Below the pieces are notes generated by a model. The model ran no database searches and was not told the origin of the DNA. It worked only from the letters and a program-made list of their open reading frames with translations. 35,922 nt of DNA. Origin: Candidatus Kuenenia stuttgartensis (GTDB taxonomy: Bacteria > Pseudomonadota > Alphaproteobacteria > SMXS01). Shown here piece after piece: positions 1 through 35,922 of this stretch. The position numbers and the translations under genes were made by a program. The stretch lies in assembly GCA_943329845.2 (NCBI GenBank), contig CALQFM020000042.1:1-35922 (forward strand), read 5' to 3'. The first letter of the stretch is position 1, and every line of letters starts with the position of its first letter.

Positions 1-142
1 GCAACGCTATCGTCGACCATGGCGGGCGTGGCACTTTCTGTCCGGTGTTCGAGAGTGGTCTAAGCGCCTATTCTCTACACCAAATCAGTAGGTTAAGCTA
101 CGTTCGCCGACCCGGAATAGCCCGGCTGATGAATAATTCGGG

Positions 143-2007
<1,865 letters not shown>

Positions 2008-2011
<4 letters not shown>

Positions 2012-2274
2012 TTAGGCGCGTCGACCTCGACCAGGATCGTGTCGGCCTCGCGGCGCCGCAGCGCCAGGATCACGCCGTCGACCTTCACCGCCATGGGATC
2101 GCGGCCGAACAGGCCTTCGTGACGAACCTCGATGGCCGCGTCCTCGGCGAAGCCCATGCGCAGGAGGCGCTCCTCCAATTCGGGGCTCAGCGCCTGGTCA
2201 GCCAGGCCGATCACCCGGCAGGTCTGGCCTGGCCGGAGCGATCCAAGGGTGCGGGCATTGGCCTGAACTTTCAC
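2008..2274 (-). CDS. feoA: Ferrous iron transport protein A (FeoA)
   Basis: Small SH3-like cytoplasmic partner of FeoB needed for ferrous iron uptake. The sequence has the FeoA pattern: a LGSLRPGQTCRVIGL opening, then LEERLLRMGFAEDAAIEV (the usual L..LG...G..v), then FGRDPMAVKVDGVILALRRREA, which corresponds to the 'GDP...v.g....LR..ea' segment. No in-frame ATG is available. I prefer the GTG at 2272-2274, giving 88 residues; a TTG at 2293-2295 would give 95. It is the first gene of the feoAB operon and its TGA shares bases with the feoB ATG. The 216 bases upstream, shared with the divergent secreted-protein gene, should hold both promoters, but I could not define them. Confidence 0.93.
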
Positions 2275-2490
2275 GGGCGATCCATGCAACTGCAAGTCAT
2301 TCGTAAGACGTGCCGCAATGTAGCAGATATCCGGCGTTTGTTAAGGCTAATGTTCCGCGGCCCGGCCGCATTGATCGAGCGCAACCCGGTAAAGGGTCGC
2401 CGCGGTCGTTCAGCCTGCGTTTAGGTTTCGCTTGGTAATGTGCGTTGCTCGTCTAAATCTTTTGCATTGGCCAAGAACGGGAAAAACAAA

Positions 2491-2895
2491 ATGAACATCA
2501 ATCGGATCGTGAAGGTCGCGGCAGCCGCGTCGGTTGCGTCGATCGTGCTGGCGGGCTCTGCCGTGGCGGCTTCGTCCGCGGAGAAGCTGGCCCAGTATCA
2601 GCCTGCCGGGAAGAAGGAGTCGTGCATCGAGACCTACCAGATCAAGGAAACCGATGTCATCGACAACCAGAACATCCTCTTCCGCACCAACGGCAACAAG
2701 TATTACCTGAATCACCTGCCGAACCGCTGTTCGGGCCTCAAGATCCAGGACGGCTTCAGCTACACGCTGCGCGGCCTCAACAAGCTGTGCAACGTCGACG
2801 TGATCACCCCGGTCCAGACCGGCGGCGCCGTCTACGGGCCATGTGCGCTGGGCGATTTCGAGGAAGTCACCAAGGCCGGCAAGCCGAGCCAGTAA
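2491..2895 (+). CDS. Exported DUF6491-like protein
   Basis: Predicted periplasmic protein of 134 residues and unknown function. A Sec signal peptide is clear: MNINRIVKV, a hydrophobic stretch to about residue 24, and an AVA-AS type cleavage site near 26/27. The mature part has four cysteines (45, 80, 100, 118), enough for two disulfides. The pattern C-I-x-T, V-I-D-x-Q-x-I-L-F-R, L-P-N-R-C-x-G-L, D-G-F-S-Y and C-A-L-G-D-F is what I recall for DUF6491 proteins. That assignment is from memory of the family pattern, not a search. An upstream start at 2440 is possible, but the ATG at 2491 puts the signal peptide at the N-terminus. It is convergent with the pirin gene, 11 bases away. Confidence 0.85.
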   Translation: MNINRIVKVAAAASVASIVLAGSAVAASSAEKLAQYQPAGKKESCIETYQIKETDVIDNQNILFRTNGNKYYLNHLPNRCSGLKIQDGFSYTLRGLNKLCNVDVITPVQTGGAVYGPCALGDFEEVTKAGKPSQ

Positions 2896-2906
2896 ACCGC
2901 TGCAGG

Positions 2907-3773
2907 CTACTCTGGAAGGGGCGTGAATTCGGTCTCGCCCGGCACTTTCGGGAACCGCTGCTCCTTCCAGGCGGCCTTGGCCTGCTCGATCCGTTCCGGC
3001 CGGCTCGACACCAGGTTCCACCAGATGTGCCGCTCGCCGATATTGGCGCCGCCCAGCAGCATCAGCCGCGAGTCCGCCAGCGCGCGGATCGTCACCTCCG
3101 CGCCCGGTGCGAACACCAGCATCCTGCCGCTTTCATAGGCCTCGCCGCCCACGTCGACCGTGCCCTCGGCGATGTAGATTGCGCGTTCCTCGTGCTCGCC
3201 GGTCAGCGGCAGCACGCTGCCGGCCTGCATCGCCGCGTCCAGGTAGAAGGTGGGCGAGAACGTCTTCACCGGCGAAGTTTCGCCATACGCCGTGCCGGCG
3301 ATCAGGCGCAGCGTCACGCCGTCCATGTCGATCACCGGCAGGCTGTCCCTGCCGTGGTGGTGGAAATTGGGTTCGGTCTCCTCGGCCTCGACCGGCAGCG
3401 CCACCCAGGCCTGGATGCCGTGCATGGAAAAGCCGCGCGTCCGGGCTTCGGGCGCCGTGCGTTCCGAATGGACGATGCCGCGCCCGGCGGTCATCCAGTT
3501 GACGTCGCCCGGCATGATGTTCTGCACCGCGCCGACGCTGTCCCGGTGCATCATCTCGCCCTCGAACAGATAGGTGACGGTCGCCAGCCCGATATGCGGA
3601 TGCGGACGCACGTCGATGCCGGTGCCGGGTGCGAAGGTCGCTGGTCCGATATGGTCGAGGAATACGAACGGTCCGACCACGCGCCGCTTCACATAGGGGA
3701 GCACACGCCGCACCTCGAACCCGCCCAGGTCGCGCGGCCGGGGCTCGATGACCAGTTCGACTTGTGAGGGCAT
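2907..3773 (-). CDS. Pirin family protein
   Basis: Bicupin metal-binding protein of the pirin family; some bacterial members have quercetinase activity, others act as regulators. The four pirin metal ligands are present in the N-terminal cupin: His58 and His60 in RPHPHIGL, and His102 and Glu104 in RGIVHSER. The C-terminal half continues as a second cupin-like domain ([15 protein letters not shown], then [11 protein letters not shown]). Length is 288 residues, close to the usual 280-300. I chose ATG 3771-3773 over an upstream ATG at 3836 because AAGGAG lies seven bases before it and the family start MPSQ... fits. The physiological substrate cannot be told from sequence. Confidence 0.92.
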
Positions 3774-3843
3774 GGGCGGTCTCCTTCGGTGGTTTCGTTC
3801 AGGGTATTTGGGCCTGATGAACATTGTTGGCCACACAGAAAAT

Positions 3844-3988
3844 CGTCATCCCCGCGCACGCGGGGACCCAGCTCTTCGTAGGCCTCGGTCCATAGATCTT
3901 TGGCAAAGAACAAGAATTTTTTCGTACCGAGCGGCACCGCGGCCGTAGCCCTTGCCCCGACTGGGTCCCCGCGTGCGCGGGGATGACG
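3844..3988. repeat. MITE/BIME-like element with 28-bp inverted ends
   Basis: A 145-bp non-coding element between the pirin gene and the DUF7064/7065-type gene. Its ends are perfect 28-bp inverted copies of each other (3844-3871 and 3961-3988); the left arm begins CGTCATCCCCGCGCACG and each arm is itself a small hairpin (CCCCGCG/CGCGGGG). The interior contains an A/T-rich stretch around 3911-3923. A second element with the same ends and a weakly similar interior lies at 27451-27598. No ORF of note is inside and no clear target duplication is visible. Confidence 0.85.
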
Positions 3989-3996
3989 CTAGTTTT

Positions 3997-5028
3997 TTAC
4001 ACCGCCGCCACGCTCACCGGCACCCCGTCGATCACCTGGTCGAGGAACTCGGACAGGCCGTAGCCTACCTTGCCGTTGCAGCGGTATTCGGTCATGCCCT
4101 CGGTGATCCGGGTGCTGAGCAGGGTGCCGTCCGGCGCGGTCCGGCGGTTGCGCAGCGGGATCAGCGACAGGACGGTGCCCTCGACACGGTATTCGCCCTT
4201 TTCCGTGCGGCACCAGGCGGTCAGCGATTTCTGGTACCAGTTTTCGTCGAACTCGGCCTCGATGCGCGCATCCTCGATGGGCCAGTAGCGGCCGTCCTCG
4301 AACACCATGCCGCTGGCGCGCTGGCCGTCCGGCGTGCCGGAGACGGTCATCACCATGCCGAAGTCCGGGCCGAAATTCATCGGCAGCCACTTGTACCAGC
4401 TGATCGCCTGCCAGTGGCGCGGACCCCACGACTTGTCGCGCACGCCGTAGCCGTTGACCGTCCATGACCGGCCATCGACCGAGATGGTCCCGGCCGCCGC
4501 CATGTGCTGCTCGTAATGGCCGCGCAGGAAGCTCTTCTCCGGGTCCAGTTCCAGCTTCGAGCCGTCCTCGTTGACGATCTCGCCGCCGTCCATGGGCGAC
4601 ACGCCGGTGTAGTCCAGGCTCATGGCGACCGTCACCATGGGGTTTTCCGCGAACGCCTTCTTCGGGTTGGCCATCTGGTGCGGGTCCGACAGCAGGCAGG
4701 CGTCGCCCTCGAACGTCACCTTCAGCCGCCTGAACGGCTCGATCACGTCGATGCGCATGCCGCCCGCGTCCATGGCGTCGTTGCCCGCGATCTCGGCGCG
4801 CTTGAAGATGAAGGCCACCTTGCCGTCGGGCAGGTAAAGGCAGCACGACATCTCGGCATAGTTCTCGTTCGGCCGGTTGCCGATGCGGAACCAGCCGCCG
4901 ATCCGCTGCCGCGGATCGTACATGTTGAAATACATGCTCTCGTTGTAGTTCTTCGCCGCTTCGGGCGTGTGCGTGTACTCGTCCTGCGGATCGAGACGCA
5001 GCTTCAGACCGGGTGCCAGCTTGGCCAT
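3997..5028 (-). CDS. DUF7064/DUF7065-type protein of unknown function
   Basis: A soluble 343-residue protein, rich in predicted beta strand, with no signal peptide or membrane segment. The signature G-x-G-x-R-D-K-S-W-G-P-R (DKSWGPR at residues 198-204), followed by Trp-rich sequence, is the pattern I associate with the tandem lipocalin-like DUF7065/DUF7064 proteins, relatives of the CrtC/AttH-type fold. Such proteins are common in alphaproteobacteria and mycobacteria near lipid or steroid metabolism genes, but no reaction is established. The start is well supported: GGAGG lies 6-7 bases before ATG 5026-5028. The last 30 residues fall just outside the repeat element at 3844-3988. The gene stands alone, with no operon partner. 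Confidence 0.75.
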   Translation of the reverse strand: MAKLAPGLKLRLDPQDEYTHTPEAAKNYNESMYFNMYDPRQRIGGWFRIGNRPNENYAEMSCCLYLPDGKVAFIFKRAEIAGNDAMDAGGMRIDVIEPFRRLKVTFEGDACLLSDPHQMANPKKAFAENPMVTVAMSLDYTGVSPMDGGEIVNEDGSKLELDPEKSFLRGHYEQHMAAAGTISVDGRSWTVNGYGVRDKSWGPRHWQAISWYKWLPMNFGPDFGMVMTVSGTPDGQRASGMVFEDGRYWPIEDARIEAEFDENWYQKSLTAWCRTEKGEYRVEGTVLSLIPLRNRRTAPDGTLLSTRITEGMTEYRCNGKVGYGLSEFLDQVIDGVPVSVAAV

Positions 5029-5157
5029 GATGTTCCTCCCTGTACTGCCAGCATAGCGTTGGTGTTACCGGATGGAAACCTGCTGTTGTCGTAGCTATCG
5101 ATCTTAGCTATCGGACAGCGCCGCGCTTTCGAGATAGAGGTTTAGGTAAATAGCGCC

Positions 5158-5592
5158 ATGGATGATGTCAGCTACCTCCATCTGCTACCCGGCAAGGAGC
5201 CACCCAGCCTGCCAACCGGAGCGTTCCCTGCAGTAGTGGTTGTGAGCGAGCCGGTTACTGCCGAATGGAGGAACCTCGTCAGCGACTGGTTGGTCCGCAG
5301 CGGCTGTCTCTACATGATGGCTTGGGGGCACGAGTGCAGTTTGTGGGATGACAGCGTTGACTACTCTATGATCGCAGCACACAACCTCTGCGAGACTCCG
5401 GACGACAGTTTCGTCATGACGACGTGGCACGATGACGATCCGCTTGAGGAAGTGTTCTGGTATTCTGAGAACTGCGCGTATCACCCGACTATCGATCTGG
5501 CGCGCACTATCATCATTGATATCGCCTCGAGTGATCGTAGCGCGGAGCTTCTGCAGGCTTACCTAACTGTACGGTGCAATGATGGAGCTTAG
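5158..5592 (+). CDS. DUF7684-like small acidic protein
   Basis: A 144-residue acidic cytoplasmic protein of unknown function. Conserved-looking blocks are FPAVVVVSEPV, EWRNLVSDWLVRSGCLYMMAWG, DDSVDYSM and SFVMTTWHDDDPLEEVFW, which match my memory of DUF7684; I could not verify this by search. By hand count the coding sequence is about 56% G+C, well below its neighbours, and codon choice is more relaxed (many TTA/ATC/GAT/ACT), so recent acquisition is likely. The gene is isolated, 129 bases after the divergent DUF7064/7065-type gene and three bases from the convergent hydrolase stop. A spaced direct repeat TAGCTATCG lies upstream at 5092-5113. Confidence 0.75.
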   Translation: MDDVSYLHLLPGKEPPSLPTGAFPAVVVVSEPVTAEWRNLVSDWLVRSGCLYMMAWGHECSLWDDSVDYSMIAAHNLCETPDDSFVMTTWHDDDPLEEVFWYSENCAYHPTIDLARTIIIDIASSDRSAELLQAYLTVRCNDGA

Positions 5593-5595
5593 GCC

Positions 5596-6261
5596 TCAGA
5601 CGCCCTGGCCGCTGTTCATGCTGATCGCGAAGTCCGACACGAACGGGTTCCATTTCCGCTCATTGCCGAAGGTCGAGGTGCCGCCGTGGCCGGGGACGAA
5701 GGTGATGTCGTCGCCGAACTTCCACAGCTTGTTGGTGATGGCGTCGATCAGGTGGCCATAATTGCCCTGCGGCAGGTCGGTGCGGCCGATGGAGCCCTGG
5801 AACAGCACGTCGCCGACAATGGCGATGCGGCCGGTCTTGCTGATGAACACGACATGGCCGGGCGTGTGGCCGGGGCAATGCACCACGTCCAGCACTTCCT
5901 CGCCGACGGTGACGGTGTCGCCGTCTTCCAGCCAGCGGGTCGGCACGAAGGTGCGGGCCTCGGGGAAGCGGTAGCGCTCGGCCGACTTGGGCAGCTGGTC
6001 GATCAGGAACTGGTCGCGCCGGTGCGGGCCCTCGATCGGCACGCCCAGCTTCTCGGCCAGTTCGGCGGTGGCGCCGGCATGGTCCAGATGGGCGTGGGTG
6101 ATCAGGATCTTCTCGATGGTGACGCCATTTTCCGTGGCCACTGCCAGGATCTTGTCCAGGTCGCCGCCCGGATCGGTGACCGCGCCGCGCATGGTCTTCT
6201 CGCACCAGATGACCGTGCTGTTCTGCGCGAACGGCGTGACGGGAATGATGGCGGCTTTCAT
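5596..6261 (-). CDS. Metallo-beta-lactamase-fold hydrolase, glyoxalase II-like (YcbL type)
   Basis: Binuclear metal hydrolase, 221 residues, most similar in layout to the short YcbL-type glyoxalase II-like proteins that hydrolyse thioesters such as S-lactoylglutathione. The metal-binding set is complete: THAHLDH (His56, His58, Asp60, His61), His132 in the CPGHTPGH segment, Asp151 in IVGDVLF and His192 in PGHGG. It lacks the C-terminal substrate-binding domain of classical GloB, hence the YcbL-like label. The start MKAAIIPVTPF (ATG 6259-6261, AGGA eight bases upstream) is preferred to the longer reading frame beginning at 6564, whose first 100 residues are low-complexity. It is divergent from dtd. 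Confidence 0.92.
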   Translation of the reverse strand: MKAAIIPVTPFAQNSTVIWCEKTMRGAVTDPGGDLDKILAVATENGVTIEKILITHAHLDHAGATAELAEKLGVPIEGPHRRDQFLIDQLPKSAERYRFPEARTFVPTRWLEDGDTVTVGEEVLDVVHCPGHTPGHVVFISKTGRIAIVGDVLFQGSIGRTDLPQGNYGHLIDAITNKLWKFGDDITFVPGHGGTSTFGNERKWNPFVSDFAISMNSGQGV

Positions 6262-6329
6262 GGCAGTGTCCTGATCGCTAGGTTTACGAACACATAGCGC
6301 CGAAGGGGGCGCAAGACCAGAGGAAGCGA

Positions 6330-6791
6330 ATGCGGGCGCTGCTGCAACGGGTGACGGAAGCCGCCGTTTCGGTCGCCAATCCAGAAGGTAAATGGGAGAC
6401 GGTCGGGGCGATCGGCCCGGGCCTCCTCGTGCTGCTGTGCGCCGAGCACGGCGATACCGAGGACGATGCCCGCTACATGTGCGGCAAGATCGCCCGCATG
6501 CGGCTGTTCCCGGACGCGAACGGCAAGACCAATCTGTCGGTGCTCGACGTGAACGGCGCGGCACTGGTGGTCAGCCAGTTCACCCTGGCCGCCGACTGGC
6601 GCAAGGGCAACCGTCCCGGCTTCTCGCGCGCCGCCGCGCCGGATTTGGCGAAGGCGCTTTACGAGAGATTCTGTGCGCTGCTGGCGGAAGAGGGCGTGCC
6701 GGTCCAGACCGGACGATTCGCCGCGTCCATGCAGGTAAGCCTCGTCAACGACGGGCCTTTCACCATATGGATGGATTCGAAGGAATCATGA
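6330..6791 (+). CDS. dtd: D-aminoacyl-tRNA deacylase
   Basis: Hydrolyses D-aminoacyl-tRNA (and Gly-tRNA-Ala), recycling tRNAs mischarged with D-amino acids; a homodimeric cytosolic quality-control enzyme. The N-terminus MRALLQRVTEAAVSV and the two active-site signatures SQFTL (residues 82-86) and NDGPFT (140-145, the N-x-G-P-x-T motif) are intact. Length 153 is normal (about 145-150). AGAGGAA four bases before the ATG supports the start. The VOC gene follows 16 bases later and could be cotranscribed. Confidence 0.97.
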   Translation: MRALLQRVTEAAVSVANPEGKWETVGAIGPGLLVLLCAEHGDTEDDARYMCGKIARMRLFPDANGKTNLSVLDVNGAALVVSQFTLAADWRKGNRPGFSRAAAPDLAKALYERFCALLAEEGVPVQTGRFAASMQVSLVNDGPFTIWMDSKES

Positions 6792-6807
6792 AAGGGAAGG
6801 CACCTGC

Positions 6808-7161
6808 ATGAAGGTCTACGGCATCCAGATCCTGGTCGATGACATCCTCGCGGCGCGGGCGTTCTATGTGGACACGCTCGGCCTGAAGCTGGCCTGGGAA
6901 ATTCCCGAGATGGGCGCGTTCGGCGTCGAGGTCGAGCCGATCCAGTTCATCGTCACGGTGGTCGGCGAGGAGCGCACCATGGGCGCCGCGCCGGGACGCT
7001 TCATCGGTGTTTCGATCGCGGTGGACGACGTCGACGTGGTCTACAACGAACTCACCGCAAAGGGCGTGCCGTTCGAAGGCCCGCCCGAAAAGCAGCCCTG
7101 GGGCGGGACGCTCGCCTATTTTCGAGATCCGTCGGGCAACATCCTGACGTTGATGGCGTGA
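6808..7161 (+). CDS. VOC (glyoxalase/bleomycin resistance) superfamily protein
   Basis: A 117-residue single-domain vicinal-oxygen-chelate protein with two beta-alpha-beta-beta-beta modules. Family marks are IQILVDDILAARAFYVDTLGL at the N-terminus and AYFRDPSGNILTLMA at the end. The usual metal-ligand glutamate after DPSGN is replaced here by threonine (Thr114), so it may not bind metal as true glyoxalase I does. The substrate cannot be predicted. A purine-rich AGGGAAGG lies about ten bases before the ATG, and the gene follows dtd at 16 bases. Confidence 0.85.
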   Translation: MKVYGIQILVDDILAARAFYVDTLGLKLAWEIPEMGAFGVEVEPIQFIVTVVGEERTMGAAPGRFIGVSIAVDDVDVVYNELTAKGVPFEGPPEKQPWGGTLAYFRDPSGNILTLMA

Positions 7162-7214
7162 TCCCGATGTTGCGAATTTCGGGGTAAAGTGTAGTACCTA
7201 TCCGCTCCAAATAG

Positions 7215-7244
7215 TTGTCATCCCGGCCTACGCCGGGATGACAA
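7215..7244. repeat. Solo palindromic unit of the GTCATCCC family
   Basis: A perfect hairpin: a 13-bp stem TTGTCATCCCGGC, a four-base loop CTAC and the complementary arm. It begins with the same GTCATCCC as the larger elements at 3844, 9044 and 27451 but consists of one unit only. It lies between the VOC gene and the aldolase gene, 37 bases before the aldolase ATG, and could act as a weak terminator or mRNA-end stabiliser. No T-run follows on either strand. Confidence 0.8.
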
Positions 7245-7280
7245 TGAATTTTATGGCTGCCAACAACGACCGACACCCAG

Positions 7281-7936
7281 ATGACCGAAGCCGACCGCCA
7301 CTCCATCGGCCAGTCCGTGATCGACGCGTGCCTCGCCATGACGGCGCTGGGCGTCAACCACGGCACGTCGGGCAATGGCTCGGCGCGCTGGCTGGACGGC
7401 TTCCTGGTGACGCCGACCGGCCTGCGCTACGACGCACTCAAGCCCGCCGACATGGTTTACGTGACGCTGGATGGCCACGCCCACGGTCCGCTCGAGCCGT
7501 CGAGCGAATGGCGGATGCATTGCGACATCTACCGGGCGCGGCCCGAGATGAACGCGGTGCTTCACGCCCATCCGCCCTACGCCACGGCGCTGGCGTGCCT
7601 GCGCGAGGGCATCCCGCGGTTCCACTACATGGTCGCCGCGGCGGGCGGGCCGGACATCCGTTGCTCGGACTATGCGCTCTATGGCAGCGCCGCGCTGTCG
7701 GCGGCCATGGTTAAGGCGCTGGACGGCCGCAAGGCGTGCCTGCTGGCCAATCACGGCATGATCGTCTGCGAGACGACCATGCCGCGGGCATTGTCGCTCG
7801 CCGTCGAGGTCGAGGCGCTGGCGCGGCAATACTGCATCGCCCGGCAGACCGGCACGCCGGTGCTGCTGACCGAGGCGCAGATGAACGAGGCGCTGGCGCG
7901 CTACGCGACATACGGGAAACAGCCTGGGGGCCGGGA

Positions 7937-7940
<4 letters not shown>
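7281..7940 (+). CDS. Class II aldolase, FucA-like; probable methylthioribulose/deoxyribulose-1-phosphate aldolase (Ald2 type)
   Basis: Zinc-dependent class II aldolase of 219 residues, aligning by eye with E. coli L-fuculose-1-phosphate aldolase along its whole length. It keeps the catalytic Glu76 (PSSEWRMH) and the zinc histidines His95, His97 (VLHAHPP) and His158 (ANHGM). The stop codon overlaps the mtnA start (ATGA). This pairing with mtnA is the arrangement known for the DHAP shunt, in which 5-methylthioribulose or 5-deoxyribulose 1-phosphate is split to dihydroxyacetone phosphate and an aldehyde. The alternative is MtnB (methylthioribulose-1-phosphate dehydratase) of the universal methionine salvage pathway. 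FucA-like sequence and the absence of mtnC/mtnD/mtnE nearby favour the aldolase. No phosphorylase or kinase gene (mtnP, mtnK) is adjacent. Confidence 0.85.
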
Positions 7941-9028
<1,088 letters not shown>

Positions 9029-9043
9029 CTTCTCTCTCTTCTT

Positions 9044-9199
9044 GTCATCCCCGCCAAGCGAAGCGCGCGCGGGGACCCATGTCGATACAAGTTCGGTTGC
9101 TCAGATGCTGCGCCGGTCCGAGAGATGGGTCCCCGATCGCAACCCGCGCAAGACCACGATCCTGGCGGATCGTGGGCGCGGCAAGCGTCAGGGATGACA
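9044..9199. repeat. Divergent GTCATCCC-family element
   Basis: A non-coding stretch bounded by GTCATCCC at 9044 and GGGATGAC ending at 9199. The left part carries the GCGCGCGGGGACCCAT variant of the family unit (9064-9080), and ATGGGTCCCC recurs inverted at 9125-9134. It appears to be a degenerate copy of the paired elements at 3844-3988 and 27451-27598, with extra sequence at the right end. It sits directly downstream of mtnA. Confidence 0.65.
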
Positions 9200-9211
9200 G
9201 GTAGGGTGGCG

Positions 9212-9406
9212 CTAGCTTCGGCCAGCCGACCGGCGGCTGAGCAGGCGGCTTTCCTGGGCGCGGCGGTCAAGTTCGGCGCGGCAACTTTCGGCCATCCCGA
9301 AATCGCGGTTGCGGTGCGCGCGGACGAGCATGTCCACCAGTTCCGCACGCGAGCGTCTCGCGTAGAGCGAAGGGGTCGCAGGGCGGGCGAACAGATGAGC
9401 GTTCAT
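9212..9406 (-). CDS. Hypothetical small Arg-rich protein
   Basis: A possible 64-residue basic protein, not recognised. Its middle (RAELVDMLVRAHRNRDFGMAES) reads like a real amphipathic helix rather than a chance frame. The upstream region is unusually A/T-rich and contains a plausible sigma-70-like promoter on the same strand (TTGAAT, 17 bases, TATTGT). No strong ribosome-binding site precedes the ATG, and the C-terminus runs towards the repeat element at 9044-9199. A spurious frame cannot be excluded. Confidence 0.4.
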   Translation of the reverse strand: MNAHLFARPATPSLYARRSRAELVDMLVRAHRNRDFGMAESCRAELDRRAQESRLLSRRSAGRS

Positions 9407-9438
9407 GGGCGACGACTCGGGTTGATCTTATTTCCGCC

Positions 9439-9467
9439 ACAATATCGCCCAATACGGCCTCATTCAA
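9439..9467 (-). promoter_or_regulatory. Putative sigma-70-like promoter for the small gene at 9212-9406
   Basis: On the minus strand TTGAAT (9462-9467) is followed 17 bases later by TATTGT (9439-9444), in the only A/T-rich stretch of this 500-base gap. Predicted transcription would start roughly 26 bases before the ATG at 9406. This is pattern matching only. Confidence 0.3.
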
Positions 9468-9530
9468 TCGGTTATTTCAACTTTGAATTGATTTTGGCTG
9501 CAACCCCAGATTTTGCGCGGATTGCATCAT

Positions 9531-10163
9531 TCACGCGTCGCGGATCTGCTTGGTGGCATCGCGGATGATGTCGACGATGGCATCGACCTGGCTGTCGCCC
9601 AGCGTCTTGTCCCAGGCCCGCTGCCTGAGCGCGTCGCGCATCTCGTGCAGGGCGTGGCGCACCTCGCGGTGGCGGTGGCGGTGCTTCCAGAAGGCGGCCA
9701 CGTCGCCTTCCTCGTCCGGCGCGGCCTGCTTGTCGGCCTGCGCCTTGTCCATGCGGGCGAAGATGTCCTCGACCGTGGCCTTGTTGGCGTCGAGCGCGAG
9801 CAGTCCGTCCGGGGTCACCTCGAACAGCTTCTTGGTGCCGTCACTCCGGGCGGCACGGATCCAGCCCAGCTCCTCGAGCAGGGTGAGGGTGGGATAGATC
9901 ACGCCCGGGCTGGGCGTGTAGGCGCCCGCGACCCGGTCCTCGATGTCCTTGATCAGCTCGTAGCCGTGGCTCGGCTTCTCCGAGATCAGCCTGAGCAGCA
10001 GGAAGCGCAGGTCGCCATGGGCGAGGAAGCGGCCGATCCTCCCGCCGCCGCGGCGGCCGCCTTCGCCTTCTTCACGGCCGTGCTCGTGCCGGCGGCGCAT
10101 GCCCCGGTGGGTGGCGTGGCCGAACATCATGTTTCTAAGGGAGTTACGCATTGAGTTCCTCAT
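9531..10163 (-). CDS. PadR family repressor, NfeR/YqjI-like, His-rich N-terminus
   Basis: PadR-type winged-helix transcriptional regulator, 210 residues. After a His/Arg/Gly-rich leader (GHATHRGMRRRHEHG at 15-29, then a GRRGGGR stretch) comes the PadR domain: ELIKDIEDRVAGAYTPSPG and VIYPTLTLLEELG, about residues 50-125. A helical C-terminal part contains a second His cluster (HRHRH). This layout matches E. coli YqjI/NfeR, the nickel/iron-responsive repressor of a ferric reductase. The His clusters therefore suggest metal sensing, which is inference. The ATG at 10161-10163 overlaps the stop of the ferredoxin gene (ATGA), so the regulator is coupled to it. Probable operators lie upstream of the ferredoxin gene at 10472-10558, implying autoregulation. 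Confidence 0.88.
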   Translation of the reverse strand: MRNSMRNSLRNMMFGHATHRGMRRRHEHGREEGEGGRRGGGRIGRFLAHGDLRFLLLRLISEKPSHGYELIKDIEDRVAGAYTPSPGVIYPTLTLLEELGWIRAARSDGTKKLFEVTPDGLLALDANKATVEDIFARMDKAQADKQAAPDEEGDVAAFWKHRHRHREVRHALHEMRDALRQRAWDKTLGDSQVDAIVDIIRDATKQIRDA

Positions 10164-10459
10164 AGGGGTTGGTTGCGCGCGAGCGTGATCGCGTGCTCGG
10201 GGCAGGCCGCGACACACAGGCCGCAGGCCTCGCATTGGCCGGCGTTCACCACGAACGCCTGTTTGCCGCCATGCACGGCGACCTTCACGCGCGTCAGGAA
10301 AGACAGGGCGCCCCGTTCCCCGGCCGTCAGCGTGCGGACCGCGAACACGTCATAGGGACAGACGCGGACGCAGTCGGCCTTGCCCTCGCACCTGCGCGTG
10401 TCGATCACCGGCGCGAATGCGCCCGGTGTTTGCTTGCAGGTTTCGGTGCTGGCGGCCAT
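10160..10459 (-). CDS. Ferredoxin, two-cluster (probable 7Fe type)
   Basis: Small electron carrier of 99 residues with two Fe-S motifs. The first is C24-x5-C30-x3-C34-P, which lacks the central cysteine of a standard 4Fe-4S site. The second is the complete C76-x2-C79-x2-C82-x3-C86-P. By analogy with 7Fe ferredoxins this suggests one [4Fe-4S] and one [3Fe-4S] cluster. The segment between the motifs (about 41-70) is longer than in the 2x[4Fe-4S] clostridial type. It is the first gene of an operon with the PadR regulator. It is transcribed divergently from the thiC riboswitch, whose product is an Fe-S radical enzyme needing a reductant; whether this ferredoxin supplies it is unknown. Confidence 0.9.
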   Translation of the reverse strand: MAASTETCKQTPGAFAPVIDTRRCEGKADCVRVCPYDVFAVRTLTAGERGALSFLTRVKVAVHGGKQAFVVNAGQCEACGLCVAACPEHAITLARNQPL

Positions 10460-10471
10460 GGGGCGCTCCGT

Positions 10472-10558
10472 TATCGATACATCGATATATTCGATATAAC
10501 GAAAATACAGATATATCTAAATTATCGGCGTTTCAAGCCGGAATATCGATATATCGAA
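10472..10558. promoter_or_regulatory. Cluster of ATCGATAT-type palindromes, candidate PadR operators
   Basis: A markedly A/T-rich island in a G+C-rich region, between the ferredoxin start (10459) and the thiC riboswitch. Three palindromic blocks are seen. The first is 10472-10498, containing TATCGATA, ATCGATAT and TTCGATATA in a row; the second is the perfect palindrome AGATATATCT at 10509-10518; the third is ATATCGATATATCGAA around 10543-10558. Such spaced inverted repeats are typical of dimeric PadR-family operators. The position fits control of the ferredoxin-padR promoter and possibly of thiC. Confidence 0.6.
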
Positions 10559-10610
10559 ATCAATCGGATCGCCGCCGGTTGACGCCGCCGCCCATCGGTG
10601 CACATATTGG

Positions 10611-10708
10611 GCTCGTTCCAGGGGTGCCCTTAGGGCTGAGAGGACGCGGGGAAGAGCCGCGCAAACCCTTCGAACCTGATCCGGGTCATGCCGGCGAAGG
10701 GAAGGAGC
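10611..10708 (+). ncRNA. TPP riboswitch (THI element)
   Basis: Classic thiamine pyrophosphate aptamer in the thiC leader. Conserved parts in order are GGGGTGCCC (10621-10629), GGCTGAGA (10634-10641), an inner hairpin around 10643-10662, ACCCTTCGAACCTGATC (10665-10681) and CCGGCGAAGGGA (10691-10702). Stem P1 is formed by GCTCGTTCC (10611-10619) with GGAAGGAGC (10700-10708), eight of nine pairs. It should lower thiC expression when TPP is plentiful. Confidence 0.97.
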
Positions 10709-12604
<1,896 letters not shown>

Positions 12605-12610
12605 GCTCGC

Positions 12611-12877
12611 CTATTGGTCCAGCCGCATATCCATGAATGCGAAGGCTGCGGCTAGGTTTTTCATAACCTTGCCGCTGCCCTCCTGCGACAATGGAAGACC
12701 CGATCTCCATCGAAGCGCGTGGGTGTTTGTTACTGCTACCCTCATGCCGGAGCTCTCGATTTCCAGGTCAATGATTTGATCGCCCTGACGATACTCCGCA
12801 GTAAACCTGCCAGTGCGTTGGAATTCGAAGCCGTCGCTGCTGCGAACGCCTTGTTTATTTAGCCACACGAAGGTCAT
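12611..12877 (-). CDS. Hypothetical small protein downstream of trmO
   Basis: An 88-residue cytoplasmic protein. The sequence opens MTFVWLNKQGVRSSDGFEFQ and continues with alternating beta-like segments (GRFTAEYRQ, QIIDLEIE). The look is loosely that of Imm74-type immunity-fold proteins, a weak impression I could not test. Its ATG lies five bases after the trmO stop, so it is probably the last gene of the trmO transcript. Base composition is somewhat lower in G+C than its neighbours. No ribosome-binding site is obvious, which fits translational coupling. Function unknown. Confidence 0.6.
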   Translation of the reverse strand: MTFVWLNKQGVRSSDGFEFQRTGRFTAEYRQGDQIIDLEIESSGMRVAVTNTHALRWRSGLPLSQEGSGKVMKNLAAAFAFMDMRLDQ

Positions 12878-12882
12878 GGCGC

Positions 12883-13350
12883 TTACCAGTAGTCCCGCAT
12901 GATCTGCGCCGCCCACTCGGGCTCGCGGACCTCGCCGCGCGGCGCGAAGCCCTTCATCCAGGGCTTGATGTCCACCACCGGCGTGCCGTCGATGGCGTCG
13001 AGACCACGGACGGTGAGGGTGATGCCGTCCACCTTGAGCAGCGGGCAGACACACAGTCCCAGCCTGTTGGGCCGGTCCTTGCCGCGCTGGGCGAAGATGC
13101 CGACACGGGGCAGGTCCAGGTTGCCGCGCGGGTGCCGGGCGCCCGTGTGGACCTTCGAGTCGGCCAACAGGTGGAAATGGAACAGGATCTCCACGTGAGA
13201 GAACTGCTCCAAACCGGTCAGGGCATCGGGTCCGAAGACCTCGGGATCCAGTGCAATGTGGCTGTCGACGGCGTCCCAGCCATCGTCGATCGCCTCGGTG
13301 CGGGCGTTGCGAACGAAGCCGATGGGGAGCAGCAGGATGGCCTGTGTCAT
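12883..13350 (-). CDS. trmO: tRNA (N6-threonylcarbamoyladenosine37-N6)-methyltransferase, TrmO/TsaA type
   Basis: SAM-dependent enzyme that adds the methyl group of m6t6A37 in tRNA-Thr; the family was formerly called TsaA/VirR. The 155-residue protein has the beta-barrel family marks: an N-terminal LPIGFVRN, LEQFSHVEILFHFH, the SAM-site motif DRPNRLG (92-98) and DGTPVVDIKPW (121-131). The short C-terminus lacks the extra domain of E. coli TrmO, as in many alphaproteobacterial members. The start at ATG 13348-13350 is preferred over a frame beginning at 13458, whose extra residues are low-complexity. It lies 52 bases downstream of the EamA gene. Confidence 0.88.
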   Translation of the reverse strand: MTQAILLLPIGFVRNARTEAIDDGWDAVDSHIALDPEVFGPDALTGLEQFSHVEILFHFHLLADSKVHTGARHPRGNLDLPRVGIFAQRGKDRPNRLGLCVCPLLKVDGITLTVRGLDAIDGTPVVDIKPWMKGFAPRGEVREPEWAAQIMRDYW

Positions 13351-13402
13351 GGCCCCAGGATATCCTGCGTCGTCGTCGTCGTCACCAGGCTGCGCGCCCG
13401 GT

Positions 13403-14371
13403 TCAGCGGTCGGTAGCCGGTGCCTTTTTGCCGCCCTTCCGCCCGCCGATCTGTCCAACCACGATGCCGCCGATGATCAGGCCGAGGGCGACGATGGCGT
13501 ACCAGGTCAGCGGCTCGTCGAGGAACGTAATGCCCAGTGCGACGCCGATCACCGGCACCAGATAGTTGGTGAAGCCAGCGAAGGACGGCCCGGCGCTGCG
13601 CACCAGGTAGATCAGCAGCAGTGTCGGCAGCGCCGTGGAGAAGATCGCGAGCCCCAAGATGGCGGCGGCCGATGGCCACGACACGTGCTCGGGCAAGGCG
13701 CCGCCGCTGGTGGCCAGCCAGATCGGCGCCGACACCAGCGTGGCGATCCACATCACGCCGAAGCCGATCGGGATCGAATGATAGTCGCTGGCCTTGTCGG
13801 CCAGGATGGTGCCGCTGGCCAGACCCAGCGCCGCGAGCAGGATCGCGGCGGCGCCCCACATGACACCGTGGCCCCCGGAAAGCTGCGGGCCGCCGAACAG
13901 CACGACCACGCCGGCGAAGCCCACGGCGATGCCGATGGCCTTCCACCGGTGGAATCGCTCGCCACGCACGAACGCCTGCGCCAGCACGGCCGTGACCAGC
14001 GGCACCACGCCCATCAGGATCGCGGCGGTGCCGGTCTCCACCCTGGTCTGGCCCCAGTTGATCAGCAGATAGGGGACGACATTGCCGATGAACGCCATGG
14101 CCGCCATCAGCACCAAGGCCTTGCGGCTGCGCTCGACCTGCTTTTGCCGGATGAACAGGGCCGCGGTGAAGAACAGGGCGGCGATGGCCATGCGGCCGGT
14201 CAGCGCCTCGACCGGCGAGAAGTCGCGCAGCGCGATCTTCACCATCAGGAACGACGAGCCCCACATCATCGCCAGCGCCACCAGCAGGCCGGCATGCCAC
14301 AGATGGCGGCGCCAGCCCGGGCGAGGGGCGGTCAAGGGCTTCGCGTCGGCGGATATGGCGTGGGATGACAT
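13403..14371 (-). CDS. EamA/DMT family transporter
   Basis: Inner-membrane drug/metabolite transporter-type permease of 322 residues with about ten predicted helices arranged as two EamA repeats (roughly residues 28-160 and 170-305). Repeat 1 has the typical MMWGSSFLMVKIALRD start, and repeat 2 ends with LGITFLDEPLTWYAIVALGLI. The substrate is unknown; the family includes metabolite exporters. GGAGG three to four bases before the ATG supports the start. A basic tail (GGRKGGKK) is expected on the cytoplasmic side. It may share a transcript with trmO. Confidence 0.92.
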   Translation of the reverse strand: MSSHAISADAKPLTAPRPGWRRHLWHAGLLVALAMMWGSSFLMVKIALRDFSPVEALTGRMAIAALFFTAALFIRQKQVERSRKALVLMAAMAFIGNVVPYLLINWGQTRVETGTAAILMGVVPLVTAVLAQAFVRGERFHRWKAIGIAVGFAGVVVLFGGPQLSGGHGVMWGAAAILLAALGLASGTILADKASDYHSIPIGFGVMWIATLVSAPIWLATSGGALPEHVSWPSAAAILGLAIFSTALPTLLLIYLVRSAGPSFAGFTNYLVPVIGVALGITFLDEPLTWYAIVALGLIIGGIVVGQIGGRKGGKKAPATDR

Positions 14372-14463
14372 GGGACCTCCGCACGCTCAACGCGCCAGTC
14401 GGTGCTTTGTGCCCGTCATCACGCCGTGTAGGCTTCCGCTTCGGGGAGACAGGAGATTCCATC

Positions 14464-15732
14464 ATGCGGTTTGGCGTTTTCTACGAGTTGCAGCTGCCGA
14501 AGCCCTGGAGCGAGGACGACGAGCACCGGCTGGTCCATGAGGCGCTGGACCAGATCACGCTCGCCGACCAGCTCGGCATCGACTACGCCTGGGCCGTCGA
14601 GCACCATTTCCTCGACGAATACTCCCATTGCTCGTCGCCCGAGACGCTGCTCGCCGCCGCCGCCGCGCGGACGAAGACTATCAAGCTGGGCCACGGCATC
14701 CGGCAGGTGATCCCGCAATACAACCATCCGGCGCGCACCGCCGAGACCGTTTCCATGCTCGACCTGGTGTCGAACGGCCGCGCCCAGCTCGGCTTCGGCG
14801 AGGGCGCCACGCGCATGGAGCTGCACGGCTTCAACATCCCCGCCAAGGAAAAGCGGGCCATGGCCATCGACGCGGTCGAGCAGATCGCCAACATGATGAC
14901 CATGACGCCCTATCCGGGCTATGACGGGCCGTACTTCTCCATGCCGGCGCGCAATGTCATCCCCAAGCCCATGCAGAAACCGCATCCGCCGCTGTGGATG
15001 GCCTGCTCGAACCGCGACACCATCCGCATCGCCGCCAGCCTGGGCGTCGGCGCGCTGGCCTTCGCCTTCGTCAATCCGGAGGAGGCGAAGCACTGGGCCG
15101 ACATCTATTACGGTACGATCATGAGCGACGCCTGCGTGCCGGTCGGCCATGCGGTCAACGCCAACATCGCCATGGTGTCGAGTTTTTCCATCCATCCGGA
15201 CCGCTCCGAGGCGATACGGCGCGGCCAGGACGGCTTCGAGTTCTTCGGCTACGCGCTCGCCTCGCTGGTCACCAAGGACACGGTGCCCGGCCGCACGACC
15301 TTGTGGCGCGACTTCCACGACATCCGCGGCAACAAGACCGAGGAAATCGTCCGCACCGCCGCGCTCGATCCGCAATATGCGGCGGGCATCGGCACCGAGG
15401 ACGACGTACGCCGCCACCTGTACGAATTCGAGCGGGCCGGCGTCGACCAGGTCATCCTGCTGCAGCAGGCGGGCCGCAACCCGCATGACCAGATCGTCGA
15501 ATCCATGCACCGCTTCGCCGAGGGCATCCTGCCCGAGTTCAAGGCCAAGGCCGACGCGCGCGAGCAGGCCAAGGCCGAGCGGCTGGCGCCGTTCGTCGAG
15601 GCCGCGCTGAAGCGCAAGACATGGATGGCGCCGTTGCCCGACGAGGCAATCCCGGTGATCCGCGCGTCGGTCACCAGGGAAAAATTCGTCTCCAGGCGTC
15701 CAGGCAAGGTAGCCCAGAACGAAGAGGCCTGA
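14464..15732 (+). CDS. LLM class flavin-dependent oxidoreductase (luciferase-like monooxygenase)
   Basis: Two-component-type flavin monooxygenase with a luciferase TIM-barrel fold, 422 residues. It is recognisable from MRFGVFYELQLPKPW, the WAVEHHFLDEYS segment, IKLGHGIRQVIPQYNHPARTAE in two pieces, GRAQLGFGEGATRMEL, and KPHPPLWMACSN. These match the bacterial-luciferase family around the FMN-binding face. It would use reduced FMN and oxygen; the substrate is not predictable. The start at ATG 14464 has AGGAG eight bases upstream and removes 33 residues of spurious extension. It is divergent from the EamA gene across 92 bases and convergent, four bases apart, with the Pro/Ala-rich protein gene. 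Confidence 0.92.
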   Translation: MRFGVFYELQLPKPWSEDDEHRLVHEALDQITLADQLGIDYAWAVEHHFLDEYSHCSSPETLLAAAAARTKTIKLGHGIRQVIPQYNHPARTAETVSMLDLVSNGRAQLGFGEGATRMELHGFNIPAKEKRAMAIDAVEQIANMMTMTPYPGYDGPYFSMPARNVIPKPMQKPHPPLWMACSNRDTIRIAASLGVGALAFAFVNPEEAKHWADIYYGTIMSDACVPVGHAVNANIAMVSSFSIHPDRSEAIRRGQDGFEFFGYALASLVTKDTVPGRTTLWRDFHDIRGNKTEEIVRTAALDPQYAAGIGTEDDVRRHLYEFERAGVDQVILLQQAGRNPHDQIVESMHRFAEGILPEFKAKADAREQAKAERLAPFVEAALKRKTWMAPLPDEAIPVIRASVTREKFVSRRPGKVAQNEEA

Positions 15733-15736
15733 TTCC

Positions 15737-18691
15737 CTACTGCCCCATCTGGTCCGCCGGCAATCCGACCGGGCTGCTGACGGCATCGCCGTCGAGAATG
15801 TGCGGTTCCTCGTCCGTGGGCGACATGATCGCCTGGTCTTGCGGGGACGCCGGCTGCGGTGCCTCGGGCGCTGGCTCGGCCGGCATGGGGACGGTGTCGG
15901 GACGCGGTGACGCGTCCGGCGGCGTCGACGGGCGGAGCGGCGCCTGGCGCAGCGATTCCGGCTGGATCTTCGGCACCTTCAGCCGCGGCGCGGGGGCGGG
16001 CTCGGGCGGCGTGGCCGGCTCGGCCTGAACCGGCACCGGCTCGGGCGCTGTCACCGCCGACTCGGGGCGCGCCGGTTCCGGCGTGACCGGCGCGGGTTCC
16101 GCCCGAACTGGTTCCGCCTGAACAGGTTCCGCCTGAACAGGTTCCGCCGCCGGCCGGACCGGTTCCGGAGGCACTGGGGCGGCTGCCGGGGCAGGCTCGG
16201 CGTCTTGCTTGGGAACGGCGCGCAACAACTCCTGCATCCGCGTCTGCTCGGGGCTCGGCATCGTCGCCGGCTCGGGCTGCACGGGTGAAGCGGGCGGCGG
16301 CGGTTCGGGTGGCAGCGCGACGGGTGCAGGCTCGGCTTGCGCAGGCGCTGGAGGCGGCTCCGGCGCTGGCGACGGCGCGGGTACCACAGCCGGCGGCGGT
16401 TCGGGCGTTGCGGGCGGCGCCGGCTCGGCGGGCACCGGCTCGCTCGGCACGGGAACGTTGGGCACAGCAGGCTGATCGGCCGCGGGCAGGATTGCGGGTT
16501 CCACCGCCGCTGGCTCGGGCGCTGCCGGTTCGGCGGCAGGCGCCGGCCGTTCCTGCAGATAGCGGGCGCGTGCCCGGCGCAATTCCTCTTCCTGTGGCGA
16601 CGGCATGCTCGCCGGGGCGGCTACGTCCGGCGCTGGCGGCACGGGCGCGGGAGCGGGCGTGACCTCGGCCGGGACCGGCGCCTCCACGGGAGCCGCTGGC
16701 TGAACCTCGGGCGCCGGCGCCGGCGACGGCTCGACAGGCGCAGGTGCTTGGGGTGCTTCGGGTGCCACGGGCGCTGCCGGGACGGCAGGCGCGGGCGCTT
16801 CGGCGGGAACCGGCGCGGCCGGTACGAGAACAGACGGCGCCTCGGCAGGAGTGGCTGCGGGCTGATCGGCCGCGGGCTGGCCTAGGGGTTCCGGTATCGG
16901 CGCTGGCTCGGATACGGGTGCAGCCGGAGATGCTGGGCGATCCTGCAGGTAGCGGGCGCGCGCCCGGCGCAACTCGTCTTCCTGCGGTGACGGCAGAGCC
17001 GCCGGCATGGCTTCAGCCGGCGGGGGTGGCTCGGGCGGGGCGGCGGGCATCGCCACTGCTGGCGCCGAAAGCTCGGTGGGAACCGCGGGCTGAACCTCAG
17101 GCGCCGCCGCGGCGGGCGGCGGCGGTTCGGGGGCAACGGACGTTGCCTGCACCGGAGCAGGTGGTGCCTCGCCCGTCGCGGGTGCTTCGGGCGCCTGGGC
17201 GGCCGGTGACGTGGGTACGGCTTCAGCCGGCGCAGGCGGTTCAACCGGCGCCGCGGCCTCCGTCGGGGACGGTTCCACGGTCGGCGGCGGAGGTGCCGGC
17301 GGGTGATCCTGCAGCCACTTGGCGCGCGCCCGCTGCAACTCCTCGTTCTGCGCGGGCGGCGGCGCTGGAATCGCGGCGGCGGGCGGTTCCGACGCGGGCT
17401 CGGTGACGGTGGCCGGAGCAGGGGCAGCCGGCGGTTCGGCGGCCGCAGGCGGCGCAGCCTCGGCTGCTGTGGCCGTTTCGGGCGCCGGGGCGGGAACGGC
17501 TGCTGCGGGAACCGGCGCAACAGGCTCCGGCGCGGCGGCGGCTGGAGCGGGTGCCGCGGGCTGGGGCTCCACGGGAACAGGAGGCATCGCCGGCGCTGCT
17601 TCGACAACCGGCGGCGGCGCTGGCGCGACAGGTGGAGCAGGCGTCGGCGAGGCTGGCGCGGCCTCGGCAGCGGGCGCGGCCTCGATGGCAGGCGCGGCGG
17701 GCGGCGCCGGCGGCCTGGACTCCAGATATTTGATGCGCGCGCGCCGCAGCGCCTCGGCGTCAGCCGCCGACACGGTCGAGGCCGGCTCCGGCGCGGGCGC
17801 GGCGACTGGCACCGCCGGTTCGGCGGGCGCTGGTTGCGGGGCGGGAGTCGGGGCGGCCGGCGGAGTGGTGGAAGGCAGGGGCGCCGCTTCCTTCAGCAGA
17901 CGCTCGGGCGGGGGCGCGGCCGGTATGGGCGCGGCCTTGGCGGGCGCGGGCTGCTGCTTTCTGTCGGAGTCGGGGGCGCCGACCAGGCGCTCGGGCGGAA
18001 GTTCCGGCGGCAGGTCGGGCTCGCGCACGTCGGGCTCGGCCTGCTTTTCGGGCACCGGCGCCATCGAGGCGGCCTGGCCGGCGATTCGCAGCATGGACGA
18101 CCGGAGCGCGCGAGCGTTCTCCATCACCTGGTCGTCGTCCCGCGCTTCCCACATCACCGAGAAATCGTAGATCAGTTTGCCGCCAAGGTAGACCTGTCCG
18201 TATGGCATGACCGGCTGCCCCTGGATGGTCGCGCCGTACTGTCCCAGCGTGTTATTGGCGTAGTACTTGAACAGCTCCTTGTCGTAGATCGGCCGGCCGT
18301 CGGACGACGCCACCATCACGTCGAGCAGCCGCACCTCCACATTGGGCAGCTTGCTCGACAGGTAGTAGAGGACGCGGCGCAGGATGGCCTGCTGGTAGTT
18401 CGAGTACCTGCCGCCGTCATAGTAGAAGTTCACCACCAGAAGGGCGCGTTCCGAGTCGTTGATCGCCGTTTCGACGTTGAGGAACGGCATCTCCATCTGG
18501 GTGGAGCGATCCATCCGGAAATAGAAATAGGGCGACCGCCATTGGCCGTAATCGTCGATGCTGCCGCCGATGCGGGGAATGTCGGGCGCCTGGGACGGAA
18601 CGGGTCCGACCGGCTGGGCCAGCGCCGACGGCGACAGCAGGAGCATGCCCGCTACACAGCCGGTCATGGTCGCCGCCAATACACGTTTCAT
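15737..18691 (-). CDS. Exported Pro/Ala-rich modular protein
   Basis: A 984-residue protein with a Sec signal peptide (MKRVLAATMTGCVAGMLLL, cleavage after ALA near residue 25). A conserved-looking globular N-terminal domain spans about residues 35-210, with aromatic segments such as WRSPYFYFRMDRS and YGQVYLGGKLIYDFSVMWEA; I do not recognise it. The remaining 750 residues are almost entirely Ala, Pro, Glu and Val. They are interrupted at regular intervals by a charged motif of the form E-L-R-R-A-R-A-R-Y-L-Q-D/E-R-P at residues 313-327, 450-464, 572-586 and 702-716, with a decayed copy near 818. The spacing is 122-137 residues. The tail probably forms an extended periplasmic or surface rod. It may follow the HMG-CoA-lyase-like gene 75 bases upstream on the same strand. 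Confidence 0.88.
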   Translation of the reverse strand: MKRVLAATMTGCVAGMLLLSPSALAQPVGPVPSQAPDIPRIGGSIDDYGQWRSPYFYFRMDRSTQMEMPFLNVETAINDSERALLVVNFYYDGGRYSNYQQAILRRVLYYLSSKLPNVEVRLLDVMVASSDGRPIYDKELFKYYANNTLGQYGATIQGQPVMPYGQVYLGGKLIYDFSVMWEARDDDQVMENARALRSSMLRIAGQAASMAPVPEKQAEPDVREPDLPPELPPERLVGAPDSDRKQQPAPAKAAPIPAAPPPERLLKEAAPLPSTTPPAAPTPAPQPAPAEPAVPVAAPAPEPASTVSAADAEALRRARIKYLESRPPAPPAAPAIEAAPAAEAAPASPTPAPPVAPAPPPVVEAAPAMPPVPVEPQPAAPAPAAAAPEPVAPVPAAAVPAPAPETATAAEAAPPAAAEPPAAPAPATVTEPASEPPAAAIPAPPPAQNEELQRARAKWLQDHPPAPPPPTVEPSPTEAAAPVEPPAPAEAVPTSPAAQAPEAPATGEAPPAPVQATSVAPEPPPPAAAAPEVQPAVPTELSAPAVAMPAAPPEPPPPAEAMPAALPSPQEDELRRARARYLQDRPASPAAPVSEPAPIPEPLGQPAADQPAATPAEAPSVLVPAAPVPAEAPAPAVPAAPVAPEAPQAPAPVEPSPAPAPEVQPAAPVEAPVPAEVTPAPAPVPPAPDVAAPASMPSPQEEELRRARARYLQERPAPAAEPAAPEPAAVEPAILPAADQPAVPNVPVPSEPVPAEPAPPATPEPPPAVVPAPSPAPEPPPAPAQAEPAPVALPPEPPPPASPVQPEPATMPSPEQTRMQELLRAVPKQDAEPAPAAAPVPPEPVRPAAEPVQAEPVQAEPVRAEPAPVTPEPARPESAVTAPEPVPVQAEPATPPEPAPAPRLKVPKIQPESLRQAPLRPSTPPDASPRPDTVPMPAEPAPEAPQPASPQDQAIMSPTDEEPHILDGDAVSSPVGLPADQMGQ
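16094..16154 (-). repeat. 15-bp tandem repeats inside the Pro/Ala-rich gene
   Basis: Four consecutive units of the form GGTTCCGCCTGAACA (plus-strand reading); the two central units at 16110-16124 and 16125-16139 are identical. They encode repeats of Ala-Glu-Pro-Val-Gln. Because the unit is 15 bases, copy-number change would keep the frame and alter the length of the rod-like tail. Confidence 0.8.
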
Positions 18692-18766
18692 GGAAGCCCC
18701 GATTCCACGCTGAGCCCTGCGCATGTTCTCGTACGCCCTTGCGCGCGATGCAAGAGGCGCGGTGCG

Positions 18767-19690
18767 TCAAGCCCCTGCACGGACGGGGAATCCGCCCGCG
18801 TGGCTGACCGCGCTGGGCGCCCGGCGGCCCAGGATACCTTCCAGCCACGCCGCGCCGTCGACCAGCGCGTCGAGATCGAGGCCGGTGTCGACGCCGCCCC
18901 GCTCGAGCATGTAGACGACGTCCTCGGTGGCCACGTTGCCGGTGGCGTTGGGCGCGAACGGGCAGCCGCCGAGCCCGGCCATGCTGGCGTCGACGGTGTC
19001 GACGCCGGCCAGCCACGCCGCCCAGGCATTGGCGACGCCGGTGTGCCGCGTGTCGTGGAAATGCACCCGCGTGGGAATGTGCGGGATCTCATCGTTCAGC
19101 CGCCCCAACAGGTCGGTGACCTGCGACGGGATGCCGACGCCGATGGTGTCGGCCAGGCCGATCTCGGCGGGTTCGCCCTCGGCCAGCCGCCGGGCGATGT
19201 CGATGACGTGCGCCGCATCGACCTCGCCCTCGAACGGACAACCGAAGGCCACCGCGATCGTCGCCTGGGCGCTGATGCCGTCCTGCCTGGCCAGCCGCAG
19301 GATATCGAGGCCCTCGCGGACGGACTCGTCCGAGGTCTGGCCCTGGTTGCGCTGGCCGAAGGTGTCGGTGGCGACGGCGACGAAACCGACCTGGTCGACG
19401 CCGCGCCGGTTGCCCTCGCGGGTCGCCAGCGCCCGCAGGTAGCCGCGCTTGTTCAGCACCAGCCCGATATACTGCACGCCCCTGTTGTCGGGCAGGCCGG
19501 CGACGACGGCCTCGGCGTCGGCCATCCGCGGCACCTTGTCCGGATGGACGAAGCTCGCCACCTCGATGCGCCTGGCACCAGCGGCGATGGCGCGGCCGAT
19601 CAACTCGAGCTTCTGCGCGGTCGAGAACACGACGGACTCGTTCTGCAGTCCGTCGCGCGGGCTCACTTCGAGGATGGTGACCTGGCGCAT
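18767..19690 (-). CDS. HMG-CoA lyase-like enzyme
   Basis: TIM-barrel carbon-carbon lyase of the hydroxymethylglutaryl-CoA lyase family, 307 residues. HMG-CoA lyase splits HMG-CoA to acetyl-CoA and acetoacetate in leucine and ketone metabolism; related members act on other 3-hydroxy-3-methyl acyl-CoAs such as citramalyl-CoA. Diagnostic parts are SPRDGLQNE (Arg12, Asp13), metal histidines His210 and His212 in HFHDTR, and the signature GLGGCPFAPNATGN with catalytic Cys243. It is divergent from a CaiB/BaiF CoA-transferase gene with only 56 bases between starts, which suggests CoA activation followed by cleavage of one substrate. No biotin carboxylase or methylglutaconyl-CoA hydratase is nearby, so a dedicated leucine pathway is not indicated. 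Confidence 0.92.
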   Translation of the reverse strand: MRQVTILEVSPRDGLQNESVVFSTAQKLELIGRAIAAGARRIEVASFVHPDKVPRMADAEAVVAGLPDNRGVQYIGLVLNKRGYLRALATREGNRRGVDQVGFVAVATDTFGQRNQGQTSDESVREGLDILRLARQDGISAQATIAVAFGCPFEGEVDAAHVIDIARRLAEGEPAEIGLADTIGVGIPSQVTDLLGRLNDEIPHIPTRVHFHDTRHTGVANAWAAWLAGVDTVDASMAGLGGCPFAPNATGNVATEDVVYMLERGGVDTGLDLDALVDGAAWLEGILGRRAPSAVSHAGGFPVRAGA

Positions 19691-19746
19691 GCTGTTATGT
19701 ATATCGACCGGAAGGATCGGACGAAAGCGGTTAGAGGAGGTAACCC

Positions 19747-20940
19747 ATGGCGCAAGGCGAGCCTTTCGGCGCCCTGCAGGGCCTGCGCGCGATCGAGTTG
19801 GGACAGCTGATCGCCGGGCCGTTCTGCGGCCAGCTGATGGCCGACCACGGCGCCGAGGTGATCAAGGTCGAGCAGCCCGACGTAGGCGACCCCATGCGCG
19901 AATGGGGGCGCAACAAGCCGGTGTGGTGGTCGGTGATCGCCCGCAACAAGAAGTCGGTGACGCTGAACCTGCGGACGAATGACGGACAGGACATCCTGCG
20001 CGAACTGGTGGCCAAGGCCGATTTCCTGATCGAGAACTTCCGCGCCGGCACACTGGAGAAGTGGGGCCTGGGCTATGAGGAACTGTCGAAGATCAATCCG
20101 GGCCTGATCATGATCCGGGTGTCCGGATATGGACAGACCGGTCCATATTCTCCTCGTGCGGGCTACGGCTCCATCGGCGAGGCCATGGGCGGCATGCGCA
20201 ACCTGGCCGGCGATCCCAGCACACCGCCGTCGCGCGTCGGCCTGTCGATCGGCGACTCGCTGGCTGCCACCATGGCCTGCCTGGGCGCGGTGATGGCGCT
20301 GCACCGGCGGCACCTGACCGGGCGCGGCCAGGTGATCGACAGCGCCATCTACGAGGCGGTGCTGGCGATGATGGAATCGACCATCCCCGAATACACCGAG
20401 GCCAACTTCATCCGCGAGCGCACCGGCGCGGTGCTGCCCAACGTGTCGCCGTCCAACGTCTATCCGACCACCGACGGCGACATCCTGATCGCCGCCAACC
20501 AGGACAGCGTGTTCGGCCGGCTGTGCGCGGCCATGGGCAAGCCGGAACTGGCCACCGATCCGCGCTATGCCACCCACACGGCGCGCGGCAAGCACCAGCA
20601 GGAGCTGGACGACCTGATCGGCGAATGGACGAAGGACTATCCGGCTAAATATCTCGCCGACCTGATGGAGGAGAACGGCGTGCCGGCGGGCAAGATCTAC
20701 AAGGCGCCGGACATGATGGAGGACGAGCACTTCAAGGCCCGCGATGCCATCGTCCACATGCCGCACCCGGACTTCGCCAACATCTGGATGCAGAACGCTT
20801 TCCCCCGGCTGTCGGAGACGCCCGGCAAGGTCGCCTGGGTTGGCGAATCGCTGGGCGCCCACAACGACGAGATCTATGGCGGGTTGCTGGGGAAGTCCGA
20901 GGACGAGCGCGCGGCGCTGAAGGCGGCGGGGACGATCTGA
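19747..20940 (+). CDS. CaiB/BaiF (family III) CoA-transferase
   Basis: Family III CoA-transferase of 397 residues, moving CoA between acyl-CoA and a free acid through an aspartyl-CoA thioester. The N-terminal Rossmann part has LGQLIAGPFCGQLMADHGAE and VIKVEQP. The probable catalytic Asp170 is in the SIGDSLAATMA segment, and the following GRGQVIDSAIYEAVL and VYPTTDGDILIAANQD are typical. The start is strong: GAGGAGGTAA just before ATG 19747. The donor and acceptor are not predictable. The divergent HMG-CoA-lyase-like neighbour suggests an acid of the itaconate/citramalate or HMG type, which is inference. Confidence 0.94.
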   Translation: MAQGEPFGALQGLRAIELGQLIAGPFCGQLMADHGAEVIKVEQPDVGDPMREWGRNKPVWWSVIARNKKSVTLNLRTNDGQDILRELVAKADFLIENFRAGTLEKWGLGYEELSKINPGLIMIRVSGYGQTGPYSPRAGYGSIGEAMGGMRNLAGDPSTPPSRVGLSIGDSLAATMACLGAVMALHRRHLTGRGQVIDSAIYEAVLAMMESTIPEYTEANFIRERTGAVLPNVSPSNVYPTTDGDILIAANQDSVFGRLCAAMGKPELATDPRYATHTARGKHQQELDDLIGEWTKDYPAKYLADLMEENGVPAGKIYKAPDMMEDEHFKARDAIVHMPHPDFANIWMQNAFPRLSETPGKVAWVGESLGAHNDEIYGGLLGKSEDERAALKAAGTI

Positions 20941-20967
20941 CCATTTCCTTCCCTCGCTGGTGATTTC

Positions 20968-21044
20968 GCGAGTGTAGCGAAGCGATCCAGCCGCTCCGGT
21001 GAAGGCCGTCAGGCGTCGGAGCTGGACTGCTTCGCTCTGCTCGC
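20968..21044. repeat. Imperfect inverted repeat of the GCGAAGC..TCCAG type
   Basis: Left arm 20968-20990 (GCGAGTGTAGCGAAGC then GATCCAG) and right arm 21022-21044 (CTGGACTGCTTCGCT then CTGCTCGC) are inverted copies matching at 18 of 23 positions, separated by 31 bases. The sequence resembles the widely dispersed bacterial repeat containing GCGAAGCAATCCAG. It fills most of the gap between the CoA-transferase and GFA genes. Confidence 0.6.
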
Positions 21045-21088
21045 AGAATCGGCGAGAGTATCGGCGCAACAGGAGAACGAGACGCCCC

Positions 21089-21481
21089 ATGACCGAGCCT
21101 ATTACCGGCGGCTGCCTCTGCGGCGCCTGCCGCTACGAAACCAACGCCGAACCGCTCAACATCCGCGTTTGCCATTGCCACCTGTGCCAGAAGGCGACCG
21201 GTGCGGCGTTCTATGCCCGCGTCATGGTGTTTCTCGACCGGGTGAGCATCACCGGTCCGGTCGGCTGGCACCATTCGTCGCCGGGTCTGCGGCGCGGCTT
21301 CTGTCCGAACTGCGGCACCACCCTGTTCTCCGAGCGGCAGAGGTCCAACCGGATCGGCCTCGCCATGGGCAGCCTGGACGACCCCGGCTGGTTCCACCCG
21401 ACCGAACACATCTGGGTATTGTCCAAGCAGGACTGGGTCGTGCTGGCCGACGGACTGCCCCAGCATCTGGAAAATCCGTAA
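21089..21481 (+). CDS. GFA family zinc-binding protein
   Basis: A 130-residue protein of the GFA (glutathione-dependent formaldehyde-activating enzyme-like) family, a Mss4-like zinc fold. Cysteine motifs are in place: G-G-C9-L-C11-G-A-C14-R-Y, C28-H-C30-H-L-C33-Q-K-A-T-G, and F-C72-P-N-C75-G-T. Most members have no proven substrate, and spontaneous formaldehyde-glutathione chemistry makes the family name uncertain. AGGAG lies about 12 bases before the ATG at 21089, slightly far. It shows no evident link to neighbours. Confidence 0.92.
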   Translation: MTEPITGGCLCGACRYETNAEPLNIRVCHCHLCQKATGAAFYARVMVFLDRVSITGPVGWHHSSPGLRRGFCPNCGTTLFSERQRSNRIGLAMGSLDDPGWFHPTEHIWVLSKQDWVVLADGLPQHLENP

Positions 21482-21651
21482 GGGCGGGAACAGCGCCAGT
21501 CTGCAACCCTGGCGCAGGCAATCTACCATCGACCGCGTGCCCATCCTCCGCCACCGATTGCGCCTCGCACGCTCCCGCGTGATACTCGTCCAATCCGGTT
21601 CCGGCGCGGGCATTCTCCGCGCGCTGGCGGACTGGCGTGGGGAGAGCATGC

Positions 21652-22930
21652 ATGGCGGGAGGCGGGTTCGACTTCAATGCGCTCAGTCATCCGGCGCGGG
21701 CCTCGCTGTCGGAAGAAATGCATGTCCGCAAGTTCCCGCCCTTCGCGCCGCCGGCGCGGCTGATGCAGATCGTCATGCTGTGCGGCGAGGGGACCTTTGC
21801 CGCCAGCCTGGAGCAGGTGCGCGCCGTTCGGCGTCGAGGTGGCCGATGGCCGCAAATACTTCACCTGCCAGCTTGGCGGCCTGGGCTTCGCCTGGGAACG
21901 GCACACCGAGTTCGTCACCTATACGTTCATCGCCGCCGCGGGTGGTACCGGCCTGTTCAGCACCGCGCCGTTTTCGGAGATCCCGCATGATTGGCTGTCG
22001 GCGCTGCCCGCCGAGGCGATCCGCGCGACCCTGATCACCGTTCTCGGCCAGCAGGATCCGCTGCCGGACGAGGCCGAGCTGGATCGTCACTTCGCCGCCA
22101 GCGACCTGGTCACCTGCGACGTGGCCGGCGGCATGGCGCGCATCTGGTCCGACTTCCGCCTCAAGCCGGAAGGGTTCGGGCGGCTGCTGGTTGCCGACCG
22201 CGGACTGGCGGGCGGCGAGACCGCGCAGCTGGTGCAGCGGCTGCAGGAACTGGGCAACTATCGCAACATGGCGCTGCTGGGCCTGCCCATCGCCCAGCGG
22301 CTGACGCCGGAAGTGTCGCGGCTCGAGCAACGGCTGGCGGCGCTCACCGCCGCCGTCTCGGGCCAGCAAAGCAGCGACGATGCGCTGCTGGAGGAGCTGT
22401 CCTACCTGAGCGCCGAACTGGCGCGGCTGATGGCCGGGACGCGCTACCGGATGAGCGCCTCGCGCGCCTACGCCCAGCTCTGCCACGACCGGGTGGCGGA
22501 GCTGGACGTGGTCGCGGTGCGCGGCTTCCAGACCCTGATCGACTTCACCGAGCGGCGGCTGACGCCGGCCCTGCGGACCTGCGAATCCTTTTCCGCCCGG
22601 CTGGAGGACCTGTCGCAGCGGGCCGCCTGGACCAGCTCGCTGCTGACCACGCGGGTCGACACGGCGCTGAGCCGGCAGAACCGCGATCTGCTCGACTCAA
22701 TGAACCGCCGCTCGGACCTGCAGCTTCGGCTGCAACAGACTGTCGAGGGCCTGTCCGTGGTGGCGATCAGCTACTACGCCATCGGCCTGGTGGGCTATGT
22801 GGTGAAGTCGGTGCATGCCGAATATTCGGCGATCAAGCCGGAGGTCGTCACCGGCGCGCTGGCCGTGCCGGTGGTGCTGCTGGTCTGGTTCTTCATCTCG
22901 CGCCTGCGCCGCCGGTTGCACGACCGCTAG
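21652..22930 (+). pseudogene. DUF3422 family membrane protein, frameshifted
   Basis: Two reading frames together make one DUF3422 protein. The first frame starts at ATG 21652 (GGGGAG upstream) and gives the family N-terminus: LSHPARASLSEEMHVRKFPP and PPARLMQIVML, up to about LEQVRA. The family sequence continues in the +1-shifted frame from about FGVEVADGRKYF, through FAWERHTEFVTYTF and onwards, ending with two membrane helices (about 22745-22815 and 22850-22910) and an Arg-rich tail. The switch lies near 21815-21830. The joined length, about 425 residues, is that of an intact DUF3422 protein. Everything downstream is well conserved and open, so this is either a very recent lesion or a sequencing/assembly error. 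No slippery heptamer suggests programmed shifting. Function of the family is unknown. Confidence 0.82.
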
Positions 22931-22942
22931 GCGCGGAGCCAC

Positions 22943-23239
22943 CTAATAGCTACAGGACGTCCAGGCGACGCCAAGGGCGATGGCCAACATGAGCACGAGG
23001 TTGAAGGCGGTGGACATCACGCCGATGCCGAGACGCGCGCCAAGACCGCGTTCGGGTCCGCCGACCGCGCCGATCGCTGCGAAAGCCGGCGCGCCGATCA
23101 GCGCCCATGCGCCGGCATCGGACTCGCAGGGAAATGCCATGCCCAATCCCAGCGCCAGCAGTGCCGATGCCGCGGCGGGCAGGAACAGGCTGCGCATGGC
23201 GAACGTACCGGGCTCGACTCGCTCGTGGTCGGGTTTCAT
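22943..23239 (-). CDS. Hypothetical small membrane protein
   Basis: A 98-residue protein with about three predicted transmembrane segments: around residues 16-36 (LFLPAAASALLALGLGMAF), a Gly/Ala-rich one near 44-60, and one near 75-93 (FNLVLMLAIALGVAW). Not recognised. I take ATG 23237-23239, preceded by GGGGACTTCC; an upstream frame to 23344 overlaps the dehydrogenase end and is unlikely. It is convergent with the DUF3422 gene (12 bases) and follows the dehydrogenase gene on the same strand by 71 bases. Confidence 0.6.
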   Translation of the reverse strand: MKPDHERVEPGTFAMRSLFLPAAASALLALGLGMAFPCESDAGAWALIGAPAFAAIGAVGGPERGLGARLGIGVMSTAFNLVLMLAIALGVAWTSCSY

Positions 23240-23310
23240 AGGAAGTCCCCTGGCTGCGGTCGGAGAATAGCATAGTCGGCGGCGGCGGTTTCGCCCGAAA
23301 GCAAGCCCGC

Positions 23311-24387
23311 TCAATCCCGGCACCGCCGTCCTATCTCGGCGCACAGAGCGTCGGCGAACGCCCGTGTCCCCAGGACGCCGTCCAGATCCACGGTGCGCGT
23401 CGCCGGCGAGGCGATCAGCGCGTCGACGGCCGGCTCGATGACGGCGGCGGCTTCGCTGAACGCCGCGTTGGCGTGTTTCCTGCCCAGCCAGTCCAGCAGC
23501 AATCCGATCGAGAGGATCAGCGACACCGGATTGGCCTTGTCCAGTCCGGCGATGTCGGGCGCGGAGCCGTGCTGGGCCTGCGCCATGCAGTGGTCCGAGC
23601 CGGCGTTGATGGAACCGGCGAGTCCCAGGCTGCCGGACAACTCGGCGGCCTCGTCCGACAGGATGTCGCCATACATGTTCGTGGTCACGACCACGTCGAA
23701 GCGGGCGGCTTCGCGCACCAGCATGGCGGTCATGGAATCGACGAGCTGCTCGTCATAGGCGACCTCGGGGAACTGCGCGGCCACCGCGCGCACCTCGCGC
23801 AGGAACAGGCCGTCGGACACCCGCAGCACGTTGGCCTTGTGCACCGCGGTGACGTGCCGGCTGCGTCCCATGGCCATCTCGAACGCCGAGCGGGCGATCC
23901 GTTCGCAGGCCTGCGCGGTGATCTTGCGGACCGCCAGCGCCATGTCCGGCGTCGGCATGAACTCGCCCGGCCCCATGTGCATGGACCGGTCGGCATAGAA
24001 GCCTTCGGTGTTCTCGCGCACGATCACCAGGTCCATGGGCGTGCGGCCCCAAAATTTCAGGCCGTCGCGGGAGCGGGCCGGCCGGATGTTGGCGTAGAGA
24101 TCGAGCGACAGCCGCAAATCGCCCGACACGTTGATGCCGCCCTCGGCCTTCGCCGGATAGTCGTTGTGCGAGATCGGCCCGAGGATGATGCCGTCGGCGG
24201 CCATGGCGGCGTTCTCGGCTGTCTTGGTGAAGGTGGTTCCCTCCCGCGCCAGCGTGGCGAAGCCGATATCGTGGCTCTCGAAGGTCAAGCCGAGGCTGAA
24301 CCGGTCGCTGAGCAGGTCGAGCACCGACCGTGTCGCCGCGCAGATTTCGGGGCCGATGCCGTCGCCGGGCAGGATGACCAGATGCAT
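23311..24387 (-). CDS. Isocitrate/isopropylmalate-type decarboxylating dehydrogenase
   Basis: NAD(P)-dependent beta-decarboxylating dehydrogenase, 358 residues, of the family including isopropylmalate, isocitrate, homoisocitrate and tartrate dehydrogenases. It shows LPGDGIGPEI (GDGIGPE 8-14), LRLSLDLYANIRP with the substrate arginines (91-103), RENTEGFY (124-131), a Lys in HKANVLRVSDG, and the coenzyme loop HGSAPDIAGLDKANP. RENTEGFYADR is unlike true LeuB, and leuCD is absent here, so I read it as a catabolic or uncharacterised paralogue. It starts eight bases after the stop of the PRISE-type reductase gene, with AGGA in that gap, and forms an operon with it. Confidence 0.92.
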   Translation of the reverse strand: MHLVILPGDGIGPEICAATRSVLDLLSDRFSLGLTFESHDIGFATLAREGTTFTKTAENAAMAADGIILGPISHNDYPAKAEGGINVSGDLRLSLDLYANIRPARSRDGLKFWGRTPMDLVIVRENTEGFYADRSMHMGPGEFMPTPDMALAVRKITAQACERIARSAFEMAMGRSRHVTAVHKANVLRVSDGLFLREVRAVAAQFPEVAYDEQLVDSMTAMLVREAARFDVVVTTNMYGDILSDEAAELSGSLGLAGSINAGSDHCMAQAQHGSAPDIAGLDKANPVSLILSIGLLLDWLGRKHANAAFSEAAAVIEPAVDALIASPATRTVDLDGVLGTRAFADALCAEIGRRCRD

Positions 24388-24395
24388 CGGAGTTC

Positions 24396-25484
24396 CTAGA
24401 GCGGCGGCAGGATTTTCAGCGCGCGCAGCCGGTCGAACCAGTAGGCGAACATGTCCTCGGTGTCGATGCAGTCGTGGAAGCCCATCTGCCGCGCCTTGAT
24501 GGTGCTGACGATGGCGGGCGGCGGCGCCCGGTCGCGGCCGGTGGCGCCGATGCCGTCGACATAGTGGAAGGAGTCGCCGACCAGTTCGCGGATGGTGTGC
24601 GGCCTCAGGCCGTGGCGTTTCACCAGGTCCTGCCAGACCGCCTCGTATTTCGGCATCTCCTCGGCGAGCAGCATGGGCACAGGCTTGCCGGGGTCCATGC
24701 CGAAGCACCAGGCGATGGCCGGCCAGACGTTCGGCCACACGAACACGTCGCCATTGGTGACGTTGAAGATTTCGTTGGCGGCGGCCGGCTCGGTCGCGGC
24801 CCAGGCCAGCATCTTGGCGACGATGCGCGCGTCGGCCGCTTCCATCACCACCGGCGGTCCGCCCGGATAGGACAGCGGCAGCCCCAGCTCGCGGCGGATC
24901 GCGGCATAGACGCCGATGGCGGCAATCGGGTTCATCGGCGCGCCGACCGCATGGCCGAACACGATCTGAGGCCGGACCACCGTCCAGCTCCAGGCCTTGC
25001 CCGGTTGGCGGTCGCGCAGGAAATCCTCCTGCAGCCAGTAGAAGTTCTCGTGGTTGTCGCGCGGCCGGTTCTCGCGGGCAGGCACCTCGATGGGCTTGAA
25101 ATGGGCGCCATAGGCCTTGGTTCCCTGCAGGATCGACACGTGCTTCAATCCGGTAGCCGTCCGCTCCAGGGGCTCGAACAGGTTGGCGAGCATGGAAAGG
25201 TTGGTCTCCATCTGGTCGCGCTCGCGCCAGCCGGCGAACAGGCCCGGCTTCTCGTAGAGCGCGGCGAAGACCAGATGGGTGACGTCGCCCATGCCGCCGA
25301 ACACGCGCGCGCAGGCGGCGCGGTCGGTCAGGTCAACGGAGATCAGTTCAGAGTCTGCATCGAGATCGTCCGGGATTCGCCGCGATACTCCGACGACATC
25401 CCAGCCGCGTGCCGAAAATTCCTCGATCGCGGCGCGCCCTACCAGTCCGGTTGCGCCGGCGACCAGCACCTTGTTGTTTGCCAT
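24396..25484 (-). CDS. SDR family reductase, PRISE type (progesterone 5-beta-reductase/iridoid synthase-like)
   Basis: NADPH-dependent atypical short-chain reductase, 362 residues. The Rossmann motif GATGLVG is at 10-16, and the PRISE-type catalytic pair is visible: Lys123 in LQGTKAYG and Tyr149 in NFYWLQED. The acidic segment SVDLTDR after the second strand and VVRPQIVFG are also typical. Family members reduce activated C=C bonds of enones; bacterial substrates are largely unknown. The ATG at 25482-25484 has GGGAGAGG upstream; the longer frame to 25523 is rejected. It is first in an operon with the dehydrogenase gene and divergent (58 bases) from the SnoaL-like gene, so a shared regulatory region is likely. 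Confidence 0.9.
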   Translation of the reverse strand: MANNKVLVAGATGLVGRAAIEEFSARGWDVVGVSRRIPDDLDADSELISVDLTDRAACARVFGGMGDVTHLVFAALYEKPGLFAGWRERDQMETNLSMLANLFEPLERTATGLKHVSILQGTKAYGAHFKPIEVPARENRPRDNHENFYWLQEDFLRDRQPGKAWSWTVVRPQIVFGHAVGAPMNPIAAIGVYAAIRRELGLPLSYPGGPPVVMEAADARIVAKMLAWAATEPAAANEIFNVTNGDVFVWPNVWPAIAWCFGMDPGKPVPMLLAEEMPKYEAVWQDLVKRHGLRPHTIRELVGDSFHYVDGIGATGRDRAPPPAIVSTIKARQMGFHDCIDTEDMFAYWFDRLRALKILPPL

Positions 25485-25542
25485 GTAGCCTCTCCCTTTG
25501 GATGCAATATAGTCGGGCCACATCCATCAAGGGGAGAGATAC

Positions 25543-26043
25543 ATGGACGCTGACATCCAGAAGGTGATCGACGACTACAAGATCCGCCAGGTGCTGTACC
25601 GCTACACCCGCGGCGTGGACCGGTGCGACGCCGAACTGGTCAGCTCGGTCTATCACGAGGACTCCACCGACGACCACGGCGCCTACAAGGGGCCGGGAAA
25701 GGCGTTCGGTCCGTATGTGACCAAGGCGCTGGCCGAGCACACGGAATCGACGTCGCACACGCTCAACCAGTCGATCATCGACATCCACCACGAAACCGCA
25801 AAGGCCGAGACCTGGTTCGTCGCCTATCACGTGCGCAAGGACGGCGACACCACCTATCTGGACCGGTTCGGCGGCCGCTATCTGGACAAGCTGAAGAAGC
25901 GCAACGGCGACTGGCTGATCATCAAGCGGGTCGTGGTGCGCGACTGGAGCACGACCGAGAAGGTCGAAGGCTCGTACTACAAGGCGGAGAATTTCGAGGC
26001 CGGTAAACGCTCGAAGGAAGACCTGGCCTACACCCTGTCGTGA
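25543..26043 (+). CDS. SnoaL-like (NTF2-fold) protein
   Basis: A 166-residue NTF2-like protein of the SnoaL_4 type. The opening I-D-D-Y-K-I-R-Q-V-L-Y-R-Y-T-R-G-V-D-R-C-D, a Y-H-E-D-S-T-D-D-H-G segment, and the HTLNQSIIDIH strand are characteristic of small polyketide-cyclase, ketosteroid-isomerase or dehydratase-like proteins often found in aromatic, terpenoid or steroid degradation clusters. The Asp/His residues of those segments line the usual pocket. GGGGAGAG precedes the ATG. The stop overlaps the next gene start (GTGA). The substrate is unknown; the divergent PRISE reductase hints at an enone or ketone. Confidence 0.87.
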   Translation: MDADIQKVIDDYKIRQVLYRYTRGVDRCDAELVSSVYHEDSTDDHGAYKGPGKAFGPYVTKALAEHTESTSHTLNQSIIDIHHETAKAETWFVAYHVRKDGDTTYLDRFGGRYLDKLKKRNGDWLIIKRVVVRDWSTTEKVEGSYYKAENFEAGKRSKEDLAYTLS

Positions 26044-26345
26044 CGAGAAGAGGGCGCCGCATCCTGACCGGGGCGCTGGTCGTCCTCGGGCTGATCGTGG
26101 CGGTTCTCGCCTGGAAGCTGCCGCCAATGGCACAACTGGCGGTCGACACCAGCGCCAAATGGGCCTGCCAGTGCCGCTATATCGACGGCGGCGACGATAA
26201 ATTCTGCGTCAGTGAGGACCCGTTGGGCTTCGGCGGCACGGATTTTCGGTTCGAGCCGGAGAGCCGGCAGGTGACCGCCTCGATTTGGGGCTTGGCGAGC
26301 GCCACCGGCCGATACGAGCCGGGCAGCGGCTGCATGGTGCACTGA
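26040..26345 (+). CDS. Hypothetical single-pass membrane/secreted small protein
   Basis: A 101-residue protein starting at GTG 26040, which overlaps the SnoaL-like stop. An N-terminal basic patch (TRRGRR) is followed by one hydrophobic helix (about residues 9-25, TGALVVLGLIVAVLAW), then an extracytoplasmic domain with four cysteines: CQC in the WACQCRYIDGG segment, KFC, and one near the C-terminus. Its TGA overlaps the ATG of the serine hydrolase (TGATG). Both overlaps argue that it is a real, cotranslated gene. Not recognised. Confidence 0.7.
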   Translation: MTRRGRRILTGALVVLGLIVAVLAWKLPPMAQLAVDTSAKWACQCRYIDGGDDKFCVSEDPLGFGGTDFRFEPESRQVTASIWGLASATGRYEPGSGCMVH

Positions 26346-27442
26346 TGCGGCTGCTGATCGCCATCATGCTGCTGTGGGCCGTGCCGGCGATGGCGCTGAC
26401 GCCGCTGCCGCCGCAGCCCGATGGCGTGACCTGGCCGACGGCGGCATGGCCCGAAGCCGCGCCCGCGCCGGACGTGGATACGGGCGAATTGAACGCGCTG
26501 CTCGACCGCGGCTTCACCGATCCCGATACGCTCCCGGGAATGCGTGCCATGCTGATCGTCCACCGCGGCGTGCTGGTGGCCGAGCGCTATGCGCCTGGCT
26601 TCAGCCGTGACCGCAAGTTCCTGTCCCAGTCGGTCGCCAAGACCGTGCTCGGGGCGCTCACTGGCATCGCGGTGCGCGACGGCAAGCTCAGCCTCGATGG
26701 CCCCGCACCCGTCGCCGCGTGGCGCGATCCCGGCGATCCGCGCCATGCCATCAGCGTCCGCCATCTGCTGCAGATGACCGACGGGCTCGACTTCACCGAA
26801 GCCTACTTCAACCCGTTCACCTCGGATGTCCTGCCCATGCTGTTTGGCGGCGAGCGGGGCGACATGGCGGCCTATGCGGCCACCCGCCCAATGGCGGCGG
26901 CGCCGGGTACGCTCTGGAGTTACTCCAGCGGCACGGCCAACCTGCTCTCGGGCATCGTGCGGGACGCCGTCGGCGGCACGAAGGACAGCTATCTCGCCGG
27001 GCTGTTCGATTCCATCGGCATGTCCAGCGCCGAGCCGGAGTTCGATGCGGCCGGCGTCTTCGTCGGCTCGTCCTGGCTGCACGCGACGGCACGGGACTGG
27101 GCGCGCTTCGGCCTGCTGATGCTGCGCGGCGGCGTCTGGGACGGCAAGCGCATCCTGCCGGAAGGCTGGGTCGACTTCATGCGCACGCCGCAGCCCGGCG
27201 GCGTCTACGGCGCCATGACATGGCTGAACACGAGCATACCCAAACGCCTGCCCACCATTCCCGCCGACGCGTTCATCGCCAGCGGCCATCGGGGCCAGGT
27301 CATCGCGATGATCCCGTCCAAGGACCTGGTGGTGGTGCGGTTCGGGCGGACTGGTTACGACAGGTACGATGCGCTGTATGAATGGATCGGGCAGGTCATC
27401 GCGGTGTTTCCAGATGTTTCCACCGATCCCTTAAGCCATTAA
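26345..27442 (+). CDS. Serine hydrolase, beta-lactamase class C/NylB-like family
   Basis: Exported penicillin-binding-protein-fold hydrolase of 365 residues. A signal peptide (MRLLIAIMLLWAVPAMA) is followed by the catalytic S-x-x-K motif S96-V-A-K99 and the Tyr motif Y193-S-S. HRG in GHRGQVIAM occupies the position of the KTG box. HRG instead of KTG and the YSS motif resemble esterase/amidase members such as 6-aminohexanoate-dimer hydrolase and EstB rather than true AmpC. The start at ATG 26345 overlaps the preceding gene stop and is the third gene of the SnoaL-like operon. A repeat element begins nine bases after the stop. Confidence 0.92.
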   Translation: MRLLIAIMLLWAVPAMALTPLPPQPDGVTWPTAAWPEAAPAPDVDTGELNALLDRGFTDPDTLPGMRAMLIVHRGVLVAERYAPGFSRDRKFLSQSVAKTVLGALTGIAVRDGKLSLDGPAPVAAWRDPGDPRHAISVRHLLQMTDGLDFTEAYFNPFTSDVLPMLFGGERGDMAAYAATRPMAAAPGTLWSYSSGTANLLSGIVRDAVGGTKDSYLAGLFDSIGMSSAEPEFDAAGVFVGSSWLHATARDWARFGLLMLRGGVWDGKRILPEGWVDFMRTPQPGGVYGAMTWLNTSIPKRLPTIPADAFIASGHRGQVIAMIPSKDLVVVRFGRTGYDRYDALYEWIGQVIAVFPDVSTDPLSH

Positions 27443-27450
27443 AAATACTT

Positions 27451-27598
27451 GTCATTCCCGCGCACGCGGGAGCCCAGGCGGGGAAGGGAACGAGGCGGTA
27501 GTGCGCTTCGATAACGCAAAATGGTTTCTTCGTGACCGAGCCCATGGCGCGGTCGTCGCGCTACGATCATCTGGGTCCCCGCGTGCGTGGGGATGACG
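27451..27598. repeat. Second MITE/BIME-like element with inverted ends
   Basis: A 148-bp element whose ends (27451-27477 and 27571-27598) are near-identical to those of 3844-3988: GTCATTCCCGCGCACGCGGG at left and CTGGGTCCCCGCGTGCGTGG at right. A few substitutions are present. The interior is weakly related to the other copy: TTTCTTCGTGACCGAGC here against TTTTTTCGTACCGAGC there, then GCGCGGTCGT against CGCGGCCGT. It lies between the serine hydrolase and methyltransferase genes. Confidence 0.82.
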
Positions 27599-27659
27599 AT
27601 CGATGTTGTTTGGTTTCACACCCGGTGTATGGTGCCGCGCGAAACCGAAAGGCCCTCCC

Positions 27660-28325
27660 TTGATCCCCTGGCAACACCTCGACACGGCGACCATCCCCGG
27701 CGGCGGCGAGCTGCGCCTGAATCAGCGCGGCACCGAGTTCTCCATCATGCTGGGGCGCATCGAGCTGATGAACAGCCGGCTGAGCGGTTCCGAGGAGGCG
27801 CTGGCCACCATGTCGGCCGCGCGTATCCGGTCGCGCAAGGCGCCGCGCATCCTGATCGGCGGCCTGGGCATGGGCTTCACCCTGCGCGCGGCGCTGGCCG
27901 GGTTCAGCCCCGACGCGCGGATCGACGTGGCCGAGCTGGTGCCGGAAGTCGTGGCCTGGGCGAGGGGGCCGCTGGCGGGGATATTCGGCAGCTGCCTGGA
28001 TGATCCGCGGGTCACCATCCATGTCGGCGACGTCGGCGCGCTGATGCGGGCGCAGCGGTCCAGCTGGGACGCGATCCTGCTCGACGTGGACAACGGCCCC
28101 ACCGGCCTGACCCGCGAGTCCAACGACGACCTCTACGCCATGGGTGGCCTCGGTTGGGCCCGCGCGGCGCTGCAGCCCGGCGGCGTCCTCGCCGTGTGGT
28201 CGTCCGGCCGGGACAGTGTGTTCACGAACCGACTGCGCAAGGCCGGCTTCGACGTCGAGGAGGTGATGGTCCGCGCCCGGGTCGGCAAGGGCGCGCGGCA
28301 CAACCTCTGGTTCGCGACGGCCTGA
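27660..28325 (+). CDS. Spermidine synthase-like SAM-dependent methyltransferase
   Basis: A Rossmann-fold protein of 221 residues related to spermidine synthase. It carries LIGGLGMGFTLRAAL (the glycine-rich SAM/dcSAM loop), IDVAELVPEVVAWAR (acidic residue at the end of strand 2), and WDAILLDVDNGPTGLT with PGGVLAVWSSG. The usual polyamine-pocket tetrad of SpeE is not evident, so a plain methyltransferase or unknown function is as likely. I prefer TTG 27660 (AAAGG upstream, giving the family-like start IPWQHLDTA). ATG 27603, only five bases after the repeat element, would add 19 unconvincing residues. It is convergent with the RND gene, three bases apart. Confidence 0.85.
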   Translation: MIPWQHLDTATIPGGGELRLNQRGTEFSIMLGRIELMNSRLSGSEEALATMSAARIRSRKAPRILIGGLGMGFTLRAALAGFSPDARIDVAELVPEVVAWARGPLAGIFGSCLDDPRVTIHVGDVGALMRAQRSSWDAILLDVDNGPTGLTRESNDDLYAMGGLGWARAALQPGGVLAVWSSGRDSVFTNRLRKAGFDVEEVMVRARVGKGARHNLWFATA

Positions 28326-28328
28326 CGA

Positions 28329-31300
28329 CTACTCGGCCGGAACCGCCACGCCGTCCGGCACAACGTGGGTGACCGGCTCGGGCTTCCTGCGCGAAAGCAG
28401 CGTGTAGAACGCCGGGACGATGAACAGGGTGAAGGCGGTGCCGAAGGTCATGCCACCGACCAGCGCCCAGCCGATCTCGTGGCGGCTTTCGGCGCCCGCG
28501 CCGGTGGCGAGCGCGAGCGGGATGGCGCCGAGCACCATGGCGCCCGTGGTCATCAGGATCGGGCGCAGGCGCAGAACGGCGGCCTCGATCACCGCCTCGA
28601 CCTTGGTCTTCCCCTGCTCCATCTGTCGGTTGGCGAACTCGACGATCAGGATGCCGTGCTTGGTGATCAGCCCGATCAGCGCGATCAGGCCGATCTGGCT
28701 GTAGACGTTGAGTGTGCCGCCGGTGAGCTTCATGGTCGCTAGCGCGCCGCCGATGGCGAGCGGCACGGTCAGCATGATGATCAGCGGGTCGACGAAGCTC
28801 TCGAACTGGGCCGACAGGAACAGGTAGATGAAGCCCAGCGCCAGGATGAAGGTGATGGCCATGCTGGTGCCGGACTGCTTGAATTCGCGGGCGTTGCCCT
28901 TGTAGTCGACCTGCATGCCCGGCGCGACCTCGTGGGTCGTCTTCTCCAGCACGTCCAGCGCGTCGCCGAGATTGTAGTCCGGCGTCAGATTGGCGGTGAT
29001 CGTCGCCGAACGCAGTTTGTTGAAGTGGTTGAGTTCGCGCGGCGTCACCGATTCCGTCATGTCGACCAGGCTCTCCAGCGGGATCATCTGGCCGTCCTTG
29101 TTGCGCACGAAGATGGTCCGCAGGTGCTCGGGATTGCGCCGGTCCACGTCCTCGATCTTCAGCACCACGTCGTACTGCTTGTTGCCGCGCTTGAAGTGGG
29201 TGACCTCGCGGCTGCCCAGCATGGTTTCGAGCGTCCGGCCCACGTCGTCGACGCGCACGCCGGTCGCCGCTGCCTTGTTGCGGTTCACGCTGATCTTCAG
29301 CTCGGGCTTGTTGAGCTTCAGGTCGTTGCGCAGCGCCGCGAAGCCCGGGGTCGTCGAGGCGCGCTCCATGACCTTGTCGGCGGCGGCGTTCAACTCCTCG
29401 TAGCTACCGGTCGTCTGGATCACGAAGTCGATGTTGGCGTCCTGCGGCGAGCTGCCGAACGCGCCCGGGTTGTTGGGCAGCGCGATCACGCCGGGGACGG
29501 CCGCCATCTTCGGCGCCATCTCCTTCTGGATCTCCAGTGAGCCTCGGCTGCGCTCCTTCCAGGGCTTGAGCAGCACGAAGGAATAGCCCTGATTCACCGT
29601 CGGCCGGCCGACCGCCGTGTAGAAGTTCTTCTGCACGTCCGGGCTGGCGATGTAGAGCTTCTCGAGCTCCGCGGCATACTTGCTCATGTATTCGGGTGTC
29701 GCGCCTTCGGGGCCGAGGAAATAGCCGACGAAGAACCCCCGGTCCTCCTGCGGCGACAGCTCGTGCTTCAGCGTGGAATACAGAAATGCGGTGCCGACCG
29801 CGATGCAGCCCGCCAGGATGAAGATGGCGTTGCGCCGCTGCATCGCCGCCGTCAGCGCGCGGCGGTAGCTGCGCATCAGGCCGCCGAAGACCGCATCGAT
29901 ACGGCGGGACAGCCAGCCGCTCTCGCGCTCCTTCATGCTCAGCATCTTCGAGCACATCATCGGAGTCAGCGTCAGAGCGACGAAGCCGGAGATCAGCACC
30001 GCGCCCGCGAGCGTCAGGGCGAATTCGGTGAACAGCTTGCCGGTGCGCCCGGGCGTGAATGCGACCGGCGCGAAGACCGCGACCAGCGTCAGCGTCATGG
30101 CGATGATGGCGAACCCGATTTCCTTGCTGCCCTTCAGCGCCGCCTCGCGCCGTGGCTCGCCATGTTCCATGTGCCGGTAGACGTTTTCCATCATGATGAT
30201 GGCGTCATCGACGACGAGGCCGATGGCGACCACCATGGCGAGCAGGGTCAGCGAGTTGATGCTGAACCCGAACATGAAGATCAGGAAGAACCCGCCGGTC
30301 AGGGCGATCGGGATGGTGAGCAGCGGGATCAGGGTCGCGCGCCACGATCCCAGGAACAGGAAGATCACCGCCAGCACCAGCACGAAGGCTTCGGCGATGG
30401 TGACATACACGGCGTCGATGGACGCTTTCACATAGACCGACTTGTCCCAGTTCACCTCGCCCGTGACGCCCTCGGGCAACGACTTGAGCAGCTCCGGCAG
30501 GATGGCATGGACTTCGTCGGCCACGGCCAGAGGATTGGCCTTGCCCTGCTTGACCACCCCCAGCGCCGTGGCCGGACGGCCGGAATAGCGGGCGATCTCG
30601 CGGTTCTCCTCGGCGCCCAGCTCGACCTTGGCCACGTCCTTGATGCGGACCAGATAGCCATCGGCGTCCTTCAGGACGATCTGCTCGAATTCCTTGGGCG
30701 TGTTGAGGTCGGTTTCGGCAAGGACGGTGAACTCGCGCTCCTTGCTCTCGATGCGGCCGGCCGGGATCTCCACGTTCTGCTGGCGCAGCGCGTCCTCGAC
30801 GTCGGCGGGCGTCAGGCCGTAGGCGGCGAGGCGGGTGCGGTCCAGCCAGATCCGCATGGCGTAGTAGCGCGGGGCGTAATAGATCACCTTGGCGACGCCA
30901 GGCAGCACCTGCAGCCGGTCCTTGATCAGCCGGTCGGCCGCCTCGGTGACCACGAGCTGGTCGAACTTGTCGCTGTAGAACACTACCCAGATCAGCGCGC
31001 CGGCGTCGGCCTCGACCTTGCCGATCACCGGTTCGTCGATCTCCTTGGGCAACTGGCCGCGGGCGCGGGACACTCGGTCGCGCACGTCGCTGGCGGCGGC
31101 GTCCTCGTCCCGGTCCAGCTTGAAGCGGACGGTGATCTCGCTCTTCTCGGCGCGGCTGATCGAGCTGATATAGTCGATGCCCTCGATGCCGGCGAGTTCC
31201 TCCTCGAGCGGGATCGTCACCTGGGATTCGATGACCTTGGCGCTGGCGCCCGGATAGCGGGTCTCGACGCTGACCACGGGCTGGTCGATGTCGGGGTACT

Positions 31301-31406
31301 CGCGCACCGAGAGACGGTCGAAGGCGATCAGACCCAGCAGTACCACCAGCACGTTGATGACGGTCGCGAAAACCGGACGGCGGATGCTGAGTTCGGAGAT
31401 CCTCAT
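28329..31406 (-). CDS. RND efflux transporter permease (HAE1/AcrB-like)
   Basis: Inner-membrane proton-driven pump of 1025 residues, the energised part of a tripartite efflux system. There are twelve expected helices and two large periplasmic loops. The opening MRISELSIRRPVFATVIN, the YPGASAKVIESQVT segment, and the paired proton-relay aspartates Asp400-Asp401 in VVDDAIIMMENV (equivalent to AcrB 407/408) are clear. So is the second-half repeat with QIGLIALIGLITKHGILIV in two stretches. It is the second gene after a membrane fusion protein gene, two bases apart. No outer-membrane TolC-type gene is present here, so a remote partner is assumed. Substrate range is not deducible. Confidence 0.97.
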   Translation of the reverse strand: MRISELSIRRPVFATVINVLVVLLGLIAFDRLSVREYPDIDQPVVSVETRYPGASAKVIESQVTIPLEEELAGIEGIDYISSISRAEKSEITVRFKLDRDEDAAASDVRDRVSRARGQLPKEIDEPVIGKVEADAGALIWVVFYSDKFDQLVVTEAADRLIKDRLQVLPGVAKVIYYAPRYYAMRIWLDRTRLAAYGLTPADVEDALRQQNVEIPAGRIESKEREFTVLAETDLNTPKEFEQIVLKDADGYLVRIKDVAKVELGAEENREIARYSGRPATALGVVKQGKANPLAVADEVHAILPELLKSLPEGVTGEVNWDKSVYVKASIDAVYVTIAEAFVLVLAVIFLFLGSWRATLIPLLTIPIALTGGFFLIFMFGFSINSLTLLAMVVAIGLVVDDAIIMMENVYRHMEHGEPRREAALKGSKEIGFAIIAMTLTLVAVFAPVAFTPGRTGKLFTEFALTLAGAVLISGFVALTLTPMMCSKMLSMKERESGWLSRRIDAVFGGLMRSYRRALTAAMQRRNAIFILAGCIAVGTAFLYSTLKHELSPQEDRGFFVGYFLGPEGATPEYMSKYAAELEKLYIASPDVQKNFYTAVGRPTVNQGYSFVLLKPWKERSRGSLEIQKEMAPKMAAVPGVIALPNNPGAFGSSPQDANIDFVIQTTGSYEELNAAADKVMERASTTPGFAALRNDLKLNKPELKISVNRNKAAATGVRVDDVGRTLETMLGSREVTHFKRGNKQYDVVLKIEDVDRRNPEHLRTIFVRNKDGQMIPLESLVDMTESVTPRELNHFNKLRSATITANLTPDYNLGDALDVLEKTTHEVAPGMQVDYKGNAREFKQSGTSMAITFILALGFIYLFLSAQFESFVDPLIIMLTVPLAIGGALATMKLTGGTLNVYSQIGLIALIGLITKHGILIVEFANRQMEQGKTKVEAVIEAAVLRLRPILMTTGAMVLGAIPLALATGAGAESRHEIGWALVGGMTFGTAFTLFIVPAFYTLLSRRKPEPVTHVVPDGVAVPAE

Positions 31407-31408
31407 GG

Positions 31409-32476
31409 CTAGTTGGCCGAGGCGCTTCGGACGTTCACCGGCGCGCCGTCATGGAGCTTGAGCTGGCCGGCGGTAACCACCGTGTCGGTCGCAGACAGGC
31501 CGGACAGGATCTCCACCAGGCCGTCGCGGCGGATGCCGGTCTTCACCTGGGTCATGGCCGCCTTGCCGGCGGTGACCTTGTAGACGAAATGGTCAGTTCC
31601 CTGCGGGATGATCGCTTCCTCGGGGATCAGGATGGCGTTCTCGTGCCGCGCCAGCCCCAGCGAAGCGCGGGCGAACAGGCCGGGCCGCAGCACCCGGTCG
31701 CCGTTGCCGGCGCGGGCGCGGATGGCGAGGCTCCGGCCGTCCACGTCGACCTGCGGATCGATGGCGTAGACCTTGGCCTCGAAGGTCTGGCCGGGCAGGG
31801 CGTCGAGCTGGAACTTCACGCTCTGTCCCATGGCGACCTGCGCCAGGTAGAGCTCCGGCACCCGGAACTCCAGCTTGATCGGGTCGATGACGTCGAGAGT
31901 GACCAGATCCTGGCCGGGGGTAACGTAGTCGCCGACCGCCACCTTGCGCAGGCCGGCCACGCCGTCATAGGGCGCGGTGATGCGGGTCTTGGCCATGCGG
32001 GCGCGGGCTAGCGCGACGGTCGCCTCGTCCATGCGCATCTTCGACAGGCTTTCGTCGCGGGTACGCTGCGAGGCGGCGCCCTTGGTCAGCAACTCGGCGG
32101 CGCGCTGGTTGTTGGCCTGGCTGAGGGTGAGGCTGGCCTGGGCCTGGGCCAGTTCGGCCTCGTAGATGGAGCTGTCGAGCGCGATGAGCAGCTGGCCCCT
32201 GTGCACCGGCTGGCCCTCCTGGAAGCCGAGCGCGGTGACCACGCCGGCCAGTTCGGGCCGCATCACGATCGAGTCCTCGGACCGCAGGGTGCCGATGGCG
32301 TTGACCTCCTGCTGCATGGGCTGCACGCGGACAGGCACGGCCTCGACGATCACTCCGTTGCCTGCGGACGGCACCGCGCTGGCGGGGTCACCGTTGCGGA
32401 AGAAGCCCCAGTACACACCTACGCCTATCACCAGCACGGCAATGGCCGCGACGCCGATTTTCCTGTTGTCCCGCAT
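31409..32476 (-). CDS. RND efflux membrane fusion protein (HlyD/MexA-like periplasmic adaptor)
   Basis: Periplasmic adaptor linking the RND pump to an outer-membrane channel. From ATG 32474-32476 it is 355 residues: one N-terminal membrane anchor (about 7-25), a first lipoyl half (EVNAIGTLRSEDSIVMRPE to about 101), an alpha-hairpin (about 104-160), a second lipoyl half from TRITAPYDGVAG, then beta-barrel and membrane-proximal domains (FEAKVYAIDPQVDVDGRSL). A GTG at 32531-32533 would extend it by 19 basic residues and cannot be excluded; neither start has a strong ribosome-binding site. It is first in a two-gene operon with the pump. The gap to the TonB-receptor terminator contains its promoter. 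Confidence 0.93.
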   Translation of the reverse strand: MRDNRKIGVAAIAVLVIGVGVYWGFFRNGDPASAVPSAGNGVIVEAVPVRVQPMQQEVNAIGTLRSEDSIVMRPELAGVVTALGFQEGQPVHRGQLLIALDSSIYEAELAQAQASLTLSQANNQRAAELLTKGAASQRTRDESLSKMRMDEATVALARARMAKTRITAPYDGVAGLRKVAVGDYVTPGQDLVTLDVIDPIKLEFRVPELYLAQVAMGQSVKFQLDALPGQTFEAKVYAIDPQVDVDGRSLAIRARAGNGDRVLRPGLFARASLGLARHENAILIPEEAIIPQGTDHFVYKVTAGKAAMTQVKTGIRRDGLVEILSGLSATDTVVTAGQLKLHDGAPVNVRSASAN

Positions 32477-32613
32477 CCGTTTGCCGGCCGCCTGTTGTTT
32501 CCCCGTTATCCGGCGGCCGCCATTAACCAGCACACGCGCAGATTTATGCAGACTCTAGGCTGTGCAGCTTTGTTTGTCACCTGCGCCGCGTGGCCGATGG
32601 CAGTGCCGCGCAT

Positions 32614-32640
32614 AAAAAAAGGGGAGCCCGAAGGCTCCCC
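32614..32640 (-). terminator. Rho-independent terminator of the TonB-dependent receptor gene
   Basis: On the minus strand GGGGAGCC, loop TTCG and GGCTCCCC form a perfect eight-pair stem (32621-32640), followed directly by seven T residues (32614-32620). It lies 29 bases after the receptor stop codon, a textbook intrinsic terminator and the strongest in the window. Confidence 0.93.
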
Positions 32641-32668
32641 CGAAGTCTTTGATGTCGTGCTTCTCTGA

Positions 32669-35272
32669 CTAGAAGTCGAACGAGACCTTCACGCCATAGG
32701 TGCGCGGGTTGTTGTCCTGGATGAAGTTGAACAGCGTGGCCACCGCGGTCAGCGACTGCATGTAGTGGGCGTTGCCGATGTTCTTCATGAACAGGGAGAT
32801 CCGGTAACGGTCCTCGATCTCGCGCCAGGTGATGCTGGCGTTGAAGATGTGGGCGCTGCCGCGGATCGGAGTCACCAGTACGCCGTTGTAGTTCAGCAGG
32901 CCGGTAACCAGACCGGCGGGGACGCCGTTCGAGGCCTGGTTGTTCTTCGACTGGTAGCGCCAGTCGCCGGCCAACTCGATGGTGCCCGCATTGCCGACCG
33001 GGACCTCGTAGGCAAAGCCGGCGGCCAGGGTCCACTTCGGCGCGCGCACGTTCGGCACGAGCACCTGGGTGGGGAAGATGTAGAACGTCGTTCCGTTGTC
33101 GAGGTAGGAGAACGCGTTGTCCGGGTCGCAAGAGCCGGAGGCCGGGCCCGGATTGACCGTGCTGGGGCCGTCGATGTCGGTGCAGAAATCACGGCTGCTC
33201 TTGAGCCAGCCCAGCGATCCCCAGATCGTCAGGCCGTCGGCCGGAAGCGTGGTGACTTCCAGTTCGACACCCTTGGACTTGGCGTTCGCCGCGTTGTCCG
33301 TGACGGTCTCCTGGCCGCCGCCCGAACCGGACGACTGGCGGATGATCGATACCTGCTGGTCCTTGTAGTCCAGGTAGAAGCCGGTCAGGTTGACACGCAG
33401 CCGGTTGTCCATCCCATCCCACTTCATGCCCACTTCGTAGGAGTCCGCGGTCTCTTCGTTGAACGGCTGGCAGGTCGCGGTGGAGCCGCAACGGCCATTG
33501 AAGCCGCCCGAGCGGAAGCCGCGGGTCCAGCTGGCATACAGGAACAGGTCGTCGTTCGCTTCCCAGCTCAGGCCGACCTTGGGGCTGACGTTGCTCCAGT
33601 TGTTCTTGCGGCCAGCGGCGGTGTTGATGTCGGTGTCGCTGTCGAAGAAATTGCCAACCGCCGGATTGAGGTTGCACTCACGGTTGACGCCATCGTTGAC
33701 CGGCGACGGGGCGCAGGTTTCGATGTCCTTCTTTTCCTTGTTGTAGCGCAGGCCGGCGGTGAGGGTGATGCCCTCCCAGATGTGCCAGTTGGCGTTGATG
33801 AAGGCGGCCCAGGCATTGTTGGTCTGGATCGTCTCGCCGAAGCCCGACGCATTGGGGTTGAGGGCATCGAGGGCCGCACCCGGATTGGGAGCGCCGGTCA
33901 GTCGGCCGACGATAGCCGAGCCGAGGGCTCCAGCGAAACCGGGATCGAACAGCCAGCCATAGGTGTCCTGCCACATCCGGTATTTTTGGTGGAAGAAGTA
34001 GAATCCGGCGACGAAGTCGATCGTGTCGGAGAAGCTCGACGCGAAGCGCAATTCATGGCTGGTCTGGTTGTGCCACTGCTCGCGCTGGGTCATGAAGATC
34101 GGCAGGTCGGTCGTGTCGAAGTCGTTGAAAACGTCTTCGTGCACGTCGCGGTAGTTGCCTACATAGGTGAACGTGCCGAAATCCGGGACGTCATAGGTGA
34201 ATTCGCCGGTGATGCCGTAGACGTCGAAGTCGGAGCCGCGGCCGCTGGTGTTGTCGGCATGGACAATGAAATCGTTCTTGCCGCGCTCCTGGGCGCAGAC
34301 CTTGTCCAGGTCCTCCTGGCCGCCATGGGCCCAGGAAACCAGCGGCGTGAGCTGCGTGACGTTGCCAGGCACGGTGCCGTAATTGTTGGCCGCGAACGGA
34401 TTGAACACGCCGTTGGCGCCGCCGCACGCGCTGTAGGGCGTGTTGCCCCAGCTGTCGTCCCGCTCGCGCACGATCTCGCCGCGGATGACGATGTCCAAAT
34501 TGTCGTTCGGCGTGAAGCGGAACGACGGCAGGATCGTGATGCGGTCGGTGCCACCATAGTTGGTGCCATCGGTGGCGTTCTTGTAGAAGCCGTCATTGTT
34601 CGTCGACTTCACGGCGAGGCGCATGCCGGCCTTGCCCTCGATCAGCGGCACATTGATGACGCCCGAGATGTCGAGCTCGCCATAATTGCCGGCCGTGAAC
34701 TCGCCCTTGACGTCGAATTCCGACGTATCGGGCTTCGCGTGGCTCACCAGCACCGCGCCGACGATGGTGTTGCGGCCGAACAGGGTGCCCTGCGGACCGC
34801 GCAGGATTTCAACGTTCGTGATGTCGAGCAGATCGCTCAGAGCCGTCGAGGTGCGGGCCTGGTAGACGCCGTCGATGAAGATGCCCACGCCCGGATCGGT
34901 GGCGGACTCGATGTCGGCGCTGCCGAAGCCGCGGATATAGAAGGCCGAGGCGTTCTGGAAGGCGCCGACGGGTTCCAGGTTGACGTTCGGCGCCTGCGAC
35001 GTCAGATCGCGAAGGTCGACGGCGAAAGTCCGTTCCAGCTGCGCGCCGGAGACCGAGGTGGTGGCGACCGGCGTGGTCTGCGCCGAGGTCTCGACGCGCG
35101 TCGCGGACGTCACGACGGTTTCCAGCTGGGTCCTCGGCCCGGTCTTCGCCGGTTGGGTGGCCGGTGCCGGCGCGTCCTGCGCCGCGGCGAAGCTGGCCGA
35201 AAGCGCGAATGCTGACACGGTCGCAAGCGCTAACGGCCATTTCGGCGCGTATGTGAATTTGGATTGCTTCAT
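32669..35272 (-). CDS. TonB-dependent outer-membrane receptor
   Basis: Ligand-gated outer-membrane beta-barrel of 867 residues energised by TonB-ExbBD. It has a signal peptide (cleavage near AAA-QD, residue 31), a TonB-box-like ETVVTSA at 51-57, a plug domain from about 60 to 190 including VEILRGPQGTLFGRNT (154-169), a long barrel, and the C-terminal strand YGVKVSFDF ending in Phe. The sequence is of the broad class common in sphingomonads and other alphaproteobacteria, often linked to uptake of organic compounds rather than siderophores. The ligand is unknown. GGGGAG precedes the ATG. It is divergent from tenA across a 435-base region with a 22-bp palindrome and has its own terminator, so it is probably monocistronic. 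Confidence 0.96.
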   Translation of the reverse strand: MKQSKFTYAPKWPLALATVSAFALSASFAAAQDAPAPATQPAKTGPRTQLETVVTSATRVETSAQTTPVATTSVSGAQLERTFAVDLRDLTSQAPNVNLEPVGAFQNASAFYIRGFGSADIESATDPGVGIFIDGVYQARTSTALSDLLDITNVEILRGPQGTLFGRNTIVGAVLVSHAKPDTSEFDVKGEFTAGNYGELDISGVINVPLIEGKAGMRLAVKSTNNDGFYKNATDGTNYGGTDRITILPSFRFTPNDNLDIVIRGEIVRERDDSWGNTPYSACGGANGVFNPFAANNYGTVPGNVTQLTPLVSWAHGGQEDLDKVCAQERGKNDFIVHADNTSGRGSDFDVYGITGEFTYDVPDFGTFTYVGNYRDVHEDVFNDFDTTDLPIFMTQREQWHNQTSHELRFASSFSDTIDFVAGFYFFHQKYRMWQDTYGWLFDPGFAGALGSAIVGRLTGAPNPGAALDALNPNASGFGETIQTNNAWAAFINANWHIWEGITLTAGLRYNKEKKDIETCAPSPVNDGVNRECNLNPAVGNFFDSDTDINTAAGRKNNWSNVSPKVGLSWEANDDLFLYASWTRGFRSGGFNGRCGSTATCQPFNEETADSYEVGMKWDGMDNRLRVNLTGFYLDYKDQQVSIIRQSSGSGGGQETVTDNAANAKSKGVELEVTTLPADGLTIWGSLGWLKSSRDFCTDIDGPSTVNPGPASGSCDPDNAFSYLDNGTTFYIFPTQVLVPNVRAPKWTLAAGFAYEVPVGNAGTIELAGDWRYQSKNNQASNGVPAGLVTGLLNYNGVLVTPIRGSAHIFNASITWREIEDRYRISLFMKNIGNAHYMQSLTAVATLFNFIQDNNPRTYGVKVSFDF

Positions 35273-35707
35273 CTCATACTCCCCTGGACGACGTCAGTCG
35301 TACGGTTTTAGGTGCCCACTTCCAACAGCGGGGTTGATGCATTGCAGACGGTTACAGGGTAACTGTGTTCTTCCTCCCCAGACCGCCCCATCAGCTTGAA
35401 ACCACTGATATGCAAAGGCTTGGCGCTATTACCGCGCGGTAATAGCTAACGCCACCGGCGCCGGGCAACGCAACGGAAAAAAGGCAGCGGTGATGCCGAT
35501 CCGTGAATTTCAAATCCCGCTGTGGCAAAAGAGTCACAGGCGGGGCGGCTTGTTGCCCATTTGCAATCATGGGTGACTTTTTCAGGGGGCCGCATGCCAG
35601 TGAAGGGTGGCCATAGAACGACGCTGCGCATGGACCCTGGCAGGCGTCGCGCTTGACGGCGGCCCAGGTAACGCGAACTGTGCCTGGTCCACTGAAAGGA
35701 GCACGTG
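35273..35707. other. Divergent intergenic region between TonB receptor and tenA
   Basis: 435 bases without a convincing gene. It carries the receptor ribosome-binding site (GGGGAG) at the left, a perfect 22-bp palindrome at 35425-35446 and, at the right, AAGGAG six bases before the tenA ATG. I looked for TPP- and cobalamin-riboswitch boxes on both strands and saw none. Confidence 0.6.
35425..35446. promoter_or_regulatory. Perfect 22-bp palindrome, candidate operator
   Basis: Each arm reads GCTATTACCGC towards the centre, and the 22 bases are an exact palindrome with no loop. It stands about 150 bases upstream of the receptor ATG and 260 upstream of tenA. It has the look of a binding site for a dimeric repressor (TetR, GntR or similar) rather than an RNA hairpin. 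The regulator is not in the window. Confidence 0.6.
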
Positions 35708-35922
35708 ATGCCGTTCTGCGAAGGAGTCTGGCAGCAGGCGTTGCCCAGGCGCACCGCCATCCTTGACCTGCCGTTCAACCGCGAACTGACCGCCGGGACG
35801 CTGCCGCGTGAGACGTTCCAGTTCTACATGCTGCAGGACAGCCTGTATCTCGACGGCTACTCGCGCGCCTTGTCGCTGCTGTCGGCGCGCTCGCCGGAGA
35901 CCGACATGATGCTGGAGTTCGC
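35708..35922 (+). CDS. tenA: TenA family thiaminase II (5' part, runs off the window)
   Basis: Aminopyrimidine aminohydrolase/thiaminase II, which recycles degraded thiamine to hydroxymethylpyrimidine; the gene is cut by the window end after 71 codons. The opening F-C-E-G-V-W-Q-Q, LPFNRELTAGTLP and FQFYMLQDSLYLDGYSRAL match TenA closely, including the active-site Asp44 and Tyr47 (the LQDxxYL motif). AAGGAG lies six bases before the ATG. Together with thiC it marks pyrimidine supply for thiamine as a theme of the region. The catalytic cysteine and glutamate lie beyond the window and cannot be checked. Confidence 0.93.
   Translation, partial: MPFCEGVWQQALPRRTAILDLPFNRELTAGTLPRETFQFYMLQDSLYLDGYSRALSLLSARSPETDMMLEF

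Follow-up and report, generated by a model that had tools for sequence, protein, structure and literature searches.

Locus and gene layout

In E. coli the PadR-family protein NfeR, also known as YqjI, is the repressor of the ferric reductase NfeF (YqjH). The locus described here, part of a stretch of 35,922 nucleotides that was analyzed as a whole (the window), places a regulator of this kind next to a ferredoxin, and raises the question of whether an NfeR-type switch can be attached to an electron carrier instead of a reductase. On the minus strand the ferredoxin gene is followed directly by padR, and the AT-rich region containing the predicted operators lies 5' of the ferredoxin. Further 5', and divergent, are a TPP riboswitch and then thiC. 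The features are:

9531..10151 (206 aa, preferred second ATG) or 9531..10163 (210 aa), minus strand: PadR repressor of NfeR type (PF03551; identity to NfeR)
10160..10459, minus strand: dicluster ferredoxin, 99 aa (Fer4 family matches)
10468..10502: predicted proximal degenerate operator block, with TATCGATA at 10472-10479, GATACATC at 10476-10483 and GATATATTC at 10484-10492, largely kept in the congener G005
10509..10518: predicted operator core AGATATATCT, inside CAGATATATCTAAAT, kept in G005 at the same place
10521..10549, minus strand: predicted ferredoxin-padR promoter TCGATA-N17-GATAAT, from a consensus scan only, overlapping operator sequence
10546..10557: predicted second operator core TCGATATATCGA, a 12-nt perfect palindrome that fits the consensus of 90 cores and is absent from G005
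10610..10720, plus strand: TPP riboswitch of the divergent thiC (Rfam RF00059, 72.5 bits), a neighbour outside the switch

A first-pass annotation of the sequence had described an ATGA overlap of the two genes. The ferredoxin TGA does share ATGA with a possible PadR ATG at 10163, but the ATG at 10151, four codons later, is the more likely start, because an AGGA overlapping the ferredoxin stop lies 5 nt before it and because G005, a species of the same genus, has the same ATGAGGA..ATG layout. No sequence resembling a ribosome site was seen before the first ATG on reading the sequence. A promoter consensus scan of 9350-10770 found two matches, against a mean of 0.3 in shuffled sequences. The predicted thiC promoter (10579-10608) is 21 bp from the distal operator, and cross-talk between the two is possible.

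Elsewhere in the window, the ferrous iron uptake genes feoB and feoA (143-2295) are on the same strand as the PadR-ferredoxin operon, about 7 kb away. A 64-aa frame without a Pfam family (9212-9406) overlaps a segment, 9265-9505, that is 72% identical in G005. A 995-aa open frame at 15737-18724 has a very high Pro and Ala content and repeated segments resembling RARxxYLxxRPxxP; the G+C content of 16001-18000 is 78%. Three genes in a row on the minus strand (28329-35272) presumably encode an RND pump (1025 aa), a CusB/HlyD-type membrane-fusion protein, and a TonB-dependent receptor.

Regulator and operators

The PadR protein matches PF03551 (E value 4e-16; 59.2 bits against a Pfam cut-off of 27) and shares 38% amino acid identity with E. 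coli NfeR over 182 aa (residues 20-201; E value 2e-27), a likeness that extends beyond the winged helix. A structure model computed from the single PadR sequence was poor (mean pLDDT 43) and was not used. This identity, together with the operator core described below, bears out the earlier assignment of the protein as NfeR/YqjI-like and, judged from the sequences, both regulator and operators are of NfeR type.

The first-pass annotation had placed a dense set of ATCGATAT palindromes upstream of the operon. The region 10472-10557 is indeed AT-rich and contains four perfect palindromes of 8-12 nt, namely AGATATATCT (10509-10518), TCGATATATCGA (10546-10557), ATATCGATAT (10543-10552), and TATCGATA (10472-10479), but the named sequence ATCGATAT is off register and is not itself a palindrome. 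It has three matches in the window, a number reached in 1 of 100 shuffles. The conserved element is instead GATATATC, present in two copies at 10510-10517 and 10548-10555, and at least two copies arise in 0.3-0.4% of local shuffles. ATCGATAT and TATCGATA were rejected as the operator, with TATCGATA found in 4 of 47 parsed loci of the same class against 41 of 47 for GATATATC.

All 15 nt of window 10508-10522, CAGATATATCTAAAT, recur in the spacer between nfeF and nfeR of E. coli. When the window spacer was shuffled 2000 times with its dinucleotides preserved, no shuffle reached this length, and the longest match was 13. The E. coli spacer has AATTAGATATATCTAATT towards nfeR and CAGATATATCTAAAT towards nfeF, and in E. 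coli NfeR would be expected to bind the GATATATC core. The same spacer is also bound by another protein, PepA, according to an excerpt of PMC8249747.

The genome to which the window belongs has nine GATATATC sites, against 18 for the backward control pattern; over the whole genome, then, the 8-mer by itself shows no enrichment. Two sites are at the locus, and the other seven (six inside predicted genes, one near a contig end) revealed no second regulated gene in this genome. Eight further TATCGATA sites comprise five inside predicted genes and three between genes (L072, L074, L075), each single and without GATATATC. All of these placements are rough, since the genes were predicted by a simple codon-position script. 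The single TATCGATA at 1535-1542 of L075 (contig C68) lies downstream of another ferredoxin gene, which from the first residues of its product we take to be an FdxA-type 7Fe ferredoxin; the genome would thus have a second ferredoxin, of that kind.

Survey of NfeR-like loci

A profile of ten NfeR-like PadRs (A3) matched 48 of 385 genomes of the class at an E value of 1e-15, and all 48 loci were examined. In a sample of the phylum it matched 73 of 398 genomes at 1e-25, and 24 new loci among these were read. In 41 of the 47 parsed class loci (40 of 46 without the window) GATATATC occurs in the 650 bp that precede the winged-helix codons, and six loci lack it there; the unparsed locus, L109, has two cores beside its PadR. 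The remaining 230,611 bases of the class loci contain four occurrences. Promoters have a lower G+C content than this background, so a second control carries more weight: of the 64 palindromes of eight bases that contain two G+C, the runner-up to GATATATC reaches 4 of 47 loci. The core is also present in 22 of the 24 further loci, giving 63 of 71 parsed loci in total. Alignment of 90 cores, the two of the window included, yields the consensus [A/C]GATATATC[T/G], with T or G following in 86 of 90, and both window sites fit it.

The genes beside these regulators are varied. As judged by HMMs and tblastn, the partner in the 48 class loci is DUF2218 in 19 cases, NfeF/SIP in five, a ferredoxin in one (the window), and none of the three in 23. 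The corresponding figures for the 24 further loci are seven, eight, zero, and nine. Together, the 72 loci have 26 DUF2218 partners, 13 partners of the NfeF family, and the single ferredoxin of the window, although distant partners will have been missed because most loci were taken with 1.5-kb flanks only. As only 13 of 72 loci carry it, an NfeF partner was not treated as defining the NfeR-type regulator. DUF2218 and NfeF occur together in none of the 72 loci against 4.7 expected (hypergeometric P 0.0014, a value that ignores kinship and comes mostly from 1.5-kb flanks). An excerpt of PMC11317620 locates DUF2218 in metallophore clusters as well as next to an iron uptake regulator in Vibrio, and suggests for it a role in regulation or transport. 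Among the literature matches listed, which cover the field in part, no title concerned a PadR protein or NfeR controlling a ferredoxin.

Ten neighbour proteins, seven from the 23 loci that have none of these three partners and three from others, were compared with Pfam and gave DUF2218 once, DUF3861 three times (one below the cut-off), ABM once, and no family in five cases. In L086 (1059-1511) and L089 (1079-1498) the NfeR-like PadR is followed by a related protein of 140-151 aa that has the motif FVCLRCSxKLPDG and no Pfam match; it is perhaps another NfeR effector. In L091 the PadR is beside a convergent gene with an antibiotic biosynthesis monooxygenase (ABM) domain, and the product of the convergent gene next to the PadR of L090 looks like the L091 protein.

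Nature of the signal

Excerpts of PMC7981267 report that excess nickel relieves the repression of nfeF by NfeR, that nfeF is up 85-fold in Klebsiella without nfeR, and that the Klebsiella nfeR deletion shows no nickel phenotype in vitro. The first-pass annotation had pointed to His clusters in the PadR of the window. Such clusters are present, with four His in the N-terminal stretch and five in the C-terminal KHRHRHREVRHALHE stretch, but the totals of 11 His and no Cys differ from the 14 His and eight Cys of E. coli NfeR, whose N-terminal stretch holds 12 of the 14 His and seven of the eight Cys. With no Cys, and with four N-terminal His in place of 12, the PadR may respond to another metal than NfeR does, or even to another kind of signal.

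It is conceivable, if unlikely, that the PadR represses the operon through the same operators while responding to a non-metal signal (redox state, a flavin, or a siderophore-like compound, for example), in which case its His residues would be remnants. Besides the composition of the protein, this reading draws on the spread of the N-terminal His count, which runs from 0 to 16 across the 49 loci listed, and on the variety of partner genes. Two observations weigh against it: the core of its operators matches that beside genes of the NfeF family and in E. coli, and the window and G005 have in common a C-terminal KHRHRHRE cluster that is in no other of the 49 loci listed. Sensing of a metal remains our preferred reading.

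The partner gene in the congener and in the genome of the window

The PadR of G005 is 75% identical to that of the window, and thiC and the proximal operator block are also there. Its locus has the order thiC, operators, PadR, with DUF2218 instead of the ferredoxin. In a blastn comparison of window 9001-13000 with this locus (L021), identity is 82% over 9527-10055, which is most of PadR, 91% over 10469-12605, which is the operator side and thiC, and 72% over 9265-9505. The block 10056-10468, containing the ferredoxin and the start of PadR, is unmatched, and the DUF2218 block of G005 (L021 7232-7547) is likewise without a counterpart in the window, which has 21 bases in its place. Alignment of the spacers shows that the sequence from AGATATATCT to ATAACG is largely kept, right to the junction with the ferredoxin; the distal TCGATATATCGA is present in the window and not in G005. 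The ferredoxin is a rare variant of the partner, and takes the place that DUF2218 has in the sister species. DUF2218 also follows the PadR of another congener, G006, a protein less closely related to that of the window (35%). At an E value of 1e-10 the ferredoxin is absent from the six other genomes of the genus, two of which are only 78% and 84% complete.

The genome of the window has no match to DUF2218, PF08021, or FhuF_C at an E value of 0.01, a search in which two or three of 14 control genomes were positive each time. The earlier claim that the partner is a ferredoxin and no ferric reductase is in agreement with the lack of a match to PF08021, the NfeF family. FhuF was rejected as the electron acceptor of the ferredoxin, there being no FhuF_C match in this genome; the excerpts of PMC8068687 and PMC11965169, consulted for ferredoxin as a donor to FhuF, gave nothing bearing on the present case.

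Characteristics and distribution of the ferredoxin

Motif I of the ferredoxin has the form C-x5-C-x3-CP, with the second Cys replaced by K27, and motif II, CxxCxxCxxxCP, is complete. An extra, eighth Cys is located at position 8. All eight are invariant in 23 rows of alignment A4, and C8 is missing in L007. The 7Fe type that had been proposed for this protein is plausible from the loss of the second Cys of motif I, but given the invariance of C8 in A4 the protein may instead be of 8Fe type, with C8 supplying the eighth cluster ligand. Comparison of an AlphaFold2 model (mean pLDDT 87.7) with the PDB gave PsaC chains of photosystems and two archaeal 3Fe-4S/4Fe-4S ferredoxins, 2vkr and 1xer (E values 4e-4 to 6e-4), both of which are among the four best matches.

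The subfamily is rare, occurring in 7 of 385 genomes of the class and 5 of 398 of the phylum, the own genome included in both, and in 3 of 279 genomes of the class of G722. A set of 38 distinct ferredoxin loci was assembled from the window, six class loci, 22 further loci (24 from a contig search minus L046 and L050, which repeat class loci), three from the phylum, two from the class of G722, and four of seven plasmid matches. An NfeR-like PadR adjoins the ferredoxin in three of the 38, namely the window and two Nevskia genomes, and was not found alongside in the other 35, some contigs ending near the ferredoxin. Five genomes (G038, G332, G361, G536, G612) have both genes unlinked, about 27 kb apart in G612. 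In the ferredoxin tree, from which one of 35 rows (L057) was dropped because its motif was missing, the window and Nevskia rows are not joined (support is weak and the bootstrap not settled), which makes two couplings likely: the pairing probably arose independently in the window lineage and in Nevskia. In the same tree L058, a MAG contig titled Rickettsia typhi with 55% G+C, groups tightly with L059 (Comamonadaceae) and L060 (Betaproteobacteria), and the label looks wrong.

Had the coupling been general, homologues of the PadR should commonly co-occur with the ferredoxin, as the first-pass annotation recognized. They do so in one of the 72 NfeR-like loci and three of the 38 ferredoxin loci, which speaks against a general pairing. 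The congener, which keeps regulator and operators with another partner, and the Nevskia pair nevertheless point to an uncommon variant rather than to an absent coupling. The rarity could also mean that the ferredoxin is a passenger that arrived in the operon by chance; its role would then be housekeeping or unrelated, and its co-transcription of no benefit. The 35 ferredoxin loci lacking the PadR, their mixed neighbours, and the absence of such a ferredoxin from the other 71 NfeR-like loci examined all speak for this. We nevertheless regard it as improbable, slightly more so than a non-metal signal, because a subfamily found in so few genomes recurs beside NfeR in Nevskia, the ferredoxin frame is open, and its junction with the operators is tight.

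Least credible of all is a service of the operators mainly to thiC, or to both directions: the distal operator does sit 21 bp before the predicted thiC promoter, and thiC adjoins the locus in G005 too, but thiC has its own TPP riboswitch, GATATATC precedes PadR in 63 of 71 parsed loci (thiC as a neighbour was considered for the window and G005), and G005 lacks the distal operator but conserves the block that adjoins padR.

Proposed mechanism and its implications

As an explanation of the whole locus we favour, with moderate confidence, an autoregulated ferredoxin-padR operon of NfeR type that is released by metal; autorepression, metal release, and the ferredoxin role are what we infer here. 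PadR dimers would occupy the two palindromes with GATATATC cores and the degenerate proximal block, all of which lie in the stretch bounded by the ferredoxin start and the thiC riboswitch. To judge from gene order and the conservation of the operators, bound PadR would cover the operon promoter and thereby repress ferredoxin and padR together. By homology, a surplus of divalent metal would bind to the His clusters and cause release of the repressor; the likeliest metal is nickel, to which E. coli NfeR responds. The ferredoxin thus freed might act as a soluble carrier of electrons at times when iron or Fe-S metabolism is upset by metal stress, taking the place that NfeF has in E. coli and that DUF2218 would have in the sister species. 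Two evolutionary routes may be envisaged, the direction of change being itself conjectural. Either the ferredoxin gene came to lie next to the operator block in this lineage, ahead of the ribosome site of padR, and the downstream DUF2218 was lost, or the ancestral locus was larger and each lineage has lost one of the partners.

A broader and more tentative proposal is that the NfeR locus is an exchangeable slot, in which one metal-stress switch with one conserved operator governs alternative effectors (NfeF, DUF2218, ferredoxin, perhaps DUF3861) that replace one another because their redox or iron functions are equivalent. DUF2218, NfeF, and the ferredoxin, as alternatives under one switch, may have a common iron or redox task. 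If so, DUF2218 would act in iron reduction or electron delivery, with the ferredoxin standing in for it here.

These results suggest that in bacteria the gene controlled by an NfeR-type metal-stress switch can be exchanged for another. Two species of one genus provide a natural difference in partner at one locus, with the same regulator and operator block and another effector gene. Since the switch is common to both, the purpose of the NfeR nickel response and the role of DUF2218 can be asked by comparing effectors. The computed operator, [A/C]GATATATC[T/G], allows NfeR-type loci to be recognized in other genomes.

Comparison with known systems

The ferredoxin resembles the 7Fe ferredoxins of Acidianus (2vkr) and 1xer in predicted fold and in a motif I without the second Cys, and is unlike them in the extra Cys at position 8 and in an aligned identity of only 27-28%. 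With the NfeR-NfeF system of E. coli the locus has in common a PadR winged-helix repressor that is 38% identical, an N-terminal stretch containing His (four, against 12 in NfeR), the operator core AGATATATCT within 15 identical nt, and a regulator gene adjoining its presumed target. It differs in that the E. coli partner is an FAD ferric reductase in place of a ferredoxin, the E. coli genes are divergent whereas here they form a same-strand operon with the partner first, the regulator has no Cys, and the genome has no NfeF-family match. The NfeR-type PadR-DUF2218 loci (19 of the 48 class loci, G005 included) share the regulator family and operator core, and that of G005 is syntenic, but DUF2218 lies downstream of padR there and the ferredoxin upstream of padR here. 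In the Nevskia loci L040 and L043 the order is PadR, a short DUF3861-like frame (below the Pfam cut-off in L043), and ferredoxin, unlike the window; they nevertheless come close to it in having an NfeR-type PadR preceded by GATATATC and a ferredoxin of the same subfamily, 65-66% identical.
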